This document shows, piece by piece, positions 1 through 56,973 of a stretch of 56,973 nt of DNA (its first letter is position 1; each line of letters opens with the position of its first letter). Source of the DNA: a virus; the IMG/VR virus record IMGVR_UViG_3300010354_002996, positions 1 through 56,973 of that record; one strand, given 5' to 3'. The notes under the pieces were generated by a model. That model worked only from the letters and a program-made list of their open reading frames with translations, did no database searches and had not been told where the DNA came from. Both the position numbers and the translations under genes were made by a program.

Positions 1-618
1 CCAAGTTGTGATGATGAAAGAAAATTATACAACTATGATATCAAGCAGGATTGTGCTGTAGGTGAAATTAAAGTAGAAACACCAGAAGGATTTGTTGTTC
101 TTAATCAGCCATTTACTGCGACCACTGTATATTCTGCATCACAAACACCAACACCTCCTGTTAGAATTAAACCAGACATTCGTGCTATCAACAATAACAT
201 GTTACTTGATACTCCTGATAGTATCGCATCTGTTCTTGCGAGAATCAAAAAAGAAGAAGATAAAAAGAAATATGCAATCATTGAAATGTCAGAAGATGAA
301 GCAAAGGTTGCCTCTGATAACTCGAAGAAAAGAATAACAGTAGAACAAATAGCACTTATTAATTCTGTTAAATTGAAAGTGTCACCAGATGCTATTGTTC
401 TTTCTGATTGTTCAGTGTTCAATGTATGTTGGAATGAACGTGGATTAAATCGCTATCTTAAAGTAGATGAAAAATCTAAAAGCACTATCTACATCGGTAT
501 CAATGAAAGACAAGATAATGCAACATATACGATATCACAAAATTCATCAGAACCAGAAATCAAAATAACTGGAACTGGTAATCAAAATAGAATAACAATA
601 AAGCAGGTGGATAGATGA
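1..618 (+). CDS. 5'-truncated protein with curlin-like C-terminal motif
   Basis: The frame is open from the first base of the window, so the true start lies upstream and at least 205 residues are present. I do not recognise a family. The visible part has a Pro/Thr-rich stretch (TPTPPV, about residues 47-52), a charged Lys/Glu-rich middle, and a C-terminus reading GTGNQNRITIKQ. That tail resembles one strand-turn unit of curlin repeats (G-N-Q-N-x-I-x-I-x-Q). Its stop codon overlaps the ATG of the curlin-repeat gene (ATGA at 615-618), so the two are translationally coupled. It may be a minor curlin subunit or an assembly partner by analogy with csg operons, but I see no CsgE, CsgF or CsgG signature. 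Function unknown. Confidence 0.75.
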   Translation, partial: PSCDDERKLYNYDIKQDCAVGEIKVETPEGFVVLNQPFTATTVYSASQTPTPPVRIKPDIRAINNNMLLDTPDSIASVLARIKKEEDKKKYAIIEMSEDEAKVASDNSKKRITVEQIALINSVKLKVSPDAIVLSDCSVFNVCWNERGLNRYLKVDEKSKSTIYIGINERQDNATYTISQNSSEPEIKITGTGNQNRITIKQVDR

Positions 619-2009
619 AAAAACTTATTGCAGTCTTTCTTGCTTTATTTGTTACTGTAGCGTATGCTGAAGACCTTGGCGGCAACTTCGGTTTTGAAAA
701 CGGTAATCTAACTGGATGGATTATCAGTAATGGTGGTTCATTTAAGTCAGCCACGAGTTGGAGTTCTGATGGTAGTGGTGTTAGTGTTACTAATGGTATA
801 ACGAACTATAGTCCTGGTGGTGGTAACACATGGAATGTTACTGGTTATGGTTCTTATATGGCCAGTATTCAAGCTGGTTCTGGCTCTCCAACATTTGATT
901 CTTCGACTGCATCTTTAGGTCTAACAGGAACAGAAAATACTGCGATCAAAAACTTCTTGACAGCACAGGGTGGCAATTCAAATCCAACTAATGCTTCATG
1001 GATGAAAAGGAATGTTACACTAGAAGCTGGTAAAACATATACGATAGCATGGCAATATCTATCTACAGATTATGTTCCATTCAATGATGGATCGATGATT
1101 ACATTAACACACGCAACGAATTCTGGTATTATTCCTACACTGAACAATGAACAAAAAAGATATGCTCTACTTGGATTTACGAATCCAGGAACTGGTAACT
1201 ATTCAACAGGCAGCTATGCATCTACTGGTTGGCAGTTGGCAATATTTACTGTTCCAGAGAACGGCGAATACTCATTAGGATTTGCTTCATTTAATCTCGG
1301 CGATACTGCTTTGAGTCCTATTCTATTAGTAGATCAGATACAAGGCACAACTACATTGAATGGAACAAACTTTGATCCTATCGCACCAAATGCTGGTTCT
1401 ACTGCACCGACTACACCAACACAACCGCCAGCTCCATCCTATGCTAGTTCTATAACAACACAACAACAGAACAGAGTTAACACTTGGTTGAATCGTGGTA
1501 ATAACTCAAGTGGCGTTTATATAGATCAGATCGGCAATTATAATAACATAACAGTTCTACAGAAAAATCATAAAGATAACTATATCAAATATCAAGGCAC
1601 AGGAAATAACAATAATATAAACATAATACAGAAAACGGATAATGGAACTGGTGCTGGTCATTATCTTGAGTTGGGTAGTATAGGTAATCAGAACACCATT
1701 AATCTTACACAGGATAATAATGGCGGTAAGAAGATGTTTGTTGATAACAATGGGTCTGGTAACAACATTAATGTTACACAGAAGAATGGTGGTCAACATT
1801 ATCTTGATTTAGGATTAACTGGTAACGGTCATTCTGCTACCATTGTTCAAGAAGGTTCTGGCAACCATGCTGCCACGATACGCCTAAATAATTCTGGCGG
1901 TTCATCTAATTTGAATCTTAGTCAATCTGGAACTACCAATCAAGTATATTCAATCGAACAAACATGCACAAATCCAGCTGGATGTAGTGTATCGGTGACA
2001 CAACAATGA
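615..2009 (+). CDS. Secreted curlin-repeat (amyloid-like) protein
   Basis: 464 residues. A clear signal peptide (MKKLIAVFLALFVTVAYA, predicted cleavage after Ala18) sends it out of the cytoplasm. Residues about 20-260 form a Gly/Ser/Thr-rich beta domain opening with GFENGNLTGW, a motif seen in carbohydrate-binding-like and anchor-type extracellular domains. A Pro/Thr linker (about 261-278) leads to residues 295-464, a run of curlin-type repeats of about 20-25 residues: DQIGNYNNITVLQ, GTGNNNNINIIQ, GSIGNQNTINLTQ, GSGNNINVTQ, GSGNHAATI and more. The Q-x-G-x-x-N-x-x-x-I-x-Q periodicity is that of CsgA/CsgB. A Cys pair lies at the extreme C-terminus (CTNPAGC). The gene is coupled by ATGA overlaps to its upstream neighbour and to the cyclase downstream. 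Curli-related clusters are reported, as I recall, in pelagimyophages; function there is unclear. Confidence 0.8.
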   Translation: MKKLIAVFLALFVTVAYAEDLGGNFGFENGNLTGWIISNGGSFKSATSWSSDGSGVSVTNGITNYSPGGGNTWNVTGYGSYMASIQAGSGSPTFDSSTASLGLTGTENTAIKNFLTAQGGNSNPTNASWMKRNVTLEAGKTYTIAWQYLSTDYVPFNDGSMITLTHATNSGIIPTLNNEQKRYALLGFTNPGTGNYSTGSYASTGWQLAIFTVPENGEYSLGFASFNLGDTALSPILLVDQIQGTTTLNGTNFDPIAPNAGSTAPTTPTQPPAPSYASSITTQQQNRVNTWLNRGNNSSGVYIDQIGNYNNITVLQKNHKDNYIKYQGTGNNNNINIIQKTDNGTGAGHYLELGSIGNQNTINLTQDNNGGKKMFVDNNGSGNNINVTQKNGGQHYLDLGLTGNGHSATIVQEGSGNHAATIRLNNSGGSSNLNLSQSGTTNQVYSIEQTCTNPAGCSVSVTQQ

Positions 2010-4051
2010 AGAAACTAGTCGCATTTATTATTCTTGCATTATTCGTATTCTTGAAGGTGATGGATTATTCACCTGTTGAAATATTGCGACTAAAGACGTT
2101 TGACTATTTGCTAACAAGCAAAACGCCAGTCAAATCAGACAATGTTGTTATTGTTTCTATTGATGAAAAATCAATAAAAGAAAAAGGTCAATGGCCATGG
2201 TCACGCAAAGATATTGCTGAGACCATGGCGTCTTTGTTCAAGCAGGGCGCAGGAATAGTTGTATTCCCTGTGCTTATGTCTGAAAAAGATAGAATGGGCA
2301 CTGATGAAATCCTTTCTGAGTTTCTGACGAAACAGAAGGGCGTTGTTATATCACAAACGCCAACAACTCAGAAAGGAAATGGAAATGCAGTTGTTCGTGG
2401 ATATTCAGCTATTGGTGGCGACGTTCTACCTTACATTGCTAGGTGGAATAGTGTTATCGGTCCTCTACCCGATTTTGGTAAGAATGCTTCGGGCGTCGGG
2501 ATGGCAGCAACCATTCCTGAAAGGGACGGCGTTGTACGCCGCATCCCTATGCTTGTGGCTATTGGCGAGTCTATATATCCCTCGATGGTTTTGGAATCTA
2601 TACGTGTCGCTGTAGGATCACCATCGTTTCAAATTAAATCTACAGACGCAGGAATAGAAGCAGTCAGAGTCCGTGGATTCAAACCTCTGACGACTGATTC
2701 TAACGGTAGAATATGGCTAGACTGGAACTATCAATTCAATAAGATATCACATACAGATATTGGTAAGACTGATCTTAAAGGTAAGATAGTAATTCTTGGA
2801 TTGGAAGTAGAAGGTGTTGGCGGAATTATTGCTACACCATTAGGATCGAAATGGTCTCATGAAATACAGGCAATTGGAATCGAATCGGCGATACAAGGTA
2901 AGACTCCAGTTCGCTTTGCATTCGCTAATCTTCTTGAAGCAATGAGTATTGCTATTATTGGTATTGCGGTGATCTTACTTACACCGATACTATCACCCGT
3001 CGTAACATACTTATTATATCCCATATTTGTTGGTTTGTCAAGTCTTTTTTCTTACTATATGTTCAAAGATTATGGACAACTATGGGATGTCAGTTTCCTG
3101 ATTGTATCGTTCACTATCGTGTTCGGATACATGGTCATACTAAAGTTCCTCAAAGAACTGTTTCTCAAACTACAGATCAAGAAACAGTTTGGCACTTATC
3201 TGTCTCCTGCATTAGTTGAGAAGTTGCAGAAGAACCCAGACTTACTTAAACTAGGAGGAGAAACCCGTGAGCTGTCAATTATGTTTACGGATGTTCGTGG
3301 TTTTACTGCTATTTCTGAGCACTATGGTGATAATGTGCAAGGTCTTACGCAAATAATGAATCGCTACATGACGGCGATGACGGAGAAGATTATTAAGAAT
3401 GAAGGCACATTAGATAAGTATATTGGTGATGCTCAGATGGCTTTCTGGAACGCTCCATTAGATAATCCAAGACATGCTAGAGACGCAGTTAAAACAGCAT
3501 TGGAGATGTTAGATGATCTGGATTCTTTTAATAAGGAGATCGCCTCTGATGGTGTTCCTCCTTTTGGAATGGGCATTGGTATTAATACTGGCTCTGTTGT
3601 GGTGGGTAATATGGGGTCAACACAACGTTTCGATTATACATGTTTGGGCGATTCTGTCAACTTGGCTTCGAGGCTAGAAGGTCAGTCAAAGAATTATGGT
3701 GTTCGTTTGGTTATCGGCGAAGAAACTGCTAAACAAATAATGAACGATTTCCATGTCATAAAACTTGATGTGATAGCAGTTAAAGGTAAAAAGATTGGCG
3801 TCGGAATATATACAATAATATCAGCTGATGACATTATGCCCGTATATCATGCTACACATAAAGACTTTAGAAAATTCTATGAAAAAGGTGATTGGAATCA
3901 AGCGTTAGAATTCCTAAAAGTATTGAATAGCAATCGTGTATTCAATGGAGTTCTCAAAGAATATTATGAAATGATGGAAGAAAGAATATTAGAATATAAA
4001 GCCAATCCACCTAAAGATTGGGATGGAACATATCGTGCAACTAGTAAATAA
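2006..4051 (+). CDS. CHASE2-domain class III adenylate/guanylate cyclase
   Basis: 681 residues with the full bacterial CHASE2-cyclase layout. There is an N-terminal membrane anchor (about residues 5-20) and a periplasmic CHASE2 sensor (about 24-300, with VVIVSIDEKSI and GQWPWSR motifs). Three membrane segments follow (about 308-328, 331-351, 362-382), then a cytoplasmic cyclase domain (about 420-605). Catalytic residues appear complete: metal Asp429 in FTDVRGFT and Asp475 in DKYIGDA, base-recognition Lys471 and Asp543/Thr545 in FDYTCLGDSVN, and transition-state Asn552 and Arg556 in NLASR. The Lys plus Asp pair favours ATP, hence cAMP, over GTP. A C-terminal helical tail (610-681) resembles a TPR-like pair. 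The ATG overlaps the stop of the curlin-repeat gene (ATGA), so both come from one transcript. Assignment is secure; a signalling role in infection is inferred. Confidence 0.93.
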   Translation: MKKLVAFIILALFVFLKVMDYSPVEILRLKTFDYLLTSKTPVKSDNVVIVSIDEKSIKEKGQWPWSRKDIAETMASLFKQGAGIVVFPVLMSEKDRMGTDEILSEFLTKQKGVVISQTPTTQKGNGNAVVRGYSAIGGDVLPYIARWNSVIGPLPDFGKNASGVGMAATIPERDGVVRRIPMLVAIGESIYPSMVLESIRVAVGSPSFQIKSTDAGIEAVRVRGFKPLTTDSNGRIWLDWNYQFNKISHTDIGKTDLKGKIVILGLEVEGVGGIIATPLGSKWSHEIQAIGIESAIQGKTPVRFAFANLLEAMSIAIIGIAVILLTPILSPVVTYLLYPIFVGLSSLFSYYMFKDYGQLWDVSFLIVSFTIVFGYMVILKFLKELFLKLQIKKQFGTYLSPALVEKLQKNPDLLKLGGETRELSIMFTDVRGFTAISEHYGDNVQGLTQIMNRYMTAMTEKIIKNEGTLDKYIGDAQMAFWNAPLDNPRHARDAVKTALEMLDDLDSFNKEIASDGVPPFGMGIGINTGSVVVGNMGSTQRFDYTCLGDSVNLASRLEGQSKNYGVRLVIGEETAKQIMNDFHVIKLDVIAVKGKKIGVGIYTIISADDIMPVYHATHKDFRKFYEKGDWNQALEFLKVLNSNRVFNGVLKEYYEMMEERILEYKANPPKDWDGTYRATSK

Positions 4052-4061
4052 TATTCTTTAT

Positions 4062-4406
4062 CTATTTGCTTTTCTTTGTGCTATCTTCGCTGGGCTTTTG
4101 CTCTGGTATAGCTTTGGTCCCCTTCTCATCATTGATAACAAAGTCATGAGCTTTTTGTGTTAGTTCTTCGTGTTCCATCTTACGAAGTTGAAGAACTATA
4201 TTCACTTTTTGATTCAAACGAATGAGATCATTATCAAGCATACGAATACGATCAATGAGAGCAATTAGAGTTTTATTAGCTTCAGACAATACTGGTTTGA
4301 TTTCTTTTGTTGCCCACACCCAAACGAAATATACGAAATAACCAAGACCAACTGCTGCTACAATAGGAAACCCATACTTACTTATTAATTCTGCGATATT
4401 GCCCAT
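4062..4406 (-). CDS. Small holin-like membrane protein
   Basis: 114 residues. One N-terminal membrane segment (YGFPIVAAVGLGYFVYFVWVWA, about residues 11-32) is followed by a predicted coiled coil (about 38-80, heptad-like Leu/Ile) and a charged Lys/Glu/Ser tail. The layout of a GFPI-containing membrane helix plus cytoplasmic coiled coil recalls the BhlA/UviB holin-like family. A paralogue-like protein with the same GFPI-A-AA signature lies two genes upstream at 4604-4891. The gene converges on the cyclase and is the last of three overlapping genes behind a minus-strand late promoter, suiting a lysis or membrane role late in infection. Holin function is inferred, not shown. Confidence 0.7.
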   Translation of the reverse strand: MGNIAELISKYGFPIVAAVGLGYFVYFVWVWATKEIKPVLSEANKTLIALIDRIRMLDNDLIRLNQKVNIVLQLRKMEHEELTQKAHDFVINDEKGTKAIPEQKPSEDSTKKSK

Positions 4407-4632
4407 CTTTAATCTCTACTCTTCTTAATGCGGCTCTACCATCATTCAGTTCAACTGCTTCAAAAAAAGTGCCTGGTTTAAATGGTAATTGTTTGTTTAT
4501 TCTCTGATTAGGATTCGGTGTGAAAATCAATTCCTCATCAAATATAACTATATCCGATCCAATCGTTATAGTATATCCGAGATGAGGCATAGCATGTTTA
4601 TAATCAGTCTCGTCTCGCGTCGTTTTTGCCAT
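4378..4632 (-). CDS. Small uncharacterised protein between two holin-like genes
   Basis: About 84 residues starting MAKTTRDETDYKHAMPHLGY. An in-frame ATG eight codons earlier (4656) would lengthen the overlap with the upstream gene, so I chose 4632, which has a weak AGAG Shine-Dalgarno just before it. Soluble, beta-rich and mostly polar, with no signal peptide, membrane segment or motif I recognise. It overlaps both flanking holin-like genes by about 29 bases, so all three are probably translated as a unit. It might be a regulator or partner of the membrane proteins, but this rests on position alone. Confidence 0.6.
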   Translation of the reverse strand: MAKTTRDETDYKHAMPHLGYTITIGSDIVIFDEELIFTPNPNQRINKQLPFKPGTFFEAVELNDGRAALRRVEIKDGQYRRINK

Positions 4633-4891
4633 CTGCTCTAGCCAATCTATCAACATCGGGTTTTACGCCCATTGCGTTCGAAACCAAAGTATCAATACGG
4701 ATAACGTCATGATTCATCGTTTTCACACGATTATCGAGGGCAGTAATGATTCCGCTCAGACCTTGCACGGAACTCATTACTCCAGCCAGTATAAATTTCA
4801 TTGTGAGGAAGATAAAGTATCCACCAGCAATTGCTGCTGCTATTGGGAAGCCGACGTCTGAAATCAGCTTGAATGCACTATTCACGTCCAT
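4604..4891 (-). CDS. Small holin-like membrane protein (paralogue)
   Basis: 95 residues: MDVNSAFKLISDVGFPIAAA, then a membrane segment (about residues 13-38) and a short helical region with Asp/Asn/Arg periodicity (ALDNRVKTMNHDVIRID). The GFPIAAA signature and the following D-x-x-I-R-x-D/N helix match the protein at 4062-4406, suggesting the pair arose by duplication. First gene of the minus-strand trio; a TATAAATA late promoter lies 29 bases upstream of its ATG. BhlA/UviB-like holin or antiholin roles are plausible. No endolysin gene adjoins it; the nearest peptidoglycan hydrolase is the virion protein at 14374-16938. Confidence 0.72.
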   Translation of the reverse strand: MDVNSAFKLISDVGFPIAAAIAGGYFIFLTMKFILAGVMSSVQGLSGIITALDNRVKTMNHDVIRIDTLVSNAMGVKPDVDRLARADGKNDARRD

Positions 4892-4920
4892 GGTTGTTTT
4901 CCTTTCCTTCTTTTCACAGT

Positions 4921-4928
4921 TATTTATA
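4921..4928 (-). promoter_or_regulatory. T4-type late promoter TATAAATA
   Basis: The minus strand reads TATAAATA, the exact T4 late consensus, 29 bases upstream of the ATG of the holin-like gene that begins at 4891. No -35 element is expected for this promoter class. It implies that the three overlapping minus-strand genes are late genes. Confidence 0.75.
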
Positions 4929-4961
4929 TTTCAACCAAACGCTAAATAAGGATATAAGATT

Positions 4962-5195
4962 ATGCCAACATATACGTTTCATAACACCAAAACTGATGAA
5001 TACCATGAGGATTTCATGACGATTTCCTCCATGGAAGAGTATCTCGCGAAAAATCCTCATATCAATATGGTTCCTGCCGCACCGATGATCGTATCGGGTG
5101 TTGCTTCTGGACGCAACAAACCAGATAGTGGTTTCCGCGATCTACTCAAAACCATCAAGAAAAATAGCCCTCGTTCAACAATCAACACATTCTAG
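4962..5195 (+). CDS. Small FmdB-like conserved phage protein lacking zinc ligands
   Basis: 77 residues. The opening MPTYTFHNTKTDEYHEDFM has the shape of the FmdB-type N-terminal domain (MPxYxFxC...), but it contains no cysteine, so no zinc ribbon can form. The remainder (MEEYLAKNPHINMVPAAPMIVSG, then SGFRDLLKTIKKNSP) matches the pattern I associate with a small conserved protein of marine T4-like phages. An AAGGAT Shine-Dalgarno sits 8 bases before the ATG. Function unknown; it lies directly upstream of phoH in the same orientation. Confidence 0.75.
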   Translation: MPTYTFHNTKTDEYHEDFMTISSMEEYLAKNPHINMVPAAPMIVSGVASGRNKPDSGFRDLLKTIKKNSPRSTINTF

Positions 5196-5271
5196 GAGGT
5201 TCCAAACGGCACAGCATCGTTCCATTCGTCGTCATGTTACTTACAGTAATCACAAAAAACGGAGCAATCAA

Positions 5272-6045
5272 ATGATTCCGAACAAAGTAACCGAACTCTT
5301 GAACGAACGAACCATAATCGAAGAGGCAGATCGATATTTGTCTCGCCGAGAACGGAAACAACTCAAAAAGAAAAAACCTAAGTCTGTTGCCCTTCCTCAT
5401 TTATCGTGGATACAACCACAAACTCCCGCTCAGCAAAAAGTATTTGATGCATTTCAGCAAGACAAGAATCTAATCCTGCATGGTGTAGCTGGTACTGGTA
5501 AAACCTTTATCGCTATGTTCCTTGCATTAGAAGCAATTCTCACTGGCGACGCGCCTATGCCTATCGTGGTTATTCGTAGCGTCGTTCCGACAAGAGATAT
5601 CGGTTTTCTACCAGGCAAAGCCGACCAAAAAGCAGCAGTGTATGAAGCGCCATACGCTGGCATCATTTCAGAATTAGTAGATAAACCCTATGACTGGATG
5701 AAGCAGAACGGATATATTGAATTTCATACAACTTCATTTCTGCGTGGCACAACATTCCGTGATAGTATCATAATCATTGATGAATGTCAGAACATGAGTG
5801 ATCAGGAAATCCATACTATCATGACTCGTGTTGGTGAAGGTTGTCGTGTTATTCTTTGTGGCGATTTTGCTCAGAAAGATTATATGAAAGAAGGCAGCGG
5901 TATGCCTAATCTATTGAAAGTGGCTGGTCGTATGAAGTCTTTCGAAATTGTAAAGTTCAATAAAGAAGATGTTGTTCGATCTGGTTTCGTTCGTGAGTAT
6001 ATCCTAACTCGTACAGCACTTGACGAAGCGGGATTAATAACGTAA
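5272..6045 (+). CDS. phoH: PhoH-like P-loop ATPase
   Basis: 257 residues from the ATG at 5272, which has a GGAG Shine-Dalgarno 7 bases upstream. The frame stays open back to 5098, but the extra residues overlap the previous gene and look non-coding. Walker A GVAGTGKT is at about residues 71-78 and Walker B IIIIDECQN at about 167-175, with the PhoH-family TPAQQKVFDAF and CGDFAQKDY motifs. PhoH proteins are predicted ATPase/helicase or RNA-associated enzymes and are common in marine phages. The family is sometimes linked to phosphate stress in hosts, but no Pho box is evident here. An N-terminal Lys/Arg-rich stretch (RRERKQLKKKKPK) may bind nucleic acid. Confidence 0.93.
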   Translation: MIPNKVTELLNERTIIEEADRYLSRRERKQLKKKKPKSVALPHLSWIQPQTPAQQKVFDAFQQDKNLILHGVAGTGKTFIAMFLALEAILTGDAPMPIVVIRSVVPTRDIGFLPGKADQKAAVYEAPYAGIISELVDKPYDWMKQNGYIEFHTTSFLRGTTFRDSIIIIDECQNMSDQEIHTIMTRVGEGCRVILCGDFAQKDYMKEGSGMPNLLKVAGRMKSFEIVKFNKEDVVRSGFVREYILTRTALDEAGLIT

Positions 6046-6048
6046 AAT
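6020..6048 (+). promoter_or_regulatory. Probable sigma-70-like promoter before the exonuclease gene
   Basis: TTGACG at 6020-6025 and TAAAAT at 6043-6048 are separated by 17 bases. The element overlaps the last codons of phoH and would start transcription about 6055, just upstream of the exonuclease ATG at 6067. It resembles the host-type promoters before the tmRNA and gp32. Confidence 0.5.
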
Positions 6049-6066
6049 AAACACCTATATAATGGT

Positions 6067-6756
6067 ATGAGAATGCGATTTGATTATTCACCACATATTG
6101 ATTTGCCTAAAGCAAAACAAATCAATTCACCAGCGGGACGTCGTTATCAAACTCCCGCTGGTAGTCTTTATCCTTCCATAACAACTGTTCTTGGTGATCA
6201 GCCAGAAAAGAAACGTTCGCTCGCGGAATGGCGCGCTCGCGTAGGCGCGGAAAAGGCACAGGCAATATCTACGCAAGCAGCACGGCGCGGAACTAATCTT
6301 CACAATCTCATGGAAAAGTATATCCTTGGCGATGACGTTGATCCTAAAACAGTTCTTCCTTCAACTATCGCGCATTTCAAACCAGTAAGAAAATGTGTTG
6401 ACAAAAACCTTCAGCTGGTATATACTACTGAAACTTCAATGTATTCTGATTTGCTACGAATAGCAGGAACTGCTGATTTGATCTGCGAATGGGACGGCGA
6501 AGTTACGGTGGTTGATTTCAAGACTTCGCGAACTATGAAAACGCGCGAAATGATTCACGACTACTTCCTGCAAGCAACCGCATACACAATCATGTTCGAA
6601 GAACATACGGGAATCGAAACCTATAATATCGCTATCTTAATGGTCACGGATGAAGGCGAGTTTCAGGAGTTCCGCGGTCATCGAAATGATTATGTGGCGG
6701 ATTTGTTGAATGTTCGTAATGAATATGAAAAAAGAGTCTTGACAAATACACTCTAA
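6067..6756 (+). CDS. PD-(D/E)XK-family exonuclease
   Basis: 229 residues, or 227 from the ATG at 6073. The RecB-like nuclease core is visible: GTADLI with Asp138, VVDFKTS with Asp150 and Lys152, and the downstream Q-A-T-A-Y motif that often follows in Cas4/RecB-type enzymes. The N-terminal part contains YPSITTVLG and the helix RRGTNLHNLMEKY, both typical of this group. Similar genes in T4-like marine phages are annotated as exonucleases acting in DNA processing or host-DNA degradation. It follows phoH by 21 bases, has its own predicted promoter, and precedes the tmRNA. Confidence 0.85.
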   Translation: MRMRFDYSPHIDLPKAKQINSPAGRRYQTPAGSLYPSITTVLGDQPEKKRSLAEWRARVGAEKAQAISTQAARRGTNLHNLMEKYILGDDVDPKTVLPSTIAHFKPVRKCVDKNLQLVYTTETSMYSDLLRIAGTADLICEWDGEVTVVDFKTSRTMKTREMIHDYFLQATAYTIMFEEHTGIETYNIAILMVTDEGEFQEFRGHRNDYVADLLNVRNEYEKRVLTNTL

Positions 6757-6765
6757 TGATATAAT
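6739..6765 (+). promoter_or_regulatory. Strong sigma-70-like promoter for the tmRNA
   Basis: A perfect TTGACA (6739-6744) and a perfect TATAAT (6760-6765) with a short 15-base spacer straddle the 3' end of the exonuclease gene. Transcription would begin about 6772, immediately before the acceptor piece of the tmRNA. Both hexamers match consensus, so host RNA polymerase should read it without phage factors. Confidence 0.7.
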
Positions 6766-6778
6766 ATAAATATATTGT

Positions 6779-7130
6779 TATCGTTGAAGTTGACGATAGA
6801 CGGATCGGACGTGGGGGCAGTACCCACCGCCTCCACCATGGATGCATCGTTCTCAAACCTGCTTAGGAAAAGCACCCGAGAACATAGCGCTCACTGTTTT
6901 GGTCGGGAAACCATCTACGGTGCATCTTTGATGGGGGCGAAATAGGATCGACGGACGTTGATGCGGAGATGGAGATAACGGGATGATCGCCTCATAGATC
7001 AAAAACCATAGGTGCCAACGATAATGTTGCTCCTCGTTACGCTCTAGCAGCCTAACATGAGTTTTCGGTGGGTTTGACTTGGAAACAGAATAAACCCACC
7101 AACTTATGCGCCTGAGGGAGAGGCGTGCGC
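6779..7130 (+). ncRNA. ssrA: Circularly permuted two-piece tmRNA
   Basis: The acceptor piece comes first and ends in CGCCTCCACCA (6828-6838), with a 5-bp T stem (6811-6815/6823-6827) and a 7-base loop GGCAGTA. A 94-base intervening segment (6839-6932) follows, whose ends pair (GATGCA 6841-6846 with TGCATC 6921-6926). The coding piece begins GGGGGCG at 6933. That 5' end pairs with CGCCTCC in a perfect 7-bp acceptor stem including the G3-U pair that marks alanine tRNAs. The tag frame at 7014-7055 reads ANDNVAPRYALAA then stop. Downstream helices include 7067-7075 with 7092-7100. The permuted order is the alphaproteobacterial form, processed into two RNAs that with SmpB rescue stalled ribosomes. 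Outer ends are approximate; I could not resolve helix P2. Confidence 0.93.
7014..7055 (+). other. tmRNA proteolysis-tag reading frame
   Basis: The resume codon GCC is at 7014, the stop TAA at 7053-7055, and the encoded tag is ANDNVAPRYALAA. The AND(N) start and the ALAA end match known ssrA tags, and AANDN-type tags are characteristic of alphaproteobacteria. The C-terminal LAA is the ClpXP/ClpAP recognition signal. The upstream TAGGT corresponds to the conserved TAGTC that positions the ribosome. Confidence 0.93.
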
Positions 7131-7171
7131 TAAACAAAATATCCCCTCACCTTTTAGAGGATGAAAGCAAG

Positions 7172-7741
7172 ATGATAATGCAAGAACGAATAGATAATTA
7201 CTGCAAAATCACTGGCTTTCCGAAATCACTCTTCTTGAGTGAAGACGGCAGAGTTGTCGGAACTTGGATTATGGGCAACGCATATGGAGTCCAGTCAGGA
7301 TATTATGGGGGATATCCAGCTGGATATCTCAAACGCATAAAAGCACTTTTTCCAGACAAACAACGCTGCCTGCACCTATTTTCAGGTAAGGTGGATCAGT
7401 CTGCTTTTCCTGGGGATACTGTTGACATAAATGATACATTGCAGCCCACATATGTGGACGATGCTCAATCCCTTGAAAACGTCCCTGTCGAGAACTACGA
7501 CATAATTCTCGCGGACCCACCATACAGCATTGAGGACTGTGATCATTATCAGACAACGATGGTAAAAAGAAACAAAGTATTACGCGCACTAAGTAAGGCA
7601 AACAAGGGGACCCATGTTGTTTGGTTAGACCAAGTTCTGCCTATGTATCGAAAAGAAGAATGGAAAATGGTCGGCGTCATAGGAATGGTGAAATCGACAA
7701 ATCATCGGTTTCGCGTTGTGACAATATTCGAGAGAACCTAA
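7172..7741 (+). CDS. DPPY-motif DNA methyltransferase-like protein
   Basis: 189 residues from the ATG at 7172; AGAGG lies 11 bases upstream. The frame is open from 7106, but that would overlap the tmRNA. A SAM-binding motif LHLFSG and the catalytic ADPPYS motif (Asp115-Tyr118) are present, followed by WLDQVLPMYRK and STNHRFR, which recur in a phage and bacterial family of small adenine-type methyltransferases. There is no separate target-recognition domain, so it is probably an orphan enzyme without a restriction partner. It could modify phage DNA against host restriction or mark it for regulation. Base specificity cannot be read from sequence; DPPY suggests N6-adenine. Confidence 0.8.
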   Translation: MIMQERIDNYCKITGFPKSLFLSEDGRVVGTWIMGNAYGVQSGYYGGYPAGYLKRIKALFPDKQRCLHLFSGKVDQSAFPGDTVDINDTLQPTYVDDAQSLENVPVENYDIILADPPYSIEDCDHYQTTMVKRNKVLRALSKANKGTHVVWLDQVLPMYRKEEWKMVGVIGMVKSTNHRFRVVTIFERT

Positions 7742-7753
7742 TCAGAGGTCATC

Positions 7754-8128
7754 ATGAAAACATTAGTCTTGACACTAGCTCTATTGTGCGGTATGATTAC
7801 TTCATCGATTGCTCATGAATGGTGGGGCAACGGAACTGAAGTTGATCCTAAGACAAAGATGAATTGTTGCGGCAAGTCTGATTGTAAGTATATCGATGAA
7901 AAGACTCTTATTCGCAGAGTATCACCGCAGGGTGTATATGTAAAGTTTCGAAATCCTATGCCTAAAGAAGAATGGGAAAAACTTTTCGGTTCACTTCCAT
8001 ATAATGAATATATCGAAGCAATTATCCCTCATGTTAGAGTTCAGCCTTCACCTGATGGTAGGTATTGGGCTTGTATAAATTCATTAAGCGATATACTTTG
8101 CTATTGGGAACCACATAATGGAGCATAA
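7754..8128 (+). CDS. Small secreted Cys-containing protein of alphaproteobacterial type
   Basis: 124 residues with a signal peptide (MKTLVLTLALLCGMITSSIA, cleavage before His21) and a mature start HEWWGNG followed by NCCGKSDC. This His-x-W ... CC-G-x-D-C arrangement is what I recall from small secreted proteins of unknown function in Alphaproteobacteria. Two more cysteines near the end (WACINSLSDILC) could form disulphides, consistent with the periplasm. The SD AGAGGT is 7 bases before the ATG. It heads a tight run of genes that continues into kdsA. Function unknown. Confidence 0.78.
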   Translation: MKTLVLTLALLCGMITSSIAHEWWGNGTEVDPKTKMNCCGKSDCKYIDEKTLIRRVSPQGVYVKFRNPMPKEEWEKLFGSLPYNEYIEAIIPHVRVQPSPDGRYWACINSLSDILCYWEPHNGA

Positions 8129-8129
8129 T

Positions 8130-8336
8130 ATGTATGAAAATGAAATTCGCCTACGGCTAGAAATTGTTCGTATGGCGCGTGAACAACTAAAAGATGAACA
8201 AGAAACACCACCGACACTACACCAAATTTTGGATCGCTCAAGAACTTTACTAGATTTTGTTCAAGGCAGTTCTGATCCGATGGTAAAAACTGTAACTCAG
8301 CTTCTAACCGAAATCGACACACAAACAGGGTGCTAA
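8130..8336 (+). CDS. Small uncharacterised helical protein
   Basis: 68 residues starting MYENEIRLRLEIVRMAREQL. I placed the start at 8130 because GGAG lies 6 bases before it. The in-frame ATG at 8118 overlaps the previous gene's end. Charged and helix-forming throughout, with no motif I know. One base separates it from the next small gene. Likely a small phage regulator or accessory protein; no function can be assigned. Confidence 0.6.
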   Translation: MYENEIRLRLEIVRMAREQLKDEQETPPTLHQILDRSRTLLDFVQGSSDPMVKTVTQLLTEIDTQTGC

Positions 8337-8337
8337 T

Positions 8338-8520
8338 ATGCTTTCATCTGAACAAAAAGTAGAACCGTTTAGCAATTATTCAATAGATAAAATGAAACGA
8401 GAACTTTTTTCAGATGAATTAAACAATATATTGATTCTACTAGATCTAAATGAAAATACAGATATCATAAAAGAATATTTCAAAGCTCGTATCAAGCAAA
8501 TAGACGAAAGATATAACTAA
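8338..8520 (+). CDS. Small uncharacterised acidic protein
   Basis: 60 residues, Asn/Asp/Glu-rich and predicted helical (DELNNILILLDLNENTDIIKEYFKARIKQ). No recognised domain. Its stop codon directly abuts the ATG of kdsA (TAAATG), consistent with co-translation. Coding status is supported by tight spacing and by lack of a competing frame, not by homology. Confidence 0.55.
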   Translation: MLSSEQKVEPFSNYSIDKMKRELFSDELNNILILLDLNENTDIIKEYFKARIKQIDERYN

Positions 8521-9372
8521 ATGTCATTTTATGATGATTGTGGTAATGATAAACCATTGAGCATTATCGCTGGTCCTTGTGTGTTTGAATCAAAGGACCA
8601 TGCGCTAGAAATGGCTGATCGTTTGCGTAATATAGTCCAAGATGTTGGATTTGTATTAGGGCGACCAGTCAACTTCATATATAAGACGTCCTTCGATAAG
8701 GCGAATCGAACATCTGCGGGAGGTTATAGAGGTGCGGGGTTCGATGAAGCGTTTTATGGAATGGACGCCGTCCGTGGATTAGGTATTCCTGTTCTTACGG
8801 ACGTTCATGACCCCTGGCAATGCGGAGCGACGAATGCTGACATCATACAGATTCCCGCTTTCCTTTGCAGGCAGACTGATCTACTCGAGGCAGCAGCACA
8901 GACTGGCAAACCAGTCAATGTCAAGAAAGGTCAGTTTCTTTCACCACAAGAAATGACGAACGTGGTGGAAAAGTTGGAGCATTTTGGTTGCAATAAAATT
9001 ATGCAAACTGAACGCGGAACAACATTTGGTTATAATAATCTAGTTGTTGATATGCGTTCGCTTGATATTATGAAACGCAACCAATATCCCGTTATCATGG
9101 ATTGCACTCATGCAGTCCAGCTTCCTGGAGGACAAGGAACATCATCTGGTGGTCAACGTGAATTCGTAGGAACTCTTGCTCGCGCTGCAGTTGCTGTTGG
9201 CGTGGCGGGCGTTTTCATGGAGGTTCATAACGATCCTGATAATGCTCCGTGTGACGGACCCAATATGTTAAATCTTGACATGTTCGAAGATCTACTATAT
9301 GATTTGTTTAAGATTGATCGAGTGAGAAAGGAAATTGATCATGAAAGACGACTTCAAGGAAGACAACAATAA
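8521..9372 (+). CDS. kdsA: 3-deoxy-D-manno-octulosonate 8-phosphate synthase, metal-dependent type
   Basis: 283 residues. It condenses phosphoenolpyruvate with arabinose 5-phosphate to Kdo-8-phosphate, the first committed step of lipopolysaccharide inner-core Kdo. Family motifs run through the protein: AGPCVFES, IQIPAFLCRQTDL, NVKKGQFLSPQEM, ERGTTFGYNNLVVDMRSL, QLPGGQG, SGGQREFV, DGPNM. Metal ligands are intact with the right spacing: Cys20, His197, Glu234 and Asp245. Cys in place of the Asn of E. coli KdsA marks the metal-dependent class. Length is normal. The last 32 bases overlap the clpP-like gene in another frame. A complete, apparently functional kdsA in a lytic phage suggests redirected LPS synthesis during infection. 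Confidence 0.95.
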   Translation: MSFYDDCGNDKPLSIIAGPCVFESKDHALEMADRLRNIVQDVGFVLGRPVNFIYKTSFDKANRTSAGGYRGAGFDEAFYGMDAVRGLGIPVLTDVHDPWQCGATNADIIQIPAFLCRQTDLLEAAAQTGKPVNVKKGQFLSPQEMTNVVEKLEHFGCNKIMQTERGTTFGYNNLVVDMRSLDIMKRNQYPVIMDCTHAVQLPGGQGTSSGGQREFVGTLARAAVAVGVAGVFMEVHNDPDNAPCDGPNMLNLDMFEDLLYDLFKIDRVRKEIDHERRLQGRQQ

Positions 9373-9913
9373 GACGTTTGCTCCTACGCTAGAAGAAAAG
9401 CACTACTATCTATTCAATAAAGATTTTAATCATGATTCCTGTGGAGATGCCCTTGCCTTTATCCTAGAACGTAATCTTATGGATAAAGATCGCCCCAAAC
9501 AAATCAAAATGATTATCAACTCTTATGGTGGCGTTGTTGATGCAGCATTCGCACTTATCGATACCATGAAGGGATCTCGTATTCCAGTCTTTACATACGG
9601 TCTTGGTTGTATTGCCAGTTGCGGTCTGATGACATTCATCGCTGGTCAAAAGGGAAAGCGATTCATTACTCGTAACACATCAATTCTTTCACATCAGTTT
9701 TCTTGGGGAAACTTTGGTAAGGAACATGAACTGTTTGCTACAGTAAAAGAATTTACCAACACTCAGCAGCGTATCGTAGAACATTACAAACGTTGCACAG
9801 GAATGACAGAAAAGAATATCAAGAAATATCTGCTTCCACCTGAAGACGTATGGCTAACGGCAAAAGAAGCAGTTAAATATGGCATCGCAGATGAAATAGT
9901 GGAGTGGTATTGA
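9341..9913 (+). CDS. clpP: ClpP-like serine protease
   Basis: 190 residues from the ATG at 9341, with AAGGA upstream. The Ser-His-Asp triad sits at Ser93 (CIASCG), His118 (SHQF) and Asp169 (PEDVW). The intervals (25 and 51) nearly equal those of E. coli ClpP (25 and 49). MIINSYGG and the VDAAFALIDTMK helix are also typical. It lacks the N-terminal loop needed for tight ClpX/ClpA docking in a recognisable form, so it may be stand-alone or recruit host Clp ATPases. Starting inside kdsA suggests coupled translation. This phage also encodes a tmRNA whose tag is a Clp degradation signal, a possible functional link. Confidence 0.88.
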   Translation: MKDDFKEDNNKTFAPTLEEKHYYLFNKDFNHDSCGDALAFILERNLMDKDRPKQIKMIINSYGGVVDAAFALIDTMKGSRIPVFTYGLGCIASCGLMTFIAGQKGKRFITRNTSILSHQFSWGNFGKEHELFATVKEFTNTQQRIVEHYKRCTGMTEKNIKKYLLPPEDVWLTAKEAVKYGIADEIVEWY

Positions 9914-9914
9914 T

Positions 9915-10466
9915 ATGGGACTTATAAATGGTAAGGTATGGGGTAATACAAGCGCACTCATTCAGAATTCGTTCGTAGAATTTCATCGGATTAACGCAAA
10001 AGCAGGTTATCGTTGTTCGGAGCATAAACATGCACACAAGTGGAACGCTTTCTATGTCATTTCTGGAGAACTTGAAATTCATGTACGAAAGAATGATTAT
10101 GATCTCACCGACGTCACTGTTCTCAGAGCAGGCGACTTTACTACTGTTTCTCCTGGCGAATATCATTGGTTCAACTGCACCGTCGATTGCGCTGCGGTAG
10201 AACTGTATTATCCAGAAGGCATCAGTGAAGATATTCAGCGCAAGAGCGTTGGCGGCGCAAATGTAACGAAAAAGTCACCTTGCGTTTCTATTTGTAAACT
10301 CGATGAAGTGACTGGTAAGTGCGTTGGTTGTGGTCGCACTATTGAAGATATTCAAGACTATGGTAACAAGTATCATACTCTCAGAGGTACTGTAACAAAA
10401 TATGTTATTCAGGATGAGCTGGTTGCAGAAGCAGTAGCAGCAGTTGATAAGGAACGTGGTAAATGA
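9915..10466 (+). CDS. Cupin-DUF1289 fusion protein
   Basis: 183 residues in two parts. Residues 1-105 form a cupin barrel with a metal-site pattern (EHKHAHKWNAFYVISGELEIHV, G-D-F-T-T-V-S-P-G-E-Y-H); the His residues and the later Glu/His could hold a metal. Residues 118-145 read SPCVSICKLD...GKCVGCGRTIEDI, the Cys-rich signature of DUF1289, otherwise found as short bacterial proteins. The fusion is unusual. It starts 1 base after the clpP-like stop and overlaps gp33 by ATGA. Catalysis cannot be inferred; cupins bind small ligands or carry out oxygenation and isomerisation, and the Cys cluster may bind Zn or Fe-S. Confidence 0.8.
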   Translation: MGLINGKVWGNTSALIQNSFVEFHRINAKAGYRCSEHKHAHKWNAFYVISGELEIHVRKNDYDLTDVTVLRAGDFTTVSPGEYHWFNCTVDCAAVELYYPEGISEDIQRKSVGGANVTKKSPCVSICKLDEVTGKCVGCGRTIEDIQDYGNKYHTLRGTVTKYVIQDELVAEAVAAVDKERGK

Positions 10467-10696
10467 ACGAACTCTCTAGTCTTATGTCCTCAAATACTTT
10501 CGTGAGTTTGGTTGAAAAGCGAGTTCAGTCACTTGGTATGGGATACCTTGAAGCTATCACCGATGTCTGTGAAACTACTGGGCTTGAGTTTGAAAACGTA
10601 TCCAAACTTATGACGCCAACTATGCGTAAGCTGTTGCAATCAGAAGCACTTCAACTCAATTTACTAAAACGAACAGGATCTCGGTTGCCAATCTAA
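10463..10696 (+). CDS. 33: Late transcription coactivator gp33-like
   Basis: 77 residues, similar in length to cyanophage gp33 and shorter than T4 gp33 (112). The pattern SLGMGYLEAITDVCETTGLEFENVSKLM, then a C-terminus LNLLKRTGSRLPI, matches what I recall for the small T4-like gp33 of marine phages. gp33 bridges the gp45 sliding clamp and RNA polymerase for late promoters. Gene order gp33-gp59-gp32 is the same as in T4 and supports the call. No gp55 late sigma factor is in this window. Confidence 0.75.
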   Translation: MNELSSLMSSNTFVSLVEKRVQSLGMGYLEAITDVCETTGLEFENVSKLMTPTMRKLLQSEALQLNLLKRTGSRLPI

Positions 10697-11286
10697 TGGA
10701 AGGCATGAAAGCATATCAGCGTTATCAAGCACTGAGATTACATTTCACATCCGATTACGATTTCATCAAGTATGGCGGCAAGATTCGGCAGATATCCGTC
10801 GAATCGTTCATGAAGCGAAAAGATACTTTTTTCTTTCAGCGATTGGAGCGGCGATACAAAGATGAAGAACTCACTGAATACTTTGTTGCCAATTTCGTCT
10901 CGCGTTCTGGTATCAAATGGATCGGTGAACTATCTGGTATTGAGTCTGAGAAGGTTTATGCTGCATGGCGTAAACGTATTGAATCATTCTCATATCAGTT
11001 AAAGCAAGAACTCATGGATATCGAATGCGATAGTCTTGAAGAACTACTGACACCAAAGAATGGAAGTCACCCTCCACTTCTTCGGTTATATCTGGGAAAC
11101 AAGATTTCTATTGAAACGGTTCTTGCTTTTGATATCGCTCTTGACGTTCTTAAACTATGGGATGCCAAGATCGAAGACGAGATTGTTTGGTCTGACATAT
11201 CTCGGCAACTTCACAAATACAAACCGTTCCTAAATGTTGACAAAGCCAACATAAAAAAAGTGATGAGGAGTGTATTTAAGTCTTGA
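10696..11286 (+). CDS. 59: Helicase loader gp59
   Basis: 196 residues (T4 gp59: 217). It loads the gp41 helicase onto gp32-coated forks. Matching features include YDFIKYGGKIRQIS (T4 has YDVIKYNW), the aromatic RKDTFFFQRLERRYK (T4 RRDKYFFQKLSEKYK), the ISIETVLAFDI helix and a C-terminal LNVDKANIKKV (T4 LNIDSQKAKNV). Start overlaps the gp33 stop by one base (TAATG). The last 34 bases of the gene and its stop are repeated imperfectly about 57 bases downstream. Confidence 0.92.
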   Translation: MEGMKAYQRYQALRLHFTSDYDFIKYGGKIRQISVESFMKRKDTFFFQRLERRYKDEELTEYFVANFVSRSGIKWIGELSGIESEKVYAAWRKRIESFSYQLKQELMDIECDSLEELLTPKNGSHPPLLRLYLGNKISIETVLAFDIALDVLKLWDAKIEDEIVWSDISRQLHKYKPFLNVDKANIKKVMRSVFKS

Positions 11287-11348
11287 CTAATGCATCAATT
11301 TTCGATAACAAAAAAGTGATGAAGGAGTGTAATTAAGTCTTGACATTA
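11253..11348 (+). repeat. Imperfect 34-bp direct repeat between gp59 and gp32
   Basis: Copy 1 (11253-11287) contains the end of gp59; copy 2 (11310-11344) is intergenic. They share AAAAAAGTGATG, AGGAGTGTA and TTAAGTCTTGAC, with a 1-base indel and one substitution. Copy 2 supplies the TTGACA of the gp32 promoter. It looks like a local duplication that created or moved a promoter, or a repeated regulatory site for gp32. Confidence 0.75.
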
Positions 11349-11368
11349 GCAGTCAAAACGAATAATAT
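11340..11368 (+). promoter_or_regulatory. Sigma-70-like promoter for gp32 with overlapping inverted repeat
   Basis: TTGACA (11340-11345) and TAATAT (11363-11368) have an ideal 17-base spacing, giving an mRNA leader of about 50 bases before the gp32 ATG at 11429. The -35 region is also half of an inverted repeat, TTGAC-N7-GTCAA (11340-11344 and 11352-11356), which could be an operator. A GGAG Shine-Dalgarno is at 11418-11421. Confidence 0.65.
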
Positions 11369-11428
11369 ATACTCATACGTTATGAATCATGTGGATAAGA
11401 CGAAACACAAACTATACGGAGAATACAA

Positions 11429-12334
11429 ATGAATGAATCTTTCTCAGCCCTCAAGCGGTCCCGCACCTCTTCCCTTGACAAGTTGTCTCAGGAACTCAAC
11501 AAACTGGCGAATCCACAAGCGCAGTCATCTTCGGGTGATGATCGCTTCTGGCAACCAGAAGTTGATAAGGCAGGTAATGGTTATGCCGTTATTCGCTTTC
11601 TTCCTGCGGCACAGAACGAAGAACTCCCTTGGGTCCGCATCTGGAATCATGGTTTCCAGGGTCCAGGAGGCTGGTACATCGAGAACTCTCTTACGACTTT
11701 GAATCAGCAAGATCCCGTTGCTGAAATGAACTCAAAGCTGTGGAACTCAGGCAACGATAAGGATAAGGAAATTGTTCGCGCGCGCAAGCGTCGGCTAACT
11801 TATATTGCAAATATCCTTGTCGTAAAGGATCCTTCTCATCCAGAAAACGAAGGTAAGGTATTCCTTTACAAGTTCGGTAAGAAGATTTTCGATAAGATTA
11901 ATGAAAAGATGAATCCTCAGTTCGAAGATGAAACGCCAATGAATCCCTTTGATTTTTGGGAAGGCGCTAACTTCAAGCTAAAGATTCGCAAGGTTGAAGG
12001 TTATCGTAACTATGATAAAAGCGAGTTTGAAGATGCTTCAGAAATTGCTGAAGACGAATCAGACATTGAGGCAATCTGGAAGAAGCAGCATTCGCTTCAG
12101 GCATTCCTTGCGCCAAGCAACTTCAAGTCTTATGATGAACTGAAGAAGCGTTTGGATAAGGTATTGAATGGATCTGCTGCCGCGCCTAGTCGTGACAGTG
12201 AAGATGAAGGCTTTGAACCAGCACCTCGTGCTTCAGCTGCACCTTCCGTTGGTAAAACTGCACCAGCTCCAAAGCGTGCTTCAAATGATGATGATTTGTC
12301 GTTCTTTGAAAAGCTGGCAGAAGATGATGATTAA
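11429..12334 (+). CDS. 32: Single-stranded DNA-binding protein gp32
   Basis: 301 residues, the same size as T4 gp32 (301). It coats ssDNA in replication, recombination and repair. Matches include the basic N-terminus, AGNGYAVIRFLP, WVRIWNHGF, WYIENS, RKRRLTYIANILVVKDPSHPENEGKVF, FGKKIFDKIN, WEGANFKLKIRKV and the acidic C-terminal tail FFEKLAEDDD that contacts partners. T4 gp32 has a zinc site (His64, Cys77, Cys87, Cys90); here the corresponding SLTTLNQQDPVAEMN segment lacks all the cysteines. It has its own promoter and ends in a double stem-loop terminator region. Confidence 0.95.
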   Translation: MNESFSALKRSRTSSLDKLSQELNKLANPQAQSSSGDDRFWQPEVDKAGNGYAVIRFLPAAQNEELPWVRIWNHGFQGPGGWYIENSLTTLNQQDPVAEMNSKLWNSGNDKDKEIVRARKRRLTYIANILVVKDPSHPENEGKVFLYKFGKKIFDKINEKMNPQFEDETPMNPFDFWEGANFKLKIRKVEGYRNYDKSEFEDASEIAEDESDIEAIWKKQHSLQAFLAPSNFKSYDELKKRLDKVLNGSAAAPSRDSEDEGFEPAPRASAAPSVGKTAPAPKRASNDDDLSFFEKLAEDDD

Positions 12335-12368
12335 TCGTGGGCTTTCCTTTCCTTTCACCTACGATTAA
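12331..12368 (+). promoter_or_regulatory. Stem-loop over the gp32 stop codon with polypyrimidine loop
   Basis: TTAATCGT (12331-12338) pairs with ACGATTAA (12361-12368), extending through a G-U and two G-C pairs to 11 bp. The 16-base loop (12342-12357) is a CTTTC repeat. The stop codon of gp32 lies in the stem. It may stabilise the mRNA 3' end; it precedes a classical terminator by 4 bases. Confidence 0.55.
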
Positions 12369-12372
12369 ACTG

Positions 12373-12403
12373 GAGGGGAGCAGAAATGTTCCCCTCTTTT
12401 TTT
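12373..12403 (+). terminator. Rho-independent terminator after gp32
   Basis: GAGGGGA (12373-12379) pairs with TCCCCTC (12390-12396) across a 10-base loop, followed by seven T residues. It closes the plus-strand replication block exactly where the converging minus-strand operon ends at 12402. The run of U only on the plus transcript indicates plus-strand termination. Confidence 0.88.
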
Positions 12404-14372
12404 ATGCTGATGCCGTTGGTGCTGCAGCGCGTTGATTTGTACACCATTTAATAAAATCACCAATGCCCTGACCGCCAAGTTCGTTTGCTGTTGGTAGAGC
12501 AGATATAGGACCAGTTGGATGATTTGGCAGATCGTCACTATATTCTTCAGACTGATTATTATTATATACTTCAGGTTGCATATTCTGCATCTGCATTTGC
12601 ATCATATTGAAATTCATAGAATCAGTTTGACGCGATTGATATTCAAGACCAGATCCTTTTAGATCTGGTTCAGCTGGACCACCTCTACCGCCAGCTGCTG
12701 GTCCTTGTCTTATGTTAACGGTTTCTGTTGTGTCTCTACCCTTAATCCAGCTCATAGGATTCAATGCGCTTCTTTGCGTTTGGCTTTCGAATGAAAAATT
12801 AGTAGCATTATCATCACCAACACCATAATCTGGAGATTTTACGTTTCTATACCACCAAGCAGAACCCTTTCCTTTATTCTTTTTTCCTTCTTCAGTAGCC
12901 AAATATTTTCTATATTCATCAATCAATTCTTGATTTTTATTAATACGTTCTACAAGTTGTAGATCTGTCAACAGTTCAGCACCAGGAATCAATCCAGTTT
13001 CTGTTCGTTCTCTATTACCGCCAAGTCTTCTAGCAGATGCTATTCGCGCGTTTCGAATCTCTTCTAGTTCTTCTGTGCTAACTTGTTTTTCTTTTGCTAC
13101 TTTGTAAACTTCATCTTTAAGTGCTTCGAAGAAATCTTCACCCTTAACAACTTTTCTGCCTAATGATCTTCCGAGAATACCACCAGCTTCGGCTCCAGCA
13201 AGACCGCCAATCAAAGAGCCCACAACAGGAACAGGAATAAGATTACCAACCATAGCACCAACATTAGCACCAAGATATGTTCCTAAAGCATCAAAGATAG
13301 AAATATAAAAATCCTTTCTAGTGTCTTCGATTTCTTTATCATTTCTTTGATCTGGCGGTCGACTCATCGCTTCATAATGTCGCATAAATGCACTGGAAAC
13401 AGTTGCAACAGCCATTACCGCCCCAAGACCGCTCATAACTTTATTGGCGATGCCACCATCAAAACCTAAAACGCCTTTGGCTATTTTAAGAGTATTTTCC
13501 GTTGCAGCCTTGAAAGCAGCTTTTACCTTTGGCGTCATCTTTTGTGGTGTTCCAGGAGCAACTGCTGGTGGTGTTCTGCCAGGAACGTTTGTTGTGACGT
13601 TACCGTATCCAGGTCCAGTTAGTCCGAATCTACCTGTTCCAGTTCCAGAAAGACTACCTATATTTTTCCCAGAAACTCCCGTTTTAGACGGCTCCCACGC
13701 CATAGAAACTCTGGCAGTGGGTTTTCCAGGAATTTCTAGATTGATTGGAGGCGCGTTACGAGGAACTCTTTGCGGCTTTCCTGGTGGTTTTGGTTTATTT
13801 GGTTCTTGTGTTGGTGTTCTTGTTTGTTGTGGTGTTCTTGTTTGTTGTGGCGTTCTTGGTGTTGTTGTTCTTGGTTTATTTGGTTCTTGTGTTGGTGTTC
13901 TTGTTTGTGGTGGCGTTTTTGGTTTTGGTTTTCTAGTATCAGGAATAACAGGAGGAATAACAGGAGGACCGCTGGGAAGATCAATTCCTTTCCCCGCTAC
14001 TCCAGGACCGAAAGGTTCTGCTTCACCGCCGATGCCGCCGCCAGCAAAATCAAATGATATTGCTTTCAATGCCGCTAGAAAATCATTTCTACTGGATTCA
14101 ATTTCTTTACGAAGATAGGTAAACTTAAATCTAATATTCTTTTCTAGATTTGTTAGATCACGGATTACAGCTTTGAATCCGTCTACAGTTTTTTCTGAAG
14201 ACTTTCTCAGATCTGCAAATGAATCATTAGTTTTGCTTAGAAAAGAAGAAAAATCAGATATAGCAAGTTTCAGCATATCACTAGATACTTTAACTACATT
14301 ATCATTAGCTGCTGCAGCAAATACGCTTGGTCTAATGTAATTATCATTAGAAGCAATAGTTGGTAATGCCAT
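12402..14372 (-). CDS. Large virion-associated protein with Pro/Thr-rich linker, tail-hub or tape-measure candidate
   Basis: 656 residues. The N-terminal 30-110 are helical and coiled-coil-like (DLRKSSEKTVDGFKAV, LTNLEKNIR). Residues about 128-200 are a Pro/Thr/Arg-rich repeat linker built on TRTPTQEPNKP and PQQTRTP. Residues about 361-405 are a Gly/Ala-rich zipper-like hydrophobic region (GANVGAMVGNLIPVPVVG). The C-terminal part is Met/Gln/Asn-rich (NFNMMQMQMQNMQ). It shares an AANDN motif and coiled-coil start with the hydrolase gene upstream, one base away. No T4 gp29 homologue is otherwise visible, so this or its neighbour may be the tape measure. Not identified by homology. Confidence 0.7.
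   Translation of the reverse strand: MALPTIASNDNYIRPSVFAAAANDNVVKVSSDMLKLAISDFSSFLSKTNDSFADLRKSSEKTVDGFKAVIRDLTNLEKNIRFKFTYLRKEIESSRNDFLAALKAISFDFAGGGIGGEAEPFGPGVAGKGIDLPSGPPVIPPVIPDTRKPKPKTPPQTRTPTQEPNKPRTTTPRTPQQTRTPQQTRTPTQEPNKPKPPGKPQRVPRNAPPINLEIPGKPTARVSMAWEPSKTGVSGKNIGSLSGTGTGRFGLTGPGYGNVTTNVPGRTPPAVAPGTPQKMTPKVKAAFKAATENTLKIAKGVLGFDGGIANKVMSGLGAVMAVATVSSAFMRHYEAMSRPPDQRNDKEIEDTRKDFYISIFDALGTYLGANVGAMVGNLIPVPVVGSLIGGLAGAEAGGILGRSLGRKVVKGEDFFEALKDEVYKVAKEKQVSTEELEEIRNARIASARRLGGNRERTETGLIPGAELLTDLQLVERINKNQELIDEYRKYLATEEGKKNKGKGSAWWYRNVKSPDYGVGDDNATNFSFESQTQRSALNPMSWIKGRDTTETVNIRQGPAAGGRGGPAEPDLKGSGLEYQSRQTDSMNFNMMQMQMQNMQPEVYNNNQSEEYSDDLPNHPTGPISALPTANELGGQGIGDFIKWCTNQRAAAPTASA
13788..13925 (-). 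repeat. In-gene tandem repeat encoding the Pro/Thr/Gln linker
   Basis: Units of GGTTCTTGTGTTGGTGTTC and TGTTTGTTGTGG (plus-strand reading) recur several times here, encoding repeated TPTQEPNKP and TPQQTR segments. Slippage could change linker length between strains. It is coding, unevenly spaced and not palindromic, so it is not a CRISPR. Confidence 0.7.
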
Positions 14373-14373
14373 C

Positions 14374-16938
14374 TTAGAATGCCCTTGCGAATGCGCCGAA
14401 GAATGAAGTGGCGACTATTGGAAATTGATTGAGATTGCCGCCATCCACAGTTCTTGCTCTTGTTATTGTTTTTGTGTTGTTTATTATAATAGGTTTAACC
14501 CCTCCCATCGCAGGCATTCCAGCGCCCATCATAAAACCAAACATTTGTGCTAAACCAAACAAGGGAGAACCAACAAACGGATTCATTTGCATTGTAGGAA
14601 TACCAGCTGTAGCAGATTGTGATGCTACCTGACCTCCAGGACCAGGAACTGCTAGTGTGTTTCCTGGACCAGCAATTGGTTCTGTTGCACGAGCTCCTTC
14701 TTCTGCTGGAACGGTTGCTGCAGAACCACTAATCATACCAAGAGGATCAACTGGTGATCCATTTTTACGAATTTCGAAGTGTAGATGCGGACCAGTTGAC
14801 ATACCAGTGCTACCAACGAGACCAATAACCTGCCCTTGTTTTACTGGTTGACCAACAGAAGTTCTAAATGTATGTAAGTGGGCATACCGTGAGGTTGTTC
14901 CATCTGAATGCTGCACTTCTACCATATTACCATAACCACCAGCAACACCTGCACGAACAACAGTACCGTCTGCTGTCGCTTTTACTGGAGTTCCTGTTGG
15001 TGCAGCATAGTCGACGCCAGTGTGCATCCTACGAGTTTTCCTGATAGGATGAATACGATAACCAAACTTACTTGATATTCTAGCGCCATCTACTGGAGAT
15101 GTATATCCAGAAGAAGTGCCTGTAGGAGATCCTGGTGGTGCAGCAGGATTAGCAGCAGCATTAGCAGCTGGACCATCTACAGGAACGTTTGGTTGATTAG
15201 CTAGTGATGTTGGAGAGCCAGTTGGTGATCCTACAGCAGATTGTGCAGTTCCTAAAAATTGTAAGTATTTGCCTGATTTGTAAACGCTCCAGGCTTTAAA
15301 TCCTTGCTGTTGAAAAATTTTTCTAGCAGCCATAGCATTAATTTTAGGATCTTTAAGCTGTTCGTTGGTTTGAATACCAAAAAGACGTCTTCGTTCAGGA
15401 CCCAACCTATCAATCATATTAATTTGCCATAATCCGTATGAATTATCTCCAGTAGATCTGTTTGGATTATGTGCATTAGGATTGCCGCTTGATTCGGCTG
15501 CCCCTATAGCACCCATAATTGCAGCTTCTTGGTCATTGAACCCAGCTTCTTTTGCTAATTGAACCATCCGCGAAACGCTTAAAATGTTTGTTCCGCGGGC
15601 GCCACCTACATCACCAAACCCACCTCCAGGAGTAGCTGTGCCAGAAAGAGCTTCTGCATTAATAGTTGCCGTTTGTGCTTGTTGTCTTTGTCCTGCTCCT
15701 AATGGCGCTTTATCGCCTCGAATGGCTTTTACAATAGTCATACCCTCAGTTCTTTGTTTATGAGGATTGACTTCACCATGTCCATAAACTTGAGTATCGG
15801 AATACCCAAGCATTTTAGCTAGTTTTTTAGCAGCCTCTACTTGTACTGGTAAAATGTCACTATCGTCTTTAGCAATAACTTCGACACCTTCTGTATTGGC
15901 ATTCGAAAGTCCTTCACCAACGCCTTGGCCATTTTTCATATGCTGACCACGTCGACCAGAAGGAAGAACTTGATATATTTTTCCTTCTCGATCAATAATG
16001 AATTGCGTTGGGAAATTGCGTTGTTTGAATACGTTTATGATACCGTCAGCAGTACCGCGTCCTGCTGTATGATGAATAATAAACCCTTCTCTACCAGACA
16101 AACTGCCAAAATTAAATAATCCTTGAGTTTTATTTGTTAAATCGATTACTCCAGAAAGATTAGCAGCCCCAGCTTGTTGTCTATTGATAGAAGGTGCTTC
16201 GCCTGACGGCGTTTGTTGTCGATTGTTGTTGTTTCCACCAGCAGTATCGGGTTTTGCTCCCCCACCAAAATAAAATTTATGTAAAGCTGCTGCTCCAGCA
16301 AAACCAACGCCAGCACCAATACCAGCAGCAGCAATACCTAATCCTTTTGTTACAGCACGACGTCTTGCTATACGACCAGCGCGTGCTCGAACTTCTGCTC
16401 CGCGAGCGCCACTACGATAATTTGTATCACCACCTTGACTTGGACTTAATACTCCTCCGCCTTGTCTTGTAGCTTGACCAACTGTTCTTGTAGCACTCCC
16501 ACTATTTGCACGAGATCCTCCAGCAGCTGGTCTAGAAAGCGAAGCACCGCCAGATCCCGATCTTGATGATCCTTTTTTTGATGGTGATTTAAATGATGGT
16601 TTTGCTTTTGCGCCGCCAGCACGAGTTGCTTGTTGTGTGCCAGTAAGTTTTGCTATAACGGCATCTTGAAACTCTTTCTGTTGATCCTGTATCTTACGCA
16701 TAGTAAGATCGGTTTCGTTGGCAAGAGTTGTTATCGTGTCTGTTAATTTACCAAAAAACTTTGGATAAAGATCTTGAATCTTTTCCTGATTTTCTGAAAC
16801 GCTTCTAATTAGATTGTTAGATTCTTTAAGTTTCGTCCGAACGGGACCACCAAAATTATCATTAGCAGCTTTGACTATGCGCGAATAGGACGGAAGTGCT
16901 CCCCGTAGCATATCTTTTTGCGTGCTTGATATTGGCAT
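14374..16938 (-). CDS. Virion protein with three peptidoglycan-hydrolase domains (amidase, lysozyme/transglycosylase, M23 peptidase)
   Basis: 854 residues. Residues 1-105 are coiled-coil, followed by a basic Ser/Gly linker and a hydrophobic Gly/Ala segment (about 197-222). Three enzymes follow. About 280-415 is an N-acetylmuramoyl-L-alanine amidase (amidase_2) with IIHHTAG (His 289-290) and YGHGEVNPHK. About 455-560 is a soluble lytic-transglycosylase/lysozyme fold with catalytic Glu in AAESSGNP (about 480) and YGLWQIN. About 615-735 is an M23 metallopeptidase with HTGVD (His about 638) and PHLHFE (about 719-721). All key residues are present. The set cuts glycan, amide and peptide bonds. Position beside gp26 and the coiled-coil/hydrophobic start suggest a tail-hub or tape-measure protein acting at DNA entry rather than a free endolysin. 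Confidence 0.88.
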   Translation of the reverse strand: MPISSTQKDMLRGALPSYSRIVKAANDNFGGPVRTKLKESNNLIRSVSENQEKIQDLYPKFFGKLTDTITTLANETDLTMRKIQDQQKEFQDAVIAKLTGTQQATRAGGAKAKPSFKSPSKKGSSRSGSGGASLSRPAAGGSRANSGSATRTVGQATRQGGGVLSPSQGGDTNYRSGARGAEVRARAGRIARRRAVTKGLGIAAAGIGAGVGFAGAAALHKFYFGGGAKPDTAGGNNNNRQQTPSGEAPSINRQQAGAANLSGVIDLTNKTQGLFNFGSLSGREGFIIHHTAGRGTADGIINVFKQRNFPTQFIIDREGKIYQVLPSGRRGQHMKNGQGVGEGLSNANTEGVEVIAKDDSDILPVQVEAAKKLAKMLGYSDTQVYGHGEVNPHKQRTEGMTIVKAIRGDKAPLGAGQRQQAQTATINAEALSGTATPGGGFGDVGGARGTNILSVSRMVQLAKEAGFNDQEAAIMGAIGAAESSGNPNAHNPNRSTGDNSYGLWQINMIDRLGPERRRLFGIQTNEQLKDPKINAMAARKIFQQQGFKAWSVYKSGKYLQFLGTAQSAVGSPTGSPTSLANQPNVPVDGPAANAAANPAAPPGSPTGTSSGYTSPVDGARISSKFGYRIHPIRKTRRMHTGVDYAAPTGTPVKATADGTVVRAGVAGGYGNMVEVQHSDGTTSRYAHLHTFRTSVGQPVKQGQVIGLVGSTGMSTGPHLHFEIRKNGSPVDPLGMISGSAATVPAEEGARATEPIAGPGNTLAVPGPGGQVASQSATAGIPTMQMNPFVGSPLFGLAQMFGFMMGAGMPAMGGVKPIIINNTKTITRARTVDGGNLNQFPIVATSFFGAFARAF

Positions 16939-17127
16939 TTAATTTCTCTGTAACTGTTGTTCTTGTTTTTGTTTCAGTTCTTCAAGATAATCAAGCAGGA
17001 GTTTTACATAAATCTCCCTTTCCCACGGAATCATTTCTTCAAGCTCAGACAAACTATATTTGTGATGTTGCATTAACGAAAAGTTTGTCTGATAATAATT
17101 CATCAGTGTATTGTGAGAAAGGGTCAT
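16939..17127 (-). CDS. Small tail/hub assembly protein encoded after gp26
   Basis: 62 residues. The core MIPWEREIYVKLLLDYLEEL is a pattern I associate with short proteins encoded right after tail or hub subunits in myophages, where many act as assembly chaperones. The C-terminus is a Lys/Gln-rich helix (KQKQEQQLQ). Its ATG shares one base with the gp26 stop (TGATG), so it is translationally coupled. In T4 gene 51 follows gene 26, but this protein is far shorter than gp51 (249). Function is inferred from place. Confidence 0.65.
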   Translation of the reverse strand: MTLSHNTLMNYYQTNFSLMQHHKYSLSELEEMIPWEREIYVKLLLDYLEELKQKQEQQLQRN

Positions 17128-17834
17128 CAGAAAAAATCTGACAGCCCCTCCATCTCAACTGAATCTTCTTGACCACATCCAACACACTTATAAGAAAACT
17201 TGTGGCGCAACTTCGGCATAGTATTAAAGAATTCGGTAATCTTTTCAAACTGCTTACTATTCAATCCTTCAATAAATTGCACAGAATCTTCAATGTTATC
17301 TGGATCATACACTTCATCCTGATCGAACACACATTTAATGCAAGAGGCGAGCATACGAATTTCATCTTCGCCTTGTGATATTGAAGCTATACTGTCGATA
17401 GTTGGATATTTCATTTCAATACCCATTTTATCATCTAGCATAATTTTAGTTGTATGACCTTCCAGCTTTTCTACCTTTACATTTTCAAGATTAATATCAA
17501 CAGGAGTTACTGCTTCACATGGTTCACCTTTATAATTTACTGCACCATTGTGACGATATTCCATCTTGATAATTTCGCCAACAGACTTAGCACGAATATT
17601 CAAAAACAAATATTCAATATCAAAGTATGGCAGCTTTGAAGCGTCAAGGTTTCCATCAACACAGGAAACGACAACGTCCTTTACCGCATCAATCATTACG
17701 CTTTCTTCAGCTGCTTGTGCAGCCATAAGCAATACTTTTTCTTCCTTTACTAGAAAAGGTCTGAATGAAACCTTTTCTCCTGTTGAGGGAAGTGTAACAG
17801 AAAATTTAGGAATAGCAACTTTCGGTAATGCCAT
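17127..17834 (-). CDS. 26: Baseplate hub protein gp26-like (T4_baseplate family)
   Basis: 235 residues (T4 gp26: 208). The opening MALPKVAIPKFSVTLPSTGE, then VSFRPFLVKEEKVLLMAAQ, is the family signature. The C-terminus carries a CVGCG pair that might bind zinc. gp26 is needed to assemble the T4 hub. GGAG precedes the ATG at a good distance. It lies between the gp54-like gene and the small coupled gene in a minus-strand tail operon. Confidence 0.88.
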   Translation of the reverse strand: MALPKVAIPKFSVTLPSTGEKVSFRPFLVKEEKVLLMAAQAAEESVMIDAVKDVVVSCVDGNLDASKLPYFDIEYLFLNIRAKSVGEIIKMEYRHNGAVNYKGEPCEAVTPVDINLENVKVEKLEGHTTKIMLDDKMGIEMKYPTIDSIASISQGEDEIRMLASCIKCVFDQDEVYDPDNIEDSVQFIEGLNSKQFEKITEFFNTMPKLRHKFSYKCVGCGQEDSVEMEGLSDFF

Positions 17835-17857
17835 AATTTACTCCATTTCAGTTTATG

Positions 17858-18604
17858 TTATCTTCGAGCAGAGCGATCACTCTGTAATTTAGTTTTATCA
17901 TTATAAGTGGTATGTGCTTCGGTAGCATACCTATAGCGCATTTCTACGGTTAGTCTTGCATATCCTTCATCACCCCAAGACATTGCAATATCATTTACAG
18001 AAATAGGAAATGCTTCTTCAAGAAAAATTGAATACTGCAATTCATATCGATCTCTTAGTTGTGCTGCTGGAACTGATCCAGATTGGTTCGGTAAAGGCGT
18101 CAGTGAAGCAGGGGTCTGTTGATTATTTACTTGTTGACCATTTAAATCTCTTGATGTGTTTGATGTGTTTGTTGGTGTAGGATTAGAATATACATTAATC
18201 ATTACAGTGCCAATCATGTCATCGTAATATCTAGTATCGAACATTCCAACATATGGACCTTCTGCAAAAGATTTACGATAATGTCCTAGCCCATAATCTT
18301 GCCAACGCATAAACATTTCGCGTTCTCTATAATCTTGACTTAGGATAATAGTCATTGTACAAGGCTGATATGACGAAAGATAAGGTAACTGGCGAGGCAC
18401 GCCGTGATATCTTTGTTCTATCGTCAACATATTTCTGCCAGGAAGATTCAAACTTTCAATTCTATATGGTACATCAGTAGAACCATAAGTATTTAGAAGT
18501 TGAGACATTCCAGGACCAGAAAGAACATATCCTTCAAAGTAATTTGTGCGACCAATTCCACTCTTGGCAATTCTTGAGTTAAATTCGTTGATATTAAACG
18601 GCAT
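17858..18604 (-). CDS. 54: Tail-tube-fold baseplate protein, gp54-like tube initiator
   Basis: 248 residues (T4 gp54: 320). Like T4 gp54 it starts with a short hydrophobic/polar helix (FNINEFNSRI versus YSLEEFNNQ), has a central MTIILSQDYREREMFMRWQDY, then MINVYSNP, and ends with AFPISVNDIAMSWGDEGYARLTVEMRYRY. In T4 the last part is CIPISVSAPELSYDG followed by TFDVTFAYRV, a close architectural match. Such proteins share the gp19 tube fold and nucleate the tube on the hub. Residues 140-180 are an Asn/Thr/Pro-rich insertion. The start overlaps the previous gene by one base (TAATG). Confidence 0.68.
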   Translation of the reverse strand: MPFNINEFNSRIAKSGIGRTNYFEGYVLSGPGMSQLLNTYGSTDVPYRIESLNLPGRNMLTIEQRYHGVPRQLPYLSSYQPCTMTIILSQDYREREMFMRWQDYGLGHYRKSFAEGPYVGMFDTRYYDDMIGTVMINVYSNPTPTNTSNTSRDLNGQQVNNQQTPASLTPLPNQSGSVPAAQLRDRYELQYSIFLEEAFPISVNDIAMSWGDEGYARLTVEMRYRYATEAHTTYNDKTKLQSDRSARR

Positions 18605-19218
18605 TATGCTATCCTGTTTCTGCTGTCGCGATAGATCGCGTTTTTGTTAGAACCAACAAATCTATCGAGCGGCAAGAACAACGCCATTTCCCATTCACTA
18701 GGCTCGATGTAAAAGAATTTTGTTCTTACATGACTAATAAGATATTTCTTTATACATGGACGAAAAAACTTATACTTTGATGCCTGATTTAGCACGTTAT
18801 ATGATATACGCAATCTGGTAGTTTCATCCATATTATCATTTGTTGCTGTATCATAAAGTGCATCCATCAACCGTGCGCGTAACGGAAGAGGAAGATAATG
18901 AACATTAATACCAATGAACGAACCGCCACTAGATGCCTGACCGCCAGTTCTGCCTGAACCGATTGGAAAAATTAATGGATATCTATCATAATACGGAAGC
19001 GTGTCTTTTCCTTTTGGATCATACTGAAACAAATACATACGACCAATCAACGGACTAGTAGTTAGACGTTCAGAACTACTACGAATCATTCTGCTAGGAT
19101 TAGCAGTTGTATTGCGTGCGGCTGTGCGAAACCAGTTACGACTGTCTCGTTTCACCGAAGGCGTGATACCTTGTGTGGATGCTCGTTTCAGTATTCGATC
19201 AAAGACGTATGCTACCAT
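18604..19218 (-). CDS. Conserved T4-like virion/DNA-end protein
   Basis: 204 residues. The core is distinctive: LIGRMYLFQYDPKGKDTLPYYDRYPLIFPIG, INVHYLPLPLRARLMDALYD, then FRPCIKKYL and EWEMALFLPLDRF. I recall the same pattern in many marine T4-like phages, sometimes annotated as a gp2-like DNA-end protector, but I am not sure of that. In T4, gene 2 sits next to gene 4 as here. Basic N-terminus (SRNWFRTAARNTTANPSRMIR) could touch DNA. The ATG is only 6 bases from a TATAAATA element. Confidence 0.65.
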   Translation of the reverse strand: MVAYVFDRILKRASTQGITPSVKRDSRNWFRTAARNTTANPSRMIRSSSERLTTSPLIGRMYLFQYDPKGKDTLPYYDRYPLIFPIGSGRTGGQASSGGSFIGINVHYLPLPLRARLMDALYDTATNDNMDETTRLRISYNVLNQASKYKFFRPCIKKYLISHVRTKFFYIEPSEWEMALFLPLDRFVGSNKNAIYRDSRNRIA

Positions 19219-19224
19219 GAACCC

Positions 19225-19232
19225 TATTTATA
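19225..19232 (-). promoter_or_regulatory. Late promoter element immediately before an ATG
   Basis: The minus strand reads TATAAATA-GGGTTC-ATG, with the ATG belonging to the 204-residue protein (start 19218). A T4-type late promoter here would start RNA at or beside the ATG, giving a leaderless message. The element overlaps the 3' end of gp4, so chance occurrence is also possible. Confidence 0.5.
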
Positions 19233-19679
19233 TCAAAACTTCACGTCTTTCTCGGTTAAGACAACAAACTCCCAATTACGATCAGCGCAAAACTCTTTTG
19301 CCGCTTCCCATTTGGCATTGTTGATACCATAAGTCGCCACTTCTCGGAGATATTTCTTGGTGATTCGTTGTCCATCTTTACGAACTTCGGGAGGCACAGA
19401 TTGCGAACGAGGCTTAATCTCAATCATTTTAACAACAGTTTTGCCCTCGCGGTCGCGCATGCGCACGATGAAATCGGGAAAATATCTGTGCCATTTACCA
19501 TCTAACGGCGATTTATATGGCACAAACAATTCTTCGCTTGCCCATTGTAGCACGTTAGGATTTTTATCAAGATATCCCATGAATCTCAATTCCCACGACG
19601 AACGATACACTATGTTCGTGGGATTGCCTTTATATTTTTCGGGATATCGCGGACTGAATCTTCCTTTATAAGTAGCCAT
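19233..19679 (-). CDS. 4: Head-completion nuclease gp4
   Basis: 148 residues (T4 gp4: 150) starting MATYKGRFSPRYPEKYKGNP. The frame stays open to 19856, but the extra part has no support. The PD-(D/E)XK-like core is visible: YRSSWELRFM, WHRYFPDFIV with the acidic residue, and MIEIKPRSQ with Glu-x-Lys, then TYGINNAKWEAA. gp4 trims or seals packaged DNA and completes heads before tail joining. It is transcribed divergently from gp48 across a 52-base gap. Confidence 0.9.
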   Translation of the reverse strand: MATYKGRFSPRYPEKYKGNPTNIVYRSSWELRFMGYLDKNPNVLQWASEELFVPYKSPLDGKWHRYFPDFIVRMRDREGKTVVKMIEIKPRSQSVPPEVRKDGQRITKKYLREVATYGINNAKWEAAKEFCADRNWEFVVLTEKDVKF

Positions 19680-19695
19680 ACCTTTATGTATTCCG

Positions 19696-19703
19696 TATAA
19701 ATA
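19696..19703 (+). promoter_or_regulatory. T4-type late promoter for the gp48-gp53-gp27 operon
   Basis: TATAAATA lies 28 bases upstream of the gp48 ATG at 19732, with an AAGGA Shine-Dalgarno in between. The genes to 25951 follow with overlaps or tiny gaps, so this promoter probably serves them all. Confidence 0.82.
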
Positions 19704-19731
19704 GTTGCAGTTTCTAACAAAGGAATAATAA

Positions 19732-20673
19732 ATGGCGCGCGGAGCAGCTGCATTAGCAGCTTTAAGAAGTAGAGCAGGATCAGTTGCACGATGGTTAGGT
19801 GTTGGTGTGGCTGCAGGTGTTGCAATATATGCTGCACAAAGAGCATTACAAGGCACATCTAATGCTAGTGCTGCCGATCCTCGCGGAACGTATCAGTTTC
19901 CAAATGACTTAGAAATGCACGGCAACTGGATGAGTCTAAGAGCATATCAGTCTACATTTATGAATAATTCTGCAGTCGCAAATTTGGCGGGTGTGACAGG
20001 AATATCAACAGTGTTAAGCCTCGCAGGGCTAGGAAATAATCCAATATCATTAGGATCAATTCAGAATATGGCAGGAACTGTTAATCTGCCGCTTCCAGCC
20101 AATTTATCAAATGATCTAGATCCTTCATACGAAGAAAAATCTCTAAAAGACCTCATTACGGGCGCGGCGGCAAGCAGCCTGTCAGCGCTGACGTCAGCCA
20201 GTATGCAAAAAGCTGCTGGGGTGGCGGCAGGCGCGGGAAACATTATGGCGGCTGCTAATGCCAAAGCAATAAATCCAATGAATGTTGTTCTGTTCACTAA
20301 CATAAATTTTAGACAATATTCATACAGCTGGAAACTTTCTCCAAAAAACCAAGCAGAATCTGGTTCTATCAGAAATATCGTACGATATTTGCAATGGGCT
20401 TCTGTTCCAGCATATTTTGGTGGTGGGCTTCTATTAGAATATCCTCATTATTTTATGATCAGTATCTACAAAGATGGTTATCTACATAAATTTCAACCAG
20501 CAGTTATTGAACGTATCAATGTAAACTATCACGGTTCTGGTGCATTCTATAAAAGAGGTGAAGGAAATCAAAACGAACCAGCACCAGCAGAAGTAGAACT
20601 TCAGATTTCGTTCAAAGAAGTAGCGATCGTTACAAAAGATTGGCTTAATCAGTCTGGGCAAGGACCAGGATAA
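19732..20673 (+). CDS. 48: Baseplate tail-tube cap gp48-like
   Basis: 313 residues (T4 gp48: 364). The pattern YQFPNDLEMHGNWMSLRAYQ near the start, then VNLPLPANLSNDLDPSYEEKS, NPMNVVLFTNINFRQYSYSWKLSPKN, IVRYLQWASVPAY, LLEYPHYFMISIY and FQPAVIERINVNYH, is the gp48/gp54 tube-initiator scheme of T4-like phages. The N-terminal 30 residues are Ala/Arg-rich and somewhat hydrophobic (LGVGVAAGVAIYAAQ). The protein caps the baseplate hub and starts tube polymerisation with the gp54-like protein on the opposite strand. Confidence 0.8.
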   Translation: MARGAAALAALRSRAGSVARWLGVGVAAGVAIYAAQRALQGTSNASAADPRGTYQFPNDLEMHGNWMSLRAYQSTFMNNSAVANLAGVTGISTVLSLAGLGNNPISLGSIQNMAGTVNLPLPANLSNDLDPSYEEKSLKDLITGAAASSLSALTSASMQKAAGVAAGAGNIMAAANAKAINPMNVVLFTNINFRQYSYSWKLSPKNQAESGSIRNIVRYLQWASVPAYFGGGLLLEYPHYFMISIYKDGYLHKFQPAVIERINVNYHGSGAFYKRGEGNQNEPAPAEVELQISFKEVAIVTKDWLNQSGQGPG

Positions 20674-21263
20674 TGCTTTATTTCACACCATTCCCAAAAC
20701 GGCAATATCAACTAAACAAAAGAACGGCGTCACAGGAAGTCACCGATATTACTCGGAGATTTACTCTTGATTCGTTTCTGAGAAATAGTCAAGTAGTATA
20801 TGACGAATATCATGTTCAAGATGGCGAAACGCCAGATACTGTTGCTTGGGATTATTATCGTGATCCTACTATGGATTGGTTGATTCTTTTAGTAAATCAA
20901 ATCAAAGATCCATATTATGATTGGCCACTTTCATACGAAAAATTTCAATCATACATAAAACAGAAATATGGTAGTGTAGAAACCGCACTAACAACTACAC
21001 ATCACTACGAATGGATCATATCAAAGTCGACCGAATATCAAACTGAAGACGAAACATTTATTGTTCCAGAACGAACACTAATAGTTGATCGAGCAAAATA
21101 TCTTACTCTTGTCGCTACTGATCGTAGAGACGTAAAGATATATGATTATGAACACGATCTAAATGAATCGCGTCGAAAGATATATCTACTAGATCTACAT
21201 CTGCTTGAACAAATTAAAGATTTACATCCAATCATATTTGACCAAGGACTATTTGTTAGATGA
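20673..21263 (+). CDS. 53: Baseplate wedge protein gp53
   Basis: 196 residues, exactly the T4 gp53 length. Diagnostic segment: VQDGETPDTVAWDYYRDPTMDWLILLVNQIKDPYYDWPLSYEKFQSYI (T4 has PEELANAIYGNPQLYWVLLMCNDNYDPYYGW). Start shares a base with the gp48 stop (TAATG) and the stop overlaps gp27 by ATGA. gp53 closes the wedge ring around the hub. Confidence 0.9.
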   Translation: MLYFTPFPKRQYQLNKRTASQEVTDITRRFTLDSFLRNSQVVYDEYHVQDGETPDTVAWDYYRDPTMDWLILLVNQIKDPYYDWPLSYEKFQSYIKQKYGSVETALTTTHHYEWIISKSTEYQTEDETFIVPERTLIVDRAKYLTLVATDRRDVKIYDYEHDLNESRRKIYLLDLHLLEQIKDLHPIIFDQGLFVR

Positions 21264-22453
21264 GTGCACCAGGACAAGCGGCAATACAATCATTTACTGT
21301 TAATGGAGTTGATGCTTCTGATATGGTTCAGGAGATTCATCTCGTTGAGAGCATATATACACAATGTGTTACTGTAATTGCTACTGTATTTGACGCAGGC
21401 GGATTTCAAGAAAAAGCAAAGCTAAAAGATAAATTGGCTAAAGTATCACTTAAAGTTCTTGATAGCGCACAATCTCCTATCGAACTTAATCTTCGAGTTG
21501 CTCAGGTATTTGATCGTTCTAGAACCGCTAAGGGCGGCGAAATGATCAAGATACGTTGTCATCCTTATGAGATGTTAAAGAACCCTGAAAAGAAAATCAC
21601 TAAAACGTATGATGATCAAAAGGTATCAGATATCGAAAAGAAAATTTTTGAAGAGTATATCAAAGGATCCGATACTAAAAAGAAAGACGTTGATATAGAA
21701 GATACTGAAGGTAAATCGAAATATTATAGCACCAATAAAACGCCGCTTCAGGTTATGAATTGGGCTAATAAAAACGGCAAGAGCGCAAAGAAACCAGGAC
21801 AACGACTATTTTATCAGACATTGCAAGATGGATACAAAATTAAGTCTATCGAATCTTTGATTGAAGATAGTTCTTCAGCAACCACTATTGAACGTAAGAC
21901 TGTTAATCTTGGTGAAAATCAAGATATGTCTAATAGTGTTAAGAGCTGGTATGTTAATCAAGATGGTGATGCAACAAACGATCTAAATGGAGCATCAGGG
22001 ACAAGAACTGTATATATCGATCCTAGAACTGGAAGACGAAAAGAAGTTGAACGCAAAGGACAAAATGGTGAAGTATCGGAAGAAAAATATGTTTATAGAT
22101 ATTTCTTAGATTCTGAATCAAATTTTCAAAGAGCTCGGGCGGGAGAAGATGTAGGAAAAAACAATGAAGAAGGCACCAAGAACGAAGCATCTCGCGCGAA
22201 GGGTCATAAACTAGATAATAGAGTTATCACAGTAACTGTTCCTTTTCTTACTAAGTATAAGGTTGGTGAGAAAACTACGTTTAATGTTGCTGCTACTGGT
22301 GACACTAAAGAAAAAGATTCTCGTTCGGGAACATATCTTATTACTGGCCATAAAGTTAGGATATATCTAGATAAAGAAACTGGAACGCCTGCAATTAAAG
22401 GTGAAAGTATATTAGAACTTAAATCGGTTGTTGATGCCGACAAGGAGTCATAA
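21260..22453 (+). CDS. 27: Baseplate central hub gp27-like
   Basis: 397 residues (T4 gp27: 391). Beta-barrel-type N-terminus (IQSFTVNGVDASDMVQEIHLVESIYTQ), then DKLAKVSLKVLDS and KTPLQVMNWANKN, in keeping with the gp27/VgrG hub fold. It is followed at once by an OB-fold gene, the usual gp27-gp5 order. A charged linker (about residues 255-310) is probably surface exposed. ATGA overlap with gp53. Confidence 0.75.
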   Translation: MSAPGQAAIQSFTVNGVDASDMVQEIHLVESIYTQCVTVIATVFDAGGFQEKAKLKDKLAKVSLKVLDSAQSPIELNLRVAQVFDRSRTAKGGEMIKIRCHPYEMLKNPEKKITKTYDDQKVSDIEKKIFEEYIKGSDTKKKDVDIEDTEGKSKYYSTNKTPLQVMNWANKNGKSAKKPGQRLFYQTLQDGYKIKSIESLIEDSSSATTIERKTVNLGENQDMSNSVKSWYVNQDGDATNDLNGASGTRTVYIDPRTGRRKEVERKGQNGEVSEEKYVYRYFLDSESNFQRARAGEDVGKNNEEGTKNEASRAKGHKLDNRVITVTVPFLTKYKVGEKTTFNVAATGDTKEKDSRSGTYLITGHKVRIYLDKETGTPAIKGESILELKSVVDADKES

Positions 22454-22455
22454 GA

Positions 22456-22833
22456 ATGAGTTTCATGTCATCTCTTCGTGGTATTTGGTATGGACAGGTT
22501 GTCGATAGAGGAACAGGACAATATTCTGGCAAAAAAGATAACTCCAAACTTGGCACATGTAAAGTAAGAATTACTGGATTAGATAAACCAGATCTACCAG
22601 CAAAAGAATGTCGTGATGCACAAGTTGCTTTACCTGTAACATCCGCTGCGATTAGTGGTGTTGGCGCTTCTCCTACTGGACTTGTAGAAGGAACTTGGGT
22701 TATTGGTATTTGGTTTGATGGAGAAGACAGCGAACAATGTCCATTGATTATTGGTTCACTTCCACACATTCAGCAGAAAAAGAATGATCGTGGTAAAGAA
22801 ACTGTCAATAACAAATTGAATATGGGTAAGTAA
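22456..22833 (+). CDS. 5: gp5 OB-fold domain as a separate protein
   Basis: 125 residues, the whole of which matches the N-terminal OB-fold of T4 gp5: GIWYGQVVDR, then GTCKVRITGLDKPDL, LPVTSAAISGVGASPTGLVEGTWVIGIWFDGEDSEQCPLIIGSLP. T4 gp5 (575 residues) continues into lysozyme and needle domains; here the protein ends after the OB-fold with a Lys/Asn-rich tail. The needle is encoded two genes downstream and no lysozyme domain is present. It probably joins the gp27 trimer to the spike. An alternative start is at 22465. Confidence 0.82.
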   Translation: MSFMSSLRGIWYGQVVDRGTGQYSGKKDNSKLGTCKVRITGLDKPDLPAKECRDAQVALPVTSAAISGVGASPTGLVEGTWVIGIWFDGEDSEQCPLIIGSLPHIQQKKNDRGKETVNNKLNMGK

Positions 22834-23649
22834 ATGCCATCCATTACAGTCAATAAGCAAACTACAACTAACACAAAACCGACCATCACTGGAACGGTTG
22901 AATTTAATCGTTCTAAAAACGAAACGATAAATGTTCGTTTGAATTATGTAACATATGATTTGTTTGGCGGCAACTTGGGAATAAAAGAATATATTGATGT
23001 TGTTCGTCCTACAGAGTGGATATTACAGTTAGATGATCCAATAAGCCCAGGCGTTTATGATATCGAAGCGTATGTATTAGATTCTACTGGCAAAATCATT
23101 GCTTCCGATGAAACTGTAAATGAACTTATAATTAATACTATTCCAGTAAATCAACAGCCTAAACCTAAGAGTTTGGCTGAAAAGTTGCAGGCTCTTGCGG
23201 CACTACAACAAGCAATGAATATACTTTCAGCAGGATCAGGCGCTTCGGTGGGAGGTCCGCATCCTGCTACAAATGATGATTCATCTACGCATCTTCATGC
23301 TCGTGGTAAAGAAGAATCAAATAAATCTGCTGAAGAACGCGATTACCAAAGAAAAAAAGCGACTGATGCAGCAAGACAAGATAAGAAGCCTAAGAATAAA
23401 ACAATTAAACAAGAAGGAGATGATCCACCTGAACCTCCTCGTAGACCTGAAGAATTGCAAGAAACTGCTGCCGACAGAGCTGATCAAGAAGAAGGGCGAG
23501 CCATGATAGAAAACGCCATAACTAGTTCTGCTCTAGAAAATATAGGCGCACCACCATTACCTTATTTTCCTCCTTCCTCTGTATCGCCTGCTGGTATAGC
23601 GCCAGATGTAGGAGCATCTACAACTCAAATCGGAACACCGACACCTTAA
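22834..23649 (+). CDS. Ig-like domain protein of the spike module
   Basis: 271 residues. Residues about 10-100 show the bacterial Ig-like pattern (TTTNTKPTITGTVEF..., EWILQLDDPISPGVYDIEAYVLDSTGK). After this comes a helical Ala/Leu segment (LAEKLQALAALQQAMNIL), then a highly charged Lys/Glu/Asp region (about 165-225), and a Pro/Ser-rich end. It sits between the OB-fold and needle genes, so it may link the two halves of the split gp5 or decorate the hub. Abuts the preceding stop (TAAATG). Confidence 0.7.
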   Translation: MPSITVNKQTTTNTKPTITGTVEFNRSKNETINVRLNYVTYDLFGGNLGIKEYIDVVRPTEWILQLDDPISPGVYDIEAYVLDSTGKIIASDETVNELIINTIPVNQQPKPKSLAEKLQALAALQQAMNILSAGSGASVGGPHPATNDDSSTHLHARGKEESNKSAEERDYQRKKATDAARQDKKPKNKTIKQEGDDPPEPPRRPEELQETAADRADQEEGRAMIENAITSSALENIGAPPLPYFPPSSVSPAGIAPDVGASTTQIGTPTP

Positions 23650-23661
23650 AGGATATTTTAA

Positions 23662-24654
23662 ATGGCTATTACTCAAGAACAAGCTATAAACTTTGCAAAA
23701 ACTTCGGGCGTTGTTCCTCCTGGTCAAAATTTTACTATAGGTAATCAACAATTTACAATGCCATCATCTTCATCTGCTGGACCCGCAGGAACAACATCAA
23801 CTTCTTCTGGTGGTAAGAAATACGGAGAAAGTAAGCCTGGAGATGGATATTCAAAGCAAGAATGGCACGGCACAAAATTGCTTGCGCGCAGCGAATCTGG
23901 CGTTGAAATCCGTATGGGAGATACTCCAGGAAACAGAGAATTTTTCATTAAGCATCCAAAAGGAGCATATATTCATATTACTGATAAAGGTAATGTAGAT
24001 TTTAGAAGTCCAGGCGCACACGCAGAAATTAATATGGATAACAGAACTATTCGTATTATGAAAGACATGACTATGGAAGTAGATGGAAATATCTCACTCA
24101 GAGCGCCAAAAGGCGAACTATTGTTAACTGGAAAATCAATTGGCATAAAATCTACTGGCGGTAACATTGATATAAATTCGGCTAAGAATATTACTCAGGA
24201 AACAGGAGAGTGGTCTACAAACGCTAGAGGTAAAGTTAACCATACTACTGGTGCTCAACATAATCATACTGTTCACGGCGAAGCGACTTTAACTTATAAT
24301 GGTGGTAAAAAAGATTCTACAACAGGAGATTCTATCACATCAGTAAGTGGTGACAGCGTTAGTATGACTGGCGGTGAACATTCTGTTCAGTCTGCTGGAA
24401 CAATGGGGTTTGGCGCTGCAGAAATAGGTATTGCTTCAACTCGTCAGACTACAATTAATGCTGTTGATGGAAACTTGACTTTGAATACAGGTGCTGTTGG
24501 TACGTTCGAAGCAACTGGTAAGTTGCAGCAGAAAGGCGCGCAAGTGTCAGTTGCAGGTGATACTTATATTGGTCAGGAATCTCTAGGCGCAACGGTAGGA
24601 CCTAAAGTCGCAACAGTTAGTGGTCCTGCAGATAAAGCGTTTGCTAAGGTATAA
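23662..24654 (+). CDS. Central spike needle (gp5/VgrG-like beta-helix)
   Basis: 330 residues. From about residue 60 (EWHGTKLLARSESGVEIRMGDTPGNREFFI) the protein is a long run of short strand repeats (GAYIHITDKGNVDFRSPG, GNISLRAPKGELLLTGKSIGIKSTGGNIDI, NAVDGNLTLNTGAVGTF), the triple-stranded beta-helix of gp5 C-terminal and VgrG needles. The N-terminal 55 residues are Ser/Gly/Pro-rich and flexible. No catalytic domain and no PAAR-type tip were found. AAGGATAT precedes the ATG. It should form the membrane-piercing tip. Confidence 0.8.
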   Translation: MAITQEQAINFAKTSGVVPPGQNFTIGNQQFTMPSSSSAGPAGTTSTSSGGKKYGESKPGDGYSKQEWHGTKLLARSESGVEIRMGDTPGNREFFIKHPKGAYIHITDKGNVDFRSPGAHAEINMDNRTIRIMKDMTMEVDGNISLRAPKGELLLTGKSIGIKSTGGNIDINSAKNITQETGEWSTNARGKVNHTTGAQHNHTVHGEATLTYNGGKKDSTTGDSITSVSGDSVSMTGGEHSVQSAGTMGFGAAEIGIASTRQTTINAVDGNLTLNTGAVGTFEATGKLQQKGAQVSVAGDTYIGQESLGATVGPKVATVSGPADKAFAKV

Positions 24655-24658
24655 AACT

Positions 24659-25951
24659 ATGAGTGCAGAAACAGATAAACTGATTGATGAATATCTAAGA
24701 TCGCGTAATGTTCCTTTGCTAGGATTAGGAGACGAATACATTTGGGATGGTAAAACGCACATATACTGCGAACATCTATTTCCTATATTAGATATTGCTG
24801 AACAGTATCCACAGTGCATGCACGCAAATAACTGTTTTGCTATTGTTCGTGATCAACAACCAAAACTTACTCAACCTATCAAAGAAAATAATAGGCTTGC
24901 ACTAGCAGCACAAATAGCAGCTAATCCAGCAACGTTTTCCGCATTATCTGGATTAATGTCTCAGCTTCCAGGTATAGATAAGGCAGTAGATGCAGTTAAA
25001 ACTGTTATAAACAACACTGCGAAACAAGTTCCAGGAAAATCTGGTCCAGCCGCTGATATAGTAAATAAAATTACTCAAGTCAATGCGCTGATGAACACTG
25101 CGCTTAAAGGACCAACATCACTTATATTTTCTACAATCATATCTAATCTTGCTAAAGGATTTCCAGAAGGTGGAACTGGAAAACTACCAGCTAACACATC
25201 AACATTACAACAAGAATTGCAAAAACTTATAGCATCAGCGAACAATCCAACTGCATATGGTGCACAGTTTAATAGAATGGCAGCTATGTTTCCACAAGTA
25301 AATATCAATAATCTTGCTGCAATGGCATCGCATTCTATTGGTAAAAAAAATCCACAGGCTTTGATTGCGGCTATTCCACAACTCGCAAGCCTTGCTGGTT
25401 CGGCACTAAAAATGCTTACTAATGGCACTAAACACGCAACAGAACAACCACAACCTGAAAAGAAAGTTCCACCTGCGCCTAAACCTAAACCTCTAATCGA
25501 ACCTAAGAATCTATTTGCTCCTAGTGCGGGTGGTAGTTCTGCAGCTATGTTAAATGGACCTGTAGGCGCACTCATGGGTATAGCCGCAACTGTAGTCAGT
25601 AATTTTAATCAAATGTCGCCAAGCCCACAAACAACATCAGCAGGAACTCAAAAACTAACAGGAACTGCGAATACGGTATATCATGGTTCGGGTCAATATC
25701 AGCCTATTGTTCAAGATAGGCGAGCGCAAGAAATGTTAGAACTTAGTCATGAGATAGAACAGCTTCAATCCGAAATCTCTAATTCAGTTGATTTAGAAAA
25801 AATTACAACTCGAACCGAAGCTGAACTTCGCGAAATATACCCTGCATTAAACGAATCGACCACAGTAGCTGAACTGATAGTTGCTATTGAAGAATGGGAA
25901 ACAAATAAGTATATTAAAGAAATTCGTGATCAGTTTCCCAATTTAAGTTAA
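24659..25951 (+). CDS. Uncharacterised baseplate/spike-module protein
   Basis: 430 residues starting MSAETDKLIDEYLRSRNVPLL (the frame is open from 24620, overlapping the needle gene). Residues 1-75 form a small domain with three cysteines (YCEH, QCMHANNC); 80-270 are Ala/Ile-rich helices (SALSGLMSQLPGIDKAVDAVKTV, NINNLAAMASHSIG); a Pro/Lys stretch (about 275-295) then leads to a second helical end. I do not recognise the family. Last gene before a predicted terminator, so it belongs to the gp48 operon. Confidence 0.72.
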   Translation: MSAETDKLIDEYLRSRNVPLLGLGDEYIWDGKTHIYCEHLFPILDIAEQYPQCMHANNCFAIVRDQQPKLTQPIKENNRLALAAQIAANPATFSALSGLMSQLPGIDKAVDAVKTVINNTAKQVPGKSGPAADIVNKITQVNALMNTALKGPTSLIFSTIISNLAKGFPEGGTGKLPANTSTLQQELQKLIASANNPTAYGAQFNRMAAMFPQVNINNLAAMASHSIGKKNPQALIAAIPQLASLAGSALKMLTNGTKHATEQPQPEKKVPPAPKPKPLIEPKNLFAPSAGGSSAAMLNGPVGALMGIAATVVSNFNQMSPSPQTTSAGTQKLTGTANTVYHGSGQYQPIVQDRRAQEMLELSHEIEQLQSEISNSVDLEKITTRTEAELREIYPALNESTTVAELIVAIEEWETNKYIKEIRDQFPNLS

Positions 25952-25988
25952 TATTGACCCATCGTTACATAACTCATTATATCGTATA

Positions 25989-26014
25989 ATCTTTGATTTG
26001 TCAAGATCTTTTTT
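25989..26014 (+). terminator. Possible rho-independent terminator before gp25
   Basis: ATCTT-T-GA pairs with TC-AAGAT (25989-25996 with 26001-26007, one bulged T) around a 4-base loop, then CTTTTTT. The stem is A+T-rich and weak. It sits between the hub operon and the gp25 promoter. Confidence 0.5.
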
Positions 26015-26017
26015 ATG

Positions 26018-26025
26018 AATAAATA
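26018..26025 (+). promoter_or_regulatory. Late promoter AATAAATA for gp25
   Basis: AATAAATA, which fits the NATAAATA form used by T4-like marine phages, is 22 bases upstream of the gp25 ATG, with AGGAAAA between. The gp25-gp6 and following gene overlap, so this promoter probably drives all of them. Confidence 0.65.
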
Positions 26026-26047
26026 AGCCTAATAGGAAAAATAATAA

Positions 26048-26482
26048 ATGGCTGACATAAGAAAGAAACCACCAGGCAAATCACAGATATTATATCGTGA
26101 CTTCGATATAGGATTCCGTCGCCATCCAGCGACGGGAAAACTATTGCTGAAGCGAAACGATGATTCTGTTAAGCAAGCTCTAAAGTATCTCGTTCTTTCA
26201 AACAAATATGAAAGACCATTTTCACCAGAATTTGGCACTGATCTAAAGCGACATTTGTTCGAAAACTTTACGCCTTTTACGTCAGAAAATTTGAAAGTAG
26301 CAATCGAAACTGCTATAAAGAACTTTGAACCTAGAGTATCTATAGATGATAATGGACAAGGTCAGGGCGTTTTTGTATATCAAAAAGAAGATCAGAACGA
26401 ACTTTTTGTAACAATTCGTTATACAAATAAAGTCACATCTACAGTAGCAGATCTAAACATTAATCTGGATAGGATTAGGTAA
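26048..26482 (+). CDS. 25: Baseplate wedge gp25
   Basis: 144 residues (T4: 132). Contains the gp25/TssE hallmarks: YRDFDIGFRRHPATG, a helix KQALKYLVLSN, RPFSPEFGTDLKRHLFE, and the conserved E-P-R core motif in FEPRVSI. gp25 seeds sheath polymerisation at the baseplate. Its stop overlaps the gp6 ATG (TAATG). Confidence 0.93.
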   Translation: MADIRKKPPGKSQILYRDFDIGFRRHPATGKLLLKRNDDSVKQALKYLVLSNKYERPFSPEFGTDLKRHLFENFTPFTSENLKVAIETAIKNFEPRVSIDDNGQGQGVFVYQKEDQNELFVTIRYTNKVTSTVADLNINLDRIR

Positions 26483-28380
26483 TGGCAGAAAATAATCTAA
26501 ACGTCTCGGGCGTAAATTTCGACGAGATTAAAAATAATCTTAGAAACTTCATAGCCGCCAAACCTGAATTTGCGGATTACGATTTTGCTGATTCGGCGCT
26601 GAACACGCTTCTTGATCTACTTGCATACAACACATATTACAACGCATTTTATGCTAATATGGCAGTGAACGAATCGTTCATTGACACAGCACAATTTTAT
26701 GACAACGTTGCTTCACGTGCAAAAGCATTAGGCTATACTATCAATTCCGCACGTGGTGCAACTGCTAATGTTAAAATCATTTTTGCTGGTAGTACTGCTA
26801 ACGCAACATTCCGTTCTATTGTTGTTCCTAAGAATACTCGATTTAATACTCTTGTGAACGGAGTTTCTTATGGGTTTGTAACGCCTCAGACATATACTAT
26901 ACCAGCAAACACAACAAATGGTTTTGCTGCACATATTAATATCGTAGAAGGCACGCCTCTAACACATAATTACTACTTTGATCGTACAGCCAACACTGCA
27001 TTTGTTCTTCCTAATGTTGGCGTAGATACAACTAGTATTTCTGTTTCAGTCACCACAAGTGGCAACACACAAGTCTATCAGCGTGCAGATAATATTCTTA
27101 CAGTGAATTCAAGTTCTCAGGTATATTATGTTGATGCTGATCGCGATCAGAAATACAAAGTATATTTCGGTGATGGTATTCTAGGCAAATTACCTGCAAC
27201 TGGTAGTAATATTGCTATCGAATATAGGGTATGTAATGGATCTACAACAAATGGTGCAAACACATATGATATTGTAGATTCAACAATTAGCAATCAGGTG
27301 GGAATTGTTATTGTTCCTGTTGGTCGTGCTAATGGTGGTTCTGCTATCGAAAGTATAGAGTCTGTGCGATTCAATTCTGTTCGACATTATGCTACTCAAA
27401 ATCGTAGCGTAACTGCTGACGATTATGAGCGTCTTGTTCTTCGTGATAATCCAGACGTTTCTGCTCTTACTGTTTGGGGTGGCGAAGAAAATGATCCTCC
27501 AATTTACGGTAAAGTGTTCATGGCACTAAAACCTAAAGTTGGAAGGTTCTTTTCTGAAAATCGTAAAAGGAAAATCGTTGAACAAATCAAAAAATATAAT
27601 ATTCGTACAATCGACGTTGAAACCACCGACCCAACATATCTATACATTCTTCCTGAAATTACTGTAAGATATAATCCAAATGATACAACAAGAACTCCTG
27701 GAGAATTGGCTGCTGCTGTTGCAAATCGAGTTGTTTCATTTGAATCAGAATATCTTTCGACGTTCTCAAAATCATTTAGGTTTTCACGGTTCCTAGAATA
27801 TCTTGACTCCACCGATCGTGCGATATCTGGCACAAATGCTATTATTCGTTTGCGTAAAACGTTCTTCCCTAATTTGACTGGGGTGAACACTTACACAATT
27901 AACTTTGATAATGCTATTCAGCGACTTGGTTCTAAAGAACTCGTTTCTGGCGTCCCGCGCCATCCTGGATTTGGTTCTGTAACATCATCTACCTTTACTT
28001 ATGCTGGATACGGTTCTTATTTCGATGATTCTGGTTTCGGTACGATTCGAATTTACTATCCTTCAACAACAGGAAGATTGAATAGAGTCTATACCAATTA
28101 CACTGCAGGATCTATAGATTATGATACAGGAACAGTCACTATAAATAATTTTGTTCCTTCTGCTATTCCTGGAGGAAATGGTTCTGAGATATCAATTATC
28201 GCCGCTCCACTTTCACCAAACGTGACGCCCATAAGAAATCAGATTCTTTTGATGTCACAAAGTGAAGTAAATGTTGTTGATGATACTACAGGAAAAACAG
28301 TTGCTGTTTCTAGAAATGTTGATACATTTGGTCAAACTGCAACAATCATAACACCATCAGTAAGGTTGTATAACTTCTAA
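26482..28380 (+). CDS. 6: Baseplate wedge gp6
   Basis: 632 residues (T4: 660). The N-terminus (VNFDEIKNNLRNFIAAKPEFADYDFADSALNTLLDLLAYNTYYNAFYANMAVNESFIDTA) is the gp6/gpJ-like signature. Further on, NRSVTADDYERLVLRDNPDVSALTVWGGEENDPP matches the wedge clamp region. gp6 dimers form the inner iris of the baseplate and clasp gp25 and gp53. Overlaps both neighbours by one base. Confidence 0.93.
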   Translation: MAENNLNVSGVNFDEIKNNLRNFIAAKPEFADYDFADSALNTLLDLLAYNTYYNAFYANMAVNESFIDTAQFYDNVASRAKALGYTINSARGATANVKIIFAGSTANATFRSIVVPKNTRFNTLVNGVSYGFVTPQTYTIPANTTNGFAAHINIVEGTPLTHNYYFDRTANTAFVLPNVGVDTTSISVSVTTSGNTQVYQRADNILTVNSSSQVYYVDADRDQKYKVYFGDGILGKLPATGSNIAIEYRVCNGSTTNGANTYDIVDSTISNQVGIVIVPVGRANGGSAIESIESVRFNSVRHYATQNRSVTADDYERLVLRDNPDVSALTVWGGEENDPPIYGKVFMALKPKVGRFFSENRKRKIVEQIKKYNIRTIDVETTDPTYLYILPEITVRYNPNDTTRTPGELAAAVANRVVSFESEYLSTFSKSFRFSRFLEYLDSTDRAISGTNAIIRLRKTFFPNLTGVNTYTINFDNAIQRLGSKELVSGVPRHPGFGSVTSSTFTYAGYGSYFDDSGFGTIRIYYPSTTGRLNRVYTNYTAGSIDYDTGTVTINNFVPSAIPGGNGSEISIIAAPLSPNVTPIRNQILLMSQSEVNVVDDTTGKTVAVSRNVDTFGQTATIITPSVRLYNF

Positions 28381-30842
28381 TGGCTATAGTCGGCGGCACA
28401 GAACTACTCAGAAAGATCTCATCGCAGGTCGAATCTCAGTTTCCTTCCTTCATTCGCGAGGAAGGACCAAACTTTGTCGCCTTTCTTAAGGCATATTTTG
28501 AATATCTTGAGCAAACTGGTAATGCTACTGATGCTATCCGTTCGCTTGAAGACTTACAAGATATCGACAGAACTGTTGATAGTTTCGTAGAATATTTTCG
28601 TCGCGAGTTCTTACTTAATATTCCTGAATCTGCTCTTGCCGATAAGCGTCTGCTTACAAAACATATCATTCAATTTTATAAGAGTCGCGGTTCGGAAGAA
28701 TCATATAGATTCTTGTTCCGAATTCTTTTTGATAGAGAAATAGAACTATACTATCCTGGAGAAGATATTCTTCGCGCATCTGACGGCAGATGGGCCAAAG
28801 AAAGCAAACTTCGTGTCGGCGCACCATTTAATAAAAATCCTAGACTCTTCGAAGGCATTGAAGTGATGGGATTAGAATCTGGCGCAAAAGGATTGGTTCA
28901 GTTCGTTATCGGTACTCGTGCTTCTGGTCTTATGGTTTACGATATGACCGTCGAAAGCGTTCGGGGCGATTTTATTGACGGCGAACGTGTTATCGATGCT
29001 GAAGGAAACTATGTAACTGTTAGTAATCAAATTGGTCCGCTTTCTAATATCAAAGTTATCAATGGTGGCGCTTGGCATAACCAAGGTGATGAAATTTTGA
29101 TAAGTGGCGCAGGATCAGTAACTCCTGCAACAGCTGTTGTTACTAAAACAAATGCTACTAGCGCAATTCAAGTTCAGCTTGTTAATGGTGGATCAGGATA
29201 TACAAAAAACAATACCAGAATCTATATCGAAAATGAAACTACAGGTATTGGATTTGAAGCATTACCTGTTTCATTTTCATCAGAACCTACCGTTGTTTCA
29301 TTAGGAACAGATACTATTGGTCCTATGCGCAATGTTATTCTTAATACGGGACCAACATTTGTTAGCGCAGGAGCAAATACATCTAGCGTTAGTTCTGGTC
29401 TAGCTACTGCAAACGTATCTTCTACATTGCTATCAGCATTTAGTTTCAGTAATAGTTCGTTTTATGCTGTAAATGCTATTGCTCTTATTAATCCTGGATA
29501 TAATTTCACTTCACTACCAACAGTAAAAATTATAGACGATGAAGTTGGTCCGAAATTTGAAGCCGATGGTCATGGCGGCTATCTTGGTAGAAATGCTACA
29601 ATAAGCGTTTCTTGGGCACCTGGTTCTATTGAAGAAGTTGCTATTACGAATCCAGGCGTAGACTTTAACAAATATCTTTATGCTGACGCCTTTAATAACT
29701 CACAAGGTAATACTGTTCTGACTCTTCCATCGTCGGGATATTCTGCAAATGGATCTGCAAATACAAAATATCTATTGCGAAAGAAAACATATTCTGGTCA
29801 ATTTTTACCACAACCAAAAGGCGTCACGATATATCCTGGTCGGTATATTGATACTAAAGGATTCTTAAGCTGGAACAATAAACTTCAGGACAATTATTTT
29901 TATCAAGAATTTTCTTATGTTATTCGTGTCAGTGAGCAGTTGCAGAAATATCGCGAAGTTGTTACTAAATTAATACATCCTGCTGGCACTAAACTTTTTG
30001 GATATTATACAGTTCGTTCTAAGGCGAATGTTGCTCCTACTGTAGCTTCAAGTCGTATTAACATATTTAATCTTCCGCACACAGAATATATTACTGCTAT
30101 AGCAAACACAACAGTTGAAATTTCAACTTCACACAGCGAATCTGTAACTACATCAGATCTGTTTGGTGCTTCATTAACACTACCACTCAGTGACTCTTTG
30201 ACCAGTAATACTGTTGAAAGTGCTCAAGTCGATTTTAATGTTTCCGAACAAAACGCTACAATTACGCCAACAGAAACACAATCAACTCAAGTCGACTTTG
30301 TTTCTAGTGCCAGCGAATCGATTACTACAACGGCAACTGAAATCGGACAGGTTGATTTTAATGTTTCGGCTAGTGAATCTGCCACAACCAGTTCAACTCA
30401 GTCCGCACAAACAGTATTCCAGTCGTATGCTAATGACGCTATTCTTACTGTATCAACGGCTCAAATCGGCGAACGATTCGTTCTTATGTCTGGTTACTAT
30501 CAGGTTCAGTATGCTAACGATATTATCCAAACATACCAAACTGCACAGATTCAGCCATATGCTTATATTACTGTTGGTTCGTTTGATGGTAAAGCTAAAC
30601 TTGTTACTAACACAACGAGCGGATCGTTCTTCTCGAATGGTGCCATCAGAGCCAATACTGGTTCGATCAGTGTCGGCGGTCCTGGATCAAATCTGTTTAT
30701 TGTTCCTGTTGGCGATTCACTTGACCCAACGGCTATATATCAAGTCAACGCTATCTTCTCCAATACTGCCCTTACGCTGCGCACTGAATATCTACCAGTA
30801 ACATCAAATGCACAAATTTACTACAGTACGGGTCCAGGTTGA
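28380..30842 (+). CDS. Baseplate/virion structural protein in the gp7 position
   Basis: 820 residues. N-terminus: SQVESQFPSFIREEGPNFVAFLKAYFEYLEQ, then HIIQFYKSRGSEESYRFLFRILFDREIELYYP, a pattern I recall from the large protein after gp6 in marine T4-like phages. Middle region is beta-rich (NGGSGYTKNNTRIYI). Residues about 585-690 hold imperfect repeats (AQVDFNVSEQNATITPTETQ, TQVDFVSSASESITTTATE, QVDFNVSASESATTSSTQ). The last 80 residues resemble a small beta module also found in gp8 and gp18. T4 gp7 (1032) holds the wedge together; equivalence is by position. Confidence 0.75.
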   Translation: MAIVGGTELLRKISSQVESQFPSFIREEGPNFVAFLKAYFEYLEQTGNATDAIRSLEDLQDIDRTVDSFVEYFRREFLLNIPESALADKRLLTKHIIQFYKSRGSEESYRFLFRILFDREIELYYPGEDILRASDGRWAKESKLRVGAPFNKNPRLFEGIEVMGLESGAKGLVQFVIGTRASGLMVYDMTVESVRGDFIDGERVIDAEGNYVTVSNQIGPLSNIKVINGGAWHNQGDEILISGAGSVTPATAVVTKTNATSAIQVQLVNGGSGYTKNNTRIYIENETTGIGFEALPVSFSSEPTVVSLGTDTIGPMRNVILNTGPTFVSAGANTSSVSSGLATANVSSTLLSAFSFSNSSFYAVNAIALINPGYNFTSLPTVKIIDDEVGPKFEADGHGGYLGRNATISVSWAPGSIEEVAITNPGVDFNKYLYADAFNNSQGNTVLTLPSSGYSANGSANTKYLLRKKTYSGQFLPQPKGVTIYPGRYIDTKGFLSWNNKLQDNYFYQEFSYVIRVSEQLQKYREVVTKLIHPAGTKLFGYYTVRSKANVAPTVASSRINIFNLPHTEYITAIANTTVEISTSHSESVTTSDLFGASLTLPLSDSLTSNTVESAQVDFNVSEQNATITPTETQSTQVDFVSSASESITTTATEIGQVDFNVSASESATTSSTQSAQTVFQSYANDAILTVSTAQIGERFVLMSGYYQVQYANDIIQTYQTAQIQPYAYITVGSFDGKAKLVTNTTSGSFFSNGAIRANTGSISVGGPGSNLFIVPVGDSLDPTAIYQVNAIFSNTALTLRTEYLPVTSNAQIYYSTGPG

Positions 30843-30843
30843 T

Positions 30844-30851
30844 TATAAATA
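30844..30851 (+). promoter_or_regulatory. T4-type late promoter TATAAATA
   Basis: Exact consensus directly after the preceding stop codon and 16 bases before the ATG of the 190-residue virion protein at 30868. GAGGA lies between. A separate late promoter suggests this protein is needed in higher amounts. Confidence 0.78.
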
Positions 30852-30867
30852 ACATGAGGATTACATT

Positions 30868-31440
30868 ATGACAGTAGAAACTATTAAATCACAAGAAACA
30901 ACCGACGCAACGGTCATCAGAGGAGCCCAGAATATGGAATCGGTACACGCAAGTGGCACATATGAGGTTACATGCCACGATAGTTCAGGAAATCTTTTGT
31001 GGAAAGATGAGATCCAGAATCTAGTAACAACTGTTGGCAAGAACGATCTGCTCGATAAGTATCTTGCTGGATCTTCATATACTGCTGCTTGGTATGTTGG
31101 GTTGATCAGTTCGGTGTCATATTCGGCTGTTGCTGTTGGTGATACTGCATCATCGCATGCTGGGTGGAGAGAAGCTGGTCCGACAAACGCACCAAACTAT
31201 TCACAATCTACTCGCCCCGCTGCTGCTTTCGCTTCTGCTTCTGGCGGTTCGAAATCTACATCAAGCGCATCTTCTTTTACAATTTCTAGCACTGGTACTG
31301 TAAAAGGCGCGTTCTTGATTAGCGACTCAACTAAGGACGGAACTTCAGGCATTCTTTATTCTGCTGGTTTGTTTACTGGTGGCGATAAGAGTGTTGCTGC
31401 TGCCGACGTTATTAATATCACTTACACAGCTTCAGCGTAA
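30868..31440 (+). CDS. Predicted virion decoration/fibre protein of unknown family
   Basis: 190 residues. Contains [33 protein letters not shown] and [14 protein letters not shown], then [28 protein letters not shown] recall this pattern from many phage genomes, annotated only as hypothetical or structural. All-beta, no signal peptide, no membrane segment. It has its own late promoter within the wedge gene cluster, which fits an abundant virion protein, but its site in the particle is not known. Confidence 0.72.
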
Positions 31441-31443
31441 TAA

Positions 31444-33243
31444 ATGCCCGCACTTATAACTAGACATTTCAGAATACATAATGCGATTCAGTTTTTTGAG
31501 TCGTTTACCGAAGCATCTCCAAACCGATATTATTTCTTTATCGGTAAAAGTTTCGAGTATGCTAATACTGTACAAATTACTGGTACAGTAAAGACCACTG
31601 CTGGATCAAATACTGTAATTGGTCAGGGAACTTATTTTACTACTGATTTGTCTATTGGTGATAGAGTTGCTATAACAGGACAATCGAATGTTCATTTTAT
31701 ACATTCGATTCCTACAGCACAAACATTTATTACAACAACAAGCAATTACAATACTATAACTTCTGGTGCTAATGCGTATGTAAGAAAACTGTTTAACGAG
31801 TTTAATCCTCCTAGTCCAACTGATTCGTATCAAAGCACATATTATGACATTTGGCGTAATATGATGTCAATGAAACGTGTTCAAGAATCTGATCGTACAC
31901 ATGTAATTAATCGTTATGATTGGGCTAATAATACATTCTATTATGCTTATGATGATCTAGATTCAAGTCTAGAAACAAAACCATTTTATGTTTACACCTC
32001 TGATCGAAACGTATATAAGTGCATTGATAATAATCTTGGCGCAAATTCAACACATATGCCAACAACAACAACTACAACTATCGAAGAAACTGCTGATGGT
32101 TATCGTTGGAAATATATGTACACTGTTTCTTCAGGAGAAGCACTTAAATTTGTAACGGCGGACTTTATTCCCGTTAAGACGTTAACAGCAAATGATGGTA
32201 GTTCACAGTGGGGCGTTCAAGTTTCTGCTGCTAATGGTGCTATTAATCACATTAAGGTTATTGCTAACGGGGCAAATTATCTATATGCATCAAACACATT
32301 TGTTTCTATTTCAAACTCTACTGTTTTAACTATTTCAGATGATGCCTCTGGTGTTGATGGTGTATATGTTGGTTCAAGCATTTATATTGATTCTGGATTA
32401 GGTTCAGGCCAGCTTCGCCGAATTATTAAGTATCATGGAGCAAATAATACTCTTGTTGTTAATGGAGCATTTACTACTTCGCCTAATACATCAAGCAGTT
32501 ATTATATTTCACCTTCAGTCAACATATATGGTGATAGTGGATTAACAACAACTTCTCGTGCAGTTGCATATGTTTCTAATACATATGCAGGTCAGGTTCG
32601 TGAAATAACAGTGATTGCTCCTGGACGGTCATATTCAACTGCTAATGTTACTATCAGTGCAAATTCAAGTCATGGTCGTGGTGCTACTGGTCGCCCAATC
32701 ATTTCACCAAAAGGCGGTCATGGTCACGATCCAGTAGATGAACTCTACGGCACATCTGTTATGATGAATATTAAGACAATCAATTCTGAATCAAACACTT
32801 TCGTTTCTAATAATGATTTCAGAATCATTGGTATTGTTCGAGATCCACTTCTTGCAAACGGAACCGCTGCCAATACTAGCGTAATTGATCAGACAACAAG
32901 AATAACAGTTAATAATGTTTTAGGCGATTTTATTGCAGATGAAGTTATTACTGGCGCAACAACTGGCGCAAAAGCAAGATTAGTTTATTTTGCTAATACA
33001 AATGCTGCTAGAACTGAAGGCGTATTGAAATTGATTCGTGTTACAACAAACGGATTAGGTCAAAGTTTTGCTGCTGGTGAAGTTGTTACTGGAGAAACGT
33101 CAACTATCACAGCATCTGTTGTTACTAATACTCCACCTGCTGTGAAACCATTCAGCGGTATTGTAATATATACTGAGAATAGGGAACCTATTCAGCGCAC
33201 ATCATTGCAAACAGAAGATTTTAAGATAACCGTAAGATATTAA
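31444..33243 (+). CDS. 8: Baseplate wedge gp8
   Basis: 599 residues, much longer than T4 gp8 (334). The pattern MPALITRHFRIHNAIQFFESF, then YYFFIGKS..., YYDIWRNMMSMKRV, YVYTSDRNVYKCIDNN and ADGYRWKYMYTVSSGEALKFVTADFIPVKTL, is that of gp8 in T4-like marine phages. Residues about 43-110 are an inserted beta module (GTVKTTAGSNTVIGQGTYF...LSIGDRVAI) that resembles insertions in gp18 and the 2120-residue protein. The C-terminal half is extra beta repeats (FIADEVITGATTGAKARLV, FAAGEVVTGETSTITASVV). Confidence 0.83.
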   Translation: MPALITRHFRIHNAIQFFESFTEASPNRYYFFIGKSFEYANTVQITGTVKTTAGSNTVIGQGTYFTTDLSIGDRVAITGQSNVHFIHSIPTAQTFITTTSNYNTITSGANAYVRKLFNEFNPPSPTDSYQSTYYDIWRNMMSMKRVQESDRTHVINRYDWANNTFYYAYDDLDSSLETKPFYVYTSDRNVYKCIDNNLGANSTHMPTTTTTTIEETADGYRWKYMYTVSSGEALKFVTADFIPVKTLTANDGSSQWGVQVSAANGAINHIKVIANGANYLYASNTFVSISNSTVLTISDDASGVDGVYVGSSIYIDSGLGSGQLRRIIKYHGANNTLVVNGAFTTSPNTSSSYYISPSVNIYGDSGLTTTSRAVAYVSNTYAGQVREITVIAPGRSYSTANVTISANSSHGRGATGRPIISPKGGHGHDPVDELYGTSVMMNIKTINSESNTFVSNNDFRIIGIVRDPLLANGTAANTSVIDQTTRITVNNVLGDFIADEVITGATTGAKARLVYFANTNAARTEGVLKLIRVTTNGLGQSFAAGEVVTGETSTITASVVTNTPPAVKPFSGIVIYTENREPIQRTSLQTEDFKITVRY

Positions 33244-33252
33244 GGCGGAAAA

Positions 33253-36200
33253 ATGGCTAACGAAGCAAATAATGTTACACTTAATACCAATTTTAATGTA
33301 GCACCATACTACGATGACTTCGATGAAACGAAGAATTTCCATCGTATTCTTTTCCGTCCTGGTCTTGCTGTTCAGGCGCGCGAACTTACGCAAATACAGT
33401 CTATTCTACAAAATCAAATCGATCGTTTTGCTTCACATATTTTTAAAGAAGGATCAACAGTTCAAGGGTTAGAAATGAACTATGATCCAGTATATAATTA
33501 TGTGAAACTAAGAAATAATAATTCGACTGGTAGTTCTGTTAACGTAGGTTCATTCTTAAACAAAACGATAAAGGGTGCAACATCTGGTGTTATCGGTCTT
33601 GTTGTTAACACAACGCAAGGATCGGAAGCCAACACGCCTAATTTCAAAACATTTTTCGTAAAGTATCTTTCTGCAAACACATCAACTGGTTATCGATATT
33701 TTGCAAATAATGAAATTTTGAATGATGTCGCAGGGAGCGGTCTTTCTTGTAACACTATTACTTCTAGTCAAGGTGGCGCAACAGGATTTGGCGCAGCAGC
33801 TGAATTTAATGGTGGTATTGTTTATGCCAAAGATCACTTTATTCGAGTTCCTGCACAAACAGTAATTATCAGCAAATACAACACACAAACCGCATCAGGT
33901 AGAGTCGGGTTTGACATAACTGAAGAAATCATAACAGAAATTAATGACACATCCCTACTTGATCCAGCTCAAGGATCATATAATTATGCTGCTCCAGGCG
34001 CAGCAAGATTAAAACTTTCTGTCGAGTTGATTAATGTTCCGCTGAATCAGACTGTATCAAATACGTTCGTTCAACTTTTGGTTGTAGAAAACGGAACTGT
34101 TCAGTCAATTTCAAATAGAACACAATATTCACAAATTCGTGATTATATGGCTCAACGAACATATGATGAGTCTGGTGATTATATTGTCAGTGGATTTGCA
34201 CCAATTATTACAGAACACCTTAAACAAGCTAACAATCAAGGAAAATACACTTCGGCAGAAGGCGGAAATTCTAGTCTTTTGTTTGTTTCTGTAGAACCTG
34301 GAAAGGCTTATGTTAAAGGATACGATGTTGAAAATATAATTTCATCAGGGTCTTCAATCGAAAAGGCACTAGATTATCGTTCTGTCGAAAGCGCAAAGGC
34401 TTTGGCTGATTATGGCAACTATGTTATTGTAGATAACGTTGCTGGCCAGTGGGATGTTAATCAGCAAGGGACCATTTCTCTTCGTGCGCAACAAGCCAAT
34501 TCTGTTTCAAATAAAACATACTCAACAATTTCTTTTCCATCATCACACATAGGTCGCGCGCGTGTGCGCGGTGTTCAACATTACTCTGGAACTCCAGGTC
34601 TTCCAAGCGCACAATACAAATTATATCTAACAGATATTGTAATGAATAGTGGATTTAGTTTTTCTAATACACAGTTTATTGGTTGGAACAGTTCTACTGG
34701 TGCAAATGGTCATGCTGATATTATTGTTTCAAATGGTAAAAACGCAAACACATTTGATTCTAGATTTAATCGTGCAGTATTTTCTCTTCCTGCTGGTCCT
34801 ATTAGAAAACTTCGTGATACTTCTGGTAACGTCAATAATGATTTTTCGTTTTATAAGTCGTTTGATGTAACTTTTAGTTCTACAAGTGGTCAGGCTACTA
34901 TTACAACAGGAGATAGTAGCGAAACTTTTGATGGAAGTGGTGTTCTTAGTGATGCAGCAACACGCACCGATTTTTATGTCGTTTCGCGTGCAGCCGCAAA
35001 TACAGGAACTTTTACAGAAACGCTTTCAACAACAAGCGGATCAAATACAGTTACAGCTAGTGCAACTATTGATGGTAAAGTAAATCCTGGTGATATCATC
35101 AATATTCATACTGGCGGCGGTAATTTCTTAGTCAGTGCAGTTAGCGGAACAACAATTAATCTGTTTGAAAACGCTACCGCATCTGGCGCTGGAAAAGCCT
35201 TTCACAAAAGATTTGTTTCGGGACAAATTCTTGATTTTGCTGGTGTAGGTAAAGACGGCAATCGTTCAATTACGATTTCTGGAACTCCTTCTACTACAGC
35301 TCTTCTCGACATGAACGAGCCATTAACATCAACAATGGCGGCTACAGCTATTGTTATTTTGAATAAGATCGATGGACAAGAAGCAACCAAAACTGTAAAT
35401 CGTAATCGTTTGGTACAAATTCATGTCGGTAGCAACAGAGGCGGTTCTGGTTATACTGCAAACACTACTGGTCCTTGGAACTTAGGTCTTTCTGATGGAT
35501 TCAAATTAAATTCTGTTCGTAAGAAAAGCAGTTCGGACTTCAGTTCAACAACTGACGGAACTGATGTAACAAGCAATTTTACTCTTGACACAGGCATGAA
35601 TGACGGTTACTACGATCATGCTAAGTTGGTAAAAAAATCAACAAGCAAATTATCTATAGCTTCTGGTGATAGATTACTTGTATCGTTCGACTACTTTACT
35701 CATTCAAATAGAGACCGAGGATATTTTTCATTTGATTCATACCCTGTTAATGATCAAACAGCAGGTAGTGATACAACAAAAATATACACATACGAAGTTC
35801 CTCTATTCACTTCACAAACAGACGGTTCAGTCTTTGACTTGCGCAACAGCATTGACTTTAGACCTAGAATCACAGATACAGCAAACAGCGTAACAACTGT
35901 TACGAATATAGCAACTAATCCTCTAACTTCGTTAACTGTAACTTCTGTTTCAGGAGGGTTACATTTCTCACCACCAAACGAAGATTTTACTACTGATCTA
36001 GATTATTACTTGAGAAGAAACGATGTGATAGGAGTCAAGAAAGACGGGCAAATAGACATTATTCGTGGTGTTCCAGACGCATTTCCTTCTACTCCACCAA
36101 CACCTCATGATGTAATGCCTATTGCTCAGATTTCACTTGCACCATATCCTTCATTGCCCAATGAAATTGGTCGCCGTGTTAATAGACCTGATCTTACGAA

Positions 36201-39200
36201 CAGAATTCGTAGAATCAAAAATAAACGATACACAATGAAAGATATTGGAAAAATTGCTGAACGTATCGATCGGTTAGAATATTATAGTGCTCTAAGTCTT
36301 ACTGAAAAGAATGCTAAAGATCTTTTGATTCAAGATGAAAATGGATTAGATCGTTTCAAAAACGGCATTTTGGTCGATTCATTTACAGGTCATAATATCG
36401 GCAACGTCTTTGATTTAGATTATAAGATTTCTGTTGATAGTAAGAGAAACGAGATGAGACCTCTTTTTTCTCTTGACAATACATCATTAAACTATACAGC
36501 AAATTCTACTAACGTTGTTCGAACAAACGTAACACCAGCTGGCGTTTCTCGTGATCAGACTATTTCTATTAGCAACTCACAGGTACTATTTTCAAACGGC
36601 GAAACACTAACCTCTGGCGCATTTTCTGCTAAACTGAGACACAAATCTGATAACAAACTTTACATTGAAGCTGCAACTGGTAATTTTGTAGTATCTGCTT
36701 CAGTGACTGGTTCTACCAGCGGACATACTGCAACTATTTCTGCTGTATCTGCTATTACTCCAGGTTCTCTTGTAACTTTACCTTACACGCATGATATTTT
36801 AGTTCAACAACCAGCTGCTACAACAACAAGAAATTGTGTTGGTACAGCATACAATTATAATGGTAATTTGTTTATCACGCCCGATAGTGATTATTGGTAT
36901 GATACTACACAAAGACCTGATGCAGAAATCAATATTGATTTAAATACTGATAATTGGTTGCATCTTGCTAATAGCTGGCAAACTCAGTGGCAAGGATGGG
37001 AAACTATATTTACTGGCGAACCTTCGCTTGTTTCTGAGACCACAACCGATGTCGGTGATAGATTTTTAGGTGACCGAGTAGGAGCGTTTTGGCAAGTTCT
37101 TCAAGGAACTCTTACCGAACAAATATTCACTACACCTACAATTGAAGCTAGATCAGGCGTCAGGGATATTGTAAATGTAACAACTGATACACAATCTATA
37201 GGCAATTTTGTTCGTGACGTTAGTATTCAGCCGTTTATGAGAAGCCAACAGATTTTTTGTAAAATGGTAGGTATGAAAGCGTCTTCACGGCTTTGGGCAT
37301 TTTTTGATGGTATAGATGTTAACGCTTATGTGCAACCTCTTACAGAATCTGAATATAATAATAGACTAAGATCTCAAAATAATGGCGGTATCGAATTTTG
37401 CGTTTTGCCAACTTCTCAATTTGGCGACCCAATATATTCAGATTCTGAAGGAAACGCTTATGTCTTGTTCAGATTACCAAATGATGAATCATTGAGGTTC
37501 AGGACTGGAACAAAACGCCTAAAATTTGTTGATAATCCAACTAACAGCACGACTTTCGGTCAATTTACTACTTCAGCAGAAACTGAATATACTGCTGAAG
37601 GATTGACTTCTGGTGTATCTGATATTTCGGTCTCAACTAGACGTCCAGTCATTGAAACAATTCCACAATATGAAGAGCGTGGAAATTCTTTTAACACGCA
37701 AAATTCAATCCCAGGACAACGTTTAGTTGGTTGGTGGAGACCACGAAGCAATGATCCTATTGCTCAGACGTTTTTGATTGCTGGTCTGTTAAAGGCACAA
37801 ATCGAAACTTCTGGAATGTATCTAACCAAAATTGATGTGTTCTTTTCGACAAAAGATTCAAAACTACCAATCACACTACAGCTTCAAGAAGTTGATCAGT
37901 TAACTGGGGCTCTTACATCAAGGGTTGTTCCATTTTCTCGAACAACATTAAATCCATCCGAAGTTCATGTTAGCGATGATGGATCAAAGCCTACTACATT
38001 CTATTTCCCTTCACCTGTATATCTACAGGAAGGTAAAGAATATGGTGCAGTATTAATTCCAGCAGCTGCTAATCCGAATTATAACGTATTCACTTCAGTG
38101 TTGGGCGAACTAGATATCCTAACAGGCGCAACTGTTTCTGAACAACCTGCTTGTGGTTTCTTGTTTACTTCAGCAAATCAACGCACTTGGGTTCCTGTAG
38201 AAAACGAAGATCTTAAGTTTACAGCTTACTATGCAAAGTTCGATACATCTGTAACTGGTAATCTTACTGTTAAAAAACCAGAAATGGAATTCTTAACAGT
38301 AGCCAATAATACTGGAGGATTCTTAAAGGTTGGCGAACCAGTAACTGGTGAAACTACTCTTATTGGCACGTTTGCTCCAGGTAGCGGTCTTACTGGAAAC
38401 GTTGCTTCAAGCAATTCGTTTGTTCAAGGTATGGTTTCAGGAGCAACAGGTATTATCACTTCAATCACTTCAAATAAAGTGACTGTAAGGGGAGTATCTA
38501 CGACAGCTAAATTTAAGGGTAAAGAAGCTGTTCGATTCCGTTTAGGTGCGAATGCAACTCATTCACCGATTGCAGGCAATTCGACTGGCGTAATCACTTC
38601 AGCAACATATCCTATTGGTCGAGTTTATATGTTTGATACTGTAAACTTTGCTAACAATAGACTTTATGTATCAAACTCATCACACGTTAACAGTGGTTCT
38701 CTTTGGGCTAATGGAAGGTTGTTTAGCGTTAATTCTTGGGTTCGTGGACAAATTGATGGAAATCAGGCAAAAGTTGTTACAATTAATAATCTAGTTGCTG
38801 ATGATATCAATTTGCAAACTAATATGATATTGCCTTCAAATACTGCTGTTACAGCATCCATGAAAATGGCAACAAGCACATCAGCTCGTGACTCATCATA
38901 CGTTCGCGTAAATATCAATAATAATACTGAACTTGGAAACCCAAGATATATCATTAGTCGTGCAAACGAAGCTAACACTTCAGCCACTAGTGCGACAATG
39001 GGAACAAATAAATCTGTTGAATTTAAGTATGATATTGTTTCTAGGAATTTAGTCGCCTCTCCAGCAATCGATCTTGAAAGACTTTCATTTGTTTCTATGC
39101 ACAATCTTATCAGTTCTAATACTGATATAGGCAGTTCTGAAGATTATGTGTCGTTTGGTGGAAACTCGTTGTCCAGATATATAACTAGAACTGTTACGTT

Positions 39201-39615
39201 GGCTGACGGTCAAGACGCAGAAGATCTTCGTATATATCTAACAGGTTATAAGCCTTCTGGATCTGACATCCATGTATTTTATAAAATTTTGCATGGAGAA
39301 GATAGCGATACTATTCGTGATGCTAGATGGATTCCGATGGAAAGAGATGTAGGCGAAGGATTCACTTCATTGTCTAGATATTCTAGCAGCGAAAATCGTG
39401 ACGATTTTATTGAGTTTGTTTATAAGATTCCTCAATATTCAAACATAGCTCGTTCTGGTGCTAATACAGCTACAGGTATTGTAGAATATCGTAACAGTTC
39501 ACGAGCAAGATTTGTCAGTTTCAAATACTTTGCTATTAAAGTTGTTTTGACCAATCCAACTTCATCAAATCCGCCCAGAGTACGTGAATTGCGGGCGATC
39601 GCACTACAGGTGTAG
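33253..39615 (+). CDS. Giant baseplate/fibre-associated virion protein (DUF4815-like N-terminus)
   Basis: 2120 residues, the largest gene here. N-terminus LNTNFNVAPYYDDFDETKNFHRILFRPGLAVQARELTQIQSILQNQIDRFASHIFKEGSTVQG is the DUF4815-type start I recall for the huge structural protein after gp8 in marine T4-like phages. It is followed by many beta domains, including a GSNTVTASATI...VNPGDIINI module (about 585-652) and a GGFLKVGEPVTGETTLI module (about 1686-1705). The terminal part is RYFAIKVVLTNPTSSNPPRVRELRAIALQV-like. It probably corresponds to the gp9/gp10 peripheral wedge region that holds tail fibres. No enzymatic motif seen. Confidence 0.82.
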   Translation: MANEANNVTLNTNFNVAPYYDDFDETKNFHRILFRPGLAVQARELTQIQSILQNQIDRFASHIFKEGSTVQGLEMNYDPVYNYVKLRNNNSTGSSVNVGSFLNKTIKGATSGVIGLVVNTTQGSEANTPNFKTFFVKYLSANTSTGYRYFANNEILNDVAGSGLSCNTITSSQGGATGFGAAAEFNGGIVYAKDHFIRVPAQTVIISKYNTQTASGRVGFDITEEIITEINDTSLLDPAQGSYNYAAPGAARLKLSVELINVPLNQTVSNTFVQLLVVENGTVQSISNRTQYSQIRDYMAQRTYDESGDYIVSGFAPIITEHLKQANNQGKYTSAEGGNSSLLFVSVEPGKAYVKGYDVENIISSGSSIEKALDYRSVESAKALADYGNYVIVDNVAGQWDVNQQGTISLRAQQANSVSNKTYSTISFPSSHIGRARVRGVQHYSGTPGLPSAQYKLYLTDIVMNSGFSFSNTQFIGWNSSTGANGHADIIVSNGKNANTFDSRFNRAVFSLPAGPIRKLRDTSGNVNNDFSFYKSFDVTFSSTSGQATITTGDSSETFDGSGVLSDAATRTDFYVVSRAAANTGTFTETLSTTSGSNTVTASATIDGKVNPGDIINIHTGGGNFLVSAVSGTTINLFENATASGAGKAFHKRFVSGQILDFAGVGKDGNRSITISGTPSTTALLDMNEPLTSTMAATAIVILNKIDGQEATKTVNRNRLVQIHVGSNRGGSGYTANTTGPWNLGLSDGFKLNSVRKKSSSDFSSTTDGTDVTSNFTLDTGMNDGYYDHAKLVKKSTSKLSIASGDRLLVSFDYFTHSNRDRGYFSFDSYPVNDQTAGSDTTKIYTYEVPLFTSQTDGSVFDLRNSIDFRPRITDTANSVTTVTNIATNPLTSLTVTSVSGGLHFSPPNEDFTTDLDYYLRRNDVIGVKKDGQIDIIRGVPDAFPSTPPTPHDVMPIAQISLAPYPSLPNEIGRRVNRPDLTNRIRRIKNKRYTMKDIGKIAERIDRLEYYSALSLTEKNAKDLLIQDENGLDRFKNGILVDSFTGHNIGNVFDLDYKISVDSKRNEMRPLFSLDNTSLNYTANSTNVVRTNVTPAGVSRDQTISISNSQVLFSNGETLTSGAFSAKLRHKSDNKLYIEAATGNFVVSASVTGSTSGHTATISAVSAITPGSLVTLPYTHDILVQQPAATTTRNCVGTAYNYNGNLFITPDSDYWYDTTQRPDAEINIDLNTDNWLHLANSWQTQWQGWETIFTGEPSLVSETTTDVGDRFLGDRVGAFWQVLQGTLTEQIFTTPTIEARSGVRDIVNVTTDTQSIGNFVRDVSIQPFMRSQQIFCKMVGMKASSRLWAFFDGIDVNAYVQPLTESEYNNRLRSQNNGGIEFCVLPTSQFGDPIYSDSEGNAYVLFRLPNDESLRFRTGTKRLKFVDNPTNSTTFGQFTTSAETEYTAEGLTSGVSDISVSTRRPVIETIPQYEERGNSFNTQNSIPGQRLVGWWRPRSNDPIAQTFLIAGLLKAQIETSGMYLTKIDVFFSTKDSKLPITLQLQEVDQLTGALTSRVVPFSRTTLNPSEVHVSDDGSKPTTFYFPSPVYLQEGKEYGAVLIPAAANPNYNVFTSVLGELDILTGATVSEQPACGFLFTSANQRTWVPVENEDLKFTAYYAKFDTSVTGNLTVKKPEMEFLTVANNTGGFLKVGEPVTGETTLIGTFAPGSGLTGNVASSNSFVQGMVSGATGIITSITSNKVTVRGVSTTAKFKGKEAVRFRLGANATHSPIAGNSTGVITSATYPIGRVYMFDTVNFANNRLYVSNSSHVNSGSLWANGRLFSVNSWVRGQIDGNQAKVVTINNLVADDINLQTNMILPSNTAVTASMKMATSTSARDSSYVRVNINNNTELGNPRYIISRANEANTSATSATMGTNKSVEFKYDIVSRNLVASPAIDLERLSFVSMHNLISSNTDIGSSEDYVSFGGNSLSRYITRTVTLADGQDAEDLRIYLTGYKPSGSDIHVFYKILHGEDSDTIRDARWIPMERDVGEGFTSLSRYSSSENRDDFIEFVYKIPQYSNIARSGANTATGIVEYRNSSRARFVSFKYFAIKVVLTNPTSSNPPRVRELRAIALQV

Positions 39616-39616
39616 T

Positions 39617-39832
39617 ATGAAACACGCTAAAATAAAGGAAGAACCAGGACTAATCCGCGATATGAATAGTCAAGCCGTTATAAGCAATGATTTAAGCGGA
39701 TTATCTTCATATAAACGGCAGCGCGAAAAGATGAAACGGATTAGTGATCATTCTAAGGATATAAATAACCTCAAAGAAGAAATCAACGACATCAAATCTA
39801 TGATGCAACAGATTCTACAGAAACTAGGATAA
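39617..39832 (+). CDS. Small coiled-coil protein following the giant wedge gene
   Basis: 71 residues from the ATG at 39617, one base after the preceding stop. MKHAKIKEEPGLIRDMNSQAVISNDLSGLSSYKRQREK, then a C-terminal coiled coil (HSKDINNLKEEINDIKSMMQQILQKL). Small proteins with this RDMNSxAVIxND pattern occur in T4-like marine phages near baseplate genes. Probably a minor virion or assembly protein. Confidence 0.72.
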   Translation: MKHAKIKEEPGLIRDMNSQAVISNDLSGLSSYKRQREKMKRISDHSKDINNLKEEINDIKSMMQQILQKLG

Positions 39833-39839
39833 ATGGCAA

Positions 39840-41267
39840 ATGGCTAAAATCGCAAATGTCGCACTAACTAATACATTTGATTCATGGAGAACTCGTTCCA
39901 ATGAAGCATTTGATCGTTTGAGTCAATTTGCTATCAACAATTCTTCGTTGTATGCTAATACGCTCACAGCAAACGTTGCGTTCGTATCAAAGGGATTAGC
40001 CACTCTTCAGGGAAAAGCAACCGTAGGCACTAATCTTGTCGTTTCTGCAAATACGACTACTAACAAACTAGTTGTTACAAATTCTTTAGCAGTAAGCGGC
40101 GATTCAAATCTTGGTGATGCTGCTTCTGATATTATTAATATTCGCGGTAAGGGCAACACATTCTATTCTTTTGCTGTAGGTAAAAATCTAACTGTTTCTG
40201 GTAACACTTCTGCTGGCGTTCTTACTGCAACTTCAGCAAACGTCGCAATCGCAGCGGCATCTGCTAATCCTGCTCTACGGATTACTCAGACTGGTAGTGG
40301 TCTGGCACTTATTGTTGAAGATTCTGCTTCTCCAGATTCAACTCCAGTTGTAATTGATACATCTGGTAATCTCGGCGTTGGTACTAGAACTCCAACATAT
40401 CCTATTGATACTACTGGCGTCATTCGCACGACTTCTACTACTGGTATCTATTCTAATCAGTTGTTGCTACAGCACGATGGCACGAATGCTTATGTTCGCC
40501 CAACAAATGCTGGTGCGTTATATCTTGGTTCGAATAATCAGAACCGAATCATCATTTCTTCTGATGGTCTTACAACTGTCAATCAGTCATTAACAGTCGG
40601 CAAAAATCTTATTGTTACTGGTAATACAACTCTTGGCGATTCAGGCGCAGCTGATATAGTAACAATCAATGGCGGCGTGACAATGAATCAGTCGCTAGCT
40701 GTTACTAAAAATCTAACTGTATCTGGCAATACAACTATAAGCGCGATAAACATTACTGGTGGTATGTCGCTAAGCAAATCATTGTCTGTTACAGAAAATC
40801 TAACTGTATCTGGTAACACGACTCTTGGTAATTCTGCTTCTGCTGATAAAGTAACAGTTACTGGCGGCGTGACAATGAATCAGTCGCTTGTCGTCAGTAA
40901 AAACTTAACTGTATCTGGTAATAGTGCGTTTTCAGGAACAATCAACTCTGCTGGCGCCAATATTCTAAACCAAACGCTAACTGATGGTGCAACTATTTCT
41001 TGGAACACAGCACTAGGACAAATTGCCACTGTTACACTTGGCGGTAATCGTACTATGGCTGCTCCAACAAATCTTAAGGTTGGTACATATATTCTTCGAG
41101 TATATCAGGATGCTACAGGAAGCAGAACAATAACATGGAACAGTGTTTTCAAGTGGACTGCTGCTACTGCTCCAGTTCTTTCTACTACAGCTAATGCTCT
41201 AGATATTATTACATTATTTTCTGACGGCACTAATCTATATGGTTCTTACTTACCAGATATGAGGTAA
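39840..41267 (+). CDS. Tail fibre protein with tandem repeats
   Basis: 475 residues. The first 45 (MAKIANVALTNTFDSWRTRSNEAFDRLSQFA) look like a virion-attachment domain common to such fibres. The shaft carries repeats of NLTVSGNTTLG type about every 30-35 residues, like T4 gp34/gp12 shafts. The C-terminal 90 residues (DGATISWNTALGQIATVTLGGNRTMAAPTNLKVGTYILRVYQDATGSRTI..., NALDIITLFSDGTNLYGSY) are a widespread fibre tip domain. Likely adsorption apparatus. Confidence 0.85.
   Translation: MAKIANVALTNTFDSWRTRSNEAFDRLSQFAINNSSLYANTLTANVAFVSKGLATLQGKATVGTNLVVSANTTTNKLVVTNSLAVSGDSNLGDAASDIINIRGKGNTFYSFAVGKNLTVSGNTSAGVLTATSANVAIAAASANPALRITQTGSGLALIVEDSASPDSTPVVIDTSGNLGVGTRTPTYPIDTTGVIRTTSTTGIYSNQLLLQHDGTNAYVRPTNAGALYLGSNNQNRIIISSDGLTTVNQSLTVGKNLIVTGNTTLGDSGAADIVTINGGVTMNQSLAVTKNLTVSGNTTISAINITGGMSLSKSLSVTENLTVSGNTTLGNSASADKVTVTGGVTMNQSLVVSKNLTVSGNSAFSGTINSAGANILNQTLTDGATISWNTALGQIATVTLGGNRTMAAPTNLKVGTYILRVYQDATGSRTITWNSVFKWTAATAPVLSTTANALDIITLFSDGTNLYGSYLPDMR
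40572..40945 (+). repeat. Four in-frame shaft repeats in the tail fibre gene
   Basis: Units of about 87-105 bases recur with strong identity, each containing ATGAATCAGTCG-like, then AATCTAACTGTATCTGGTAA sequence (for example about 40682-40730, 40795-40815, 40871-40920). They encode the NQSL-V-KNLTVSGNTTLG repeats. Homologous recombination between units could change fibre length. Confidence 0.8.
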
Positions 41268-41268
41268 T

Positions 41269-42387
41269 ATGTTCGCTGCATTTCTACCAAGACCAACAAA
41301 AGTCGTTACCATTAGTGGCGCTACAAATAATGTTAATCTTAGAACATTATCTGGAAGCCCGCCATATCCTTTGAATTTGCTGTGTTTTATTAATGCAAAT
41401 ATTGGTTCTTCTTCAACAGGAACACCTGCATTTGATATTGGCACTGGTTGGTATAATGGAACTTTCGTTCTAGTCGATAATAATGCTACAATTCAAGGAG
41501 CAGCTGGTTCTCCTGGTTCTACAGGATCAACAGGAGCAACTGGTTCTACTGGTTCTACTGGATCGACTGGTTCAGCTGGCGCAAATGGAGCTGGTGGTGC
41601 TGGCGGACACGGAAGATATTATCTAAATTACACCAGCGGTGAAGCTGGTTCTGGGGGAAGTTCTGGAGAAACTGGCGGCGCAGGTGGGACTGGCGGTACT
41701 GGTGGTCCTGGCGCGAGTGGAGGCACAGGAAATCCTGGCGGCAATGGTGGTATAGGTTTGCTAATTCCTTCAGCACCAGCAGTCATAACAGTCGTAGATA
41801 ATTCTGGCGGCGCTATTAATGGTGGCAATGGCGGTAATGGCGGTCCAGGAGGAACTGGTGGTCCTGGCGGTCCAGGCGGCACTGGTGGTGTTGGTGGAAA
41901 CGGCGGAACTGGTGGTGGTGGCGGTGGCGGTGGCGGTGGTAGAGATTACTACACCGATGGAAAAGGAGTCATTACCGATTATGAATATGGAGGAGGTGGC
42001 GGTGGTGGAGCAGGATCTCCAGTAGGTGCTGCTGGTGCTGCTACCGCACCAGCATCTGCTGGCGCAGCTGGAACATCAACTACAGGTGGTGCAGGCGGAA
42101 ACGGGCAGAACGGAACAGCACATAAGGGCGGAAACGGCGGTGATTTAGGCGTTTCGGGTTCTTCTGGCGCATCGTATTATGGCGTTGGTGGAACATCAAC
42201 TGATGGTGCAAATCAATCTGTAATTAATCAACGTGGTCTTCCTGGTGCTGGAGGAGGCACTTCTGGTGGTCGCGGTGCTGCTGGAGCAGGCGGTCCAGGA
42301 GGTCCAGGAGGTCCTGGTGGAACTGGTGGACCCGCAGGAACTGGTGGCGCAGCAGTAAGCGGAAGCGCAACCGTTTGGGTTTCTTAA
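41269..42387 (+). CDS. Glycine-rich adhesin-like protein with collagen-like segment
   Basis: 372 residues. Residues 1-78 are a small domain ending GTGWYNGTFVLVDNNATIQG. Residues about 80-105 are a collagen-like G-S-T repeat (GSTGSTGATGSTGSTG). The rest is mostly polyglycine-type sequence (GGNGGNGGPGGTGGPGGPGG) broken by short aromatic or polar loops (HGRYYLNYTSG, RDYYTDGKGVITDYEY, ASYYGVGG). Gly-rich ridges with variable loops recall the polyglycine-II adhesin tips (gp38) of T2- and S16-like phages. It follows the fibre gene by 1 base. Receptor binding is inferred. Confidence 0.75.
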   Translation: MFAAFLPRPTKVVTISGATNNVNLRTLSGSPPYPLNLLCFINANIGSSSTGTPAFDIGTGWYNGTFVLVDNNATIQGAAGSPGSTGSTGATGSTGSTGSTGSAGANGAGGAGGHGRYYLNYTSGEAGSGGSSGETGGAGGTGGTGGPGASGGTGNPGGNGGIGLLIPSAPAVITVVDNSGGAINGGNGGNGGPGGTGGPGGPGGTGGVGGNGGTGGGGGGGGGGRDYYTDGKGVITDYEYGGGGGGGAGSPVGAAGAATAPASAGAAGTSTTGGAGGNGQNGTAHKGGNGGDLGVSGSSGASYYGVGGTSTDGANQSVINQRGLPGAGGGTSGGRGAAGAGGPGGPGGPGGTGGPAGTGGAAVSGSATVWVS

Positions 42388-42400
42388 AAGGATATTATAA

Positions 42401-43147
42401 ATGGGAACAATAACAAACGGTTCAACTGGTTCTGTTGGGTCAACAGGTGCAACTGGTTCGACTGGAGCAACTGGTTCGACTGGCGAAAACATAACAGGAA
42501 GTGTTGTATATCCGCTTCCAGGAACATATACATGGACTGTTCCCTATTATAATGTTTTAACCATTGAACTTTGGGGCGCTGGTGGTAGTGGCGGTTCTGC
42601 GTATAATGGCAATACTACTGCTGCTGGTGGAGAAGGCGGAGACTATAAAAAATACACTTCTTCATCGGGACAACTAACTGTTGGTTCAAGCATAACATTA
42701 ATCATCGGAACTGGCGGCGCTGAAAATAGAAGTAATGGCCAAGCTGGTTATGCTGGCGGATACACTGTTTTTGGTGATCGTGTGTGGGCACAAGGCGGTA
42801 ATGGTGGCGGCGGACAATTTGCTGCTGGACCTGCTGCTGCATCATATACTCCAGGAACAGCACACAGCTTTACTCTTGTTACAAGCGAAAGTGGTGGAAC
42901 AAACGGATACAATGTTGCTGGCGGTAACGTAACTTATGCTGGTGGTGGCGGAGGAGGAGCTCGAAACACAGCAGGAGTTTGGAATAGTGGCGGCACTTCT
43001 ACCTATGGTGGACGTGGCGGTGATGGTATGGTATATTTTGGTTATCAGGGTAGCGATCCTGCAGGTGGCGGTGGAGCGACGATATGGAGCACGGGCGGCG
43101 CACGTCGAGGCGGTCATGGAAGAATTGCTTTGTCTTGGACAGTATAA
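42401..43147 (+). CDS. Second glycine-rich adhesin-like protein
   Basis: 248 residues. The start repeats the collagen-like GSTGSVGSTGATGSTGATG of its neighbour, then GTYTWTVPYYNVLTIELWGAGGSGG, a Gly-rich domain opening I recall from tail fibre tips. The remainder is Gly/Ala/Ser-rich with aromatic loops (GDYKKYTSS, GYNVAGGNVTYAGGGG) and ends GGHGRIALSWTV. Together with the preceding gene it forms a pair sharing a trimerisation-like stem and differing tips. AAGGATAT precedes the ATG. Confidence 0.75.
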   Translation: MGTITNGSTGSVGSTGATGSTGATGSTGENITGSVVYPLPGTYTWTVPYYNVLTIELWGAGGSGGSAYNGNTTAAGGEGGDYKKYTSSSGQLTVGSSITLIIGTGGAENRSNGQAGYAGGYTVFGDRVWAQGGNGGGGQFAAGPAAASYTPGTAHSFTLVTSESGGTNGYNVAGGNVTYAGGGGGGARNTAGVWNSGGTSTYGGRGGDGMVYFGYQGSDPAGGGGATIWSTGGARRGGHGRIALSWTV

Positions 43148-43150
43148 ATA
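43143..43150 (+). promoter_or_regulatory. T4-type late promoter TATAAATA
   Basis: Exact consensus overlapping the stop codon of the preceding gene and 31 bases upstream of the ATG at 43182. A GAGGA Shine-Dalgarno follows. It would drive the 143-residue gene and the coupled PP-loop gene. Confidence 0.75.
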
Positions 43151-43181
43151 TTAGATATTCGTTGATAATAATGAGGATTGT

Positions 43182-43613
43182 ATGAATTTACACTATAAGA
43201 TAATCGAAGCGATAGAAGAAGATCATTTGATTGTTGTTAGATATTGGACCGACAAAATATCAGAACATATGTTATCTTGTGATAATTTCGTTAGAGATAC
43301 TGGCGTTCCCTATAGATGTCGTTCAGACGTTTCAATTACTCTCCCTATTCCAGTCCCACCAGCCGAAGAATTAGAAAAACTAATTTTAGCTAATGCCCCA
43401 TACAGATGGCTTAAAACCCTAGAAGACGTAGCAGATCCAGAAGTTGATACTTCTTTGGATAGTATTAAATCGCTATTGAATGTGCAAAACACCAAAACAC
43501 AAGAAGAACTAGATGAACTTGCCAGACAGCAAGAAATTTTAATGTTTGACGAAAAACCAGAAATCACAGAAGAAGAAATTGAAGAACTGATTAATAAAAT
43601 TACAGCACAATGA
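43182..43613 (+). CDS. Uncharacterised acidic protein, fibre-assembly candidate
   Basis: 143 residues. The first half is globular (VVRYWTDKISEHMLSCDNFVRDTGVPYRCRSDVSITLPIP). The middle has APYRWLKTLEDVADPEVD, and the last 40 residues are Glu-rich helix (QEELDELARQQEILMF...EEEIEELINKI). I do not recognise it. Its place after the adhesins would suit a fibre assembly chaperone. Stop overlaps the PP-loop gene by ATGA. Confidence 0.65.
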   Translation: MNLHYKIIEAIEEDHLIVVRYWTDKISEHMLSCDNFVRDTGVPYRCRSDVSITLPIPVPPAEELEKLILANAPYRWLKTLEDVADPEVDTSLDSIKSLLNVQNTKTQEELDELARQQEILMFDEKPEITEEEIEELINKITAQ

Positions 43614-44647
43614 TATTTTACTATGATGCCGAAAAAAATATCTATCCTACACAGTTAGATGCTGTTGCTTCAGGAAAACCTTGCTTCTTTTATTATTACG
43701 ATAAAGAATTTATGCAGGTTGACTGGAAAACTGAACCAACAGAATCTCTTCAAGAACTGTATAGAATACGAGCACAACAGATTCGTGACGAAAACGAATA
43801 TGTTATTGTTTGCTATTCGGGTGGATCAGACTCAACAAACATACTAGAAACTTTCTACTATAACAACATTCATATAGATGAGATTGTTGTGGTCGGTGCA
43901 TTATCACAAGATCCAGAACAAGGAAGCGATTTTAATCACAACGGCGATTTATATCATAATGTGTTTCCGACGCTTACCCAAATGAATTTTCCAAACACAA
44001 AAATAACAGTTCTTGATTATACACAATGGTTCAATGATCCTACCAACTTTACTCTTATTCAAAAATATGGTAATGAATGGAGTAAATATATTGGAGGATT
44101 TAAGAGCGTTCATAATTTGTTTTGGTATGATTTTCGTAAGTTTGTTGGCAAAGGAAACAACAAACAAACTTGTTATATCATGGGATCTGATAAAACGATA
44201 ATATATCCTGGAAAAATTTTTGGATCATATTACACTAAAATTTCAGATTTATCTGTAAGTGATTATGGCGCAAACTATTCGGATGAAAATTTCAAAAGAA
44301 TTAATTTTTACATTTCACCAGAAAAAACTACCACAGATATCATGAGAAAACAAGGACACAGACTAATCAATTATGTTAATCTAAAATATAGTGGCAAATA
44401 TGATACGTCTAAAATTGATCAAACTTTTATCTACTATAATCTTAAGCATCCATTACAGTTCAAATCTAAGAAGTCGACCTATACTGCGTTGAGCGCAAGA
44501 GATAAGTTCATGTTGAATGCAACGAATAGTGAAATGTTTAATATGTTCACTGAAGGTCTTAAAACTATAGAAAAAGTGACTTCAACTAAGAATAGAATTT
44601 ATTTCCATTCTAGGAAATACTGGTTAACAGATTCTATCGAAACTTAG
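43610..44647 (+). CDS. PP-loop ATP-pyrophosphatase family protein
   Basis: 345 residues. VIVCYSGGSDSTNILETFYY (SGGSDS at about residues 70-75) is the PP-loop of N-type ATP pyrophosphatases, which activate a carbonyl by adenylation (asparagine synthetase, QueC, TilS, NAD synthetase families). The rest, including TCYIMGSDKTIIYPGKIFGSYY, does not tell me the substrate. The N-terminal 60 residues are an added aromatic domain (MIFYYDAEKNIYPT). Coupled to the upstream gene and ended by a strong terminator inside the converging oxygenase gene. The last 14 bases overlap that gene tail to tail. A role in small-molecule, protein or glycan modification is possible. Confidence 0.8.
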   Translation: MIFYYDAEKNIYPTQLDAVASGKPCFFYYYDKEFMQVDWKTEPTESLQELYRIRAQQIRDENEYVIVCYSGGSDSTNILETFYYNNIHIDEIVVVGALSQDPEQGSDFNHNGDLYHNVFPTLTQMNFPNTKITVLDYTQWFNDPTNFTLIQKYGNEWSKYIGGFKSVHNLFWYDFRKFVGKGNNKQTCYIMGSDKTIIYPGKIFGSYYTKISDLSVSDYGANYSDENFKRINFYISPEKTTTDIMRKQGHRLINYVNLKYSGKYDTSKIDQTFIYYNLKHPLQFKSKKSTYTALSARDKFMLNATNSEMFNMFTEGLKTIEKVTSTKNRIYFHSRKYWLTDSIET

Positions 44648-45251
44648 GACCAACAACCCATATAACAATAGATTTACGAATTCCTTTTGTTACGGGAGCA
44701 ACTCTATGAACCATAAAGGAAGGGAACATAATAGCCCTTCCTTTTTTTGTTTGACATGTAATAGGTTCTGATTCTTTTCCAGTATTAATTTGAAATTCGC
44801 CGCCCTCATAATCATCATTTAGATTAAGAGTTACTGATAATTTTCTCATTTCTACATCATCAGTGAAATGGCCACCAAAACTCATATCTGTGTGCCAGTC
44901 ATATCTACCAGTATCTTCAGAATTGTATGTTGTATATTGAAAGGTGTTGTATCCATTAAGATCAAAATTATAATACATTTCGTTTGCAGCTTGAATCACG
45001 AAATTTAATTTATCGTATATCCAAGCAGTATCATCGTTTCTATTAACGAAACAAACGTCAGAAACTCTATGTTTTCTTGTATCTTCTTCCGACTTAGATC
45101 CGAATGTTGTTGCGAAAGTTTTGTCTAATGATTCGCAATGTGAAATTATACTATTGATTTCATCATCGGTCAAAAAGTTGTCCCAATACACCCAAGGATA
45201 AATAATTCTAGAACGAGTGACAGGGTCATTGTAAATAGTATTGTATCTCAT
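44634..45251 (-). CDS. Fe(II)/2-oxoglutarate dioxygenase, prolyl-hydroxylase (PKHD) type
   Basis: 205 residues. Double-stranded beta-helix oxygenase with iron ligands His about 120 and Asp about 122 (YDWHTDMSFGGHF) and a distal His in FMVHRVAPVTKGIRKS, where the Arg should bind the 2-oxoglutarate carboxylate. SVTLNLNDDYEGGEFQI and GRAIMFPSFMVHRV match YbiX/PiuC and P4H-like enzymes. Substrate unknown; such genes are frequent in T4-like marine phages. Last gene of a minus-strand trio, joined to the next oxygenase by an ATGA overlap. Confidence 0.88.
   Translation of the reverse strand: MRYNTIYNDPVTRSRIIYPWVYWDNFLTDDEINSIISHCESLDKTFATTFGSKSEEDTRKHRVSDVCFVNRNDDTAWIYDKLNFVIQAANEMYYNFDLNGYNTFQYTTYNSEDTGRYDWHTDMSFGGHFTDDVEMRKLSVTLNLNDDYEGGEFQINTGKESEPITCQTKKGRAIMFPSFMVHRVAPVTKGIRKSIVIWVVGPKFR
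44716..44748 (+). terminator. Rho-independent terminator embedded in a converging gene
   Basis: AAGGAAGGG (44716-44724) pairs perfectly with CCCTTCCTT (44735-44743) over a 10-base loop and is followed by five more T residues. It lies about 70 bases past the PP-loop stop and entirely inside the coding region of the minus-strand oxygenase, where it encodes KKGRAIMFPSF. Confidence 0.82.
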
Positions 45252-45931
45252 TCAAATCTTTTCCAATTTTCAATAGGTTGTAGTCCAAGAGGTTTTGCTG
45301 CGCTTTGTTTATATGTTAATAGAATATCTCCAGCCAAACATATTCTATTTTTATTAAGTCCTTCCACATCAGTTGCGCCTTCCATACTATCCATTTGTTT
45401 TCCTATTGTATCATGCGTTAACGTTGCAGGAAATACAAATAGATCGCCTTGTGTTGGTTCAAACTGCCATGTCATTGAGTTTAACTGATCCCAGATTCCA
45501 TTCGAATTATTCCAGCGAATAGAACCAGGATATGGTTCATGACGCCGTTCATAGTTATAGAATCTAATTGGACGAGTAAAATCGTCAGGAATATTTACAT
45601 AATATGTGAAAGATATATGAGCGTCGCCGTGCGCGTGCGTAGGTGTAGAACTATCTTTCTTTATGTTCAACCAAGTCTTCACAACATTAAACTCGAACAC
45701 ATCATCAATGTGTAGTCTTTGAGTGTATTGTTTTGCGCAGGAAACGGCATATCGAAATAGTGGTTCAAAAGAAGGTTCGTGATGTATAGCAACATGACCT
45801 GTAAATTCGGCAGAAAATCCTTCAGGCGTCATGTGATTCCATACATCACGATAAAATGTATTTCGAAATTCTTCGTGCTTATCATACTTAAACTGACAAA
45901 CAAGAGTTGGGAACAAATGATGTTCGATCAT
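45248..45931 (-). CDS. Second Fe(II)/2-oxoglutarate oxygenase (PF13759-like)
   Basis: 227 residues. LFPTLVCQFKY at the start and STPTHAHGDAHISFTYYVNIPDD in the middle match the putative 2OG-Fe(II) oxygenase family common in cyanophages (usual motif NPHxHxxS-SGVYYV). TWQFEPTQGDLFVFPATLTHDTI supplies the distal His. The exact iron triad is less clear than in the neighbour. Overlaps both flanking genes by ATGA. Substrate unknown. Confidence 0.8.
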   Translation of the reverse strand: MIEHHLFPTLVCQFKYDKHEEFRNTFYRDVWNHMTPEGFSAEFTGHVAIHHEPSFEPLFRYAVSCAKQYTQRLHIDDVFEFNVVKTWLNIKKDSSTPTHAHGDAHISFTYYVNIPDDFTRPIRFYNYERRHEPYPGSIRWNNSNGIWDQLNSMTWQFEPTQGDLFVFPATLTHDTIGKQMDSMEGATDVEGLNKNRICLAGDILLTYKQSAAKPLGLQPIENWKRFE

Positions 45932-46902
45932 TTTATATTTTGTCGCTTTCTAATGATATCGAGGATTTCTTTTGGCGAATTTGCTACATCAAAAACCATA
46001 CGTTGTGCTTCTTCCCAGTAAATAGGATCAACAGGAATGTTGCGATCAGACATAGTCTTCATGAATTCGGGATCATTTACTGCCTTGCGAAATGCTTCAC
46101 GAAGTTCGGCGGCACGTTTGGCAGGAACTCCTGGAGGAGCGATGAATGGGCGAAGAAGGACGAACTGACTTTCAAACACTTCAAGTATTTTAATATATTT
46201 TGGATCCCTTGTCAATTCATTTAGTGTAGGAACATTTGTATATTCTGGGTGTCGAATCTTACCGTTGCCGAACTGAACTATCGCTTTTATTCCGCTATTA
46301 GGTTTCAACCAATCTGGTTTAGCAGATTTGATACCGATAAGACTATACACCACAGAATCAACTTCTTTCCGCTCAAATGCAAGGCGATTAGCACCAGTCG
46401 ACGAATATCCTGATATGATTTTCATCTTCAGCCCAGTTATATCTCGAATAAGCATAGCAGAATCTGCCGAAGCTGAATTTTCAGCACCAACAATCAGTTC
46501 TTCATTGATGTAATCTTTATTGCCATTATTAAGCCACATAATCACCGCATCTTTACGACCATCAGCGGTTGATCCTAGCCATACAAACTTTTCAGGATCA
46601 AAATTGGTATTACGAGGTTTAAGCACACCAACAAGAGGAATATTCTTATACACGATTCCTATGGTCGAACCGTCTTTTGGCGCAACATTATAAAGATAGT
46701 TTGCCGCAACCATACTAGCTGCTCCAGGAACAGACTGAAAAATTACGTTTGGTTTTTCTGGTAGATATTTGCTTAAATATGGAGCCAACAACTGAGCATT
46801 GAGGAAATAGCTATTATCGGTTCCTGGAACAATGATTTTAAGTTCGCTTGCTTGCGCAGTCGCAACAAACATAGCGAAGAATAGCATAATAAGTTTCTTC
46901 AT
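45928..46902 (-). CDS. Bug/TctC-type periplasmic solute-binding protein
   Basis: 324 residues from the ATG at 46902, which has AGGA 8 bases before it. An in-frame ATG at 46923 lies inside the promoter. A clear signal peptide (MKKLIMLFFAMFVATAQA) is followed by LKIIVPGTDNSYFLNAQLLAPYLSKYLPEKPNVIFQSVPGAASMVAANYLYNVAPKDGSTIGI, the tripartite tricarboxylate transporter (TctC/Bug) family signature, and the protein runs full length to DPIYWEEAQRMV. Members bind carboxylates such as citrate or other small acids. The membrane partners TctA and TctB are not in the window, so it could recruit host ones. It heads an operon with two 2-oxoglutarate oxygenases. Such a receptor is unexpected in a phage. Confidence 0.88.
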   Translation of the reverse strand: MKKLIMLFFAMFVATAQASELKIIVPGTDNSYFLNAQLLAPYLSKYLPEKPNVIFQSVPGAASMVAANYLYNVAPKDGSTIGIVYKNIPLVGVLKPRNTNFDPEKFVWLGSTADGRKDAVIMWLNNGNKDYINEELIVGAENSASADSAMLIRDITGLKMKIISGYSSTGANRLAFERKEVDSVVYSLIGIKSAKPDWLKPNSGIKAIVQFGNGKIRHPEYTNVPTLNELTRDPKYIKILEVFESQFVLLRPFIAPPGVPAKRAAELREAFRKAVNDPEFMKTMSDRNIPVDPIYWEEAQRMVFDVANSPKEILDIIRKRQNIK

Positions 46903-46920
46903 GGCATTCCTATATAGTAT

Positions 46921-46928
46921 CATTTATA
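46921..46928 (-). promoter_or_regulatory. Near-consensus late promoter TATAAATG for the Bug/oxygenase operon
   Basis: The minus strand reads TATAAATG, one base off consensus, 19 bases upstream of the ATG at 46902. It overlaps the plus-strand TATAAATA on a shared palindromic core (TTTATAAA). Confidence 0.55.
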
Positions 46929-46932
46929 AATA
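46925..46932 (+). promoter_or_regulatory. T4-type late promoter for the neck/packaging operon
   Basis: Exact TATAAATA 29 bases upstream of the gp13 ATG at 46962. The genes gp13 to gp17 follow with overlaps or gaps of a few bases, so it probably drives all five. Confidence 0.82.
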
Positions 46933-46961
46933 GGGTAAGACCTCTTATCTTGGAGTATTTC

Positions 46962-47702
46962 ATGGCTGTATCATCTCGCCAACAGTTCAAAGACTACGTT
47001 CTCCGCCGCCTTGGCGCTCCCGTTATTGATGTTAACGTAGATAACGAACAGGTCGAAGACCGTATCGACGATGCACTAGCCAAGTTTCGTGATTATCACT
47101 ATGACGGAACAAAACACGTTTACTACAAACATGTTATTACTTCTACCGATATTGCGAATCAATATATTACGCTTCCAGAAACAATGATTGGTGTCACTCG
47201 CGTATTTGATATCAATGATTCATACAGCGCAACGAACCTATTTAACGTTCGTTATCAGCTACATTTGAACGAACTGTTTAATATTGCAAGCGTTTCTGTA
47301 ACTCCATACGTTGTTGCTATGCGGCATATCGAGTTTCTTGAAGAAGTGTTTGTAGGTAAAAAGCCAATCCGTTTCAATCGTCATACAGATAAGCTGTATA
47401 TTGATATGTCTTGGAACGAAGATATTCAGCCAGGTCAGTATATAATCATCGACGGCTATTCTTCACTAGATCCAAATGTAGATACAGACGTATGGGAAGA
47501 TTCTTGGTTAAAGAAGTATGCAACCGCATTAGTAAAGCGCCAGTGGGGTGAGAATCTTAAGAAATTTGAAGGTATGCAACTTCCTGGCGGAATCACATTC
47601 AATGGTCAGAAAATTTGGGAAGAAGCTATCGAAGAAATCAATAAACTGGAAGACGAAGTGATTATGGATTACTCACTTCCCGTCACAGATATGATTGGCT
47701 GA
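46962..47702 (+). CDS. 13: Neck protein gp13
   Basis: 246 residues (T4: 309) from MAVSSRQQFKDYVLRRLGAPVIDVNVDNEQVEDRIDDAL; GGAG lies 7 bases before this ATG, so I prefer it to the in-frame ATG at 46950. The rest (HYDGTKHVYYKH, LPETMIGVTRVFDI, YIDMSWNEDIQPGQYIII, LVKRQWGENLKKFEGMQLPGG) is typical of marine T4-like gp13. It forms the connector ring with gp14 beneath the portal. Confidence 0.92.
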   Translation: MAVSSRQQFKDYVLRRLGAPVIDVNVDNEQVEDRIDDALAKFRDYHYDGTKHVYYKHVITSTDIANQYITLPETMIGVTRVFDINDSYSATNLFNVRYQLHLNELFNIASVSVTPYVVAMRHIEFLEEVFVGKKPIRFNRHTDKLYIDMSWNEDIQPGQYIIIDGYSSLDPNVDTDVWEDSWLKKYATALVKRQWGENLKKFEGMQLPGGITFNGQKIWEEAIEEINKLEDEVIMDYSLPVTDMIG

Positions 47703-47705
47703 TAA

Positions 47706-48536
47706 ATGACCACGAACAAATACTTCACGCCATTTACTTACGGTCGGCAACAAGACGTTGCGGAAGATTTAATCATCGAGTCTATCAAGATTCATGGTTT
47801 GGACGTGAAGTATATGCCACGGACTCTAGTCAAAGAAGATTTCCTACTTGGCGAAGATACGCTTTCCAAGTTTGAAAGTGCCGTAGATATCGAAGTTTAT
47901 ATTAAGAATGTACAGAACTTCGAAGGTCAGGGCGACTTTTTATCCAAGTTTAATCTTGAGATTCGTGACCAGATTACTTTCACAATGGCTCGTAAACGCT
48001 GGGGGCAGATTACTAACGAAAAGATTCTGACTGAAGTAGGTTACAACTATCAGGTAGAAACAGCCAACACAAACGCATGGGGAGCAACAGATTCTATTCA
48101 GTTGGAAGCGGGATCTGCTAATGGTTATTCTATAACCTCATCACGCCCACAGGAAGGCGATCTAATCTTTTTCCCGCTCAATAATAAGTTGTATGAGATC
48201 AAGTTTGTCGAGCACGAAAACATTTTCTATCAGCACGGCAAACTATACACATACGATCTTACATGCGAATTATTCCAGTACAGCAGCCAGCAATTCAATA
48301 CTGGCAACACGGCAATCGACACTATCGAAAATACATACTCGCTCGATATACTGAACTATCAATTCTTGCTTGAAAACAGCGATACGTTGGTTTCGGAAGA
48401 TAGTGGATATCTAACTCAAGAGTTCCGTATTGAAACTACTGATGCTGCTGCTAATAACGAATACATCACAACTCAGTCGATTGACTTCATCGACTTCAGT
48501 GAACGTAATCCATTTTCAGAGGTTGATCGCTACTAA
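47706..48536 (+). CDS. 14: Neck protein gp14
   Basis: 276 residues (T4: 256). TYGRQQDVAEDLIIESIKIHGLDVKYMPRTLVKEDFLLGEDTLSKF and FLSKFNLEIRDQITFTMARKRW are characteristic. It joins the head to the tail with gp13 and gp15. Three bases follow gp13, and the stop overlaps gp15 by one base. Confidence 0.93.
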   Translation: MTTNKYFTPFTYGRQQDVAEDLIIESIKIHGLDVKYMPRTLVKEDFLLGEDTLSKFESAVDIEVYIKNVQNFEGQGDFLSKFNLEIRDQITFTMARKRWGQITNEKILTEVGYNYQVETANTNAWGATDSIQLEAGSANGYSITSSRPQEGDLIFFPLNNKLYEIKFVEHENIFYQHGKLYTYDLTCELFQYSSQQFNTGNTAIDTIENTYSLDILNYQFLLENSDTLVSEDSGYLTQEFRIETTDAAANNEYITTQSIDFIDFSERNPFSEVDRY

Positions 48537-49417
48537 TGGCTATATTCGGTTCACAATTTTATCACCAAACGATCCGCCGTTATGTTATTGCCTTCGGTAA
48601 TATGTTCAACGATATGGTCGTGCAGCGTATCAATACCGCAGGTCAGGTTGTTCAGACGCTATCGGTTCCTATCGCATACGGTCCAAAAGAAAAGTTTCTT
48701 GTTCGTATATCACAAGATCCAGATCTAGATAGAGCGGTTGCTATTTCATTACCTCGTATGGGATTTGAAATGACTAGCGTATCATACGATCCTACTCGTC
48801 GATTGCCAGCAACTATAAAAAATGTTCATGTTGTTGACGATAAGAATAAACTGAACTATCAATATACGCCTGTTCCATATAACTTAAACTTCACTCTTTC
48901 AATCTTTGTTCAGAACGGCGACGATGGCGCACAGATTCTTGAGCAGATTCTGCCTTACTTTGGTCCAGAGTGGGTAAACAATGTAAAACTGATACCAAGC
49001 ATGGATATCGTTATGGATATTCCTTGCGTGCTAAACAGCGTTTCTACAGAAGATACTTATGAAGGCGACTTCGAAACTCGTCGCGCCTTGATTTACACGT
49101 TAGACTTTACTATGCGCGGTTATATTTACGGTCCTGTTCGTCGTCAGGGCGTTATCAAGCGCACTCAAATCGACTTTGGTATTGTTACTGCAAATTCTGG
49201 TAATCGTATTACGTTGGCAGATACTGCTATTGTTCCTCGCAGTTCGCGAATCGTTATTACTCCAGGATTGCTTGCTAATGGTTCGCCCACAAGCAATAGT
49301 GCTGCTTCTATTCCTTATTTGAATATTGACGCCGATGATGATTATGGTTTTGCAACTAATACTTTCTTCTATACAGATGGAAAAAAGTATAACCCAAGGA
49401 CGGGTAATGATGAATGA
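48536..49417 (+). CDS. 15: Tail completion and sheath stabiliser gp15
   Basis: 293 residues (T4: 272). The segments FGSQFYHQTIRRYVIAFGNMFNDMVVQR, LPRMGFEMTSVSYDPTRRLP and PYNLNFTLSIFVQNGDDGAQILEQILPYFGPEW match the family. It caps the tail and locks the last sheath ring. About 75 extra C-terminal residues (after about 215) are Asn/Ser/Thr-rich and probably a surface extension. The gp16 start lies inside its last codons. Confidence 0.93.
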   Translation: MAIFGSQFYHQTIRRYVIAFGNMFNDMVVQRINTAGQVVQTLSVPIAYGPKEKFLVRISQDPDLDRAVAISLPRMGFEMTSVSYDPTRRLPATIKNVHVVDDKNKLNYQYTPVPYNLNFTLSIFVQNGDDGAQILEQILPYFGPEWVNNVKLIPSMDIVMDIPCVLNSVSTEDTYEGDFETRRALIYTLDFTMRGYIYGPVRRQGVIKRTQIDFGIVTANSGNRITLADTAIVPRSSRIVITPGLLANGSPTSNSAASIPYLNIDADDDYGFATNTFFYTDGKKYNPRTGNDE

Positions 49418-49817
49418 AAATAAAACTAACTTCGAACAAAGTGTTGAAGAAGCACTAGGTCTTCCTATTTCTCCGCCTATGGTAGAAGTATTACCTGCTG
49501 TCGAAGTAAATGAAGATATTGATTCTGATTTCAATGTAGCTCGTAAAAATCTTCATAATATCATCAATAAAGGAACCGATGCCCTCGAAGAAGCGTTGCT
49601 GGTTGCTAAAACGTCTGAGCATCCTCGCGCATTTGAAGTTGTAGGTCAGCTAATCAAAACTATGGTTGACGCTAATAAGGATTTGCTTGATATTCAGAAA
49701 AAACTAAAAGATCTTAAGAAAACTGACGATCCAAAAGAACAACCACAAAACGTCACTAATGCGCTTTTCGTAGGTAATGCTGCTGAATTACAAGCATTGA
49801 TTAATGGTAGAAAATGA
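49407..49817 (+). CDS. 16: Terminase small subunit gp16
   Basis: 136 residues from the ATG at 49407 (or 49410); AAGGA lies just upstream. T4 gp16 is 164. Helical protein with DFNVARKNLHNIINKGTDALEEALLVAKTSEHPRAFEVVGQLIKTMVDANKDLLDIQKKLKDL, the pattern of T4-type small terminases. It recognises or regulates DNA for the gp17 motor. Overlaps gp15 and, by ATGA, gp17. Confidence 0.88.
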   Translation: MMNENKTNFEQSVEEALGLPISPPMVEVLPAVEVNEDIDSDFNVARKNLHNIINKGTDALEEALLVAKTSEHPRAFEVVGQLIKTMVDANKDLLDIQKKLKDLKKTDDPKEQPQNVTNALFVGNAAELQALINGRK

Positions 49818-51430
49818 CTGTAAAGACCTATCTTGGTAATCCTAATCTCAAGGCGGCGGGAGTCGTCCATTCATACACAAAAGAAGAGATTGAAGAATAC
49901 GTCAAATGTGCTAAGGACGTAGAGTATTTCGCACGTAAGTATATCAAAATCGTAAACGTCGATCGCGGCTTGATTCCATTTGAAATGTGGGATTTTCAGG
50001 CTAATATGCTGCATACGTTTGCAAATAATCGTTTTTCTATTTGCAAACTCCCTCGTCAGGTTGGTAAGTCTACAACATCGGTCGCTTATATTCTTTGGCT
50101 CATTTTATTCACAGATCAGCAGAACGTAGCTATCCTCGCGAACAAGGGCGCGCTCGCGCGAGACCTACTAGCCAAACTACAACTTGCCTACGAATATCTA
50201 CCTAAGTTTCTTCAGCAAGGCGTTGTTACTTGGAACAAAGGTAATATTGAACTTGAAAACGGTTCAAAGGTAGTTGCGGCTGCAACATCATCCAGCGCCA
50301 TCCGTGGTGGATCGTATAATCTGATTTTCCTTGACGAATTTGCGTTCGTTCAGCGTAATCTAGCCGATCAGTTCTTTGCTTCTACCTATCCTACAATTTC
50401 TTCTGGTACAACAACCAAGATTATTATAGTATCAACTCCAAACGGAATGAACCATTTCTTCAAGATGTGGGTGGATGCTACCGAAGGTCGTAGCGAATAT
50501 AAACCTATCGAGATTCATTGGTCGGACGTTCCTGGGCGCGACGAGGAATGGAAAAGGCAAACTATCGCTAACACCAGCGAAGAACAATTCCGCCAAGAGT
50601 TTGAATGTGAGTTTATCGGTTCGTCACACACATTAATTCACCCATTAAAATTGCGCGAAATGGTTTGGCAGCAACCAACCAAAGATAGGTTTGGTTTGGA
50701 TATACAGGAAATGCCAGATCCTAGAAAATTATACATATGTGTGTTCGACGTTTCAGAAGGCGTGGGCGGCGACTACTCTGCTTTGTCTATATTTGATGTA
50801 ACACAATATCCATATAAACAAGTTGCTAAATATAGGAGCCGAGACGTTTCGCCACTGATGTTCCCTGATGTAATTTATCGTTTCGCTCGAATGTATAATA
50901 ATGCTTGGGTGCTTGGCGAAACGAATAATATAGGTCAACAAGTTGTTCAGTCGCTATATATTGACCTAGAATATGAAAACGTGATTGCTACCTTCACTAA
51001 AAATAAAAACATTAAGGTCGGCGGCGGATTTAGTTCAAGGTCTGCTTTTGGCGTAAGAACTACAAAAGCTGTTAAAAAAATCGGTTGTTCAAATCTAAAA
51101 ACGATTATTGAGAGCAACAAATTAATCATCAGTGATTTTGATACTATTGAAGAATTGACCACTTTCGTTGAAACGAAAGACACATATAAGGCTGAAGAAG
51201 GTTGTCATGACGATTTGGCTATGACTTTGGTTTTATTTGGATGGCTAGTTACACAACCATATTTCAAAGACCTAACCAATAACGATGTTCGGCGAGCATT
51301 ATCTGATGAAACTCTACAAGGAGTTCATGACGATTTATTGCCCGCTGGATTTATTGACGATGGAATAGACGTTCAGTCAGTAGAACACGATCGGCGGCGG
51401 CGATTAGACTGGGATTTGTCGGATATTTAG
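49814..51430 (+). CDS. 17: Terminase large subunit gp17
   Basis: 538 residues (T4: 610). ATPase: KLPRQVGKST (Walker A, about residues 78-87), ATSSSAIRGGSYNLIFLDEFAF (Walker B about 171-176), and IIVSTPNGMNHF. RNase H-fold nuclease: CVFDVSEGVGGDYSALSIFD (Asp about 312), ETNNIGQQVVQ and EEGCHDDLAMTL (Asp about 465). All catalytic residues are present and no intein or intron interrupts the gene. It packages DNA into the head and cuts it. Confidence 0.96.
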   Translation: MTVKTYLGNPNLKAAGVVHSYTKEEIEEYVKCAKDVEYFARKYIKIVNVDRGLIPFEMWDFQANMLHTFANNRFSICKLPRQVGKSTTSVAYILWLILFTDQQNVAILANKGALARDLLAKLQLAYEYLPKFLQQGVVTWNKGNIELENGSKVVAAATSSSAIRGGSYNLIFLDEFAFVQRNLADQFFASTYPTISSGTTTKIIIVSTPNGMNHFFKMWVDATEGRSEYKPIEIHWSDVPGRDEEWKRQTIANTSEEQFRQEFECEFIGSSHTLIHPLKLREMVWQQPTKDRFGLDIQEMPDPRKLYICVFDVSEGVGGDYSALSIFDVTQYPYKQVAKYRSRDVSPLMFPDVIYRFARMYNNAWVLGETNNIGQQVVQSLYIDLEYENVIATFTKNKNIKVGGGFSSRSAFGVRTTKAVKKIGCSNLKTIIESNKLIISDFDTIEELTTFVETKDTYKAEEGCHDDLAMTLVLFGWLVTQPYFKDLTNNDVRRALSDETLQGVHDDLLPAGFIDDGIDVQSVEHDRRRRLDWDLSDI

Positions 51431-51445
51431 ATAAAACGCCGATTT

Positions 51446-51453
51446 TATAAATA
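51446..51453 (+). promoter_or_regulatory. T4-type late promoter for the tail sheath gene
   Basis: Exact TATAAATA 56 bases upstream of the gp18 ATG. The leader contains a small hairpin (CGAAG-N5-CTTCG at about 51476-51490) and a good AAGGAG Shine-Dalgarno, suiting a highly expressed protein. Confidence 0.8.
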
Positions 51454-51509
51454 AATGAGAATCCAAAAGAATTCGTCGAAGAATAACTTCGTCTATAAAG
51501 GAGAAAACT

Positions 51510-53459
51510 ATGCCATTTCAAATCTCTCCAGGCGTCAACGTATCGGAGATTGATCTCACAACGATCATCCCCGCCGTAAGCACGACTACTGGCGCTTTAG
51601 CTGGACATTACTCATGGGGTCCAGCAGGGATTCGCGTTCTTGTGGATTCCGAAGATACGCTTGTAAACACATTTGGTAAGCCAAATTCAAATACTGCGTC
51701 AGACTTTTTTACTGCTGCAAATTTCCTTTCATACGGCAATGCACTGTATGTAACTCGTGTTATTCGCAGTTCAAACGTTGCTACGCTAGATACCGATACG
51801 GTAATTGCTCGTAATGCTATTTCAGCTGGTTCTAATAACCAAAACACAATCATTAAAAACGAAGACGATTACAACGCAAACTATTCAAGTGGTATTGCTG
51901 GTGTCGGTAGTTGGGTTGCTAAGTATCCTGGTGCTCTTGGTAATTCTATTAAGGTTTCTGTTTGCTTGACTGCAAATGCCTACGAGTCAACACTATCTGG
52001 AACGATCGTTTCTACGAATAATTCAGTTACAGTTACTGGTACAAATAGTCTTTTCCAATCACAAGTTGCGGTTGGTGATATTCTGGTATTAGGTCCAGAT
52101 AAAGTAGAACGCAAGGTTAGTGCTATCGCTTCTAACACTTCATTGACTTTGTCTGCTGTATATGTTGGTAATACAGTTACATCAGCAAATAATACTGTGA
52201 CACGTAAATGGGAATTTAACAATTACTTCTCTTCTGCTCCAGGCACTTCAGTTATGGCGGCAGGTGCTGGCGGCAGCGGCGACGAAATGCACATTGTTGT
52301 TGTTGACGAAGATGGCGAAATCACAGGCATTACCAATACTGTTATCGAAGTTCATTCAAATCTATCAAAGGGTAATGGCGCTAAAGATGAAGTAGGTAAT
52401 AACATCTACTACAAAGATTATATCAATCAGAACTCTCGTTGGGTTTGGTGGACTGGCGCTTTAGCAGGAACAACCGTTAGAACAATCGCATATGCTGGTA
52501 ATCATGCTTCTGGTGCACAATCTCGACCACTAAACAATTCGCTTTCAAAAGGTCGCGATGGTCACTCACCAAGAGAAGCTGATTATGTTAATGGGTATAA
52601 TCAATACAAGAACTCGGAAGATGTTGACGTTTCACTGATTCTTGGTGGTGCATCTACTTCAACTCGCGCTATTCATGTGATTAACAATATTGCAGAATAC
52701 CGTAAGGATTGTGTCGCAGTATTCTCACCAGAACGTTCAGACGTTGTAAACAACTCAGGGTATCCTGGTTCTGAAACAGATGATATTGTTGCTTTCCGCA
52801 ACACGCTTCCATCATCTTCGTATGCTGTTATGGATTCTGGCTGGAAATATCAGTATGACAAATACAACGATGTTTACCGCTATGTTCCATTGAACGGTGA
52901 TACTGCTGGCACGATGGTTCGCACCGATAACGAGCGCGATCCTTGGTGGTCACCTGCTGGTTACAATCGTGGTGGTATCAAGAATACAATTCGTCTTGCT
53001 TTCAATCCAAACAAGACTTATCGTGATCAGCTCTACAAGAACGGTATTAACCCAGTCGTCACATTCCCTGGTCAGGGCACTATCCTGTTCGGTGATAAGA
53101 CTCTACTTGCCAAGCCATCAGCGTTTGATCGTATCAACGTTCGTCGCTTGTTCATCGTTCTTGAAAAAGCAATCGCTACTGCCGCCAAGTTCACACTGTT
53201 CGAGTTCAACGATGCGTTTACTCGGGCACAGTTCAAGGCACTAGTTGAGCCATTCCTGCGTGACGTTCAGGGTCGCCGTGGTATCACAGACTTCCGTGTT
53301 GTTTGCGACGAAACAAATAACACACCAGAAGTCATCGATCGTAACGAGTTCATCGGTGATATCTACATCAAACCCGCAAGGTCAATCAACTTTATCCAGC
53401 TGAACTTTGTTGCGGTTCGCACTGGTGTTGATTTCACTGAAATCGTAGGCAAGTTCTAA
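51510..53459 (+). CDS. 18: Tail sheath protein gp18
   Basis: 649 residues (T4: 659). ISPGVNVSEIDLTTIIPAVSTTTGALAGHYSWGPAG and the C-terminal FTLFEFNDAFTRAQFKALVEPFLRDVQGRRGITDFRVVCDETNNTPEVIDRNEFIGDIYIKPARSINFIQLNFVAVRTG are hallmarks of contractile sheaths. Residues about 162-232 (LSGTIVSTNNSVTVTGTNSLF...VAVGDILVLG) are an inserted beta module like that in gp8, expected on the sheath surface. Own late promoter. Confidence 0.96.
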   Translation: MPFQISPGVNVSEIDLTTIIPAVSTTTGALAGHYSWGPAGIRVLVDSEDTLVNTFGKPNSNTASDFFTAANFLSYGNALYVTRVIRSSNVATLDTDTVIARNAISAGSNNQNTIIKNEDDYNANYSSGIAGVGSWVAKYPGALGNSIKVSVCLTANAYESTLSGTIVSTNNSVTVTGTNSLFQSQVAVGDILVLGPDKVERKVSAIASNTSLTLSAVYVGNTVTSANNTVTRKWEFNNYFSSAPGTSVMAAGAGGSGDEMHIVVVDEDGEITGITNTVIEVHSNLSKGNGAKDEVGNNIYYKDYINQNSRWVWWTGALAGTTVRTIAYAGNHASGAQSRPLNNSLSKGRDGHSPREADYVNGYNQYKNSEDVDVSLILGGASTSTRAIHVINNIAEYRKDCVAVFSPERSDVVNNSGYPGSETDDIVAFRNTLPSSSYAVMDSGWKYQYDKYNDVYRYVPLNGDTAGTMVRTDNERDPWWSPAGYNRGGIKNTIRLAFNPNKTYRDQLYKNGINPVVTFPGQGTILFGDKTLLAKPSAFDRINVRRLFIVLEKAIATAAKFTLFEFNDAFTRAQFKALVEPFLRDVQGRRGITDFRVVCDETNNTPEVIDRNEFIGDIYIKPARSINFIQLNFVAVRTGVDFTEIVGKF

Positions 53460-53466
53460 TAAGGCG

Positions 53467-53474
53467 AATAAATA
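53467..53474 (+). promoter_or_regulatory. Late promoter AATAAATA for the tail tube gene
   Basis: AATAAATA, a NATAAATA-type late element, 29 bases upstream of the gp19 ATG, followed by AGGGAG. A separate promoter fits the large amount of tube protein needed. Confidence 0.65.
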
Positions 53475-53503
53475 CTTAAAAGGAAACAGGGAGAAAAAAG
53501 AAA

Positions 53504-54112
53504 ATGCCCTTTAATGTGTCAACTTTCGCCGCTCAGGGACTTCCATTCGGTGGCGCTCGTGCTTCACTCTTCGAAGTGTTCTTGACGCTTCCAGCTGGTT
53601 TGGCAGAACCAACTGCAGAAGGTCAGTTCCGCTTCGTATGTCGTGCGGCACAGATTCCAACATCAACAGTAGGGCAGATTGAAGTGCCCTACTTCGGTCG
53701 CCGTGTAAAGATGGCTGGTAACAGAACTTTCGAAAACTGGACTGTTACCGTTATGAACGATGAAGATTTTCTAGTTCGTCACGCATTTGAAAAGTGGAGT
53801 TCATATATTAACTCACATAATAATAACCTTCGTGACGCAGCAGTTATCGCAGAGTCTGGTCTAACTTCATATCGTACTCAGGCAACAGTTCGTCATTTTG
53901 CTAAAACTGGTGCATTTGCTTCAGGAACAGCAGTTGGTGATGCCGCTATTCCAACACGCGAATATACTTTCATCAACATTTTCCCAATCAATGTGTCAAG
54001 CATTGATCTAAACTGGGAAACAACGGACGCAATCGAAGAGTTTACTGTTGAATTCGCTTATGATTACTGGACTGTTGATAAGGACGTCAACAATAAGGTA
54101 ATCGACTCTTAA
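53504..54112 (+). CDS. 19: Tail tube protein gp19
   Basis: 202 residues (T4: 163). RFVCRAAQIPTSTVGQIEVPYFGRRVKMAGNRTFENWTVTVMNDEDFLVRHAFEKWSSYINSHNNN and FPINVSSIDLNWETTDAIEEFTVEFAYDYWTV match T4 gp19 closely (T4 MNRKINVAGDRTFDDWTVTVMNDE, WPTNVGELQLDWDSNNEIQTFEVTLALDYWE). It forms the inner tube. The 40 extra residues are mainly near residues 105-145. Confidence 0.95.
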   Translation: MPFNVSTFAAQGLPFGGARASLFEVFLTLPAGLAEPTAEGQFRFVCRAAQIPTSTVGQIEVPYFGRRVKMAGNRTFENWTVTVMNDEDFLVRHAFEKWSSYINSHNNNLRDAAVIAESGLTSYRTQATVRHFAKTGAFASGTAVGDAAIPTREYTFINIFPINVSSIDLNWETTDAIEEFTVEFAYDYWTVDKDVNNKVIDS

Positions 54113-54158
54113 TTGATTGCTTATCTTCGATATTATTAATTTACTTGAAGGAATATAG

Positions 54159-56973
<2,815 letters not shown>

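Follow-up and report, generated by a model that had tools for sequence, protein, structure and literature searches.

The window, the whole stretch of 56,973 bases analysed here (one IMG/VR virus record, IMGVR_UViG_3300010354_002996), carries a complete and conserved gene for a permuted two-piece tmRNA. We consider it very likely that this locus is a working ssrA gene used for ribosome rescue in infection, and that it belongs to a T4-like phage of the Melnitz/pelagimyophage-like kind. Phage-borne two-piece tmRNA is already known and the window is a further member of this class, while findings in the spacers of its relatives may be the new part.

Structure and setting of the tmRNA gene

A sequence-only reading of the window had placed a permuted two-piece tmRNA at this position, starting at 6779. 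The only gene that ARAGORN reports in the window is a permuted tmRNA at 6742-7146 on the plus strand with the tag ANDNVAPRYALAA. Rfam cmscan of the whole window matches RF04321 (tmRNA_permuted, 6776-7055, 115 bits, E 9e-22) and RF01849 (alpha_tmRNA, 6735-7100, 114.9 bits, E 1e-30). The scores exceed the gathering thresholds (47 and 50, respectively) by a wide margin, and both models are matched end to end without truncation. The identification and the location are thereby confirmed with the programs that the reading had named as a check, and only its start has to be corrected, as the mature acceptor piece probably begins near 6776, a few bases upstream of 6779. Both the sequence and ARAGORN give the gene order as acceptor piece with an encoded CCA, spacer and coding piece. 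The features of the locus are as follows.

6067-6756, plus strand: T4-like PDDEXK exonuclease gene, the conserved upstream neighbour of the tmRNA (phrog_298, E 1.4e-62; 24 relatives in IMG/VR)
6739-6767, plus strand: sigma-70-like promoter TTGACA-17-TAATAT, from conservation in the family; overlaps the exonuclease gene end
6765-6772, plus strand: TATAAATA, T4-type late-promoter motif shared by the window and about half of its relatives; overlaps the -10 box
6776-6838, plus strand: acceptor (tRNA-like 3') piece (RF04321 alignment; sequence)
6811-6827, plus strand: T arm, stem GTGGG/CCCAC (sequence)
6828-6834, plus strand: acceptor 3' strand CGCCTCC (sequence)
6835 and 6836-6838, plus strand: discriminator A and CCA (sequence)
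6839-6932, plus strand: intervening (spacer) segment, 94 nt, putatively removed (sequence; terminal-stem covariation across 25 sequences)
6840-6850 with 6917-6927, plus strand: spacer terminal stem, 11 bp
6933-7100, plus strand: coding piece (ARAGORN, Rfam); 3' end uncertain, 7100 by Rfam and 7146 by ARAGORN
6933-6939, plus strand: acceptor 5' strand GGGGGCG, the coding piece starting at G6933 (sequence)
7014-7055, plus strand: tag reading frame ANDNVAPRYALAA plus TAA, GCC..TAA (ARAGORN; sequence)
9335-9913, plus strand: ClpP-like protease gene, 2.3 kb downstream of the tmRNA (PF00574, 113.8 bits; start codon uncertain)

The CCA end at 6838, the coding piece from 6933 and the perfect 7-bp acceptor stem between them can be read directly from the sequence, as had been claimed. 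This stem (GGGGGCG/CGCCTCC) consists of two standard pairs, G3-U70 as the third pair and four further standard pairs. The 94-base segment with pairing ends is likewise present, and UUGAU sits between its terminal stem and the coding piece. The open tag frame has an AA ending.

The portal, large terminase, sheath, baseplate wedge, gp32, gp59 and PhoH genes identify the window as a T4-like myovirus, in agreement with the earlier reading; its presumed lytic character is drawn from this T4-likeness. The portal protein is nearest to those of T4-like cyanophages (about 56% identity). A gene for a CHASE2-domain adenylate/guanylate cyclase lies at 2006-4051, and among about 50,700 phage records Melnitz and Pelagibacter phage HTVC008M alone have relatives that cover at least 80% of it; this links the window to their group. 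Also present are a gene for DAHP synthase, the entry enzyme of the aromatic amino acid pathway (8521-9372, PF00793, 227 bits), and a cupin domain fused to DUF1289 (9915-10466). A chimeric assembly with bacterial DNA is rejected because both flanks of the tmRNA gene are syntenic in the independent contig L123 at 84-90% identity.

Conservation of the gene in a phage family

Relatives were collected by scanning viral contigs in IMG/VR with the upstream exonuclease, which yielded 24 contigs at 63-96% identity. All 24 carry a permuted tmRNA, in most cases directly behind the exonuclease and in L138 about 1.4 kb further downstream. Behind the tmRNA, most of the relatives checked have a tRNA-Gln (TTG) gene (L124, L128, L131-L133, L136, L138, L142 and L144-L146); ARAGORN finds none in the window.

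Across the 25 sequences, the pairs G1-C, G2-C, G3-U70 and G7-C of the acceptor stem are always kept, and pairs 4, 5 and 6 vary with changes that are mostly compensated on both sides, giving stems such as GGGGGCG/CGCCTCC, GGGGACG/CGTCTCC, GGGGGTG/CACCTCC and GGGCTGG/CCAGTCC. The T stem covaries at three pairs and the spacer terminal stem at all nine pairs counted, where the counts refer to sequences and not to independent events. These compensatory changes in three stems make a good case that the RNA is maintained. Every family member read has an open, AA-ending tag frame with a variable middle (for example ANDNAPISYALAA and ANDNALIETRLAA); the tag VSATKFFAPQLV given by ARAGORN for L146 is a misread of the true frame ANDNAPVAMALAA.

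The promoter is also conserved, with TTGAC[A/G]-17-TANNAT present in front of the tmRNA gene in 25 of 25 family members. The copy in the window agrees with the consensus at 10 of 12 positions and its single-sequence score is no better than chance, so that the weight for this promoter rests on conservation. The late-promoter motif TATAAATA is weak as evidence, since the window holds eight plus-strand copies against about four expected from composition.

The acceptor stem is imperfect in two relatives. That of L141 has one mismatch, and that of the close relative L123 (5640-6080) is broken, with GGGGGCG set against CCAGTCC; this may reflect a loss that is tolerated in some phages, a recombinant or an assembly error. 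The broken stem favours the view that the tmRNA is a passenger captured from a host chromosome, kept by chance and now decaying, as does the report that host ssrA genes are common integration sites whose fragments are found in prophages (PMC9004378). Such an origin is nevertheless very improbable and for the family largely refuted by the compensatory changes, the open tag frames, the invariant promoter and the persistence of the gene in relatives down to 63% exonuclease identity. Moreover, the phage tmRNAs are not nested in the sampled bacterial clade. In a tree of the tmRNA core, the family of the window falls outside a single clade (100/99) made up of 52 alphaproteobacterial rows. As the bacterial rows were chosen by exact sequence pattern, this gives no more than a hint against a recent capture of the phage genes from hosts. 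The idea that the tmRNA points to the host group is not supported in view of this separate clade and of Melnitz, which has an alpha-type tmRNA and a host outside Alphaproteobacteria.

The spacer as a site of exchange and insertion

The spacer has a median length of 86 nt in the phages and of 36 nt in 105 bacterial genes measured, a sample that was taken by pattern and does not represent the whole class. Its terminal stem is about 10 bp long in the phages compared to 5 bp in the bacteria, and shuffled sequences give a mean of 3.5 bp. In the phages this stem is placed at a nearly fixed distance from both the CCA and the coding piece. A structured spacer interior is unsupported: the interior, with a mean z of about -0.6 against shuffles, is not unusually stable, and the stability therefore lies in the terminal stem.

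Comparison of individual loci shows that phages exchange the spacer separately from the coding piece. In L139 and L140 the acceptor pieces and the first 150 bases of the coding piece are identical and the spacers differ. The coding pieces of the window and L123 are 96% alike and their spacers 41%, and L124 and L125 share an exactly identical acceptor piece and spacer with coding pieces at 63%. L123 itself looks like the product of an exchange with an L133-like gene, or an assembly error. One spacer sequence, cassette A, was found in ten viral stretches, always inside a tmRNA gene and together with several different acceptor and coding pieces. A transposon was considered for cassette A and rejected; with 10 of 10 copies located in tmRNA spacers, the pattern agrees more with exchange at the locus than with free transposition. 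Cassette A labels on the coding-piece tree require seven changes and are no more clustered than shuffled labels, which fits free exchange, as far as the short alignment behind this test allows. By exact 25-base search, the spacer of the window was found in no other phage.

In some relatives the spacer holds a gene. The spacer of L132 is 489 nt long and contains an open frame of 144 residues (L132:5828-6262) that matches the HNH family PF01844 with E 3.5e-4 and 21.1 bits, just under the cut-off of 21.4. The full-length putative HNH protein occurs in nine loci including L132 (the others being L276-L283) at 64-100% identity, corresponding to about seven independent loci as L277/L278 and L279/L280 look like duplicates. 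In all nine the gene sits behind the CCA and ahead of the coding piece of a permuted tmRNA. Six different acceptor stems, fully paired and all with G3-U70, occur among the seven distinct tmRNAs. The coding-piece signature is absent from all 71 loci that have only a partial or more distant HNH match. Rfam confirms the tmRNA in four of six insert-bearing loci scanned, with the match spanning the insert in three, and ARAGORN misses the tmRNA genes with an HNH insert; length-limited tmRNA finders thus overlook such genes.

A hairpin with TATAAATA precedes most of the spacer HNH frames. The homing endonucleases of T4 are expressed late, and the hairpin recalls them. We lean, by a narrow preference, towards a picture in which the spacer is a mobile niche with cassette exchange and, in some phages, a dedicated HNH homing endonuclease. 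The tmRNA gene would be the homing target, the insert would be harmless as host RNA processing excises it, and the 94-nt spacer of the window would be an endonuclease-free allele. The splitting of the tmRNA in two may create a harmless gap that exchangeable spacers and homing endonucleases can occupy, and mobile elements would then have a new place to live within an essential RNA gene. A search of the open-access literature returned no earlier report of an HNH endonuclease in the spacer.

Proposed function and comparison with known systems

The suggestion that the virus brings its own rescue RNA and tag holds as far as a complete, conserved gene is concerned, and a working function is most likely, judged from sequence. 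Starting from the observed gene structure, covariation and conservation of gene and promoter, we propose the following course of events. A precursor consisting of the acceptor piece, spacer and coding piece would be transcribed from its own promoter, and the terminal stem of the spacer would stack near the acceptor stem. Host tRNA-processing enzymes would cleave behind the CCA and 5' of G6933, and the two resulting pieces would stay joined as one tmRNA through the acceptor stem and other helices. Host alanyl-tRNA synthetase could then charge it via the G3-U70 pair, and the charged tmRNA would enter stalled ribosomes with host SmpB and EF-Tu. An SmpB gene was found neither in the window record nor in 15 related records, so the host protein is presumably used and the function of the tmRNA would depend on the host. 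After addition of ANDNVAPRYALAA, the product would be released and degraded by Clp proteases. The phage might benefit from the recycling of ribosomes during host mRNA breakdown and the shutoff of host RNA synthesis. General ribosome rescue during infection is, in our judgement, the most likely role. That a broad group has kept the gene in one position, with covariation, suggests that these phages gain from bringing ribosome rescue along.

It is also conceivable, and in our estimate unlikely, that the tmRNA tags and degrades host proteins or steers one infection step in place of general rescue. The ClpP-like gene downstream favours such selective tagging: alignment to a solved ClpP indicates that the Ser, His and Asp triad positions are kept, the triad thus being apparently intact, and the protein is a possible partner in degrading tagged proteins. 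However, tmRNA acts on stalled ribosomes and does not choose particular proteins. The ClpP-like gene is, moreover, confined to the window and L123, and 14 of the 16 tmRNA-bearing records, fragments in some cases, lack it; the case for tmRNA and ClpP as a linked module is accordingly weak. Selective tagging has a precedent in the recycling of host proteins that was proposed for Melnitz (PMC9004378). A decoy that inhibits host trans-translation, comparable to the tmRNA of phage DS6A without a coding sequence (PMC11915505), is extremely improbable, as the whole family retains the coding piece, the resume region and a tag that ends in AA.

High novelty of the locus is not supported. A two-piece ssrA in the T4-like genome of Methylophilales phage Melnitz (MZ577097) was published in 2022; in that study ARAGORN suggested 53 two-piece tmRNAs across 18,146 phage genomes, and marine or aquatic samples were the source of 50 (PMC9004378). 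The window and its conserved family add a well-supported case to these. A further permuted tmRNA, unannotated, is present in Mesorhizobium phage Cp1R7A-A1 (L002:2939-3348), with the tag VAANDNHFEARALAA according to ARAGORN. Like the window, Melnitz has an alpha-type permuted tmRNA (RF04321, 113 bits) in a T4-like phage, and the two share a neighbourhood of PhoH, PDDEXK nuclease, ssrA, gp59 and gp32. The Melnitz tag ANDNYVPVDYALAA is similar to that of the window, and its spacer is also long (142 nt) with ends that pair. In contrast to the window, Melnitz has two small genes between nuclease and ssrA and a glutamine riboswitch right behind ssrA (52.8 bits). An Rfam search of window positions 6600-7300 that admitted E values up to 10 detected no such riboswitch; according to the authors of the Melnitz study, this element is not defining for the Melnitz-type locus (PMC9004378).

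With respect to alphaproteobacterial tmRNA (RF01849/RF04321), the window matches the whole model, while the spacers of the bacterial genes measured are about half as long and have a shorter stem. A 2025 database counts 79 unique phage tmRNAs of all forms; among the spacer insertions it names are one tRNA-Ala gene and one repetitive element, and no endonuclease was seen among them (PMC11915505). It also describes a tmRNA with a group I intron and a LAGLIDADG homing endonuclease (PMC11915505). The relatives of the window resemble this case in having a homing-type endonuclease gene within a tmRNA, at a site absent from the mature RNA. They differ in that an HNH gene occupies the spacer of a permuted gene, where its removal would be part of normal spacer processing.
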